Shown: positions 1 to 36,639 of the stretch, piece by piece
Position numbering within the stretch: position 1 is the first letter of the stretch
Layout: every line of letters begins with the position of its first letter
Assembly: GCA_017463935.1 (NCBI GenBank)
Contig: JAFUEM010000051.1
Coordinates: 1 to 36,639 of the forward strand
Length of the DNA stretch: 36,639 nt
Source: Kiritimatiellia bacterium
GTDB lineage: Bacteria; Verrucomicrobiota; Kiritimatiellia; RFP12; UBA1067
Direction of reading: 5' to 3'
Notes under the pieces: model-generated
The model's input: the letters and a program-made list of their open reading frames with translations, nothing else
Database searches by the model: none
What the model was told of the DNA's origin: nothing
Program-made: the position numbers and the translations under genes

Positions 1-1832
1 ACCGGCGTCGCCAGGATGTCGCGCCCGAGGAGGAAGCGGTCCGTCCCGTCCTTCGCCTGCGCGGCGGCGGGATAGTCGAACCAGACGGGACGCATGATCG
101 ACGCGCGGTCCTTCGTGACGTGGCCCGCGAGCGAATAGAGGTACGGCATCAGGCGGTAGCGCAGCCGCACCGCGCCCGCGAGCGCGTCGTAGACCGGCTC
201 GCCCGGCTCGCCGTAGAGGTAGATCTCGCGCGGCACGTCGGTGCCGTGGCTGCGCATCATCGGCAGGAACGTCCCCAGCTGCATCCAGCGTGCGTAGAGT
301 TCGCGGTAGGCGAGGTTGCGCACGCCCGCCGCGTCGCGCCCGTAGCGCCCCGCGAAGAAGCCGCCGATGTCGCAGTTGAAGTGCGGGTTGCCCGTGAGCG
401 TGTAGTTGAGGCCGCCGGGAATCTGGGCGCGCAGCGTGTCCCAGCTCGAACCGATGTCGCCCGACCAGACGCTCGTGGCGAAGCGCTGCTGGCCCGCGCT
501 CGCGCCGCGCGTGAGGATGAAGACGCGCCGGCGGTCCGTCTCGGCGCGCTGATGGGCGTAGACGCCGCCCGTCGCCGACAGCGGATAGGCGTTGCGCACG
601 GCGCGGAAGGTCGCGCCCGCCGCCGTCGGGTGCTCGAAGTCGCCCTCCCTGTAGATGTGGTCGGGGTCGGTCGAATCCATCCACCAGCCGTCGATGCCCG
701 CGTGCCACAGCCGCTTCATGTTCGCCCAGTAGACGTCACGCACGAGGGGCGAGAAGTTGTCGCAGAGCTTCACGCCGCTCGGATAGTCCATGCGCGGCGG
801 CCAGATGTGCCCCAGGCCGCTGCGCGGCCACGTCTCGAACGGGAAGAGCAGACCCTTCGGCTCCAGTTCGCGGTACGCCTTCGTGCCAGGCCCGAAACTC
901 TGCCAGATGGTGATGATGATCTTCGCGTTCAGCTCATGCACGCGGCGGATCATCCGCTCGCCGCCGCCCCACGCCTCGCCCGTGAACTCCATCGCGTTCC
1001 ACAGGTAGTTGCCGCCCCAGTACTGCCAGTCCTGCACGATGCCGTCGAGCGGAATGCCGCGCCGGCGGTACGTCTCGACGACCTCCACCGTCTCCTCGGG
1101 CGTCTTGTAGCGCTCCTTCGACTGCCAGAAGCCGAACGCCCAGCGCGGGAAGAGCGGCACGTCGCCGGTCAAGGCGCGCATCTCGGCCACGCACCCGTCG
1201 CCCGAGCCGCCCCAGATGAAATAGTAGTCCACGAAATCGCCCGCGTCGCTCTCGAAGCGCATCGCCTCGCCCGGGACGTCCGCGAAGAGCGTCGGGCTCG
1301 TGTTGTCCCACCAGATCGCCCAGCCGCGGTCGGACGCCACGTAGGGGATGCCGTCGCCGACGTTGTCCGGCCGGAGCGTGCGCTTTTCGCCGCGCTGGTT
1401 CAGCCGGCCGTTCTCCAGGTCGCCGAGGCCGTACAGCCCCTCGTCGGCCGCCGGCGCGAACGACTGGCCGGGCCGCACGTACGCGACGCCGTTCTTCACG
1501 TCGTCCGTCAGCGTCGCCGGGCCCTTCTCGGCGAGGATCGGCGTGCCGTCCGGCTGCATAAACGTCAGCGTGCCCGCCGGGCGGTCGAGGCGGACGACAA
1601 GCGCGTCCGTCGCCCAGACGTCGCCGTCCGCGCGCACCGTCACGTTCCTCGGCTTGGCCGTCACCGTCTCGAACGGCTTGTGGAGCGTGCCGCCCGGGCG
1701 CGTCTTCGTGATGCGCACCGTGCGCGGCGTCAGAAACGTCACGCCGATGTCCAGATCTCCCGCCGTCACGGCGCCGACCGTGCCCGCCAGCGCGCAGAGC
1801 GCGCCCCCGACAATCATCTTGATGCAGTTCAT
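1..1832 (-). CDS. Secreted glycoside hydrolase family 31 (alpha-xylosidase/alpha-glucosidase type), 3' end outside window
   Basis: About 610 residues are visible and the C-terminus lies beyond position 1. The N-terminus is a plausible signal peptide (MNCIKMIVGG, hydrophobic run, cut near AVTAG), so the enzyme should be exported. A beta-rich N-terminal domain is followed by the GH31 barrel: the nucleophile motif WMDSTDPD gives Asp386 and the acid/base region WSGDIGSSW gives Asp459. The motif ILTRGASAGQQRFATSVWSGD resembles the Xyl31 type more than starch-type glucosidases, so xyloglucan or isoprimeverose-type substrates are likely but unproven. The ATG is only 6 nt downstream of a TAAAAT -10 box preceded by TGA, and there is no Shine-Dalgarno, so the mRNA is probably leaderless. 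The gene stands apart from the operon upstream. Confidence 0.9.
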   Translation of the reverse strand, partial: MNCIKMIVGGALCALAGTVGAVTAGDLDIGVTFLTPRTVRITKTRPGGTLHKPFETVTAKPRNVTVRADGDVWATDALVVRLDRPAGTLTFMQPDGTPILAEKGPATLTDDVKNGVAYVRPGQSFAPAADEGLYGLGDLENGRLNQRGEKRTLRPDNVGDGIPYVASDRGWAIWWDNTSPTLFADVPGEAMRFESDAGDFVDYYFIWGGSGDGCVAEMRALTGDVPLFPRWAFGFWQSKERYKTPEETVEVVETYRRRGIPLDGIVQDWQYWGGNYLWNAMEFTGEAWGGGERMIRRVHELNAKIIITIWQSFGPGTKAYRELEPKGLLFPFETWPRSGLGHIWPPRMDYPSGVKLCDNFSPLVRDVYWANMKRLWHAGIDGWWMDSTDPDHIYREGDFEHPTAAGATFRAVRNAYPLSATGGVYAHQRAETDRRRVFILTRGASAGQQRFATSVWSGDIGSSWDTLRAQIPGGLNYTLTGNPHFNCDIGGFFAGRYGRDAAGVRNLAYRELYARWMQLGTFLPMMRSHGTDVPREIYLYGEPGEPVYDALAGAVRLRYRLMPYLYSLAGHVTKDRASIMRPVWFDYPAAAQAKDGTDRFLLGRDILATP

Positions 1833-1838
1833 GCGGCC

Positions 1839-1844
1839 ATTTTA
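1839..1844 (-). promoter_or_regulatory. -10 box of GH31 gene, leaderless configuration
   Basis: On the minus strand TAAAAT is preceded by TGA (extended -10). Only 6 nt separate it from the ATG at 1832, so the transcript should begin at or within a base or two of the start codon. No consensus -35 is seen. Confidence 0.55.
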
Positions 1845-1902
1845 TCACATCCGGCCGCCCCGCGGCAATCCCCCTTTCGGGCAAGGCCGCGCCAATCGGC
1901 GG

Positions 1903-2439
1903 CTAGAGCGCGTCTTCCTGCGACTGGAGGAAGTCGCGCGCGAGCGCGAGCCCTTCCGCCGACTCCAGTCCGCCGACCGCCTCGGCGAGCTCGCTGCGGG
2001 AGATCGCGTACTCCTCCGCGCCCTTCCGGTGCGTGAAAGTCAGGTCGAAATCGCCCGGATAGTTGAAGAGCATCAGCACCGTCTCGACGATGTCGCCCAT
2101 CGGCGGCAGGTCGATGTGATGCGCCGCGAACGAATAGTTCAGCTCCGTGCCGACGCCTTTCTCAGACTTCAGGCTCACCGCGCCGTCCGTCGATTCGCAC
2201 AGCTGCTTCAGGATCGGCAGCCCCAACCCCACCTTGCGTTTGTCGTGCTTGCCGGCCTCGGTGTAGAACGGGTTGAACGCGCGCGCGAGCGTCGCCGCGT
2301 CCATCCCCTTGCCGTCGTCGACGATGCGCACGGCAATCGTCTTCCCGTCCTCCGTGAGCGTGAGCGAGACGTGCTTCGCCCCGGCCTCGATGGAGTTCTG
2401 GGTGGTATCGGCAATGACATCGACAAGCGTGGCGTGCAT
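1903..2439 (-). CDS. HATPase_c (GHKL) ATP-binding regulatory protein
   Basis: 178 residues. GHKL ATPase motifs are clear: N-box DVIADTTQNSIEA, G1 DDGKGM, F-box FNPFYTEAG and G2 GLGLPILKQL. There is no phospho-acceptor histidine domain and no membrane segment, so it is a stand-alone cytosolic ATPase module rather than a full sensor kinase. The ATG shares one base with the TGA stop of the PHP gene (TGATG), implying translational coupling. It is the last gene of the DRTGG/CBS/PHP operon. Homologous sets accompany HydABC-type [FeFe] hydrogenases in Thermotoga and clostridia; their exact biochemical role is not settled. The C-terminal 60 residues after the ATPase fold have no recognised motif. Confidence 0.85.
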   Translation of the reverse strand: MHATLVDVIADTTQNSIEAGAKHVSLTLTEDGKTIAVRIVDDGKGMDAATLARAFNPFYTEAGKHDKRKVGLGLPILKQLCESTDGAVSLKSEKGVGTELNYSFAAHHIDLPPMGDIVETVLMLFNYPGDFDLTFTHRKGAEEYAISRSELAEAVGGLESAEGLALARDFLQSQEDAL

Positions 2440-3173
2440 CAGAATTTCGTGAGTTTCGGTGAAAGCGTCGTCGCCTGGCGCCGGAAGGCGTCCTTGAGCG
2501 CGGCGACGGTGAAAGTGTCCAGCTCGGCCTCGGTCCAGACGCGCGCGACGTCGTCGAGGTTGTGCGCGTCCGAGCTGCGCGTGACGGCGTAGCCCGCCGC
2601 CTTGGGCCGCCACACCGCCTCGTCGGCCGTGCGCGAGAGCTCCACCGCGTCGAACGGAACGTCCGCCGGGATGCCGCCGAGCTGCGAGGTGACGGAGAAC
2701 GCGGTGCGGTCGATGTGCGCGGCGAGATAGAGTCCGCCGAGTTCGTGGCACTTCGCGGCGACCTCGGGAATCGTCCGGCGGCAGCCCATCGCGAGGATGC
2801 GCCACTCCAGCTCCACGATGTCGTCGTCCCACGTCACGACGGGCTGGTCGCCGAACGTCTCGGGGTCGTTCACGCGCTTGGGCATCGCGGCGTACACCCA
2901 CTCCGTCATCGCGAGCGCCTGCTCGGTCGTGTCGAAGAGCGCGAGCGTGTGGACTTCCTCGGCCGTGCAGACCTCCAGCCCGTACAGGCACGCGAGTCCC
3001 GCGCGGCGCGCGCACTCGGCGATCGCGGGCGTGTTGCGCGCCGACTGGTGGTCGGTGAGCGCGATCCCGCCCATGCCCGCGGCGCAGGCGCGCCGGACGA
3101 TCTCGGCCGGCGACATCTCGAGCGCCGCGCACGGCGACAGGCAGCTGTGGATATGGAGGTCGAACTTCATCAA
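2439..3173 (-). CDS. PHP-domain metal-dependent phosphoesterase
   Basis: 244 residues. PHP motifs are in order: DLHIHSCLSPC at residues 4-14 (metal-binding HxH), LTDHQSARNTP (DH), a central AAHIDR motif and a C-terminal SSDAHN. The protein resembles TrpH/YciV-type PHP phosphoesterases that hydrolyse nucleotide or sugar phosphates. In this operon type (with DRTGG and GHKL proteins) the substrate is unknown. The start codon overlaps the stop of the preceding DRTGG gene (ATGA, 4 nt), and the stop overlaps the start of the GHKL gene. Confidence 0.88.
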   Translation of the reverse strand: MMKFDLHIHSCLSPCAALEMSPAEIVRRACAAGMGGIALTDHQSARNTPAIAECARRAGLACLYGLEVCTAEEVHTLALFDTTEQALAMTEWVYAAMPKRVNDPETFGDQPVVTWDDDIVELEWRILAMGCRRTIPEVAAKCHELGGLYLAAHIDRTAFSVTSQLGGIPADVPFDAVELSRTADEAVWRPKAAGYAVTRSSDAHNLDDVARVWTEAELDTFTVAALKDAFRRQATTLSPKLTKF

Positions 3174-3505
3174 TGCGTACTCGGCGGCAGTTCCTTCAGG
3201 GCGAGCGCGACCGCATATTGCGACAGGGGCGTGACGACGACGGCCACGCCTTCGCGCGCCGCGCCTTCCGCCATGTCGGGCGGGATCGGGCGGCCGTGGC
3301 AGATGACGAGCACCGTGCAGCCGACGAGCGTGCAGACGGCGATCGTGTTGAGATGGTTCTGGATCGTGACGAGCGCGCAGTCCTCGCCCGCGTGGCCCAT
3401 CACGTCCGAGAGGAGGTCGCCCACGTAGACGCTCGTCGCCTGCGCGCCGTCGGCCGCGACCGCGACCGTGCCGCCGACCTTCTCCGCGATTTCCGCCGCC
3501 GTCAT
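3170..3505 (-). CDS. DRTGG-domain protein (second copy)
   Basis: 111 residues, a single DRTGG-like domain: hydrophobic core YVGDLLSDVMGHAG, then LVTIQNHLNTIAVCTLVGCTV and the closing ITPLSQYAVALALKEL-type segment. It is paralogous to the first gene of the operon (4524-4871); both carry a region matching 'D-L-S-D-V-x' and a terminal 'LS-Y' motif. Family members are regulatory or nucleotide-binding modules often linked to phosphotransacetylase or hydrogenase loci. It overlaps both neighbours by ATGA, so its translation is coupled to the CBS-GHKL gene before it and the PHP gene after it. Confidence 0.82.
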   Translation of the reverse strand: MTAAEIAEKVGGTVAVAADGAQATSVYVGDLLSDVMGHAGEDCALVTIQNHLNTIAVCTLVGCTVLVICHGRPIPPDMAEGAAREGVAVVVTPLSQYAVALALKELPPSTH

Positions 3506-4527
3506 GACGCCGTCCCTCCCGCCGGGGCCTCCAGTTTCTTGAGGTTGAACGCGCACGTCACCTTGGTGAACTTGCCGACCTCGGATTCGATCTCGAAGAA
3601 GTCCGCCACGCGCTTGGAGTTGGACAGGCCCATCCCCGCGCCGAAGCCGAGCGAGCGGATCCAGTCGTTCGCGGTGGACGTGCCGTCGCGGCAGGCCCAC
3701 TCGATGTCGGGGATGCCGGGGCCGCGGTCCTTCGCCGTGATCGTGACGGCATTGTCGGAGATGACGAGCACGAGCACACCGCCGTGCGAATGGATGCAGA
3801 TGTTGATCTCCAGCTCGTAGGCCGCGACCGCGATGCGGCGCGCGACGGCGCGGTCCACCTTCTTCTCGCGCAGGAGCTGCTTGATCTCGTTCGCCGCGCG
3901 GCCCGCGCCCGTCAGGTCGTTGTGGACGACGGCCCATTCGCGGCGGAAGAAGTGCGTCTCGCTCGGCGGGGCGGGCTGGGCCACCTTGTCGGCCGTCTTG
4001 CGCTCGAGCTTGCGGATCTCGACGGACAGCTCGTAGAGGAGCGCGCGCATCACGTCGCGCTGCGAAATGATGCCGACGAGCTGGCGGTTGGAGTCGAGGA
4101 CGGGGAAGCGCCCGTACGTGTAGTTGTTGAAGTAGCGGAGCGCGAACGAGATCGGCATGCCCGCCTCCAGCACGACGAGGCTCGAGGCCATGTGCATGTC
4201 GACGGTGTCGTCCATCCAGCCGTGGTCGAGGCCGTTGATGATGTCGTTCACCGAGATGATGCCGTAGAGCCGCCCGTCCTCGCTGACGGGCAGCCCCGAG
4301 ATGTGGTTCTCGCGCAGGATGCGCTGGGCCTCGCGCAGCGTCGCCTTGCGCGGGATCGACAGCACCTGGCGCTTCATCACGTCGCGGACCTTGAAGCGCT
4401 GCAGGAGCTCCATGATGACGACGGACGAGTCGCCGCCGAGCGCCTTCGCGTCGAGCGGCGTTTTCGCGAGAATCTCGTCGTCGTTCGTCTGCTGGCCCTG
4501 CAGGATGGTGGGCGAATAGTCGCTCAT
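3502..4527 (-). CDS. CBS-pair protein with C-terminal RsbW-like GHKL ATPase domain
   Basis: 341 residues. Residues about 35-165 form a CBS pair (VRDVMKRQVLSIPRKATLREAQ, then GIISVNDIINGL, then GIISQRDVMRALL), an adenosine-ligand sensing module. Residues about 200-335 form an anti-sigma-factor-like GHKL domain: N-box ELEINICIHSHGG, G1 DRGPGIPD, G2 GFGAGMGLSNSKRVAD. This fusion joins two functions that are often separate genes in the Thermotoga TM1420-TM1423 type cluster. The start MSDYS was chosen because its ATG overlaps the previous stop by ATGA; longer reading-frame extensions lack support. It is likely a cytosolic sensor of adenine nucleotide or redox state. Confidence 0.85.
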   Translation of the reverse strand: MSDYSPTILQGQQTNDDEILAKTPLDAKALGGDSSVVIMELLQRFKVRDVMKRQVLSIPRKATLREAQRILRENHISGLPVSEDGRLYGIISVNDIINGLDHGWMDDTVDMHMASSLVVLEAGMPISFALRYFNNYTYGRFPVLDSNRQLVGIISQRDVMRALLYELSVEIRKLERKTADKVAQPAPPSETHFFRREWAVVHNDLTGAGRAANEIKQLLREKKVDRAVARRIAVAAYELEINICIHSHGGVLVLVISDNAVTITAKDRGPGIPDIEWACRDGTSTANDWIRSLGFGAGMGLSNSKRVADFFEIESEVGKFTKVTCAFNLKKLEAPAGGTAS

Positions 4528-4871
4528 CCGCGCGCCTCGGCCAGGAACGCGTCGTGCATCTTCACGCACGCGTCGTATTTCGACAGCGGGCTCGAGACGA
4601 GCGGGATGCCGAGGTCGTCGGCGACCTTGATCATCGTCTCGGAGAGCGGCTTGGCGTTGTGGATCACCACGCCGACCGCGCCCACGATGTGCGCGGTGCG
4701 GATCGCCTGGTCGCTCGCGAGCGAGGTCAGGAGCAGGACGTCGTCGGCGTCCGTCAGGAGGACGTCGCTCATCAGGTCGTTCGCCACGACCGCCCCCACC
4801 ACGCGCGGGCTCGTGCCGTCGCCCGCCATCAGTTTGCCGTTGAGAACCTTCACTACGTCTGCGATTGTCAT
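4524..4871 (-). CDS. DRTGG-domain protein, first gene of operon
   Basis: 115 residues, a single DRTGG-like domain (VGAVVANDLMSDVLLTDADD, then AHIVGAVGVVIHNAKPLSE, then LVSSPLSKYDACVKMH). It is cytosolic with no signal peptide. The gene opens the five-gene overlapping operon and has a proper leader: an extended -10 TATAAT at 4913-4918, about 40 nt of untranslated RNA and an AAGGGGGAT Shine-Dalgarno. It is paralogous to 3170-3505. DRTGG proteins of this operon type are found beside [FeFe] hydrogenase genes; no hydrogenase subunit is present in this window. Confidence 0.82.
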   Translation of the reverse strand: MTIADVVKVLNGKLMAGDGTSPRVVGAVVANDLMSDVLLTDADDVLLLTSLASDQAIRTAHIVGAVGVVIHNAKPLSETMIKVADDLGIPLVSSPLSKYDACVKMHDAFLAEARG

Positions 4872-4912
4872 ATTCGTCGAATCCCCCTTGAGGTAAGTTA
4901 TCTTATGCCGAC

Positions 4913-4918
4913 ATTATA
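4913..4918 (-). promoter_or_regulatory. Extended -10 promoter of the DRTGG/CBS/PHP operon
   Basis: Minus-strand GTGATATAAT contains TGA directly before TATAAT. A leader of roughly 35-40 nt with a Shine-Dalgarno follows before the ATG at 4871. No good -35 hexamer is visible. Confidence 0.6.
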
Positions 4919-4938
4919 TCACATCTTCCGCCTCCGGT

Positions 4939-6330
4939 CTAGTCCCCCGCGGCCGTGCGCTCAGCGGACGACGGCGTGCGGAACTCGGCCAGCTCGCTCC
5001 AGGTCAGGAACGCCTTCGTCACGCCGCAGCTGCCGGGGAAAAGCGTGTAGGGGGCGAAATAGAAGCAGATGCCCCCGTAACGGACGCGCAGGAAGACCGC
5101 GTTCCGATCGCGCAGGTTGACGGCGGGCACGTCCGACGCGTCGTCGCACGGCACCGTCTCCAGAAGCCGCTGCCGCACACGCGCGGCGAGCGCGTCGATC
5201 CTGTCCGCCGCGAAATAGTCGTCGACCGTCAGCTCCCGGCCGTCGGGCAGGCTGAAGGTCCGCACGATCGTGTAGTCCGTGCAGCCGCAGGTCGTCACGA
5301 AACCGGCGCTGCCGTCGCACTTCACCACCAGGACGGGCCGTTCATACCATTTGGCGTCCGCGTTTTCCGTCTTGTCGAACGGCCATTCCAGAACGACGTC
5401 GGTTGAAAACACGAGACCGTTCGGATTGTCGAGCGCGCGCAGGAGCTCCGCTTCCGCCTCCGGCAGCGTCGGCGGCGGCGTCCAGGCCGGACCGTCGTCA
5501 TTCAGAGCACACCAGGCCGGGCCGAACGCCATCCGCAGGATTTCGCGCCGCACGGAGCACAGACCGCGCTCATCCAGGCCGGACAGCGACTCCGGCCAGC
5601 AGATGCGCCCCTTCACGGAGATGCGGCGCGCGTCGTCTTCCCGCGCAAATTCATGCAGAGACTGGCGGAAGCTGCCGTCGCGCATCAGGCCCTTCCAAAG
5701 ATCCTTGCGATCCACGGCGATGTCGATCGAGCCGTTTTTCCCGTCAGAATCGGCGGCATCATCATACCACAGGGTGAGCCGGACGATCTGGCCACCCGGC
5801 TCCCATTCAAACTCCTGCGCGAAGCGTCCCTTCGCCGGACGCTCTTCGGCCCTGATCTCATCCAGCAGCCCGTCCAGATACCGTGCGCGATGCGGCGCGC
5901 CCAGCCGGCCGGTCAAGTGGTCCAGCAGCTTCCCGCCGTTGGAACGGACGCAGTCGTTTTCATAGCCGCGTTTGAAATGCCCCGCGCGGAACAACAGATC
6001 CGCCCAAATCGAGACGACTTCACCGTTCGACGGATCGACGATTTCGCTGACGTTCCATGCATCCTTGCCGTCAAACACACCATCGCCAGAATAATAATAA
6101 CCCCGCCCCCGCACCTTCGGGCAGTCGGGCAGTTCCCCCCATGTCGTGACAGACCACGCCCCCTTCTCGACACCGGGGAACTGCGTCACCTTGAGTTCAC
6201 CGCCCCAGGGCTCGGCCAGCTTGACGCCGAACAGCTCCTTCAGCGCGAGATCGTCACGCGCAGGCGGACGCGTGCTGCATCCGGCCGCGAGCAGCGCCGC
6301 GCATCCAAGCGCCATCATCCGTTTCTTCAT
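4939..6330 (-). CDS. Lipoprotein of unknown family
   Basis: 463 residues from the chosen start. The N-terminus MKKRMMALGCAALLAAGC is a classical lipoprotein signal with lipobox LLAAGC, so the protein should be anchored in a membrane facing the periplasm. The rest is soluble, acidic and rich in Trp and Asp; I recognise no domain. Its C-terminal third resembles a periplasmic 'DUF3298-like' layout only vaguely and I do not claim that. A second in-frame ATG 24 nt upstream (6354), preceded by an identical Shine-Dalgarno, would add MKNERKTT. It follows the membrane protein at 6380-6874 and is probably co-transcribed with it. Confidence 0.8.
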   Translation of the reverse strand: MKKRMMALGCAALLAAGCSTRPPARDDLALKELFGVKLAEPWGGELKVTQFPGVEKGAWSVTTWGELPDCPKVRGRGYYYSGDGVFDGKDAWNVSEIVDPSNGEVVSIWADLLFRAGHFKRGYENDCVRSNGGKLLDHLTGRLGAPHRARYLDGLLDEIRAEERPAKGRFAQEFEWEPGGQIVRLTLWYDDAADSDGKNGSIDIAVDRKDLWKGLMRDGSFRQSLHEFAREDDARRISVKGRICWPESLSGLDERGLCSVRREILRMAFGPAWCALNDDGPAWTPPPTLPEAEAELLRALDNPNGLVFSTDVVLEWPFDKTENADAKWYERPVLVVKCDGSAGFVTTCGCTDYTIVRTFSLPDGRELTVDDYFAADRIDALAARVRQRLLETVPCDDASDVPAVNLRDRNAVFLRVRYGGICFYFAPYTLFPGSCGVTKAFLTWSELAEFRTPSSAERTAAGD

Positions 6331-6370
6331 CGTTGTTTTCCTTTCGTTCTTCATCGTTGTTTTCCTTTCG
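6323..6370 (-). repeat. Perfect 24-bp tandem duplication of a Shine-Dalgarno plus start codon
   Basis: Two identical 24-bp units (6323-6346 and 6347-6370) each contain GAAAGGAAAACAACG followed by ATGAAGAA on the minus strand. The unit is eight codons long, so both starts are in the same frame of the lipoprotein gene. A recent duplication has created two complete initiation sites. Confidence 0.95.
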
Positions 6371-6379
6371 TAAAGCCGG

Positions 6380-6874
6380 TCAGCAGGCGGGGCAGAGTGC
6401 GCTACTCAGCAGCCAGATCAGCCAATAGACAATGATCCACCACTTGTCTTTTGCACGAATGGCCACCGCGGAGCCAAAGAGTGCGAGGAACGACTGGGCC
6501 CCCGCCCCAAAGAGCGTTGCATCACACCCGACACAGCCCATGAGCGTCCAGCAGAAGACCCAGACAAACAACATCGCAACGGCAAAGCCGCGCACGGCGG
6601 CGCGGTCTGACACAATCGCCAGCGCACGCCGACGAGGGGAAATCCGCCTTGAGACGGCCAGCGCCGCCGCCGCAACGACGATCAGGCCGCCAACAACCAT
6701 CAATGCCGTCCGCACAACCGAGACATGCGGATCATAGGAAATAAACACGTGAAGCGGATCGCGATACGCGATGAGCAGCCATTCAACGCCGACCGCCGCC
6801 AGCGCGAGGGATGCGACGAGGATCAGCCGTCGCCAGGCTACGGCTGGACAGGTCTTTCGCGCGAACGGTTTCAT
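6380..6874 (-). CDS. Small integral membrane protein, unknown family
   Basis: 164 residues with about four hydrophobic segments (near residues 15-35, 55-78, 95-115 and 125-160) separated by a short Arg-rich cytosolic loop (SRRISPRRRA). No catalytic motif is seen. Several Cys residues (CVGC and a terminal CPAC) are unusual for a membrane protein of this size. The start is supported by the Shine-Dalgarno GAAAGGAAC. An extended -10 TATACT lies at 6922-6927, giving a leader of about 40 nt. The lipoprotein gene begins within 30 nt of its stop, so the pair is probably one operon. Confidence 0.75.
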   Translation of the reverse strand: MKPFARKTCPAVAWRRLILVASLALAAVGVEWLLIAYRDPLHVFISYDPHVSVVRTALMVVGGLIVVAAAALAVSRRISPRRRALAIVSDRAAVRGFAVAMLFVWVFCWTLMGCVGCDATLFGAGAQSFLALFGSAVAIRAKDKWWIIVYWLIWLLSSALCPAC

Positions 6875-6921
6875 GCGTTGTTCCTTTCAGTCTTTCCGGC
6901 CTCTTCAAGCAGTTGCCTTGC

Positions 6922-6927
6922 AGTATA
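6922..6927 (-). promoter_or_regulatory. Extended -10 box (TATACT) for the membrane protein/lipoprotein pair
   Basis: Minus-strand ATGGTATACT has TGG before TATACT; the Shine-Dalgarno-led ATG is at 6874. Confidence 0.5.
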
Positions 6928-7000
6928 CCATTTGCCCCGCCGCGCGTCAACCGCGCCACGGCGGAAGAAGGCCCCAGCTCCCCGCGAATCCGGCGCGCGG

Positions 7001-7810
7001 CTACTGCACGTCCACGGACAGGGGGCGCGGCTGCGGGACGCGCGCGTACGTGACGCCGGGGACGCCGAAGAGGAGCACCGCGCCGACTTCGTAGCCGCGC
7101 GGCAGGCGGAGCGCGCGGCGAAGACCGCGCAGACCCTTGAAGGCATGGACGGCGAACCCGCTCCAGCACGTGCCGAGGCCGTTCGCCTGCGCCAGCAGGT
7201 CGAAGTAGCTGAGGGCGATCCACGGATCGGCCTCGCGGCAGGGCGCGTTCTTGGGCGTCGAGGCGACGATCATGCACGGCGCGTTGCGAAAGACGACGTC
7301 GTCGCCGCGCGCGATCTCCGCCATGTAGCGGCGGAACTTCGGAAAGAGAATCTGCGGCAGGCGCGTGCGGACGAGCGCTTGCAATCTCCGGCTCGCCTCG
7401 CGCCGGTAGCCGTCCATCCGCGCGCGGTCGCGCACGAGCGTGAAATGGAGACGGTGGTCGTTGCAGCCGGTCGGCATCCAGGCGAGCGAATCGACCAGGC
7501 GCGTCCAGACGTCGTCGGGAATCGGCGCGTCGCGCCACTGGCGGACGCTCCGGCGCTGGCGGACGAGCGCCGCTTCGGCACGGCCGTCGGGGAGCGGCTC
7601 GACCGCGCGCGTCTCGGTGAAACCGACGCCGTTGCACGTGACGGCCCCCTGCGCGCAGACAGCGAGGCAGTGCTGGCAGTTCAGGCAGAACGTCTCGTCT
7701 TCCCTGCGAAACGACGGGAAACCGTCCGCCCCTTTCGTCAGCACATGGACGATGCAGTCCCGCAGGCAGGCGCCGCATCGAACGCACTTGGATTTATCGA
7801 TATGTATCAT
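7001..7810 (-). CDS. Nitroreductase-family flavoprotein with N-terminal 2[4Fe-4S] ferredoxin domain
   Basis: 269 residues. Two ferredoxin clusters are encoded at the N-terminus: CVRCGACLRDC (residues 9-19) and CLNCQHCLAVC. From about residue 75 a nitroreductase (FMN) fold follows: RRSVRQWRDAPIPDD, then MPTGCNDH, and a late GLGTCWSG motif typical of the family. Such proteins pass electrons from ferredoxin to an FMN-reduced substrate in anaerobes; the substrate is not evident. The ATG has a GAGG Shine-Dalgarno and overlaps the stop of the epimerase gene by 17 nt. It is the last gene of the ThiL-like/epimerase/nitroreductase set. Confidence 0.88.
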   Translation of the reverse strand: MIHIDKSKCVRCGACLRDCIVHVLTKGADGFPSFRREDETFCLNCQHCLAVCAQGAVTCNGVGFTETRAVEPLPDGRAEAALVRQRRSVRQWRDAPIPDDVWTRLVDSLAWMPTGCNDHRLHFTLVRDRARMDGYRREASRRLQALVRTRLPQILFPKFRRYMAEIARGDDVVFRNAPCMIVASTPKNAPCREADPWIALSYFDLLAQANGLGTCWSGFAVHAFKGLRGLRRALRLPRGYEVGAVLLFGVPGVTYARVPQPRPLSVDVQ

Positions 7811-8765
7811 GGCGGAATTCCTCCATTCCCATCTTGTCGAACCAGGCGAGCATCCGGCTGTTGCTGAAATCGAGATTGTGCGAAACCGTGTCGAGCGCAT
7901 ACAGGGTCGGGTCGAAGAGCGGCTGCGCGCGGTTGCGCGAGAGCGCCGTCGCGAGCGCGGCGACCGGGCGGATGAGCGACATCGGCAGCGTCGCTTCGCG
8001 CAGACGCTTCCCCGGCAGGAACTCCGCCGCGAGTTCGTGGTAGTACTCGCTTACCGTGACGCGACGCGAGTCCAGCACGGTCACGCCCTGCCCGCCCGCC
8101 TCCGGCAGAACCATCGCCGCATGAAGCGTGCGGCAGACGTTCTCGACGTGCGCGAGCGGCCAGCGGTTCCGCCCGCGCCACTTGCCGAAATGGAAGACGA
8201 TCGGCGCGTTTTTCAGGTAGGCGACCGTGCGCGGCGTGATGGACGTGTCGCCGCGACCGTAGACGACGCACGGCCGCACGCAGCTGAACCGTTCGCGCGG
8301 CAGATTGGCCGCGAGCCACTTTTCCGAGAGGATCTTGTACTTCGGATACGGATTCGTCACGGCCTCGTCAAAGGCGAGCGCGTCCTCGTCCTCGCCGTTG
8401 AAGTCGTGCAGACCGTAGACATCCGCCGTGGAAAGATACACAAACCGCTTCACACCGTGCGCCAGCGACGCGGAGGCGAGGCGCGTCACGGCGTCGTAGT
8501 TCGCCGTGCGGAACCATTCATCGCGTCCAACATCGCTCGCCCGCGCCGCGATGTGGACGACGTAATCCGGCTTGTCGTCAAAGAGCGGCGGAATGGAAGC
8601 CGCGTCCGTCAAATCGGCCGTGATTGTTTTTATGCCCAGCTGCGCGAGACGCGCCGAGACGGTACGGTGGACGGTGCCGATGACGCGGTAGCCCGCGCGG
8701 ACGAAAGACGCCGCCGCGTTCGAGCCGATGTAGCCGCCAGCACCCGTGACAAGAACCGTTTCCAT
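7794..8765 (-). CDS. NAD(P)-dependent epimerase/dehydratase (extended SDR)
   Basis: 323 residues. The Rossmann motif VTGAGGYIGSNAAA is at residues 5-18, followed by DLTD, the central HIAARAS, VYLSTADVYG and the catalytic YPKYK, in extended-SDR order. Sugar-nucleotide epimerases, 3-beta-hydroxysteroid-type dehydrogenases and bacterial ceramide reductases (CerR) all share this architecture, so the substrate cannot be named. A GGAGG Shine-Dalgarno lies inside the end of the upstream ThiL-like gene, showing tight coupling. Its proximity to an SPT-like gene makes a lipid substrate possible. Confidence 0.85.
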   Translation of the reverse strand: METVLVTGAGGYIGSNAAASFVRAGYRVIGTVHRTVSARLAQLGIKTITADLTDAASIPPLFDDKPDYVVHIAARASDVGRDEWFRTANYDAVTRLASASLAHGVKRFVYLSTADVYGLHDFNGEDEDALAFDEAVTNPYPKYKILSEKWLAANLPRERFSCVRPCVVYGRGDTSITPRTVAYLKNAPIVFHFGKWRGRNRWPLAHVENVCRTLHAAMVLPEAGGQGVTVLDSRRVTVSEYYHELAAEFLPGKRLREATLPMSLIRPVAALATALSRNRAQPLFDPTLYALDTVSHNLDFSNSRMLAWFDKMGMEEFRHDTYR

Positions 8766-8768
8766 CTT

Positions 8769-9698
8769 CTAGACCTCCAGTGACTGCCAGTACACGGCCG
8801 TGGCGGACAGCCAGTTTTCGCGCGGGAGGGCGCGGTAGTCGGGCGGCGGCGCGACCAGGCGCCCGGTCTTCGCGCCGCACACGACCCGGACCTCGCCGCC
8901 CCGTGCCGGATCGCCGAATCCGCCGCGACCGACACGGATCGCGCCGTCGACGCGCACACCGCGCGGAACGGCGAACAGAAGTTCGTATTCGCCGACGCCG
9001 CCGACAAGCGCCCAGCCCGGCTCGACGCCGGACGGAAGGCTGTGCGCGATTCCCGGCGCGAGCGCGCGCGCGACGTCCACTTCGATCCAGATGCCGTCGT
9101 TCACCCGGCGGAAGTTTTCCAGCGCGTCGAAAAAGCCGCCGCTCGTATCGGTGGCGAACAGCGACGCGGCGGGAACGGGGTCGCGCAGCGCGGGTTCGGG
9201 GAGGAGGCGCCCGAGAAACGCCGCGACATTCGCCGCGCCGAACGGCCCTGTGGCATAGAGGTCGAAATCCATCCGCTTCGATGCGAGGCGGCGGACAGGC
9301 GACGGTGACGCGGCAAACACGGTCGCCGTCCAGCACCATTCCTTCGCCGTGCCGACATCGCCGCCAATCACCTTTGCGCCGTAGTGCGAAACGACCTGCT
9401 GGATGCCCTGCGCCACACGCTCGTAAAACCGCGCGTCGTGCGCCTCGTCTATATTCCATGCCTGGACAATGAACTCAGGTTGCGCGCCGCAGGCAAGAAT
9501 GTCGGAGATCGCGCCAGAGGCCATCACCCGTCCCATGGCCTCCGGCTCAAGGCCGGAAAGGAAGTCCTCGCGTTCGGAAAAGGAGTCGGTGGACACGAGC
9601 AGATTCGTTCCTCCGAACGGAACGACCTCCGCATCCGCCCCGAACGGCCGCGTGCCGTGAATGCGGGAAAGTGTTTCGATGAAAGTCTGTTCATTCAT
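8769..9698 (-). CDS. AIR-synthase-related kinase, thiamine-phosphate kinase (ThiL)-like
   Basis: 309 residues. N-terminal ATP/Mg-binding pattern VSTDSFSEREDF, then MASGAISDILACGAQPEF (equivalent to the ThiL segment NLSDLAAMGAEP), then VIGGDVGTAKEW and a C-terminal GGVGEYELLFAVP resembling the ThiL GGEDYEL region. This fits the AIR synthase/ThiL/HypE superfamily. No other thiamine gene is nearby, so a phosphotransfer role on another metabolite is equally possible. The start MNEQ is preceded by AAGGAAAGG. No -10 box is apparent in the 57 nt after the AAA-DUF4143 gene, so the set may be read through from upstream. Confidence 0.7.
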   Translation of the reverse strand: MNEQTFIETLSRIHGTRPFGADAEVVPFGGTNLLVSTDSFSEREDFLSGLEPEAMGRVMASGAISDILACGAQPEFIVQAWNIDEAHDARFYERVAQGIQQVVSHYGAKVIGGDVGTAKEWCWTATVFAASPSPVRRLASKRMDFDLYATGPFGAANVAAFLGRLLPEPALRDPVPAASLFATDTSGGFFDALENFRRVNDGIWIEVDVARALAPGIAHSLPSGVEPGWALVGGVGEYELLFAVPRGVRVDGAIRVGRGGFGDPARGGEVRVVCGAKTGRLVAPPPDYRALPRENWLSATAVYWQSLEV

Positions 9699-9755
9699 GT
9701 CACGTCTACCTTTCCTTGTCCGGCTTCGCTTGCTGACGACCACCCTCTCCCCTGG

Positions 9756-10901
9756 TCATATTGCGCGCCAGGAGCAAAGGTCGAACGCCGTACGCTTCTG
9801 GGATTCGTCTCCACCATATACGACTTTCAGCCTGACGTTCTCGCCGAATTGCCCGCGCAGACGCTCCATCGTCCTTGTCCAGTCGCCGCTGAATGTGGCA
9901 CCGCTCTTTATTTCACAAAGTTGCGTTTCATCACCCGTCTGCAGGACAACGTCGATTTCGTTCCCGTTGGAATCCCTGTAGTAAGAGATGCGATCACCGC
10001 GACATTCATGAGCGATGCGCTTGAAAAACTCCCCGACCACCATCGTCTCGAAGAGCGCTCCTCTGAGCGGATGTGTTGCGAGTTGCGATTCGTCCGTTAT
10101 TCCGATGAGGTTGCAGGCGAGACCCACGTCAAGGAAGTACATCTTGGGCGCCTTGACCAGCCGCTTGTTGATGTTGGCGTGCCACGGCTCCAGAAACGCG
10201 ATCACATAGCTCGCCTCGAGAATCGACAGCCAGTCGCCCGCGACCTTGGGTGCTATTCCGGCATCGCCCGCAAGCGATGAAACGTTCAGCACCTGCCCCG
10301 TCCTTCCGGCTGCCAGCCGGAGAAAAGTGGCGAACGTCCTCAGGTTGCGGACATTCTCCACTTCACGGACATCTCTTTCCAGATAGGTATTCACGTAAAA
10401 CGACAATGCCTCCGCCGGATTCAGCCTTTCCTCGTGGATGCGCGGATAGAAGCCTTTCCACATCGCGGCGTTTAGCTTGAGGCGCTTGCGGGCAACGCCG
10501 AGTTCAGACAATGAAAACGGCAGCAGCGTGCAAAGAGCCGTCCGGCCGGCAAGGCTCTGCGAAATTCCGCGCATCAGAGAAAAATTCTGCGAACCGGTCA
10601 GTACAAAACGTCCATTCCCCCTGTCGGCATCGATGGCCACCTGTATTTGCGAGAGCAAGTTTGGCACACGCTGGACTTCGTCCAGAATCACCTTTTCGCC
10701 CTTGAACCGTTCGATAAACGCAACTGGATCGCTCTCGGCGAACTCCCGTTCGTTCAACGCCTCAAGGTTGACATACCGGTGTTGAGGGAAGCTGTCCTTG
10801 ACGAGTGTCGTCTTGCCGCTTTGCCGCGGACCGACAAGCGTGATCGCAGGATACGACGCAGCGTACTCCTGAAGCTTCTTCGACAGGATGCGAGTTTTCA
10901 T
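9756..10901 (-). CDS. AAA ATPase (AAA_14) with C-terminal DUF4143
   Basis: 381 residues. Walker A GPRQSGKTT is at about residues 24-32, Walker B VILDEVQRV near 75 and sensor VLTGSQNF near 100. The C-terminal DUF4143 region includes YFLDVGLACNLIG and the nuclease-like strand pattern NEIDVV...CEIKSG. That D...E-x-K arrangement resembles PD-(D/E)xK enzymes, as known for the family. Function of the family is unknown; copies are often scattered as accessory genes. The promoter is well defined (TTGACG, 18 bp, TACAAT) with the ATG just 7 nt after the -10 box, so it is probably leaderless. It separates the SPT operon from the ThiL/epimerase set. Confidence 0.9.
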   Translation of the reverse strand: MKTRILSKKLQEYAASYPAITLVGPRQSGKTTLVKDSFPQHRYVNLEALNEREFAESDPVAFIERFKGEKVILDEVQRVPNLLSQIQVAIDADRGNGRFVLTGSQNFSLMRGISQSLAGRTALCTLLPFSLSELGVARKRLKLNAAMWKGFYPRIHEERLNPAEALSFYVNTYLERDVREVENVRNLRTFATFLRLAAGRTGQVLNVSSLAGDAGIAPKVAGDWLSILEASYVIAFLEPWHANINKRLVKAPKMYFLDVGLACNLIGITDESQLATHPLRGALFETMVVGEFFKRIAHECRGDRISYYRDSNGNEIDVVLQTGDETQLCEIKSGATFSGDWTRTMERLRGQFGENVRLKVVYGGDESQKRTAFDLCSWRAI

Positions 10902-10908
10902 GCGGCAT

Positions 10909-10963
10909 ATTGTACCATCTTCAACGGCCCTCCGTCAATGCAGATTTTACTTTCAAAGTAAAA
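10909..10963 (-). promoter_or_regulatory. Promoter of AAA-DUF4143 gene with upstream 9+1+9 palindrome
   Basis: Minus strand: -35 TTGACG (10938-10933), 18-bp spacer, extended -10 TACAAT (10914-10909), 7 nt to ATG. Immediately upstream, at 10945-10963, lies the perfect inverted repeat TTTTACTTT-C-AAAGTAAAA (plus-strand reading), a candidate regulator site. Confidence 0.7.
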
Positions 10964-11015
10964 ATTGCATAGCCATCGTCTTCGATGCATAATTATACAG
11001 GAAATGCCCCCTTGT

Positions 11016-11228
11016 CTACACGCCGCGAGGCGGGAAATCGTCGTGCTTTCCCTGATATTCGGTTTTGATGTCTGCGCACAGGCTTGCAGCCTCGGAAAGC
11101 GCCGCACCGTCAAACTCCGTTTCCGCACGCTCTATCAGGACGGTGGCCTTGAGCAATCTGCAATCCGCAATGAGGTCGGCATTGGTTGTCGTGGATACGA
11201 GCAGATCAATGGCGTTCGTGGATTGCAT
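11016..11228 (-). CDS. Small hypothetical protein
   Basis: 70 residues, acidic, with Ala/Glu-rich stretches and no Cys pairs, signal peptide or membrane segment. The composition (LLKATVLIERAETEF, then ALSEAASLCADIKTEYQG) looks like helical-repeat protein, possibly a fragment of a TPR-type protein, but no motif decides this. An ATG with GGGAG 3 nt upstream is present, and a TAAAAT box lies at 11265-11270. It sits in an otherwise empty 415-bp gap between the kinase-like gene and the AAA-DUF4143 gene. It could be a real small gene or a remnant. Confidence 0.4.
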   Translation of the reverse strand: MQSTNAIDLLVSTTTNADLIADCRLLKATVLIERAETEFDGAALSEAASLCADIKTEYQGKHDDFPPRGV

Positions 11229-11316
11229 GCGCTCCCAGTGTCGGCTGGACGAGAAAATACAAATATTTTACACGGGATCCGTCTGGGAGACTACCGCGCC
11301 ACGACTGGACTACCGA

Positions 11317-12192
11317 TCAGATGTGACGCGATCCCCTTGGTACGAGGAGCCGCAGACGGCGGGGTGCGAAGGACACCGTGACGGGCAGCGCGCCGTGCGG
11401 GTCGCCGTCGTATTCGAGCGCGACCGGATTGTCGGATGAAAAATCGGTCCGTCCGCGCAGGATGCGCAGTTCCCCGCAGGGCCGCCCGCGATACAGATTC
11501 CAGACAATCCGCAGACACCCGAACCGCGAGACATCCCGCGCAAACCAAAACGCAGACTCGTCGTCGGCGAGCGGCGGCAACGCAATCTTGAGCCCGCCGG
11601 CGATACGCGGCATTCGCGTGACAAGCGCATGGGCGACGTTGCGGATTTCCTCCCCGTTCACCTTGAGGTCATACCGCCGCCCGCGCAGAACTTCGCACAG
11701 GACAGCCCCGAGCGTTCCAAGGAAATCGCCGAGCCGCGGACGCAGCCGATTGGCAGAAGCAGCAACCGCCGCGCCCATCCCCAGATTCAGCGAGCAGAAG
11801 AACGGTTCGCCGTTCGCGGTGAGTACGGGAATCTCCCGCACCGCGCCCGCGCGCAGGACGGCAATTGCCTGTTCCGCCTCCGTCGGGATGCCGTGTGCAC
11901 GGCAGAAATCGGGACTTGTCCCCGTGTAGAGAACGCCGAACTTGAGAGAGGCATCGCGGTTCGCCAATACGCCGCGCGCGACGGCGTTGACCGTTCCATC
12001 GCCACCGCACGCGACCACCGCCTCGTATCCCGTCGCCGCGCGCGTCCGGCGCGTCGCCTCCGCGATGTTCTTCAACGCCACGAACTCGCCTTCGGGCAAC
12101 AGCGCGCGCAGACGCGGCAAAATACGCCCCGACCGTCCGCCGTGCGACGATGGATTGACCAACACAAGAAATCTGTTCTTCTCATCACTCAC
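11317..12192 (-). CDS. Diacylglycerol kinase/sphingosine kinase-like (LCB5/YegS) lipid kinase
   Basis: 291 residues. The N-terminal FLVLVNPSSHGG is followed by the signature ACGGDGTVNAVARG (near residue 60), with the substrate-binding position occupied by YTGTSPDFCRAHGIP in place of the usual LGTGNDFAR. The protein phosphorylates a lipid hydroxyl at the inner membrane if it follows the family. The start is GTG at 12192, lying inside a heptamer repeat tract; no conventional Shine-Dalgarno is distinct. It is the last gene of the SPT/UbiA/radical-SAM operon, where a sphingoid-base or related amino-alcohol kinase role is attractive but inferred. Confidence 0.85.
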   Translation of the reverse strand: MSDEKNRFLVLVNPSSHGGRSGRILPRLRALLPEGEFVALKNIAEATRRTRAATGYEAVVACGGDGTVNAVARGVLANRDASLKFGVLYTGTSPDFCRAHGIPTEAEQAIAVLRAGAVREIPVLTANGEPFFCSLNLGMGAAVAASANRLRPRLGDFLGTLGAVLCEVLRGRRYDLKVNGEEIRNVAHALVTRMPRIAGGLKIALPPLADDESAFWFARDVSRFGCLRIVWNLYRGRPCGELRILRGRTDFSSDNPVALEYDGDPHGALPVTVSFAPRRLRLLVPRGSRHI

Positions 12193-12246
12193 AACTCTTC
12201 ACTCTTCATTCTCAACTCTCAATTTTCAACTTTCAACTCTCAACTC
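12176..12246 (-). repeat. Degenerate heptamer repeat tract (consensus GAGTTGA)
   Basis: On the minus strand the junction between the radical SAM stop and the kinase GTG start is about nine tandem 7-mers (GAGTTGA, AAGTTGA, AAATTGA, GAATGAA, GAGTGAA and relatives). Because 7 is not a multiple of 3, TGA stops fall in all three frames. The tract also supplies GAG-rich Shine-Dalgarno-like sequence. Confidence 0.85.
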
Positions 12247-13489
12247 ATCTGTAGATTCCCATCCTGTCATAAACCTTCGTCGGCGTGCCGCCCTTCCAGC
12301 CAGCGACGAGCTTCTGCGTCTCCTCCCACGGCAGCGGCAGCCGCGCACCGGCTTTCGCCGAGATTTCGGCGGCGCGCCGCTCGCACGTCCACTCCTCGCA
12401 CGGCACGGCGAACGCCTGGCGCATCCGCGCGTACGCCGTTTCGAACGGAACCTCGGCGAGATTGCCGAAGGAGATGTTCACGAACTCGCAGGGCTGAACG
12501 TCGCCGTTCGCGCCCACGTAGAAGCGGTCGATTCCACCGCAGCAGCAGCCGAGCATTTCGGGCGACTCCTCGTAGACCTGCGCCGTCAGAATCGTCGGAC
12601 TGCGCGACCGGGCGGAATTGTAGTGCCGCTGCGCGGCGCATGCGATGCGGACGGCTTCGGCATGGAGCGACCGGTCGAACGCCTTCCCCATCCACGCGCC
12701 GCACGCTTTCGGATGGATGAGCTGGATATAGTCGCAGTTGTTTTCGGCGGCGAGATTCATGATGCGGTCGATTCCGCCGTCCACGACTTCGCGGTCGGAA
12801 AGCACCGTGTTGAATCCAACGAGCAGTCCCGCGTCGCGGCAGTCGCGCAGGAAATCGAGCGCGCGCCGCCACGAACCCGCAACGCCGGTGAAGGCATCGT
12901 GCGCCTTTTCATCGACGGAATGGATGGACGACATGATGCCCGTCACCTTCAGTTCCGCGAGGCGGCGAATCTTCTCCGGCGTCGCGCCGTGTCCCGTCGA
13001 ATTGACCCACACCTCCAGCCCCGCGATCTCCGCGAGAACCGCTTCCAGCCGCTCGAAGCGCATGAGCGGCTCGCCGCCTTCGACCGCCCAGGCGACAATG
13101 CCGAAGTCGCGCATCTTGCGGACGTTTTCGACCAACGTCTCCAGCGGCAGTTCGTGTGGATCGTCCTTGCGTTGGTAGCAATGAGGACATTTGTACGCAC
13201 ATGCCTTTGAAATCGAGAGAACGACGCTGACCGGGCGCGGCGGACGGCAGATGACCTTGTCCTCGAGCGCCGTGAAGAACGCCTGCGACGGATAGCGCGG
13301 CAGATAGAAGTCGAGCTTGTAGCCGCCGGACTTGAGGCGCTTGAGCTTATGCTTGAAGAAAATGCGCGTCAGCTGCGACGCCTTCAGAAGCGCCGACGGA
13401 TGCCGCCAGTATCGCCACGCGCACGCGAGCGACAGGCGCACGTAGAAAAGAAACTTCCGCAGCCCCGTGATGTTCTCATTCCTTTTCAT
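12245..13489 (-). CDS. Radical SAM enzyme with SPASM-like C-terminus
   Basis: 414 residues. The SAM-binding cluster motif CAYKCPHC is near residue 117-124, followed by AVEGGEPLMRFE (GGE motif). The C-terminal region has CCCGGIDRFYVGANGDVQPCEF, which resembles a SPASM-type auxiliary-cluster segment, and a later CEEWTCE. The N-terminal 80 residues are basic and carry an aromatic stretch that may associate with membranes. The reaction is unknown. The ATG (MKRNEN) was chosen because it overlaps the UbiA stop by 14 nt. Its place between a prenyltransferase and a lipid kinase suggests modification of a membrane lipid or a linked peptide. Confidence 0.85.
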   Translation of the reverse strand: MKRNENITGLRKFLFYVRLSLACAWRYWRHPSALLKASQLTRIFFKHKLKRLKSGGYKLDFYLPRYPSQAFFTALEDKVICRPPRPVSVVLSISKACAYKCPHCYQRKDDPHELPLETLVENVRKMRDFGIVAWAVEGGEPLMRFERLEAVLAEIAGLEVWVNSTGHGATPEKIRRLAELKVTGIMSSIHSVDEKAHDAFTGVAGSWRRALDFLRDCRDAGLLVGFNTVLSDREVVDGGIDRIMNLAAENNCDYIQLIHPKACGAWMGKAFDRSLHAEAVRIACAAQRHYNSARSRSPTILTAQVYEESPEMLGCCCGGIDRFYVGANGDVQPCEFVNISFGNLAEVPFETAYARMRQAFAVPCEEWTCERRAAEISAKAGARLPLPWEETQKLVAGWKGGTPTKVYDRMGIYR

Positions 13490-14441
13490 CGTTGTACCAG
13501 AGAAAGAGAAGCTGGATGGCGACAAGCGAAACGACGGCATACGGCCATGACGCCTTGAAAAAATGCAAATGCAGCAGAAGAACGCAAAGCTGGCAGTTCA
13601 GGCACGTCGCACGATGGTACTTCATCTTTTCAACCGAGCGCTGGAAGGCCACGGCAATGGCCAAAATCACCAGTACATTGGCATGATGGACAAATACGAC
13701 GACATGATCGCCGAGATGTACGACTTTCTGCGGTCCTTCGCCATGCATGATTCCAGCGGCAAAGGTCGCCAATCCTGCGAACGCTATCGAGACCAGTTCC
13801 GCGACATATCCATGGCAAGATGTCTGAAGCGTTCGCACGCCAGCCGCACGGTCGCCCCTCACGTCCTTGTAATAACTGTTGTGGCACATGAGAAAATGGA
13901 CGGGCAAGATCCAGACCGCGACAAATCCGAACTCGCCCGGCGTCGGGCAACGGTTCCCCGCGCCTGCAATCGCGAAGAGCGCACAGCACGAAATGGCGCA
14001 GGCGTAAACAAGGCAATTCAACACTGGCACGCGCTTCAAGAGCGAGTAAGCGATGTTCAGCGCCCCGCCGAGCGCGAGGAAAGCGAGCGTCCACGGCGAC
14101 ATCAAATATCCTGCCACGGCGATTGCGGCAAGCCCCGCGGCGGAAACCGCAAACGCCGGAACTGGCTTGAGCGCGCCCGTCACCATCGGACGGTGCGGCG
14201 CGTTGATCGCGTCTTCCTTCCTGTCGCACCAGTCGCTGAAGATCTGGTTGAATCCCCAGGCGAAGAACCCCATCGCCAGAAGCGCCGCGTCGCGAAGCGT
14301 CCATCCCGCGGGCCGTCCCATCGCATCTGCGCGGAATCCGAACCAATGCCAGTAATACAGACCCGCCAGCACGGTCGTCGCGGTGACGAAGCCGTAGTAG
14401 AGCCGCATCGAGCGGACATAGTTGTAGAGAAATCTCAGCAC
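13476..14441 (-). CDS. UbiA-family prenyltransferase (integral membrane)
   Basis: 321 residues with about eight to nine hydrophobic segments. The first Asp-rich motif is NQIFSDWCDRKEDAINAPHRP (NxxxDxxxDxxxD type) and the second YYKDVRGDRAAG, the Mg-diphosphate binding sites of UbiA enzymes. It should transfer an isoprenoid or similar group at the inner membrane. The start is GTG at 14441, with the GTG and the upstream TGA stop overlapping (GTGCTGA). This places it in a tightly coupled operon after the SPT-like gene. The C-terminal segment has a CLNCQLC motif, unusual for this family. Confidence 0.85.
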   Translation of the reverse strand: MLRFLYNYVRSMRLYYGFVTATTVLAGLYYWHWFGFRADAMGRPAGWTLRDAALLAMGFFAWGFNQIFSDWCDRKEDAINAPHRPMVTGALKPVPAFAVSAAGLAAIAVAGYLMSPWTLAFLALGGALNIAYSLLKRVPVLNCLVYACAISCCALFAIAGAGNRCPTPGEFGFVAVWILPVHFLMCHNSYYKDVRGDRAAGVRTLQTSCHGYVAELVSIAFAGLATFAAGIMHGEGPQKVVHLGDHVVVFVHHANVLVILAIAVAFQRSVEKMKYHRATCLNCQLCVLLLHLHFFKASWPYAVVSLVAIQLLFLWYNDEKE

Positions 14442-15619
14442 ATAAGGGCCTTTGCGATCACGTCTGCGGCTTCGTCGATGACGTCGGTCGTATGCGCGGC
14501 GGTGACGCTGGTGCGGACGAGCGCGGCGCCTTCGGGCGTTGCCGGCGGAATGAACGGATTGACGAACACGCCCTCGTTGAACATCTGCTTGGCCGCCTTG
14601 AGCGTCTCGTACGTGCCGCCCGCCTGTATCGGGATGATCGGCGTGAAGCGGCGCCGGGCCGGTTCCAGCACCGGGATGCCGCGCGACGTGAACGCGGTGC
14701 GGGTGTATTCGGATATGGTGCGCAGTTTCGACACAAGCTCCGGGTGCCGCTTCAGGTAGCGGACGGCCGCGAGCGCGGCGGCCGCGCTCGCCGGCGGCAC
14801 CGATGCGGAAAACACGAACGGGTAGGACGAATGGCGCAGGAAGTCGATCACCTCCCGCTTGCCGGCCGCAAAGCCGCCGAGCGAGGCGAGCGACTTCGAG
14901 AACGTGCCCATGATCAGATCGACGTCCGCATCGAGCCCGAAATGCGACGCCGTGCCGCGGCCGCCCTCGCCCAGGACGCCGAGTCCGTGCGCGTCATCGA
15001 CCATCACGGCGGCGCCGTATTTCTTCGCCAGCGCGCAGATGCCGGGCAGGTCGGCGATGTCGCCGTCGACCGAGAACACGCCGTCGACGACCACGAGCGC
15101 GCCCGCGCCGGACGGCACCGAGGCGAGCCGCGCTTCGAGCCCGGACATGTCGTTGTGCTTGAAGCGCAGCATCTTGCCGAGGCACATGCGGGCGGCCGAA
15201 TAGATGCTCGCGTGGTTGTCAATGTCGCAGATCAGGTAATCGTGGCGCCCGACGAGCGCGCTGATGACGCCGAGGTTCGTCTGGAAGCCGGTGCCGAACG
15301 TGATGGCGTCCTCCTTGCCGACAAAGTCCGCGAGCTCGCGCTCGAGTTCGAGATGAAGGTCCAGCGTGCCGTTGAGAAAGCGCGAGCCGGAGCAGCCCGT
15401 CCCGTACTTCTCGATCGCCTTGACCGCCGCCTCCATGACCTCCGGACACGCCGTGAGCCCCAGATAATTGTTGGACCCGAGCATGATGCGCCGCGCGCCC
15501 TCCATGACGACAACCGCGTCCTGACGCGATTCGAGCCGGTGGAAATACGGATAGATCCCCGCCGCGCGCGCGTCCTCCGCCCGCCGGTCCGCAACAACCT
15601 TGTCAAACAGATGATTCAT
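14435..15619 (-). CDS. Serine palmitoyltransferase-like alpha-oxoamine synthase (PLP)
   Basis: 394 residues, normal length for the family. Motifs: GSNNYLGLT (residues 48-56), YGTGCSGSRFLNGTLDLH, FSVDGDIADLP, DDAHGLGVLG and the PLP-lysine segment GTFSKSLASLGGF. The TFSKS form is that of serine palmitoyltransferases; BioF and KBL/ALAS usually have TLSKA or TLGKA. The predicted reaction is condensation of an amino acid with an acyl thioester to a 2-amino-3-ketone, the first step of sphingoid-base synthesis. No acyl carrier protein or bCerS is in the window. It is preceded by a short overlapping leader ORF and a GAGG Shine-Dalgarno. Confidence 0.87.
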   Translation of the reverse strand: MNHLFDKVVADRRAEDARAAGIYPYFHRLESRQDAVVVMEGARRIMLGSNNYLGLTACPEVMEAAVKAIEKYGTGCSGSRFLNGTLDLHLELERELADFVGKEDAITFGTGFQTNLGVISALVGRHDYLICDIDNHASIYSAARMCLGKMLRFKHNDMSGLEARLASVPSGAGALVVVDGVFSVDGDIADLPGICALAKKYGAAVMVDDAHGLGVLGEGGRGTASHFGLDADVDLIMGTFSKSLASLGGFAAGKREVIDFLRHSSYPFVFSASVPPASAAAALAAVRYLKRHPELVSKLRTISEYTRTAFTSRGIPVLEPARRRFTPIIPIQAGGTYETLKAAKQMFNEGVFVNPFIPPATPEGAALVRTSVTAAHTTDVIDEAADVIAKALMC

Positions 15620-15693
15620 GATGCCTCGTTTCCGTTTTTTGACCTGTCGTATTTACTTGATATGCGGAAATGAAAACGCGCCGTGCGGCGCAT
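15616..15693 (-). CDS. Possible 25-residue leader peptide coupled to SPT-like gene
   Basis: An ATG at 15693 opens a 25-codon basic ORF (MRRTARFHFRISSKYDRSKN...) whose TGA overlaps the SPT ATG (ATGA). The start codon lies at the edge of a GC hairpin, GCGCC-GCAC-GGCGC. This could be a leader peptide controlling the operon, or a chance frame in a 95-nt leader. Confidence 0.35.
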   Translation of the reverse strand: MRRTARFHFRISSKYDRSKNGNEAS

Positions 15694-15714
15694 CCTCAAA
15701 TCCCTTGAAAGCAT

Positions 15715-15743
15715 ATAATACCAAACTTCCGCGTGTTGCGCAA
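15715..15743 (-). promoter_or_regulatory. Promoter of the SPT/UbiA/radical SAM/lipid-kinase operon
   Basis: Minus strand: -35 TTGCGC (15743-15738), 17-bp spacer, extended -10 TATTAT (15720-15715, preceded by TGG). A TGTTGC-N6-GCAACA hairpin overlaps the -35. The leader is about 90 nt and carries a second GC hairpin near 15676-15692. Confidence 0.65.
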
Positions 15744-15766
15744 CTGCAACAAACGCCGGCTCCGCC

Positions 15767-16948
15767 TCACTGCGGCCGGAGGTCGATGACGACAAGCTCG
15801 GGATGGTTGAAGAAGCGCGGCAGCGGAGTCGATTCGCGCGCGAGGCCGCGGGAGACGACCATGGTCGTCGTGTCGTTGAGGCGATAGGCGCCGCCCGCGC
15901 GCCGCGGGAACAGCCGCCTTTCGCTGGGCGCCGGACCGCCTGACGACGGACCGCAGACGCCGAGTCCAAGACCCGGGATCCCCCACTGCCCGCCGTGAAG
16001 GTGTCCGGAGCAGATGAGGTCGAAGTCGTAGTCCGCGTAGGCGCCCGAATATTCCGGGCGGTGCGAGAGAAGGATCCTGAGCCGCGCGGGATTCGCCGCG
16101 GCGGCGACGGCGGCAAGCTGTCCGAACCATTCTTCGTCCGTCCTGTACGTCGGGTCGTCCAGTCCGCAGAAATCGATTTCCACGCCCTTGATCACCGTGG
16201 TCCTGACCGTTCCTTGCAGAACCGTCACACCGGCGGACTCGAGAATGCCCCGCATCTCGGGAACGCGCTCGCTCCAGTGCTCGTGGTTTCCGAAGGCGTA
16301 GAAGCACGGACGCTCCTTCGCCACAGCGGCGAGAAACGCCTTCGCGTTGTCGTCCGGCAGCCTGTCGTCGAAGATGTCGCCCGACAGAAGTATTGCGTCG
16401 GGATTCAGAGCGAGTATCTTTTCGGAGAGGACGCGCTGTCCGGCTCCGTAGCGGCACGAGTGCAGATCTGTCACCAACACGAACCTGAGCCCCGCCGATG
16501 GAACCTTGCCGCCATCCACCGCTATGTCATAATGCGTGACGCATGGCATTTCATACCACGCCCCGGCAATCGACATGAATGCCAGTACGAAGACGGACGA
16601 CCTCCTCGCGCGCGCGCCGAACCGGCCCATCCGCCGCCACAGCGACGTTCGCTTCGACAGAACCGACAGAAAGGCGATGTGCAGCGCGCAGAACGGAACC
16701 ATCGCCGCGACGCCCCAGAAGGACGCGAAATCCGGGAGAAATCCCGTCGTGCATCCGACGGCCAGGAGATACGGCCCGAAGACGAGCATCAGCACCGCTG
16801 CCGCAATCGCAGGGGCCACAACGTCCGACCGCATCGACTCGGGTGGCACCATCGCGAAAGTGATCGCAAGAGACAACAGAAAACCGATGCCGACAAATGC
16901 CAGCCGTGGAATGCGTTTCATCATTGTCGCTATCGTTGCCAATTTCAT
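15767..16948 (-). CDS. Membrane-anchored calcineurin-like metallophosphoesterase (YkuE/YaeI type)
   Basis: 393 residues. The first 130 residues hold four to five hydrophobic segments. The catalytic domain follows with the full metal-binding set: TDLHSCRYG, SGDIFDD, GNHEHW, LSHRPEY and SGHLHGGQ. The domain order matches inner-membrane metallophosphoesterases of the YkuE/YaeI class; UDP-sugar lipid hydrolases are relatives. The ATG is 6 nt from a TATAAT in a partial copy of the dispersed hairpin-promoter repeat, predicting a leaderless mRNA. The gene ends about 20 nt before the SPT -35, so it is an independent unit. Confidence 0.88.
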   Translation of the reverse strand: MKLATIATMMKRIPRLAFVGIGFLLSLAITFAMVPPESMRSDVVAPAIAAAVLMLVFGPYLLAVGCTTGFLPDFASFWGVAAMVPFCALHIAFLSVLSKRTSLWRRMGRFGARARRSSVFVLAFMSIAGAWYEMPCVTHYDIAVDGGKVPSAGLRFVLVTDLHSCRYGAGQRVLSEKILALNPDAILLSGDIFDDRLPDDNAKAFLAAVAKERPCFYAFGNHEHWSERVPEMRGILESAGVTVLQGTVRTTVIKGVEIDFCGLDDPTYRTDEEWFGQLAAVAAAANPARLRILLSHRPEYSGAYADYDFDLICSGHLHGGQWGIPGLGLGVCGPSSGGPAPSERRLFPRRAGGAYRLNDTTTMVVSRGLARESTPLPRFFNHPELVVIDLRPQ

Positions 16949-16954
16949 TCCAAC

Positions 16955-16977
16955 ATTATACCAAATCCGCGGCGGTG
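16955..16977 (-). repeat. Hairpin-promoter repeat, copy A (truncated dyad)
   Basis: Contains TATAAT, TTTGG and the proximal GCCGCGG half; the distal half of the dyad is missing. Drives the metallophosphoesterase with ATG 6 nt after the -10. Confidence 0.7.
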
Positions 16978-17017
16978 AAGGCCGTTTGCCAACCGCCGGA
17001 GCTGAAAACGAACCTCC

Positions 17018-18472
17018 TCAAAACGGGCGTCCGTCAATGCGGAAGGCGCATTTCGGCAGCTCTTTTCGAATGGACTTCTTGGCAACACGATGCGCTCCTA
17101 AATACTTGATGTAGTTGAAACAACCACGTTGTCCGACGCTCCAGACAACGCCGTCTTCCGGATCGTATGAAAGCGGACGATGCTCCCTGTCCCACGGATC
17201 TGCGGGAACGCTGGGCAGGAATTCCGGAACGAGCGCGTCAAGCGTCGGCGGATTCCCGTTGCCGTTCTTCAGCCTCCATTTCGCCACTGCAAGGACAACC
17301 ATTGCCTTGTCCTGGGCGAAGCTGATTCTAGGGACGTATTCGCCGGAAACTTGCAAAGTAGAAACAAGCGCATGGGAGATTCCGTTGCCGAAACAGTTGG
17401 GGGCGAACAATGCTTTACCCGACTGCTCCGATGGCAGATCTTCTCCAGCGAGCGCCTTCCGGACGGACAGGATAAGCCGGGCCTTCGTGTCGCGCGGATG
17501 GAGAGCGAACCGCATATAGCCAGGCCACCGCACGATCAGACGACAAAAAGCATCAGTCATGCGTCCTGTCCATGACGGCGAATAATCACAGCCGAAAATG
17601 CCGTATAGCAACGCCACTACGCGATTGTTCCAGTCCAGACCAGCCTCAACGCGCTTACTCGTCCAGCCGTCGAGGCCTGAACGCACAATGGTGTATTCGC
17701 CGCAAATTGCCCGCGCGGCATCGGCATCCGCCGCAGCAGCGTCTGCCTTGACAAGCTCCAAGAACCGCTCCAGCATCGTATCCTTCGCGAGCCCCATGCC
17801 CACGGCGTCGCACATCTTGCCGTAGGCGTAGCTCTGTATCGCGCCGCCAAAATAGCAATAGCCGACGCACGACGGCTCGTTCTCCATGGCAAGCCTGCCG
17901 AACGCATGGATTTCAGCAACCGTTTCTGTCGCAGACTCCAAATCACCGCGCTCGAGTTCGCGCTGGGCTTTAAGCCGAAGCAGTCGGGCAAAGTTGAGAA
18001 AAGTATGAATAGGCGGCATCGAAAATATCTCGAACGGCGGCTCGCGCGGACTGACATTGCGATAGGACTTCTGCCGCACGCCCTTCGACATCATCGCAAA
18101 GAACGTCTCGTTTGACGCCAGTATCGCGTCCGCGCGCTCCGCCGCGTTGGTCAAACTTCTTGCCTTCGCCGCGTAGTATGCTTCATTCGTGAAAGCAACG
18201 CCGTAATCCAGGAACTGATTGTCATCCAAGTCAGCCCGATAGTCGCTTGCGACGGAATAGTAGTTCGTGGCGGACATGAATGTCAAAAAGGCGTTTTCAT
18301 CGTCCGGCACGTCATCCAATTCAACGATCAGATCCGCATCGTCCAAGGACAGCCCCGCGACATCGTCGAATCCGCCGATGTAAAGATAGAGTGTGAAGGC
18401 AGCGGCCAGCAGCAAAACAGCCAAGACGAGAGTCTTCAGCGAGGCGAGGACGTATTTTCGGCAGCTATCCAT
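17018..18472 (-). CDS. Membrane-anchored hypothetical protein
   Basis: 484 residues. One N-terminal membrane segment (LVLAVLLLAAAFTLYLYI, residues 16-33) leaves a long extracytoplasmic part. Near the C-terminus the segment PPTLDALVPEFLPSVPADPWD followed by LSYDPEDGVVWSVG matches a motif common in secreted hypothetical proteins of planctomycetes and verrucomicrobia. No enzyme motif is seen. The ATG overlaps the stop of the upstream membrane-protein gene by 8 nt and has AAAGAG as a weak Shine-Dalgarno. It ends the three-gene unit that starts with the interrupted LA_2272 gene. Confidence 0.75.
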   Translation of the reverse strand: MDSCRKYVLASLKTLVLAVLLLAAAFTLYLYIGGFDDVAGLSLDDADLIVELDDVPDDENAFLTFMSATNYYSVASDYRADLDDNQFLDYGVAFTNEAYYAAKARSLTNAAERADAILASNETFFAMMSKGVRQKSYRNVSPREPPFEIFSMPPIHTFLNFARLLRLKAQRELERGDLESATETVAEIHAFGRLAMENEPSCVGYCYFGGAIQSYAYGKMCDAVGMGLAKDTMLERFLELVKADAAAADADAARAICGEYTIVRSGLDGWTSKRVEAGLDWNNRVVALLYGIFGCDYSPSWTGRMTDAFCRLIVRWPGYMRFALHPRDTKARLILSVRKALAGEDLPSEQSGKALFAPNCFGNGISHALVSTLQVSGEYVPRISFAQDKAMVVLAVAKWRLKNGNGNPPTLDALVPEFLPSVPADPWDREHRPLSYDPEDGVVWSVGQRGCFNYIKYLGAHRVAKKSIRKELPKCAFRIDGRPF

Positions 18473-18893
18473 GACAGGTCTCTTTGCGCTCAGAGGATTG
18501 ACGGAACTCGAGATTCATGGCGAATCCGAGGAGGAAATAGAGCGGCGCGCTGTAGATCGCGTTCGGAACGCGAAAGACGGAGAGCTCGTCGAATCCACGG
18601 CACCACCAGTAGAGCGAGTAGACGCCGTCGATTCCGGCCCATGCCGCGAGCAACGCGAGGGGAATCATCTTCCAGCGGCGGTAGAACAGCGCACGGAACG
18701 TCCAAGGCGCGAACACGTATGCCCAGATGCCCATGATGAACGAAATGGGATAGTCCCAGTCAACGGACGGCGTCATGTGCGAACCGACGCAGAGCAGCAC
18801 TAGTCCAAGACCTAGGCATGCCAGACGCCAAGGCTCGACGAGCGCACGAGTGAAGACCAGCCGCTCTTTTTCTAAAAACTCTACTTTCACCAT
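18465..18893 (-). CDS. Small membrane protein, unknown family
   Basis: 142 residues with four predicted membrane segments (about 22-40, 50-68, 78-95 and 118-135) and charged termini. No family recognised. The ATG (MVKVEF) sits within the end of the upstream gene (7-nt overlap, ATGGTGA) with a close GGAG. The stop overlaps the next start, so its expression depends on read-through from the LA_2272 pseudogene promoter, which suggests that promoter is still used. Confidence 0.65.
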   Translation of the reverse strand: MVKVEFLEKERLVFTRALVEPWRLACLGLGLVLLCVGSHMTPSVDWDYPISFIMGIWAYVFAPWTFRALFYRRWKMIPLALLAAWAGIDGVYSLYWWCRGFDELSVFRVPNAIYSAPLYFLLGFAMNLEFRQSSERKETCHG

Positions 18894-19441
18894 TCTCCGC
18901 CGCATGGGAAGTTGATGATGGGAAACCAGGGAAGAAATCCCTGCGGGTTGTAGTTGAGAAGCCCAATCTGGATTCCGCCGCCGGCATTGACCAGTCCAAC
19001 CTGAAGACCAGGCAGCCACGGGTTGGGATCACCTCCTCGATATCCAAGATTCGATTCAACGTTGAAAACCCCAGCGCTTATTCCGATGTTGCGGCCCGCG
19101 AGACTGAGAAAACCGACCTCGAACGCATAGTTGAAGCCACTTACGGCGATGAATCCGGCTTGGGCAAGGTAGTTGTTCGCCACGCTGTTTTCAAGCGCAA
19201 CAGATGCCAACGCCGAATTCTGGCGAAGGCAGAGCGCACCAACGGACACGACGATATCCGCCTTTCCATGGACTAACTGGAACGATGGACACAACCCGAC
19301 CTGAACCGGGGAAAAGTCCAGCGGCAGCAGACCGTCGTTGGCTTACGGCTCCACACTGATGGGGAAATGCGCCCATGCCGTTTCACAAAAAACAGCAATC
19401 AGCCCTGCCGCCAGCAACAGCGCTTGAAAAGCTCCTCTCTT
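18887..19441 (-). pseudogene. LA_2272-type surface repeat protein interrupted by an in-frame stop
   Basis: An ATG at 19441, with leader and GGAAGGAGG Shine-Dalgarno, encodes a signal peptide (MKRGAFQALLLAAGLIAVFC, cut near TAWA) and then HFPISVEP before a TAA at 19343-19345. The same frame continues without another stop to 18887: LPLDFSPVQVGLCPSF, then the family's alternating Val/Gly repeat pattern and the closing QIGLLNYNPQGFLPWFPIIN. Total about 184 codons. Either the gene is a pseudogene, the stop is read through, or a rare internal start (TTG 19294) makes an unexported fragment. Its intact paralogue is at 19521-20243. Confidence 0.75.
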
Positions 19442-19477
19442 CATGGTTCTCCCCTCCTTCCAGATTGTTTTGGTGCT

Positions 19478-19508
19478 ATTATACCAAATCCGCGGCGGAT
19501 GCGCCGCG
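19478..19508 (-). repeat. Hairpin-promoter repeat, copy B (full)
   Basis: Full 31-bp element: dyad CGCGGC-GCATCC-GCCGCG, GATTTGG and TATAAT on the minus strand. About 36 nt from the -10 to the ATG at 19441, with a Shine-Dalgarno. Confidence 0.9.
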
Positions 19509-19520
19509 CAGACTGTCAGG

Positions 19521-20243
19521 CTACCAACCCATGTTGACGACAGGAAGATAACGTAAATCCGTCCAACCGCTTTTGTACTTGTCTTGTGCAATGCCGTTTA
19601 CAAGCCCGATCTGGATGACAAACCCGTCCTTGTCCGGAACCGCAAAGTTGAGCGCGCCGATCTGGACACCGCTCATGGACAACGCAGAGTTCCACAGAGA
19701 AACCTGCAATCCCCTGCATGATTCTGCAGACGCAAAAAGACCTGAAACCTGAACGCCACGCATTTCTTCACTCACCCCCGCGAACAGTCCTGCCAGCTGC
19801 AACCCGCAAGCGCGATACGCCCCGGCAAAGATGCCGGCCGCCTGCATGCCCGTGAATCTGTCGCCGCCGACAAATGCGCCCGCAATCTGCGCACCCACCA
19901 AGGATGTTTCCTGCGGACCTATCGGCCGTCCGTAAGAAGCGACCCCCGACAACTGCACTCCGCGCAAATGCGTCGCCCAGGAATTGATGCCGCCAAGCGA
20001 GATGCCAGTAACTGAATAAGGTCCGTCAAATGCGATCGGCGAAAGGTGCAGTCCGCATACGAACGGGTCATCCGAAGGCAAGGTCGCAAAAAACGTAAAC
20101 GCGAACGGTGTATCCATGTAAAAATCGGCCCCACGCGTCTGATCGGCCAAACCAAGTGCGGCAATCATGGCGAGCGCTATTTTCAGAAGCCTGCCGCCCG
20201 TGCGTACTGCGCCGCAATGAACATTGGATGAAGCATTATCCAT
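19521..20243 (-). CDS. LA_2272-type surface repeat protein
   Basis: 240 residues. After a signal peptide (cut near TRGA) the mature part begins with ADFYMDTPFAFTFF. It consists of repeated short beta units such as GVQLSGVAS, GAQIAGAFVGG, GMQAAGIFAGA, GLQLAGLFAG and GVQVSGLFAS, ending in VQIGLVNG...LPVVNMGW. The alternating small/hydrophobic pattern predicts a beta-solenoid or surface-associated fold. Function unknown. The chosen ATG has Shine-Dalgarno AAAGGAG at good spacing; an alternative in-frame ATG at 20261 lies 10 nt after the -10. The neighbouring paralogue (18887-19441) is broken. Confidence 0.78.
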   Translation of the reverse strand: MDNASSNVHCGAVRTGGRLLKIALAMIAALGLADQTRGADFYMDTPFAFTFFATLPSDDPFVCGLHLSPIAFDGPYSVTGISLGGINSWATHLRGVQLSGVASYGRPIGPQETSLVGAQIAGAFVGGDRFTGMQAAGIFAGAYRACGLQLAGLFAGVSEEMRGVQVSGLFASAESCRGLQVSLWNSALSMSGVQIGALNFAVPDKDGFVIQIGLVNGIAQDKYKSGWTDLRYLPVVNMGW

Positions 20244-20271
20244 GAACCCTTCTCCTTTCATATGGTTGCAC

Positions 20272-20301
20272 ATTATACCAAATCCGCGGCAGATGCGCCG
20301 C
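20272..20301 (-). repeat. Hairpin-promoter repeat, copy C (full)
   Basis: Full element with loop GCATCT; the outermost dyad base is mismatched (GCGGC arms intact). Located 16 nt after the stop of the phosphatase gene and upstream of the LA_2272-type gene. Confidence 0.88.
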
Positions 20302-20317
20302 TGCATTGAAAGCAGGT

Positions 20318-20881
20318 TCACTGACCGCCGTCCGCATTCGCCTTGGCGCGCTTTTCCGCGGACTTGCGGATGAAGCGCGGGAGGTTGCCCCAGACGGAAT
20401 GGTAGCCGAATCCGCCGTTCTTCATCTCGTCTATCGCATCGTCCACCGTCCAGCCCTCGCGCAGAATGCGGTACATCGCGCACATCGTGCCCGTTCGGTC
20501 GGCACCGTGCTGGCAATGCACCAGGACAGGCACGGCGTTCGTGTCGTCGACGATGGGAAGGAACTCGTCGACATATTTGTCCTTCATGTTGGCGGTGAAT
20601 ATCTCGATGCGCCGCGCCTTGAGCGGAAGGTCGCCGATCTCGTCCGAATCGGAATGGTTGTCGCGAAGATTCACGACAGTCTTTATGCCAAGCGCAACGA
20701 GGTTCGTCATTCCCTCCGCGGTCGGCTGTGCGCTGCGGTAAAGCCCATCCGCGACCTTGTGCAGATTCGGAACGCCAGCAAGCGTCATCGGCACAGCCCA
20801 CTTCCCAGGCCGCGCCGCATCCTCCGCGCCGCAGCCAAGAACCGCCACCGCCGCAACGCATACGATCATCAAGTTCTTCAT
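20318..20881 (-). CDS. Dual-specificity/tyrosine phosphatase-like lipoprotein
   Basis: 187 residues. The N-terminus MKNLMIVCVAAVAVLGC is a lipoprotein signal (lipobox VLGC). The phosphatase core includes LYRSAQPTAEGM, VVNLRD and the P-loop HCQHGADRTGT (CX5R), with the general-acid-like region upstream. Homologues act as extracytoplasmic dual-specificity or inositol-phosphate phosphatases; the substrate here is unknown. The Shine-Dalgarno GGGAGG is within the end of the HipA fragment ORF (stop 4 nt before the ATG), so it may be read from the hipB promoter. Confidence 0.85.
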   Translation of the reverse strand: MKNLMIVCVAAVAVLGCGAEDAARPGKWAVPMTLAGVPNLHKVADGLYRSAQPTAEGMTNLVALGIKTVVNLRDNHSDSDEIGDLPLKARRIEIFTANMKDKYVDEFLPIVDDTNAVPVLVHCQHGADRTGTMCAMYRILREGWTVDDAIDEMKNGGFGYHSVWGNLPRFIRKSAEKRAKANADGGQ

Positions 20882-20885
20882 TGAC

Positions 20886-21270
20886 TTATCCTCCCGAAGA
20901 AAGCTGTTTAAGGCGGTTGGCGATTCCCGTCTCGATAGACGAATACACGGGCGATGGATACTCCCTGCTGCAGCGCCTTGCCACAAGCGGGGCCTCTTTC
21001 CCGATGCGGCGCGACATCTTCGCAATCTCGCGGAGCATCATTTTCTCTGACACGCCTATCTTCGCCGCCATGCGGACAAACTTTCCGACGGTAATCCATT
21101 TGAACACATATTCGTCGTCGACCTTCATGGCCATGCGCTTGCCGACTTCGGGATAGACAGCAGTGCTCATCACATCATACATCGGGGCAAGCGTCGCAAC
21201 GCCGCCCTTATAGAGCACCGTCCAGACGACCGACTTTCCGGTCATTCAGGTAGACGTCAAGCGATTCCAT
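20886..21270 (-). pseudogene. hipA: hipA remnant with large internal deletion and frameshift
   Basis: The 5' end (ATG 21270, AAGGAGG Shine-Dalgarno, 25-nt overlap with hipB) encodes the HipA start MESLDVYLNDRKVGRLDG and stops at 21208. In another frame, from 21245, comes only the HipA C-terminal region: VATLAPMYDVMSTAVYPEVG and the helical tail, 119 residues. The Gly-rich loop and the catalytic D-x-H-x-K-N segment are absent, so roughly 300 residues were lost and no kinase can form. The 119-residue fragment could still be translated because its ATG directly follows the hipB stop (TGAATG). Confidence 0.8.
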
Positions 21271-21494
21271 TCAACGGCCTCCTTCTGGTCGGCTATATAC
21301 AGACCCGCGCCGAGGGCTTCAAGAACCTTCAGCATCTCGCGTATGCGAGCCGTCTCCTTGCCGCGCTCGATTTCAGAAATATAGCGCTGCCCTGTTCCGG
21401 CAAGGCCAGCAAGTGTTTCCTGCGAAACCCCTTGTGCCTTGCGGATTGAACGAATCTTGGCACCGATGGCCGAAATGTCTCTAAGTTTGCCCAT
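21246..21494 (-). CDS. hipB: HipB-like XRE-family antitoxin/repressor
   Basis: 82 residues: an HTH_3 domain (IGAKIRSIRKAQGVSQETLAGLAGTG, recognition helix QRYISEIERGKET) and a short tail predicted to pair with HipA. It has its own sigma70-type promoter and two matching palindromes upstream, as expected for autoregulation. The ATG (MGKLRD) is preferred over an upstream TTG. Its toxin partner is deleted (20886-21270), so it survives as an orphan repressor, perhaps retained to control the downstream phosphatase gene. Confidence 0.85.
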   Translation of the reverse strand: MGKLRDISAIGAKIRSIRKAQGVSQETLAGLAGTGQRYISEIERGKETARIREMLKVLEALGAGLYIADQKEAVEWNRLTST

Positions 21495-21501
21495 TTTCAA
21501 T

Positions 21502-21564
21502 TACCGATCGGTATTATATCATAGCAAACATCCAAGAGTCAATGCCGATTTTTACCGTCCGGTA
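21502..21564 (-). promoter_or_regulatory. hipB promoter with two TACCG-N2-CGGTA operators
   Basis: Operator 1 TACCGATCGGTA (21502-21513) abuts the -10 TATAAT (21518-21513). Operator 2 TACCGTCCGGTA (21553-21564) lies upstream of the -35 TTGACT (21542-21537). Spacer 18 bp. The operator centres are 51 bp apart, about five helical turns, on the same face. Confidence 0.8.
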
Positions 21565-21602
21565 CTAAAAAATCCATCCTCTTGCGTCACGACAGTTCGA
21601 CC

Positions 21603-21633
21603 TTATACCACATTCCGCGGCAGATGCGCCGCG
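21603..21633 (-). repeat. Hairpin-promoter repeat, copy D (solo, -10 altered)
   Basis: The dyad is intact but the box reads TATAAG and no recognisable gene begins just downstream on the minus strand. Possibly the promoter of a lost gene. Confidence 0.75.
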
Positions 21634-21703
21634 TGCATTTCATCTGTCAGATTTTCCGAGAATAGCCGCCTATCAGAGCAGAAACACAAGAAGGAGGTGC
21701 CAT

Positions 21704-22171
21704 ATGGACAACAGGAAGACATTTCTCGCCGCAACTTTCGCGGCAATCGCAATGGCCGCATCTGCAATGCCAGGGGAGCGCGGCCCCGCGCCGCGTGGAG
21801 AGGGCGCCGGCGGACGTGGGCACCATGTCCAGCAAAGCGGGACCCAGCTCCCGCGTATGCAGCATTCCGCTCCGCACAGGAGCGCGTTCTCATCTCCAAA
21901 CGATCCGTTCCACGACACCTACAGAAAGAACACGGGCGAAATCCGCCGCGAAGCTCCGAAACCCGTGAACAACCTCCACGCCAAGATAAGCGCGGCGCGC
22001 GCGGAGGCAATCAAGTTCGAGCTTGAGCGCGAGCGCGCGCACAAAAGCCCAATCAGCTGCTGGTCGAACTTCGGCACGCTCCCCACCGTCGCAGTCGCGC
22101 AGTCCGCGCCCGCTGCAGTCGAGCAGAAGTCGATCACCATCGTCAACTCGAACGTGACGATCAACCAGTAG
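21704..22171 (+). CDS. Secreted hypothetical protein, the only clear plus-strand gene
   Basis: 155 residues. A signal peptide (MDNRKTFLAATFAAIAMAASAM) precedes a Gly/Arg/His-rich low-complexity stretch, then a Lys/Glu/Arg helical region (HAKISAARAEAIKFELERER). The tail ends in SITIVNSNVTINQ. The mature part is probably unstructured or coiled. The start is strongly supported by AAGGAGG 7 nt before the ATG. No clear plus-strand promoter was found. It converges on the gene at 22259-23149, and a strong hairpin separates the two. Confidence 0.65.
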   Translation: MDNRKTFLAATFAAIAMAASAMPGERGPAPRGEGAGGRGHHVQQSGTQLPRMQHSAPHRSAFSSPNDPFHDTYRKNTGEIRREAPKPVNNLHAKISAARAEAIKFELERERAHKSPISCWSNFGTLPTVAVAQSAPAAVEQKSITIVNSNVTINQ

Positions 22172-22204
22172 CGGCAGCCGGAATCATCCCAGGCAGCCGA
22201 AAAA

Positions 22205-22235
22205 CATGCCCGATCTTGGCGCAGCAAGATCGGGC
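22205..22235 (-). terminator. Intrinsic terminator between convergent genes
   Basis: An 11-bp stem GCCCGATCTTG/CAAGATCGGGC (22208-22218 and 22225-22235) with loop GCGCAG. On the minus strand it is followed by CATGTTTTT, giving a U-tract for the 22259-23149 gene; on the plus strand the tract is poor, though the hairpin may still help. Confidence 0.8.
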
Positions 22236-22258
22236 GGGCATCTGTCCGTTTCGGCAGT

Positions 22259-23149
22259 TCAGCCGAACGGTATGACAATCTTCTTCGCGCCCTCCGGGAA
22301 CTGTATCTTGATCACGATGTCGTCGCCGTCGGGCTTCTTGAAGTTATAGGACTTCTTTCCGTTCATCGAAAAGCTGCCGGTGCTGCCGAGTTTCTTGTCC
22401 CCGCAGTAGACCTCCAGCTCGCAGTCGGCCTTGCTTCCGACCGGCGAAACCTCAAGCGACTTCTCGTCGCTCATCAAGTTGGAGGCGAGCTTGACCTTGT
22501 AGGAGTATTCGCCTTCGCCGATCTTGCCGGACGAAATCTTGCCGGACAGCTCCTTCGTCGCCATCTTGTCGGCGACAGTGACCGTGACCTTGCCCTTTAC
22601 CTTCGGAAGCGACTTCGCCCACGCGTTGCCGCCGCCGCAAAGCACGAACGTCGCGAATCCGCCTTCGCGGTTCACGGCCGAGCGAAACGGCTCAACCTCC
22701 CAGTTGGCGTCGCCGTTCTTCTTCTTGGTGTAGTCCTTGCCCGAACCGTCGGTTATCGATTCGACGACAAGATTCTCAAGGTCTATGTCTACGATGTTCT
22801 GCGCGAGGACAATGTACGTGGCCGCGAAATAGCCCTTGCGCCCATACTTGAACCTGTCGAACGTCGCGGAGCTCGGAACGTTCGTGCCGATAGGCGGGTA
22901 GACGCAGCACTCCTTGAGGACGACGGACGGCTTCCCCGTGTAGCTCGCAACGCCCTGGCCGAAGCTGAAGCCCTTGCCGCCAAAGCTGGTGCCGAAGCCA
23001 CTTCCCCCAAAGGCCTTCTCAATGTCCGACATCGACATCTCCTTAACGGAGACGCTACTGTTCAAGGCACTCGAGCCTCCAACAACGGTTTTGCCATATG
23101 CAATGGCGGCAATTGCCGACAGGAGACATGCAGCTGCGATTCTTTTCAT
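22259..23149 (-). CDS. Secreted protein, unknown family
   Basis: 296 residues. Signal peptide MKRIAAACLLSAIAAIAYG, then a Gly/Ser-rich segment (FGGSGFGTSFGGKGFSFGQG, residues about 47-67) and a beta-rich remainder with many Lys and Val. Residues 200-296 read like an immunoglobulin-like or carbohydrate-binding beta domain but no family is recognised. Leader with GAAGGAAGG Shine-Dalgarno. The -10 TATAAT is formed over the TAA stop of the Fic gene. A terminator follows the stop closely. Confidence 0.75.
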   Translation of the reverse strand: MKRIAAACLLSAIAAIAYGKTVVGGSSALNSSVSVKEMSMSDIEKAFGGSGFGTSFGGKGFSFGQGVASYTGKPSVVLKECCVYPPIGTNVPSSATFDRFKYGRKGYFAATYIVLAQNIVDIDLENLVVESITDGSGKDYTKKKNGDANWEVEPFRSAVNREGGFATFVLCGGGNAWAKSLPKVKGKVTVTVADKMATKELSGKISSGKIGEGEYSYKVKLASNLMSDEKSLEVSPVGSKADCELEVYCGDKKLGSTGSFSMNGKKSYNFKKPDGDDIVIKIQFPEGAKKIVIPFG

Positions 23150-23185
23150 GTTCGCATCCTTCCTTCGTTAATCGGATTCGCGGCT

Positions 23186-23206
23186 ATTATACCACATCCT
23201 GCGGCG
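23186..23206 (-). repeat. Hairpin-promoter repeat, copy E (degenerate dyad)
   Basis: TGTGGTATAAT is present but only a remnant GCCGC...GCAGG of the dyad remains. The upstream fic stop codon TAA is part of the -10 box. Promotes the secreted-protein gene 22259-23149. Confidence 0.6.
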
Positions 23207-24173
23207 ATTTTGCAACCGCGACAAGGTCGAGGGTCGTCTGCCACCAGTCCCTCACAAGACAGCGCAGGTTGTCGAGGCGCGACGGTTCAGGCAGAAGTTC
23301 GCTGTTCGCGAGGCTGATTACGCCGACCGCGCGCTGATAGTCCCAGAGTTCTCGGATGTAGTCGAGCCGCGCCTCGGACGGGACGACAATCGGCGGGAAT
23401 CCTGCCGCGAGGACGGGTATGTTCGCAAGAAGCCGGGCGAGTCGTCCGTTTCCATCAAAGAACGGATGCACCCGCACAAACGACACATGGGCAAAGACAT
23501 AGGCGTTCAATGCCGCCTCTTGCGTTTTGACGACCTTGAGAGCCTTGTTGAATGCTTTAAGCCAATTGTCCATAAGCCAAGGCGTATCGTCCGCCGTCGC
23601 GTATGGCATGTAAACGCTTTTGCCGTTCTCGGCACCGTATGTACCGTTGTCCTCGCGCTTCCATGATCCGACGGGACGGTAGATGTCGCGCGACTCCTCT
23701 CCGACGACAATGCGGTGCAATGCAAATATATCGTCTGCGGTTATCTTCTTCCTGCCAATCAGGGATTGGACGAAATCTACCCCCTTGGCATGCGAGACCA
23801 CATCCTGGTGATCCTTGAGAGGCTTGCCCTTTACTGTTAGTCCGTATTCCAGCACGGCCATCGTGTCGCCGAGCGAGAGCGTATTGCCCTCAATCGACGT
23901 CGAGTCATGCGTCCAGACGGCTTTCAGCTGCTTGAGAAGTTCTCGCTTGCGCGTTTCCAAAATGCCGTCGAGGAAACTCTTTCGTGACAAGCCATGAGTC
24001 TTCATGAAGGACGCGACGGCATTGTGGGAAACTTCAAGACCATGCCGAGACGTCATTTCCGCCGCGATGGCCCGAATGCTCGCTCCGCCCGCCTTTAGGT
24101 CCTTTATCTCCGCCTCGTATGGCGCAAGTTTTGACTGGAACGGCTTGCCGCGTGTAACAACTTTATCTCTCAT
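23187..24173 (-). CDS. Fic-domain AMPylase-type protein with N-terminal HTH
   Basis: 328 residues. Residues about 15-65 contain an HTH-like segment (IRAIAAEMTSRHGLEVSHNAVASFM). The self-inhibitory motif STSIEGN ((S/T)xxxE(G/N)) precedes the core, and the canonical active site HPFFDGNGRLARLL is at about residues 244-257. It therefore looks like a class II, catalytically competent and auto-inhibited Fic enzyme that transfers AMP from ATP to protein hydroxyls. The promoter is TTGCAA-17-TACAAT and the ATG is 9 nt after the -10, so a leaderless transcript is likely. It sits among toxin-antitoxin remnants; no separate antitoxin gene is seen. Confidence 0.9.
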   Translation of the reverse strand: MRDKVVTRGKPFQSKLAPYEAEIKDLKAGGASIRAIAAEMTSRHGLEVSHNAVASFMKTHGLSRKSFLDGILETRKRELLKQLKAVWTHDSTSIEGNTLSLGDTMAVLEYGLTVKGKPLKDHQDVVSHAKGVDFVQSLIGRKKITADDIFALHRIVVGEESRDIYRPVGSWKREDNGTYGAENGKSVYMPYATADDTPWLMDNWLKAFNKALKVVKTQEAALNAYVFAHVSFVRVHPFFDGNGRLARLLANIPVLAAGFPPIVVPSEARLDYIRELWDYQRAVGVISLANSELLPEPSRLDNLRCLVRDWWQTTLDLVAVAKSPQDVV

Positions 24174-24182
24174 ATCGCCAAT

Positions 24183-24211
24183 ATTGTACCAAACATTCAC
24201 CACTCTTGCAA
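24183..24211 (-). promoter_or_regulatory. fic promoter
   Basis: Minus strand: -35 TTGCAA (24211-24206), 17-bp spacer ending TTTGG, extended -10 TACAAT (24188-24183), 9 nt to ATG. Lacks the GC dyad of the dispersed repeat. Confidence 0.6.
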
Positions 24212-24251
24212 TAGCACACTTGTTACATCTGGAATCAGCCGTAGCAAATCG

Positions 24252-24380
24252 ATGGCGCTGGTCGGAAACCTCAGAGGTGCCCTATCCCGCAGAATCAACA
24301 TCCAGCACCGCCTCGTCTACCAGGTTCTCAAGGGAGAACGCGTGGTCAAGGTTCTTCGCATGTGGACCCATTACGAATAA
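24252..24380 (+). pseudogene. YoeB/Txe-family toxin C-terminal remnant
   Basis: 42 codons on the plus strand match the second half of YoeB-type mRNA interferases: VGNLRGALSRRINIQHRLVY then a terminal MWTHYE corresponding to the usual YHY end. The catalytic N-terminal half (about 40 residues) is missing and the region upstream is the fic promoter. No YefM antitoxin is found. The frame stays open upstream to about 24190 but without resemblance to the family start. Probable relic. Confidence 0.6.
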
Positions 24381-24443
24381 CGCCACGGATGCGGCTAAAG
24401 CGCTCGGCGGACATAGTCAATCTCTCGTGAAATATCATCGCAT

Positions 24444-24590
24444 CTATCCTTCGATCTTGCAGACGCGCTCCATCAGCTTGCGCTCCGTCCGACCGAAATC
24501 TGGACAGAACCAGACCTCAATCCTCGCGGCATACAGCTTGCCCCAGTCGCCTTCATAGATCTTGAACTCGTTTTCGTAATTGAATTTCAC
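24444..24590 (-). CDS. Possible 48-residue small protein
   Basis: A GTG-started ORF encodes VKFNYENEFKIYEGDWG followed by KLYAARIEVWFCPDFGRTE and a basic helical end. The coding-like composition and a TAGTAT box 12 nt upstream make it plausible, but no Shine-Dalgarno or homologue is recognised. It fills part of an otherwise gene-poor stretch between the YoeB remnant and the YkgJ remnant. Confidence 0.3.
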   Translation of the reverse strand: MKFNYENEFKIYEGDWGKLYAARIEVWFCPDFGRTERKLMERVCKIEG

Positions 24591-24628
24591 ACGACTGTGC
24601 ACATACTACAGAAAACAGCGTCGCCAAG

Positions 24629-24870
24629 TCAATCCCCTTCACGCTTTCGTGCCAGCCCCGGACAGACTTCGGCGGAGTCTGGATTGGTCCATTCAAACGG
24701 GAACGTTCGGCACTTCTCGGGCTTCACGGGATTGATGCGGCAGAGGTTGTCCTCCGTCAGATAGGCACACGAGCTCCGCGCTTGCCCGTTCTCGATCATG
24801 TCCACAAACACAGCACGTCCCTGCGCGGCAAGATGAAGCAAGCGCGAATTCTTCAGTCCGCTTTCCTGAC
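24629..24870 (-). pseudogene. YkgJ-family (zinc/iron-chelating Cys-rich) C-terminal remnant
   Basis: About 80 codons matching the end of YkgJ proteins: SSCAYLTEDNLCRINPVKPEKCRTFPFEW, which keeps the C-x(n)-C-x-I-x-P-x-K/R-P-x-x-CR-FPF core. The N-terminal CxxCxxCC part that completes the metal site is absent, because the frame runs into the preceding membrane-protein gene. No ATG near the left limit and no clear start. Most likely a truncated gene. Confidence 0.55.
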
Positions 24871-25346
24871 TACAGGTGACAGGTGAACATGGGAAGGAGA
24901 AACACAATCAAGAACAGCACTAGCCCGCAGACAAAGGCGCAACCACAGCCAAACTCGCTCGACTTGTCGTTACCAGACTTTGCCTCAGCCCATCTGTTCG
25001 CCGCAGAGCTGCACAGCAGAAAATAAGGCGCGGCGACAAAGATCGGAGCGGAAAAACAGGATGCTGCCACTATCACCGGCTCCTGATCGATCAACGCGAG
25101 CAATAGTGCCGAACCAAACAACCCGATGACCGTATGCCCCAGCAGAAACCAGAAACGCCTTCCTTGCCGCAGCGAGAGAACCATCCCGAAGGCCAGCGCA
25201 AGCGGAGCCAAGAAGATGACGACCCCATCATCGATGTATCCGGGCTGACACGCTTCGGCAACTGCACCGCCGGCCAGCAGCACAGCCAGTGCGACATACA
25301 CCCAGCCGAGCACCTCTACAATTTTCACTGATATGGGTTTATTCAT
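24870..25346 (-). CDS. Multi-pass membrane protein, unknown family
   Basis: 158 residues with four to five hydrophobic segments (about 12-32, 42-60, 68-86, 93-113 and 138-156) and a Cys-rich C-terminal region (GCGCAFVCG). No motif recognised. It starts 41 nt after the stop of the 25388-25897 gene, so the two are probably co-transcribed from the copy F repeat promoter. A YkgJ remnant follows directly after its stop. Confidence 0.65.
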   Translation of the reverse strand: MNKPISVKIVEVLGWVYVALAVLLAGGAVAEACQPGYIDDGVVIFLAPLALAFGMVLSLRQGRRFWFLLGHTVIGLFGSALLLALIDQEPVIVAASCFSAPIFVAAPYFLLCSSAANRWAEAKSGNDKSSEFGCGCAFVCGLVLFLIVFLLPMFTCHL

Positions 25347-25387
25347 CGGTCATCCCCATCGCCATGCTTCTGCCTCTCGCGTCCGCC

Positions 25388-25897
25388 TTAGAAACTCGGG
25401 CCTGTATTTACGCTGATGGATGTAGACTTGGTCGATATGGAATGGACGTAGATGTCCTTCGGATGCTCCCCTCCGAATACGGTGTGCGCGACGTTGCACA
25501 GCCAGGCGAGGTGGAAGCCTTCCCGTCCAGCAGCCACGACCTTGTATGTCGCGCCGTACTTGTCGTGCTCCACGAGATGAAGGTGAAGTTTCCATTCTGA
25601 CGGATTCGCGATGTCCGAGGAGATCACGACCTTGACCTCGTCGCTGCCGCCTGACACCTCGTCCAGCAGTGTGTCCGCTCCGGCCACCATCTGGTTTTCG
25701 GCCTGGGTGTGCTGCGGCACGTCGGCGAACCACTCCGCACCGGAACGGTAGAAACGGAGGCTGCGCATCTCCGTGGAAGTGTCTACGCCCTGTGTGCGCG
25801 TGCGCAGAAAGAAGCACAGCGCAATCGCCAGGGCGAGCAACGTCCCTGCGACAGACAAAAAGCCGATCCTTATCGTCGAACCAACAATGTTCTTCAT
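25388..25897 (-). CDS. Single-pass membrane/exported protein, unknown family
   Basis: 169 residues: one N-terminal membrane segment (IGFLSVAGTLLALAIALCFFL, residues 11-31), then a soluble extracytoplasmic part with no recognised domain. The start (MKNIVG) was chosen because its ATG lies exactly 6 nt after the TATAAT of the full repeat copy F. There is no Shine-Dalgarno, so a leaderless mRNA is likely. The longer open frame upstream only translates the repeat itself. Confidence 0.72.
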   Translation of the reverse strand: MKNIVGSTIRIGFLSVAGTLLALAIALCFFLRTRTQGVDTSTEMRSLRFYRSGAEWFADVPQHTQAENQMVAGADTLLDEVSGGSDEVKVVISSDIANPSEWKLHLHLVEHDKYGATYKVVAAGREGFHLAWLCNVAHTVFGGEHPKDIYVHSISTKSTSISVNTGPSF

Positions 25898-25903
25898 GCT
25901 CAC

Positions 25904-25943
25904 ATTATACCAAATCCGCGGCAGATGCGCCGCGCCTATGCAA
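25904..25943 (-). repeat. Hairpin-promoter repeat, copy F (full, extended)
   Basis: Full 31-bp element (25904-25934) plus 9 further bases (CTTGCATAG on the minus strand) shared with copy G. ATG of the downstream gene is 6 nt after the -10. Confidence 0.92.
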
Positions 25944-25979
25944 GATGCACTGTCGTCTTTGCGTCCTTTGCGGCAGAAA

Positions 25980-26429
25980 TCACTTGCCATGCTTGACCGC
26001 GACGGTCTGAGTGGCGTGCTGATCGCCTTTCTTTGCCTTGTCAATTCGGTCATCCCATTCGAAATAGTAGCGCTCGACAAGATTTGAAGTGTTTGGAGCA
26101 GTCTTACAGTCAAGGTTGAGCAAGATGCAGGCGTTGTCCAGAAAGTTCGTGACATAATCCCTGCGCAGATTCTCGTCACCCAATTTATCAATCCGTCCGT
26201 ACTGGTCAGAAAGCCACGTCACGTTCCAACGAACATGCATGCTTTGGTCGCTTTTCCAGCAACTCGCCGTAAAATCACGGACGGCCCAGGCGATGCTCGC
26301 GGTGCTAGTCGACAGGATCAGCGCCCAAACCAGCGATTTCCACCGTGCGCGAGCAAGCATAGCCACCGATAGCGGAATCAAGGTAAGAACCGCAACAATA
26401 GCTCCAATAAAAACCACAAACCGGAACAT
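25980..26429 (-). CDS. Small membrane protein, unknown family
   Basis: 149 residues. Two membrane segments at the N-terminus (VVFIGAIVAVLTLIPLSVAM and LVWALILSTSTASIAWAV) are followed by a soluble domain of about 90 residues with two Cys (ILLNLDCK). No family recognised. The ATG MFRF has the Shine-Dalgarno AAGGGGGG at 6 nt, and the gene starts 17 nt after the four-repeat lipoprotein stop, so they form an operon. The frame extension upstream of this ATG overlaps the lipoprotein gene and is not needed. Confidence 0.7.
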   Translation of the reverse strand: MFRFVVFIGAIVAVLTLIPLSVAMLARARWKSLVWALILSTSTASIAWAVRDFTASCWKSDQSMHVRWNVTWLSDQYGRIDKLGDENLRRDYVTNFLDNACILLNLDCKTAPNTSNLVERYYFEWDDRIDKAKKGDQHATQTVAVKHGK

Positions 26430-26445
26430 GTCACACCCCCCTTGG

Positions 26446-28254
26446 TCAATCAGCTGCGTCCTGCTTTGCCGGCTCCACGACGGCATCCTTGAGTTTCAAC
26501 GAGCTGTCGAAGTAGCTGTCGAAGTCTGATTTTCGTATTGTACCAGACAGGCGCAGGTTCTTCTCAACATCCACTTTAAACGAAAGGTCCTCTTTCCTCA
26601 TGACTCCCTTTAGTCGCGCTGAAATGCGCAGAATCGGCATCTCGCGCAAACCCCGGATATTACGCCTGGGATATGAGGCGCACAACTCCAAACCTCCGCT
26701 CTCACCATCCCACATCGGATTGTAGTAGCTCCAAGAAGTGATCTGGCTGCGGTCCAGCGGCAGAGTTACACGGACGCCGTCAAGTTGCCGACCGAGCTCC
26801 TTGACCTGCTCGCCGGTCAGCGCGACGGAGCGGGATGCCACGAGCTTCACGATGTCGTCGCCAGTAACCGTCCTGCGGTCGAACTTCGGGAGCGGCTCGG
26901 ACTTGTCCAACTGCATAAACTCCACATCCTCGAACGCCGAGAAGTCCGGCTGATACGGCTTCCGGTGGAAGACAACGGTCCCCGCGAAGTCGACGAGCCG
27001 CGCATTGTCCGAAAGCGCCTTCGCCTTGTCGCTGGGCATGAAGGCGTAGAACTCGAACGTTCCTCCGTCCTTGCCCGCAGCGCGAAGCTCGACACACGAT
27101 ACCGAAAGGTCGAGGTCAATCCGCACCGAGTGCGGCCACGACGGATTCTTATTCTTGTCTGCAGGAGTGGAAACATTCTGGACGACAACCTCTGGGAAGG
27201 TGAGTCTCCTTCCGTTCAGCCGTTCGAGAACGGTGTCCACCTTCGCTTTCGCGCCCCTGTCCGTAAACTTGGACACGAGCGATACAAGTTCCTCTCCAGT
27301 GATTGCCTGCGGGTCGAAGTCGGGCAGCTTCTCGCTTTGCCACGGCACGTCGAACTCAACGTTCTTGAGCGTGAACACTGGACGGAACCCGCAGCTCAGA
27401 AGGTTTACATCAGCCTGCTTGGACACCGTGCCCTTGAGTCGACTCAGCTCGTCGCCATAATTCCAGGGGGTGGCCCAGAGGTTCCACGGCAACCCCGCAA
27501 GAGCCTTCCGCGGGATCACGGCCCCGGCGTCAAAGGCCTGGTCCCATTCCTTGCCGAACGAGACGCGGAAGAGAAGCCCAACCGTGTCATCGTCGATGGT
27601 CGCGACCCCTGTCACCTGCGCGTTCGTGAACGTCAGCTCCCGACCGTCCAGCCGCGCCGCCAGATCTTCGCCGACGGCGTCGCTCATTCTGCCCTTCATG
27701 CCGCGCAGAACATCCACCAGCTGATCGCCGGTAATGGACGCGGCGTCGAACTTAGGGAGCTCTGCGAGCTCTATTGCCGGAACGAAGCGGTTCACCGTCA
27801 CCACGAAGTTCGATCCAAAAGTGCAGTCCAGCTCCTTGACCACGGGTTTCAACGAGAACTTACTGTCTTTCGTCTTCCGTACGAAATTACGAAGCTCCTC
27901 GGTCACGCCCGGTACGTCAAGCGTGAACCAGAAGAGCCTGACGTCGTCAGGACACAGCAGCATCCCTCCTGGGTCTCTCATGTCAATTTCTAAATGGTGT
28001 TGATCCTTCCCGACGCGCCATGGCGCCCGTTTCAGATCGTGGAACGTGAAGCGACGCCCCTCCAGCTGGCTCGCCAAGTTCTGTCGCTGTCTGAAGCTTG
28101 GCACCTTCTCAACACCAGCCAGCAGCGCAACAAGCTCGTCGCCGCTTATATTCGCGGCGTCGACCTCGGGCATCGTCGGCTCGCAGGTGAACATACGACA
28201 TCCCGAAATCAGCAATGCAGCAACTGCGACAACCCTTGAAATCATTGATTCCAT
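26446..28254 (-). CDS. Four-repeat lipoprotein of unknown family
   Basis: 602 residues. Lipoprotein signal MESMISRVVAVAALLISGC. The mature protein is four tandem units of about 140 residues, beginning near residues 28, 167, 310 and 456. Each starts P-x-(F/V)-D...(I/V)-(T/S)-G-(D/E)-(D/E/Q)-(L/I)-V and about 35 residues later has L-x-G-R/V-x-(L/V/F)-T-(F/L), followed by beta strands. Likely a periplasm-facing structural or binding protein built by domain duplication. Strong Shine-Dalgarno AAGGAGG in a leader of about 35 nt from repeat copy G. Confidence 0.8.
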   Translation of the reverse strand: MESMISRVVAVAALLISGCRMFTCEPTMPEVDAANISGDELVALLAGVEKVPSFRQRQNLASQLEGRRFTFHDLKRAPWRVGKDQHHLEIDMRDPGGMLLCPDDVRLFWFTLDVPGVTEELRNFVRKTKDSKFSLKPVVKELDCTFGSNFVVTVNRFVPAIELAELPKFDAASITGDQLVDVLRGMKGRMSDAVGEDLAARLDGRELTFTNAQVTGVATIDDDTVGLLFRVSFGKEWDQAFDAGAVIPRKALAGLPWNLWATPWNYGDELSRLKGTVSKQADVNLLSCGFRPVFTLKNVEFDVPWQSEKLPDFDPQAITGEELVSLVSKFTDRGAKAKVDTVLERLNGRRLTFPEVVVQNVSTPADKNKNPSWPHSVRIDLDLSVSCVELRAAGKDGGTFEFYAFMPSDKAKALSDNARLVDFAGTVVFHRKPYQPDFSAFEDVEFMQLDKSEPLPKFDRRTVTGDDIVKLVASRSVALTGEQVKELGRQLDGVRVTLPLDRSQITSWSYYNPMWDGESGGLELCASYPRRNIRGLREMPILRISARLKGVMRKEDLSFKVDVEKNLRLSGTIRKSDFDSYFDSSLKLKDAVVEPAKQDAAD

Positions 28255-28288
28255 TCCTCTTTCCTCCTTAACTGTTTTTGTTTTCGAT

Positions 28289-28328
28289 ATTATACCAAAT
28301 CCGCGGCAGATGCGCCGCGCCTATGCAA
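28289..28328 (-). repeat. Hairpin-promoter repeat, copy G (full, extended)
   Basis: Full element 28289-28319 with the same 9-bp extension as copy F. Lies 29 nt after the Vsr stop and directs the four-repeat lipoprotein gene. Confidence 0.92.
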
Positions 28329-28356
28329 GCGACTCGCACATCGTCTTTTCGTCGTG

Positions 28357-28818
28357 CTACCTGGCCCATCTTTCGAGGTGGCGGAGGATGAAGGCGAAGG
28401 TCTTCTCGCGTTCCTTCTCCGTCTTGAGGGCGCACTCCCACACGACGATGAGGTTCCAGCCATCCGCAGCCCACGCCTTTTCGTGCTCCGCGTCGCGGCA
28501 GACGTTGCGGCGGAACTTCGCGTTCCAGAACGCGCAGTTGGTTTTCGGACGCGTCGCCGTCGGACAGATCGAGGTCTGCACGAGCTTTCGCCCATTCCAC
28601 TCCCAGCCGTGCTGGTGCCAGAAGCATCCGCGCACCTCGATGAGCGTGCGGCACTTGGGGACCACGATGTCCGGATGGCCCACGATTCGCCTGTCGCAGA
28701 CGCGGAAGCGGTATCCGTTCGCCCACAGCATCTTCCTCACGCGCATCTCCGGCAGCGTGTCGCGCGAGTGTATCGCCGACATCACCTTCGATCGCATCTC
28801 TGGCGTTATCGTGTCCAC
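28357..28818 (-). CDS. vsr: Vsr-family (very short patch repair) DNA endonuclease
   Basis: 153 residues, usual length. The family start MDTITPEMRSKVMSAIHSRDT, then GHPDIVVPK (catalytic Asp), EVRGCFWHQHGW, the FWNAKFRRNVCRD segment and the terminal WNLIVVWECAL are all present. Vsr nicks DNA at T:G mismatches produced by deamination of 5-methylcytosine. The Cys that ends the canonical CFWHxHxC metal site is Trp here, while the Cys in WECAL is kept. Start is GTG, overlapping a 32-residue ORF. No Dcm-type methyltransferase is in the window. Confidence 0.88.
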   Translation of the reverse strand: MDTITPEMRSKVMSAIHSRDTLPEMRVRKMLWANGYRFRVCDRRIVGHPDIVVPKCRTLIEVRGCFWHQHGWEWNGRKLVQTSICPTATRPKTNCAFWNAKFRRNVCRDAEHEKAWAADGWNLIVVWECALKTEKEREKTFAFILRHLERWAR

Positions 28819-28904
28819 TTCAATTTCCCAACCCGCACGACATTATGCCAACGTCGCGCAATCATGGCCGCAAGCGCCAACACTTCAAACTGGCACGCCT
28901 TCAT
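28806..28904 (-). CDS. Possible 32-residue peptide upstream of vsr
   Basis: An ATG with an excellent AAGGAGG Shine-Dalgarno (7 nt spacing) begins a 32-codon basic ORF, MKACQFEVLALAAMIARRWH and on, ending TAA at 28806 after overlapping the vsr GTG. It starts 11 nt after the zinc-ribbon gene stop. It may be a real small protein or a device that couples vsr translation to the upstream gene. Confidence 0.5.
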   Translation of the reverse strand: MKACQFEVLALAAMIARRWHNVVRVGKLKWTR

Positions 28905-28915
28905 TTTCCGCCTCC

Positions 28916-30079
28916 TTACTGTTTTCTGCTCCGCTGGCCGAGGAATGCGCCAAGCGCGACGCAGGCGACAATAGGGCCAAGGCCAAAAGAATAATAATCG
29001 CAGGAGGCGCTTCTCAGAAATGACATGGCCAGCAGAACCAGGCCGCAGAGCCACGCATAAGTGCTCAGAAGGCCGACCTTGTCCCTGACACGCAGGTCTG
29101 GCCATGCAAAGGAAGAGTACGCCATGTAGCCAAGTGCAATCGGGACAATGCCGACAAGCCGCCCCGACGAGAGCCCCAGCCCCGCGAAAACCACCTGCGC
29201 GGCGACTGAAGCCGCCATAAACGAGAGGAAGAGCACGATGAACCTGCGATGCCCGGCCCGTCGCTCAATCGTGGCGAGCGGCAGGAAAAGCAGGAAGGCG
29301 AAAAGCAAGGCCGCCCGTCCGGAAATCTGAACAAACGGGAACGAGAGGGCCGTCAGCGGAGAAGATACGTCGAATCCGCACTTTTCGGCCATAGTCTCCG
29401 TCAGTATCCAAAAGTCTCGGTAGCGCCCCCTAACCCCGCCCCCCAAACCAATACTTGTCGTCATGTCGTGGTAGCTGTAGAACACGACGGCATGGAACAC
29501 CGGCAAGGCGAGCACCAGCGCGATGGTGAAGATCGGCGACACAGGCTTGACCGTCCGCCAGAGAGTCGGCGCGCCGACGACGATGCGCGCGACGTCGCGC
29601 AGGATGTCTCCGATGTCGTAGTCGCCCAGTGAGACTTCTTCCGGCAGCGAGTCAAGCATCGAGGCGGCGTAGCGCTCGCGCGCCTCGGGGGTCGCGCGCT
29701 CGAGTATCTGGCGCATCGTCGCCTCGCCCGGCCTCGGCGGAGCCGGCGGCGCAAGCGTCTCGTATTCGCCCTTGTCGCACCAGACAGAAAGGCAGCGTCC
29801 GCAGACGTCGATCTCCAGCTTGTCCTTCCCGTCGCCGACCTTCAGCAGCGTCATCCGTCCGGCGCATCCGGGGCACAGGCATCCGACGTGCTCCGCAGCG
29901 CGGGCGGAGCGCGTCAGCGCGGCGATGCTTTTGGTGTCCAGAGATTCGCGGAGGACGGGAAGCGTCACGGCCATGCCGCCGCATGACGGACAGCGAAAGC
30001 ACACCTTGCCCGTCGGCGTCGCGCCGCGCACAAGTTCGCGCCCGCACCGCGGGCAGAAGCCTATGTCCTTTTCGTCCAT
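28916..30079 (-). CDS. Zinc-ribbon plus rhomboid-like membrane protein
   Basis: 387 residues. Residues about 8-105 contain paired zinc-ribbon motifs: CPRCGREL, CPSCGG, CPGCAGRMTLL and VCGRCLSVWCDKGE (zf-TFIIB type). The C-terminal half has about six to seven membrane segments ordered like a rhomboid protease, with GLGLSSGRLVGI in the place of the GxSG serine motif. The position of the catalytic His (AHxxG) reads AWLCG, so proteolysis is doubtful. The ATG (MDEKD) lies 26 nt from the TATAAT of copy H. Heads a unit with the 32-residue ORF and vsr. Confidence 0.7.
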   Translation of the reverse strand: MDEKDIGFCPRCGRELVRGATPTGKVCFRCPSCGGMAVTLPVLRESLDTKSIAALTRSARAAEHVGCLCPGCAGRMTLLKVGDGKDKLEIDVCGRCLSVWCDKGEYETLAPPAPPRPGEATMRQILERATPEARERYAASMLDSLPEEVSLGDYDIGDILRDVARIVVGAPTLWRTVKPVSPIFTIALVLALPVFHAVVFYSYHDMTTSIGLGGGVRGRYRDFWILTETMAEKCGFDVSSPLTALSFPFVQISGRAALLFAFLLFLPLATIERRAGHRRFIVLFLSFMAASVAAQVVFAGLGLSSGRLVGIVPIALGYMAYSSFAWPDLRVRDKVGLLSTYAWLCGLVLLAMSFLRSASCDYYSFGLGPIVACVALGAFLGQRSRKQ

Positions 30080-30105
30080 GCAGCGACAATTCCCTGTTCG
30101 CAAAC

Positions 30106-30136
30106 ATTATATCAAATCCGCGGCAGATGCGCCGCG
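30106..30136 (-). repeat. Hairpin-promoter repeat, copy H (full, TTTGATATAAT variant)
   Basis: The dyad is complete; the box reads TTTGATATAAT (TGA instead of TGG). 85 nt separate it from the upstream hipT stop. Confidence 0.9.
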
Positions 30137-30221
30137 CCGGATCGCAATTAGATATTCCAGGCTTTGCGTCGCGGGTAAATGCATTTGCAACGACATAATG
30201 CCACCCTCATGTGCTGAGCCG

Positions 30222-31139
30222 CTACATCAAGCGAAACATGCCAAGTCGGTCTCGGAAGATGCGCAGATACTCCTTTTTCGCATCCTCCGAAAGCAGCGAC
30301 TCCGCCACCATCGCCTCGACCTGCGGCAATTGCGTCTTGAACTCGTCCACAATTCCGCGCACGGATTTTTCATCCAGGCCATAGGACCTGCCAAGCGCCA
30401 CAAAGTCCGGCATGGAGTAGTATCCGAGCGACTCGAACTCCGGCGTCGCGAAGTCCGGATCGCTGAAAAACGACAGCGCCATAAACGTCAGGTCGCCCGG
30501 AAAGTGCAGAAGCGTGTTAAGAAGATCGTACGCCGGCGTCATGACGTAGTCGCCAAGTTCACTCTCGTAGACGGAAAAGTTCTTGAGATGCGCGTCGCCG
30601 TTTGCAAACAGGTAGTCGAAGACAATCTGGCGAAAGACCTTGGGCAGCTCAACGCGGGCAGCCGGACAGGCCATGCGGACGACGTCGGCCATCTCCTCGT
30701 AGCTGAAGTCGTACTTGTACGACTCCCCGTGAGTTTCTTCGCTTCGCCCCGCAATCTGGCAGAGATCCTCCTGCCGGACGGGTTTCCCGTCCCTTCGGTC
30801 GAACCGTCGCGTAAGGTACGCAAGCTCACCATCGGCGAAACGCACGCATTTGTTCTCTGCCGTCCGGATCCTGAAAAGGCGCGAGGCAATCTGCATCGTC
30901 AGGTTTTCGTTCGCCGGGATATCCGCTGCGAAACGCGAATGCGAATCCTCGGGCACGGGCTTGAGGATGAAGTCGCCGCCTTTGTCCACTACGGAAAACT
31001 CGCCGTCGACAATCGACAAGAGAACTTTTGACTGCACTCCCGAAATCGAGTTGCGCTGCCCCTTGCGAAGCGTCATCGGCAGACGCAAATCCGCCTTGGT
31101 GAAAGGCAGCACGTCTGGCACTCTACCGCGGACGGACAT
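30222..31139 (-). CDS. hipT: HipT-like toxin kinase (C-terminal part of a split HipA)
   Basis: 305 residues. The Gly-rich loop NSISGVQSK near residue 30-38 has the Ser-Ile-Ser form known from HipT, where both Ser can be autophosphorylated. Downstream: FILKPVP (ATP-binding Lys), FDYLFANGDAHLKNFS (catalytic Asp region) and TPAYDLLNT (metal-binding Asp). A complete Ser/Thr kinase toxin is therefore encoded, lacking only the N-subdomain 1, which is the separate upstream gene. Its start overlaps that gene by 17 nt. By analogy with E. coli HipT the target may be an aminoacyl-tRNA synthetase; this is inference. Confidence 0.85.
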   Translation of the reverse strand: MSVRGRVPDVLPFTKADLRLPMTLRKGQRNSISGVQSKVLLSIVDGEFSVVDKGGDFILKPVPEDSHSRFAADIPANENLTMQIASRLFRIRTAENKCVRFADGELAYLTRRFDRRDGKPVRQEDLCQIAGRSEETHGESYKYDFSYEEMADVVRMACPAARVELPKVFRQIVFDYLFANGDAHLKNFSVYESELGDYVMTPAYDLLNTLLHFPGDLTFMALSFFSDPDFATPEFESLGYYSMPDFVALGRSYGLDEKSVRGIVDEFKTQLPQVEAMVAESLLSEDAKKEYLRIFRDRLGMFRLM

Positions 31140-31440
31140 AGACCGCTCCTATCGCTCCTTCGCGGCAAGTCTCGGCAAGCCGCGTGAAATGGTCGTTTTC
31201 GTCTATCCTCATGGTGCGGCACTGCATGCGCTTCTGCGCACCTTCTGCGAGAAGTCCGTAGAAAAACGGAAACAGTACTTGAGACCGATGTACAGCCTTT
31301 CGCTTTGGAATGGAGAACGCCACCGACGGACGAGTACTCTGCCGGTACTCGCGTGCATAGCGGAATTCATACCCGCCATGCCTGAAGCGGGCCAGCACCC
31401 CTGCCTCAATGCCCTTCACATATACTGTCACGCACTTCAT
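31123..31440 (-). CDS. hipS: HipS-like antitoxin (HipA N-subdomain-1 as separate protein)
   Basis: 105 residues. TVYVKGIEAGVLAR, then FRYAREYRQ and VAFSIPKRK match the HipA N-terminal 'Couple_hipA' domain. It ends in LLAEGAQ, the usual place where the kinase would continue. In the HipBST system of enteropathogenic E. coli this small protein, rather than HipB, neutralises the toxin. The gene order B-S-T and overlaps (ATGA with hipB, 17 nt with hipT) are the same here. Expression of three proteins in a fixed ratio is therefore likely. Confidence 0.82.
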   Translation of the reverse strand: MKCVTVYVKGIEAGVLARFRHGGYEFRYAREYRQSTRPSVAFSIPKRKAVHRSQVLFPFFYGLLAEGAQKRMQCRTMRIDENDHFTRLAETCREGAIGAVYVRPR

Positions 31441-31652
31441 GTCGCCTCCATGTCCTTGACGACAAGCTTCAACTCAAGCCCCAGCGCGTCCGCGACCGAA
31501 TCGACAAGCCGCATCGTCGGATTGCCGCCGCCGCGCTCCAGATTGCAGAGCGCATGCTCTGAAACGCCGCAAAGCGAAGCCAATTCCCGCTGATTGACTT
31601 TCAGTGCCTTGCGCCGTTTGGCAATAAACAATCCTATCTCTGCAATTTTCAT
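31437..31652 (-). CDS. hipB: HipB-like XRE transcriptional regulator of HipBST
   Basis: 71 residues: HTH_3 domain LFIAKRRKALKVNQRELASLCGVSEHALCNLERGGGNPT and a short dimer/tail segment. It represses its own operon in the family. The ATG is inside a perfect dyad TTCATT-AC-AATGAA and 8 nt after the -10, so DNA binding would block both transcription and, on a leaderless message, the start region. Confidence 0.85.
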   Translation of the reverse strand: MKIAEIGLFIAKRRKALKVNQRELASLCGVSEHALCNLERGGGNPTMRLVDSVADALGLELKLVVKDMEAT

Positions 31653-31689
31653 TACAATGAAGTTTATCATATTATCTTGCCTTGGTCAA
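31648..31689 (-). promoter_or_regulatory. hipBST promoter and operator
   Basis: -35 TTGACC (31689-31684), 17-bp spacer, -10 TAAACT (31666-31661), 8 nt to ATG 31652. The dyad TTCATT-AC-AATGAA (31648-31661) covers the transcription start and start codon and is the probable HipB site. Confidence 0.75.
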
Positions 31690-31712
31690 GCCGCAGCAGA
31701 TCATTTTTTTCA

Positions 31713-31811
31713 TTATACTGAAACAAGAAGACCCAGCCTGAAACTTGCTAACCTCAGGTAGTTCATGAGTATGGCGTATGTCTCGTCTTCATAGATCAAA
31801 TCGGTGTTCAT
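31713..31811 (-). pseudogene. GxxExxY-family gene reduced to its two ends
   Basis: A 32-codon ORF reads MNTDLIYEDETYAIL followed directly by MNYLRLASFRLGLLVSV. The first half matches the start of GxxExxY proteins (DLIYKEESYKILG type) and the second matches their C-terminal end (VLNYLRATGFKLGLLVNF type). The central GxxExxY motif itself has been deleted in frame. It still has a perfect full copy I promoter and a leaderless ATG 6 nt downstream. The TAA overlaps another TATAAT. Confidence 0.7.
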
Positions 31812-31817
31812 GCGTTG

Positions 31818-31848
31818 ATTATACCAAATCCGCGGCGGATGCGCCGCG
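31818..31848 (-). repeat. Hairpin-promoter repeat, copy I (full)
   Basis: Full element with loop GCATCC; ATG of the GxxExxY remnant is 6 nt after the TATAAT. Begins 14 nt after the stop of the 31862-33184 gene. Confidence 0.92.
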
Positions 31849-31861
31849 CTATGGATGGCGC

Positions 31862-33184
31862 TTATTTCGAAGGGAGCGTCTTGCCGAGCGTGATCATCGG
31901 CGACTGAAGGATCGTGAGGACGACGGCACCGCGGCGGACGAGTCGGTATTCTTCGCCGCGCCTCTCATAGCGCGGCAGGGCGTATGCGATATCGATGGCG
32001 AGATCGCCGAGCTTGCCGACGAACGTCTGCACCTTGTCCAATCCGAAAAGCGCGCGCGAGTCGCCGAACGTCGGAACGCCCGCGCCCAGCACCTCTGCGA
32101 GCTGCGCACGGCCCTCAGCCGTGTCCGCGACGGGTATCCGCTCGCCATACGCCGTCTCAAGGCTGTCGAGTACATCCTTTGCCAGGCGCTGAAGTTCCGC
32201 TTCCTCGACATCGCCAGAATACGCGCGACGCGCGACGAAGTTCACGATCGGCACCTGGAAGAAGCTCGTCGTGCCGCTGTTCGGCTTGCATTCGACAAGC
32301 CCTGCAACGGGATGTTCCATAGGCGTCCATTCGTTCTTCGGCGGCCATTCGGGCGAATCGCTCTTTTGCCCTTTCTTTTCCTCCGTTGCGTCGAAGTCTA
32401 TTCCGAAAAGCTTTCCAAGCGCTTCCCTCAAGCGCTTGGCCTCCGCATGCGCCTTCACCTGCTCCTCCTGAGAGACAAGTCCCGCTATTGACGAGGAGGC
32501 GACCGACACAGGCTCCTTTGTGCGCGGGACAAACGAGGTATAGACATGAACATGGACAGAGCACATTCTCTTCCTGTCAACCATTCCCGAGACGGAATAC
32601 CCTACGCCAACGCCCTCGCGCTCACCGAAGCCGTTGATGTGGCTGAAGCTGGTAGAGACCGTCTGATGACTTTTCGAATCGCCCTTTGTCATCTGTTCGA
32701 TGCGCTCGTCGATCTCTTCATCGGAAAACTCACCGCCGTACTTGCTCGCCTCCATCTTCACTCCAAAGCGCTTCGAGATGTCGTCAGCAACCTCCTTCAT
32801 GACCTTTCGGCATTCATCGACGGTCAGCGTGCCGCCGATGCCGCGCTTTTTCCCTCCGATCGAAAAACTATACGAATCAAGCCGGCGCTCTTCGCCCTTG
32901 AAATTGAGACTCACGGATTTCACGCCGTGGTAAGGGGTGGACAGACGGACGGATCCGTACGCGCTCCAGTTGGTCGTCGTCACCATCGTCTCCGGGTCGT
33001 ATGATGCGCTTGTATCGGACAGCACGGACTTGCCGAGCCGCATCGCGTAGTTCGTGGACCCAAGCGTCAGGTCAAACGGAGAGTCGACGGTGAAATCAGA
33101 TTCCGCGGCGGCGGATGCAGAAACTCCGGCGCAAAGCGAGAAGCCGAGCGAAACGGCGCATACCCATACCATGCAATTCTTCAT
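31862..33184 (-). CDS. Secreted hypothetical protein, downstream paralogue
   Basis: 440 residues. Signal peptide MKNCMVWVCAVSLGFSLCAG, mature region beginning SDFTVDSPFDLTLGSTNYAM. Shared landmarks with the next gene upstream: VDSPFDL...GS..YA, a DECRK/DECCK segment, 'QEEQVKAHAEA' and 'SEQEKAHREA' helices, a 'GIDFDA/GVDLDA' motif, and a C-terminal YxLVRRGAVVLTILQSP / YEVALRGAVVVEVVQSP. The two are paralogues at roughly a quarter to a third identity by eye. Function unknown. Has its own GGAAAGGAG Shine-Dalgarno inside the upstream gene end, so the pair is an operon. Confidence 0.78.
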   Translation of the reverse strand: MKNCMVWVCAVSLGFSLCAGVSASAAAESDFTVDSPFDLTLGSTNYAMRLGKSVLSDTSASYDPETMVTTTNWSAYGSVRLSTPYHGVKSVSLNFKGEERRLDSYSFSIGGKKRGIGGTLTVDECRKVMKEVADDISKRFGVKMEASKYGGEFSDEEIDERIEQMTKGDSKSHQTVSTSFSHINGFGEREGVGVGYSVSGMVDRKRMCSVHVHVYTSFVPRTKEPVSVASSSIAGLVSQEEQVKAHAEAKRLREALGKLFGIDFDATEEKKGQKSDSPEWPPKNEWTPMEHPVAGLVECKPNSGTTSFFQVPIVNFVARRAYSGDVEEAELQRLAKDVLDSLETAYGERIPVADTAEGRAQLAEVLGAGVPTFGDSRALFGLDKVQTFVGKLGDLAIDIAYALPRYERRGEEYRLVRRGAVVLTILQSPMITLGKTLPSK

Positions 33185-33186
33185 TA

Positions 33187-34566
33187 TCAACGGTCTCCTT
33201 TCCGATTGGACTCGGCTTTGCGCTTCTTCGTCTGCGACAGAATCGGCGACTGGACGACTTCCACCACCACCGCGCCGCGCAGAGCGACTTCGTACTTTCC
33301 GTTCCGCTTCACGTATGACGGCTGCGCGTACTTGATCCCGATGCTGATGTCGCCGACTCCGCCCTTGAAGAAATCGCCGGTGCGTCCGAGCCGAAGCATC
33401 GCCCTGAGGTCGCCGAACGCAGGCGGCTCATCATCCGGCGAATCGCCTTTCTCCGCCTCCTTCGCGTCGACATCGTACTCTGGAATCTTCTCCCCGAACT
33501 CCTGCTCAAGCGCATCCAGTATCTTCTTTGACTCGGCCTTAAGCTCCTCCTCTCCGATATGGCCGTCGAAGGCATGGCGTATGGCGAACGACGTCATCGG
33601 GATGAACAGCATGCGGACGCCCATGTCCGCCCTGCGCTCGGTGCATCCGGCAAAGGGCTTCTCGAGGGGAAACCATTCGGCCTTCGCCGGAGTGTTTGTC
33701 AGCGTCAGCAGAGCGGCGGACATGTCGTTAGTGGAGGATGGTGCGTCGAGGTCTACGCCGAACACGCGCTTGATCGTCGCGCGCAATGCGTCCGCCTCCC
33801 TGTGCGCCTTCTCCTGCTCGGACGTGCGCAGCGAAAGGTCGACGGCATGGGGCTTGTTCGTGTAGACCGGGATATGCCCGTCGTCGCGTGACGACACAGA
33901 AGATCGAAGAAAATCTCGCGGACGTTCAATGCGGAGGCTTATCCAGCACTTCTTGTTTTCATGCATCATCGCCGAGAGAAAGTACCACACGTCCCCGAAC
34001 CTGTTGGTCGTGGTTACACTCTCCGACCGGAAACCTGATGAGAACGAACTGCCGACTTTTTCGCGCTTCACGAGCTCCTCGATCTTCTCTCTTGCCTCCT
34101 CCTCCGTCACATCGTCGTCCACATCAATCTCCTCGCCGAGTCGCTTGGACATGTCTGCGGCAATTTCACTGTGAATCTTGCAGCATTCGTCGAACGCCAG
34201 CGCACCGGCAAAACTCTTGTCGTCCTCTCCAATCGAAAGACGCGCACTCGAAAGCGTTTTTCCCTCGCCATTGAACGAAAGCAACGCTTTTTTCGCGCCG
34301 AAGTACGGCTGGGCAAAATGCGCTTCGCCGGAATGGTACCAGTTCGTGACCGTCTCGCCTGTATCTGAGTCCTTTCGGACGTCCTTATGTGACTTGACGG
34401 CGCTTCCGAGCGCCTTCGCATACTCGGGCGATCCAATCTCAAGGTCGAAAGGTGAATCGACGACGATCTTGCCGTTCTCGACGCGGAATTCTCCGGCCAG
34501 CGCCGTGCATGCGCACAACGCGCCGACGATGCACGCGGACAGAATCTCTCTTCTAAAATTTTTCAT
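33187..34566 (-). CDS. Secreted hypothetical protein, upstream paralogue
   Basis: 459 residues. Signal peptide MKNFRREILSACIVGALCAC (ends near TALAG), then KIVVDSPFDLEIGSPEYA as in its paralogue. The middle is rich in charged helices (VTEEEAREKIEELVKREK). No enzyme motif. The ATG at 34566 is 7 nt after TATAAT of repeat copy J, so the mRNA is probably leaderless; an alternative TTG two codons upstream is less likely. The paralogue 31862-33184 follows after 2 nt. Confidence 0.78.
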   Translation of the reverse strand: MKNFRREILSACIVGALCACTALAGEFRVENGKIVVDSPFDLEIGSPEYAKALGSAVKSHKDVRKDSDTGETVTNWYHSGEAHFAQPYFGAKKALLSFNGEGKTLSSARLSIGEDDKSFAGALAFDECCKIHSEIAADMSKRLGEEIDVDDDVTEEEAREKIEELVKREKVGSSFSSGFRSESVTTTNRFGDVWYFLSAMMHENKKCWISLRIERPRDFLRSSVSSRDDGHIPVYTNKPHAVDLSLRTSEQEKAHREADALRATIKRVFGVDLDAPSSTNDMSAALLTLTNTPAKAEWFPLEKPFAGCTERRADMGVRMLFIPMTSFAIRHAFDGHIGEEELKAESKKILDALEQEFGEKIPEYDVDAKEAEKGDSPDDEPPAFGDLRAMLRLGRTGDFFKGGVGDISIGIKYAQPSYVKRNGKYEVALRGAVVVEVVQSPILSQTKKRKAESNRKGDR

Positions 34567-34573
34567 GCGCAAT

Positions 34574-34604
34574 ATTATACCAAATCCGCGGCGGATGCGC
34601 CGCG
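34574..34604 (-). repeat. Hairpin-promoter repeat, copy J (full)
   Basis: Full element with loop GCATCC; starts 5 nt after the stop of the 34610-35737 gene and ends 7 nt before the paralogue ATG. Confidence 0.93.
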
Positions 34605-34609
34605 GAAGG

Positions 34610-35737
34610 TCATTTCACCGCCATGCCGACCACGGCGGAACCGGGGTGCCGGAGGAACGCGGCGAGATAGGGCTTCACGTCGTTCGGCCATGTTGTACAG
34701 ATCCTCTGCGGCGTCCCGCCCGGCTTGGCGATGACGAGCTCGTTCATCTGCTCGTTGTTTATCCATCTACTACTTTCGCGAACCTTGACGTCAAAAGGTC
34801 CGCCGTATTCAAACCGCTGGCGCGCACCAATAGGGCCGACTCCAACAAAGGTTGTTCCGTAGCCGTGGTCGAGCGTTATCGTACGCTTGCCGAAGAGCAC
34901 GAAGATAAGCTGCGCGAACGGGAAAAGCATCACGAAGGCGAAAGCTATTTTCGCCGGAAGCGGTATGCCTGTAAACCTGAACCAGACCATCCAGGTGAAG
35001 AATGTCATCACAGCGACAAGGACAATCGCCAGCAGCCACCTGACGCGGCGCAGAACGACGGATATCCGCCCTTCCAAGTCGCGCGAAATGGACATTCCCC
35101 TCGGAGGCCTCCCGGCGAGCAGCGTGAAGTCGCGGCGCTCGATCCCCGCTTCTTCGGCGGCAATCTCGTCAGCGCTCTTTCCCGCGGGCTTTGGCGCGCC
35201 CGCCGTTACGGCGACTTCCTTCGCGGCCTTGCAGAGTGTGTAGATGATGTCGCCATCGGTCGAATCGTATATCACGCGTGGTCCGTCAAGATCGAACCTT
35301 GTCTTCACGATAAGGCGATAGGCAGTGTAGGTTCCGCCCTTGCTCCTGTGGCACACTACTTCGTCAGTGCCGATTTCACCCTTCATAGGAAACGAAAACT
35401 CCTTCGTGAAGCCGAATCGTCCGACGCCGGTGAACCGCGTTCCTCCCTCGCGCCGGAAGGTGAAGACCGTCCTCCCGAAAATCATCAGCAGAATCATGCT
35501 GGCGACAAATATCTCGGGGCCGAAAAGCATCAGCACGGCAAGGACCAGCTTGAAGCTGAACGGCTTTGTGAAAATGTCGATGACAATCATGTAGCAGCCG
35601 AACGACCAGAAGGCGAGCCAGAGCATCAAGAATATACAGGCCGCGCTCCAGTGACCGAATGTGACGCGAACAAACGGCTCTCCGTTCTCCGACCCGCGCT
35701 CGATCTCAACCCCGTCGCATGTCGCAATCTGTTTCAT
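34610..35737 (-). CDS. Membrane protein with internal duplication
   Basis: 375 residues in two similar halves. Each half has two hydrophobic segments (about 32-55 and 65-90; 232-252 and 258-282). Each is followed by an RTxxxxxxxGTxFxGVG pattern: RTVFTFRREGGTRFTGVGR and RTITLDHGYGTTFVGVGP, then a cytosolic domain. Unknown function; the fold could be a PH-like YdbT/bPH2 type membrane protein, which often carries such segments, but this is uncertain. The start MKQIATC was chosen over an upstream TTG. The promoter is a degenerate repeat (copy K). Confidence 0.7.
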   Translation of the reverse strand: MKQIATCDGVEIERGSENGEPFVRVTFGHWSAACIFLMLWLAFWSFGCYMIVIDIFTKPFSFKLVLAVLMLFGPEIFVASMILLMIFGRTVFTFRREGGTRFTGVGRFGFTKEFSFPMKGEIGTDEVVCHRSKGGTYTAYRLIVKTRFDLDGPRVIYDSTDGDIIYTLCKAAKEVAVTAGAPKPAGKSADEIAAEEAGIERRDFTLLAGRPPRGMSISRDLEGRISVVLRRVRWLLAIVLVAVMTFFTWMVWFRFTGIPLPAKIAFAFVMLFPFAQLIFVLFGKRTITLDHGYGTTFVGVGPIGARQRFEYGGPFDVKVRESSRWINNEQMNELVIAKPGGTPQRICTTWPNDVKPYLAAFLRHPGSAVVGMAVK

Positions 35738-35750
35738 CTTTTCAAAGCAA

Positions 35751-35785
35751 CACCATGCCAACCCAACGGCGGATGCGCCGCGCGG
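35751..35785 (-). repeat. Hairpin-promoter repeat, copy K (degenerate)
   Basis: Minus strand keeps CGCGGCGCATCCGCCG and GTTGG, but the -10 position reads CATGGT and the proximal arm has lost bases. Lies directly after the superoxide dismutase stop and before the 34610-35737 gene. Confidence 0.6.
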
Positions 35786-36487
35786 TCAGTCTGCCGCAAG
35801 GCGGCGGGAGGCGGCAGACCAGTCGAGGTGCTTTTCGACGACGGCCTTCGCGTACGCCGCGCGCTGGTTCTGCCAGTCGAGATAGTAGGCGTGTTCCCAG
35901 ACGTCGACGACAAGAAGCGGCTTCACGCCGGTGCGTCCGAACGGCGTGTCGGCGTTCGCGGTCGATTCGACGGAGATCTTTCCGTCCTTCGCGACGAGCC
36001 ACGCCCAGCCGCTGCCGAAACGCTTCACGGCGGCGTCCGCAAGCGCGGCCCTGCACGCGTCGAGCGACACGAACGCCGCGTCGATCGCCGCCATGAGCGC
36101 GTCCGACGGCGCGCCGCCCTTCCCCTCCGGCGCGAGCGAGTTCCAGTAGAAGTCGTGGTTCCACGCCTGCGCCGCGTTGTTGAAAATGGCCGTGTCGCCA
36201 GCCGCGCGCGCGGCGACGACGATCTCGCCGAGCGAGAGGCCTTCGTACTTCGTCCCGGCAGTCAGCCCTTTCAGCGTGTTGACGTAGCCGGCGTGATGCT
36301 TGCCGTAATGGAACGAAATCGTCCGGGCCGAAATCGTCGGCTCCAGGGCATTATCGGCGTAGGGGAGCGGCGGAAGTGCGATCTCGTTCATGGTTGTTGT
36401 TCCTTTCGGTAAGGTGTTGCAAGCCGTCGCCAGGGCCGCACAAGCTGCTCCGGCGCAGAACTGCCGTCGTGTCAACTTTGTCGTCAT
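35786..36487 (-). CDS. sod: Fe/Mn superoxide dismutase with optional export signal
   Basis: 233 residues from the long start. The mature enzyme is a standard Fe/Mn SOD: FHYGKHHAGYVN (metal-binding His), QAWNHDFYWNSL (second His), GSGWAWLV, and DVWEHAYYLDWQN (metal-binding Asp and His). The long form begins MTTKLTRRQFCAGAACAALA and has a twin-arginine motif and a lipobox-like LATAC, so it could be an exported lipoprotein. Its ATG is 9 nt after a TATACT box with -35 TTGCTG at 17 bp. A second ATG at 36391 (MNEIALPPLPY) has the Shine-Dalgarno GAAAGGAAC and would give a cytosolic SOD of normal length. Confidence 0.9.
   Translation of the reverse strand: MTTKLTRRQFCAGAACAALATACNTLPKGTTTMNEIALPPLPYADNALEPTISARTISFHYGKHHAGYVNTLKGLTAGTKYEGLSLGEIVVAARAAGDTAIFNNAAQAWNHDFYWNSLAPEGKGGAPSDALMAAIDAAFVSLDACRAALADAAVKRFGSGWAWLVAKDGKISVESTANADTPFGRTGVKPLLVVDVWEHAYYLDWQNQRAAYAKAVVEKHLDWSAASRRLAAD
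36389..36406 (-). promoter_or_regulatory. Internal Shine-Dalgarno and second start of sod
   Basis: GAAAGGAACAACAACC then ATG (36391), the same leader type used by genes at 6330 and 6874. Initiation here skips the 32-residue export signal. Confidence 0.65.
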
Positions 36488-36496
36488 TGCGGCAGT

Positions 36497-36525
36497 AGTA
36501 TATCAAAACTGCGCAGCGCCAGCAA
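36497..36525 (-). promoter_or_regulatory. sod promoter
   Basis: -35 TTGCTG (36525-36520), 17-bp spacer, extended -10 TATACT (36502-36497, preceded by TGA), 9 nt to ATG 36487. Confidence 0.6.
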
Positions 36526-36567
36526 TCGTGCAAGGCCAGGCGGAAATCCCTGCACGGATTCGGCATC

Positions 36568-36607
36568 GCCCGGCCATCGCCCATTCGTCCGCGCCGAACG
36601 GCCGGGC
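36568..36607 (-). terminator. Possible terminator-like inverted repeat of upstream gene
   Basis: GCCCGGCC (36568-36575) and GGCCGGGC (36600-36607) can pair around a 24-nt loop, just after a TGA (36609-36611). No T-tract, so function is uncertain. Confidence 0.3.
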
Positions 36608-36608
36608 C

Positions 36609-36639
36609 TCAGCGGGGCAGCAGCTCGGCGAGGGCCGCC
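36609..36639 (-). CDS. C-terminal end of an unidentified gene at the window edge
   Basis: Nine codons (AALAELLPR) before TGA at 36609-36611 read as the end of a minus-strand gene entering from the right. Too short to identify. Confidence 0.3.
   Translation of the reverse strand, partial: AALAELLPR

Follow-up and report, generated by a model that had tools for sequence, protein, structure and literature searches.

The question raised by this locus is whether a single superoxide dismutase (SOD) gene can supply enzyme to both sides of a membrane. It is encoded by the minus strand of the window, i.e. the whole stretch of 36,639 nucleotides analysed here (Kiritimatiellia assembly GCA_017463935.1, contig JAFUEM010000051.1), and its reading frame could be entered at two ATG codons (Table 1). 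Our reading, which we hold to be quite probable, is that one gene and one transcript with two starts would yield a Tat-exported long form as well as a cytosolic enzyme of 201 residues. Two forms from one transcript had been proposed in the initial annotation of this DNA, and the proposal appears to be supported by codon selection on the internal Shine–Dalgarno (SD) sequence in combination with amino-acid selection on the signal.

Table 1. Features of the SOD locus, in window positions
Feature	Position	Strand	Remark
Long-form SOD ORF, Fe-type, 233 aa with Tat-like signal	35786..36487	-	ATG at 36487, stop ends at 35786
Short form, 201 aa: a complete Fe-SOD of cytosolic type	35786..36391	-	sequence and domain matches
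Codons 1-32: twin-arginine signal (TRRQF) and linker, weak lipobox ATA-C23	36392..36487	-	
Internal start codon ATG (Met33)	36389..36391	-	in frame, codon 33
Internal Shine–Dalgarno AAAGGA, doubling as Lys-Gly codons	36401..36406	-	9 nt before internal ATG
-10 box TATACT	36497..36502	-	ends 9 nt before long-start ATG; predicted leader 0-3 nt
Weak -35-like hexamer TTGCTG	36520..36525	-	17 nt upstream of -10 box

The protein fits the Fe/Mn SOD family as judged from both domains (Sod_Fe_N, PF00081, E 1.1e-23; Sod_Fe_C, PF02777, E 6.3e-30; both pass the cut-off), and its best solved relatives are Fe-SODs. In an alignment to the solved Fe-SOD 3lio, the segments FHYGKHH, AAQAWNHDFYW and DVWEHAYY match the ligand and Gln regions, which we take to hold the His-His-Asp-His metal ligands and the Fe-type Gln. 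The predicted product of the internal ATG is a complete Fe-SOD of normal length, just as initially annotated. One SOD gene was detected in the host genome (85% complete), and a search of the same assembly for a desulfoferrodoxin-type superoxide reductase returned no match. The genome also encodes a Tat translocase (TatC and two TatA/B matches), and the 3′ end of its 16S rRNA is intact, GGATCACCTCCTT being present at two places with zero mismatches, which leaves an intact anti-SD. The SOD is adjoined by a putative membrane protein with no Pfam match (34610-35761, minus strand), and a HipA_C domain protein is encoded at 30222-31139 on the same strand (PF07804, E 4.7e-40). The membrane-protein gene, which lies downstream of the SOD, had no match among loci L001-L124 besides the window's own, and no operon argument can therefore be drawn from it.

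The comparison covered SODs of the same genus, of the wider family and class, and of other phyla. It comprised 115 distinct genes, and a tree was built with 114; L033 (cut at a contig end) and L014 (partial) were excluded from the tree. The near relatives came from MAGs of Kiritimatiellae, Lentisphaerae or Verrucomicrobia, many of them from rumen, omasum or rectum. Of the 59 SODs scored as Tat-like, 35 carry a second, SD-led start located 6-12 residues ahead of the LPY motif, 22 lack one and two (L061, L065) are ambiguous and were left out of the dual count; dual genes were scored by an SD threshold, which makes this count, but not the codon test described below, partly circular. The scoring includes two decisions by hand: L135 was moved from Tat to 'other', and L039, missed by the motif script, was set to Tat. 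One gut Kiritimatiellae clade of 42 genes (SH-aLRT 88) contains 34 of the 35 dual genes, together with four short-only genes, two long-only genes and two doubtful placements; the long-branched L133 and L134 seem to be misplaced there. The initial annotation had proposed to check whether homologues conserve the two starts as well as the RR motif, and 34 of the 42 clade genes do so, the RR/RK motif having formed part of the definition of 'dual'. In the short-only relatives L052/L054, L008 and L011 the signal is lost and the SD and ATG are retained, with a TATAAT or TATACT box shortly upstream in L011, L052 and L054, and the long-only Tat-SODs L116, L117, L119, L122 and L126 branch directly outside the dual clade. 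The simplest history would be that an exported SOD gained an internal start and that a few lines later lost the signal, a direction that the tree leaves unfixed.

Elsewhere in the collection, one MAG (G291) carries two dual-start SOD genes, L104 and L125. A distant Omnitrophota SOD (L069, 3001-3699) combines a Tat-like signal, AAAGGA and an in-frame ATG, and possibly represents a second origin of the dual start, judged from these motifs and its place in the tree. The three genomes of its family (its own, one with a short-only SOD and one with no SOD) did not replicate this second origin. Two further genes, L231 and L234, combine a Tat-like signal with a Met close to the SOD body but lack an SD.

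The strength of the internal start in the window gene was assessed against a genome sample of 448,795 bases, made up of the window and 60 of the 354 contigs (two truncated at 20 kb), with genes called by a simple purpose-made gene caller. The in-frame ATG 32 codons into the gene and its AAAGGA are present as the initial annotation described; the SD, which had been called strong, is moderate at -5.6 kcal/mol. An SD as good or better precedes 13.1% of 2097 internal ATGs in sampled host genes, and thus the window sequence alone does not lift the internal start beyond chance. A per-gene synonymous-recoding test likewise fell below 0.05 in only 1 of 35 dual genes (median p 0.149), so that the argument rests on the column test across related genes. 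In a rough survey of strong-SD internal ATGs at codons 21-56, signal-like genes showed no excess over other sampled genes (5/63 vs 7/118), and the dual start as a general feature of the host genome is accordingly unsupported.

The column test was applied to the aligned codons of 38 genes, either dual or short-only. At the SD site the glycine is encoded by GGA in 32 of 32 cases, while each of 14 other conserved Gly columns uses three to four codons; AAA encodes the SD lysine in 26 of 29, and seven other conserved Lys columns are 89-100% AAG. For comparison, the genome sample uses GGA for 10.7% of its glycines and AAA for 19.5% of its lysines. The same bias is visible when the signal peptides of the dual genes (n = 34) are taken by themselves: Gly is GGA in 29/31 positions of the SD zone vs 15/69 elsewhere (Fisher p 5e-12, a value that overstates independence since the genes are related). 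GGA is thus not preferred at gene starts in general. Where the residues change, to RG, KE or SG, the SD is retained as AGAGGA, AAGGAG and CAGGAG (TCA GGA GAA), respectively. The internal start codon is ATG in 36/38 genes and GTG in 2/38, and the two GTG codons (L030, L039) are preceded by the same AAAGGAG. In combination, these patterns indicate that the internal SD is under nucleotide-level selection within signal-peptide codons.

It is this selection that renders very improbable the view that the long exported form alone is made and that the internal Met and AAAGGA are ordinary linker codons. The frequency of equally good SD sequences at internal ATGs fits such a view, as do six Tat-SODs of the same family that have no internal start (the five long-only genes outside the dual clade and L124). 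Linker codons as such, however, do not account for a GGA and AAA preference confined to the SD site, for an internal ATG that is replaced by GTG only, or for the retention of SD and ATG in four relatives without a signal.

If both forms are made, they could still derive from two transcripts, with a second promoter within the signal-coding region, or RNA processing, giving an mRNA for the short form. Promoters of other sigma factors or RNA processing would be compatible with the sequence. However, in none of the 34 dual genes did the stretch from about codon 7 to the SD contain a -10-like hexamer, so that one transcript suffices, and we regard a separate short-form mRNA as very improbable.

The case for the long form rests on the signal region, assessed here from motif and composition. 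Tat substrates carry a twin arginine followed by a hydrophobic stretch, and the predicted N-terminus of the long form, MTTKLTRRQFCAGAACAALATAC, contains TRRQF plus a hydrophobic stretch; RR or RK occurs in the clade's 34 dual genes. With the last six codons left out, dN/dS of the signal region was 0.37 (25 pairs) and 0.28 (24 pairs), values drawn from equal-length pairs at 2-35% difference only, which overlap and are not independent. The RR/RK pair is encoded by 16 codon combinations across 35 genes. A dN/dS of about 0.3 together with varied RR/RK codons argues that the signal region is translated. The long form would then be exported in a Tat-dependent manner, as suggested by its motif and by the translocase genes of the host.

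The twin-arginine part of the initially annotated N-terminus thus stands with TRRQF, and the lipobox part is weak. A lipobox has Leu, Val or Ile at position -3; the window has A-T-A-C, without any of these, and the nearest relatives L002-L005 lack a Cys at the lipobox position. LAAC is found in L043, L044 and L047 only. The idea of a lipoprotein, which would call for a canonical, conserved lipobox, is accordingly weak.

The long start itself is probably leaderless in the window, given a TATACT box whose distance from the ATG is as initially annotated. A promoter consensus scan needing 9/12 matches reported no promoter upstream of this start. In the genome sample, -10-like boxes 6-9 nt before an ATG were found at 20/516 in-frame positions near gene starts vs 1/478 out-of-frame positions (Fisher p 2e-5), an excess which shows that leaderless-type starts are a real class in the host genome; a TATAAT-type box at this distance from an in-frame ATG occurs in about 20/281 sampled genes (~7%). 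Other leaderless-type candidates on the minus strand of the window are at reverse-complement offsets 2073, 12466, 19691 and 25738. Of the 34 dual genes, 17 have a -10 box at 5-10 nt upstream of a long-start ATG and the other half are without it; in four of the latter (L007, L012, L034, L045) the long start is SD-led by eye. Consequently, the double start is the conserved feature and leaderless initiation a local route, and the leaderless assignment made initially would apply to the window, in whose genome such starts are a real class, and not to the dual genes as a whole. That the short form alone is made, the long frame being an untranslated leader open by chance, is the least credible reading; four relatives do have the short form alone, but the low dN/dS, the varied RR codons, a Tat motif in the 34 dual clade genes and in long-only relatives, and long starts led by either a -10 box or an SD all speak against it.

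In the preferred model of one transcript with two starts, some ribosomes would begin at the 5′-proximal ATG, probably without a leader in the host genome, and make the Tat-targeted form, which would be exported folded via Tat. Other ribosomes would use the SD-led ATG at codon 33 and produce the SOD of 201 residues without a signal, which would remain in the cytosol. Initiation at each start, Tat export and the ratio of the two forms are parts of the model that we infer. A more far-reaching version is tentative, and we consider it doubtful: in a family of gut Kiritimatiellae, selection would have built an SD into Tat-signal codons, letting a single SOD gene take over tasks for which other members of the class have two, and the pairing of a leaderless with an SD-led start would allow the cell to shift the exported:cytosolic ratio, since ribosome state under stress would affect the two modes differently.

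How other families of the class supply the two compartments was judged from 13 genomes read with at least two SOD copies, the copies being classed by eye as cytosolic or exported type. Eleven have one cytosolic-type copy and at least one of exported type; the exceptions carry two cytosolic-type (G079) or two exported-type copies (G167). Tandem pairs of a cytosolic-type and a Sec-type SOD gene occur in other families of the class (L139, L215, L216). Conversely, the window's own family includes five genomes (G270, G275, G288, G306, G271) whose sole SOD match is long-only, and the cytosolic form is therefore not obligatory. These comparisons suggest that the dual-start gene may replace separate cytosolic and exported SOD genes, a suggestion tempered by the five long-only genomes.

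Internal initiation is a familiar route to dual localisation in eukaryotes but, to our knowledge, seldom documented in bacteria. Here, comparative codon evidence, beyond the presence of a motif, indicates that an internal SD within signal-peptide codons is under selection, and the dual-start arrangement appears to be kept by selection across related gut and rumen species, as represented by their MAGs. Annotation usually chooses one start for such genes, and the location of the enzyme is then misassigned; the codon test could reveal further cases. The arrangement also bears on how a single SOD gene may serve anaerobes in protecting the two sides of their membrane.

Several components of the arrangement have precedents. 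According to a commentary (PMC10294624) on the work of Jensen et al. (2023), the Tli immunity protein of Enterobacter cloacae is made as a periplasmic lipoprotein and as a cytoplasmic protein via alternative starts. Tli thus resembles the SOD in that one bacterial gene serves two locations through alternative starts downstream of a signal sequence. It differs in protein and purpose, the two Tli forms having opposite roles, and the part of the commentary considered here mentions neither a Tat signal nor a leaderless start, in contrast to what is proposed for the SOD. E. coli mRNAs with a 5′-terminal AUG and a downstream SD-led start have likewise been tested (PMC4965119), and are similar to the SOD in that one mRNA is both leaderless and SD-led. 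In the account given there, however, the 5′ AUGs open upstream ORFs whose function is unknown, whereas the two SOD starts share a frame and would give enzyme isoforms. Leaderless 'TA-led' bacterial genes, in which a TATAAT-type box precedes the start codon by about 12 bp, are widely described (PMC3160421); they share this box with the SOD long start, but constitute a genome-wide initiation class rather than one arm of a dual start. Further counterparts are single-start Tat Fe/Mn SODs (e.g. L074, L079, L083, L087, L095, L100, L116), which belong to the same family of enzymes and carry an RRxF-type signal, but lack the internal SD-led start; some relatives within the class have a separate cytosolic SOD gene. 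The literature searched, mostly without subscription papers, showed no dual-start SOD whose internal SD is under selection at the codon level. Alternative starts, mRNAs that are both leaderless and SD-led, and leaderless genes are thus each known, and it is their combination in one SOD that appears to be new.
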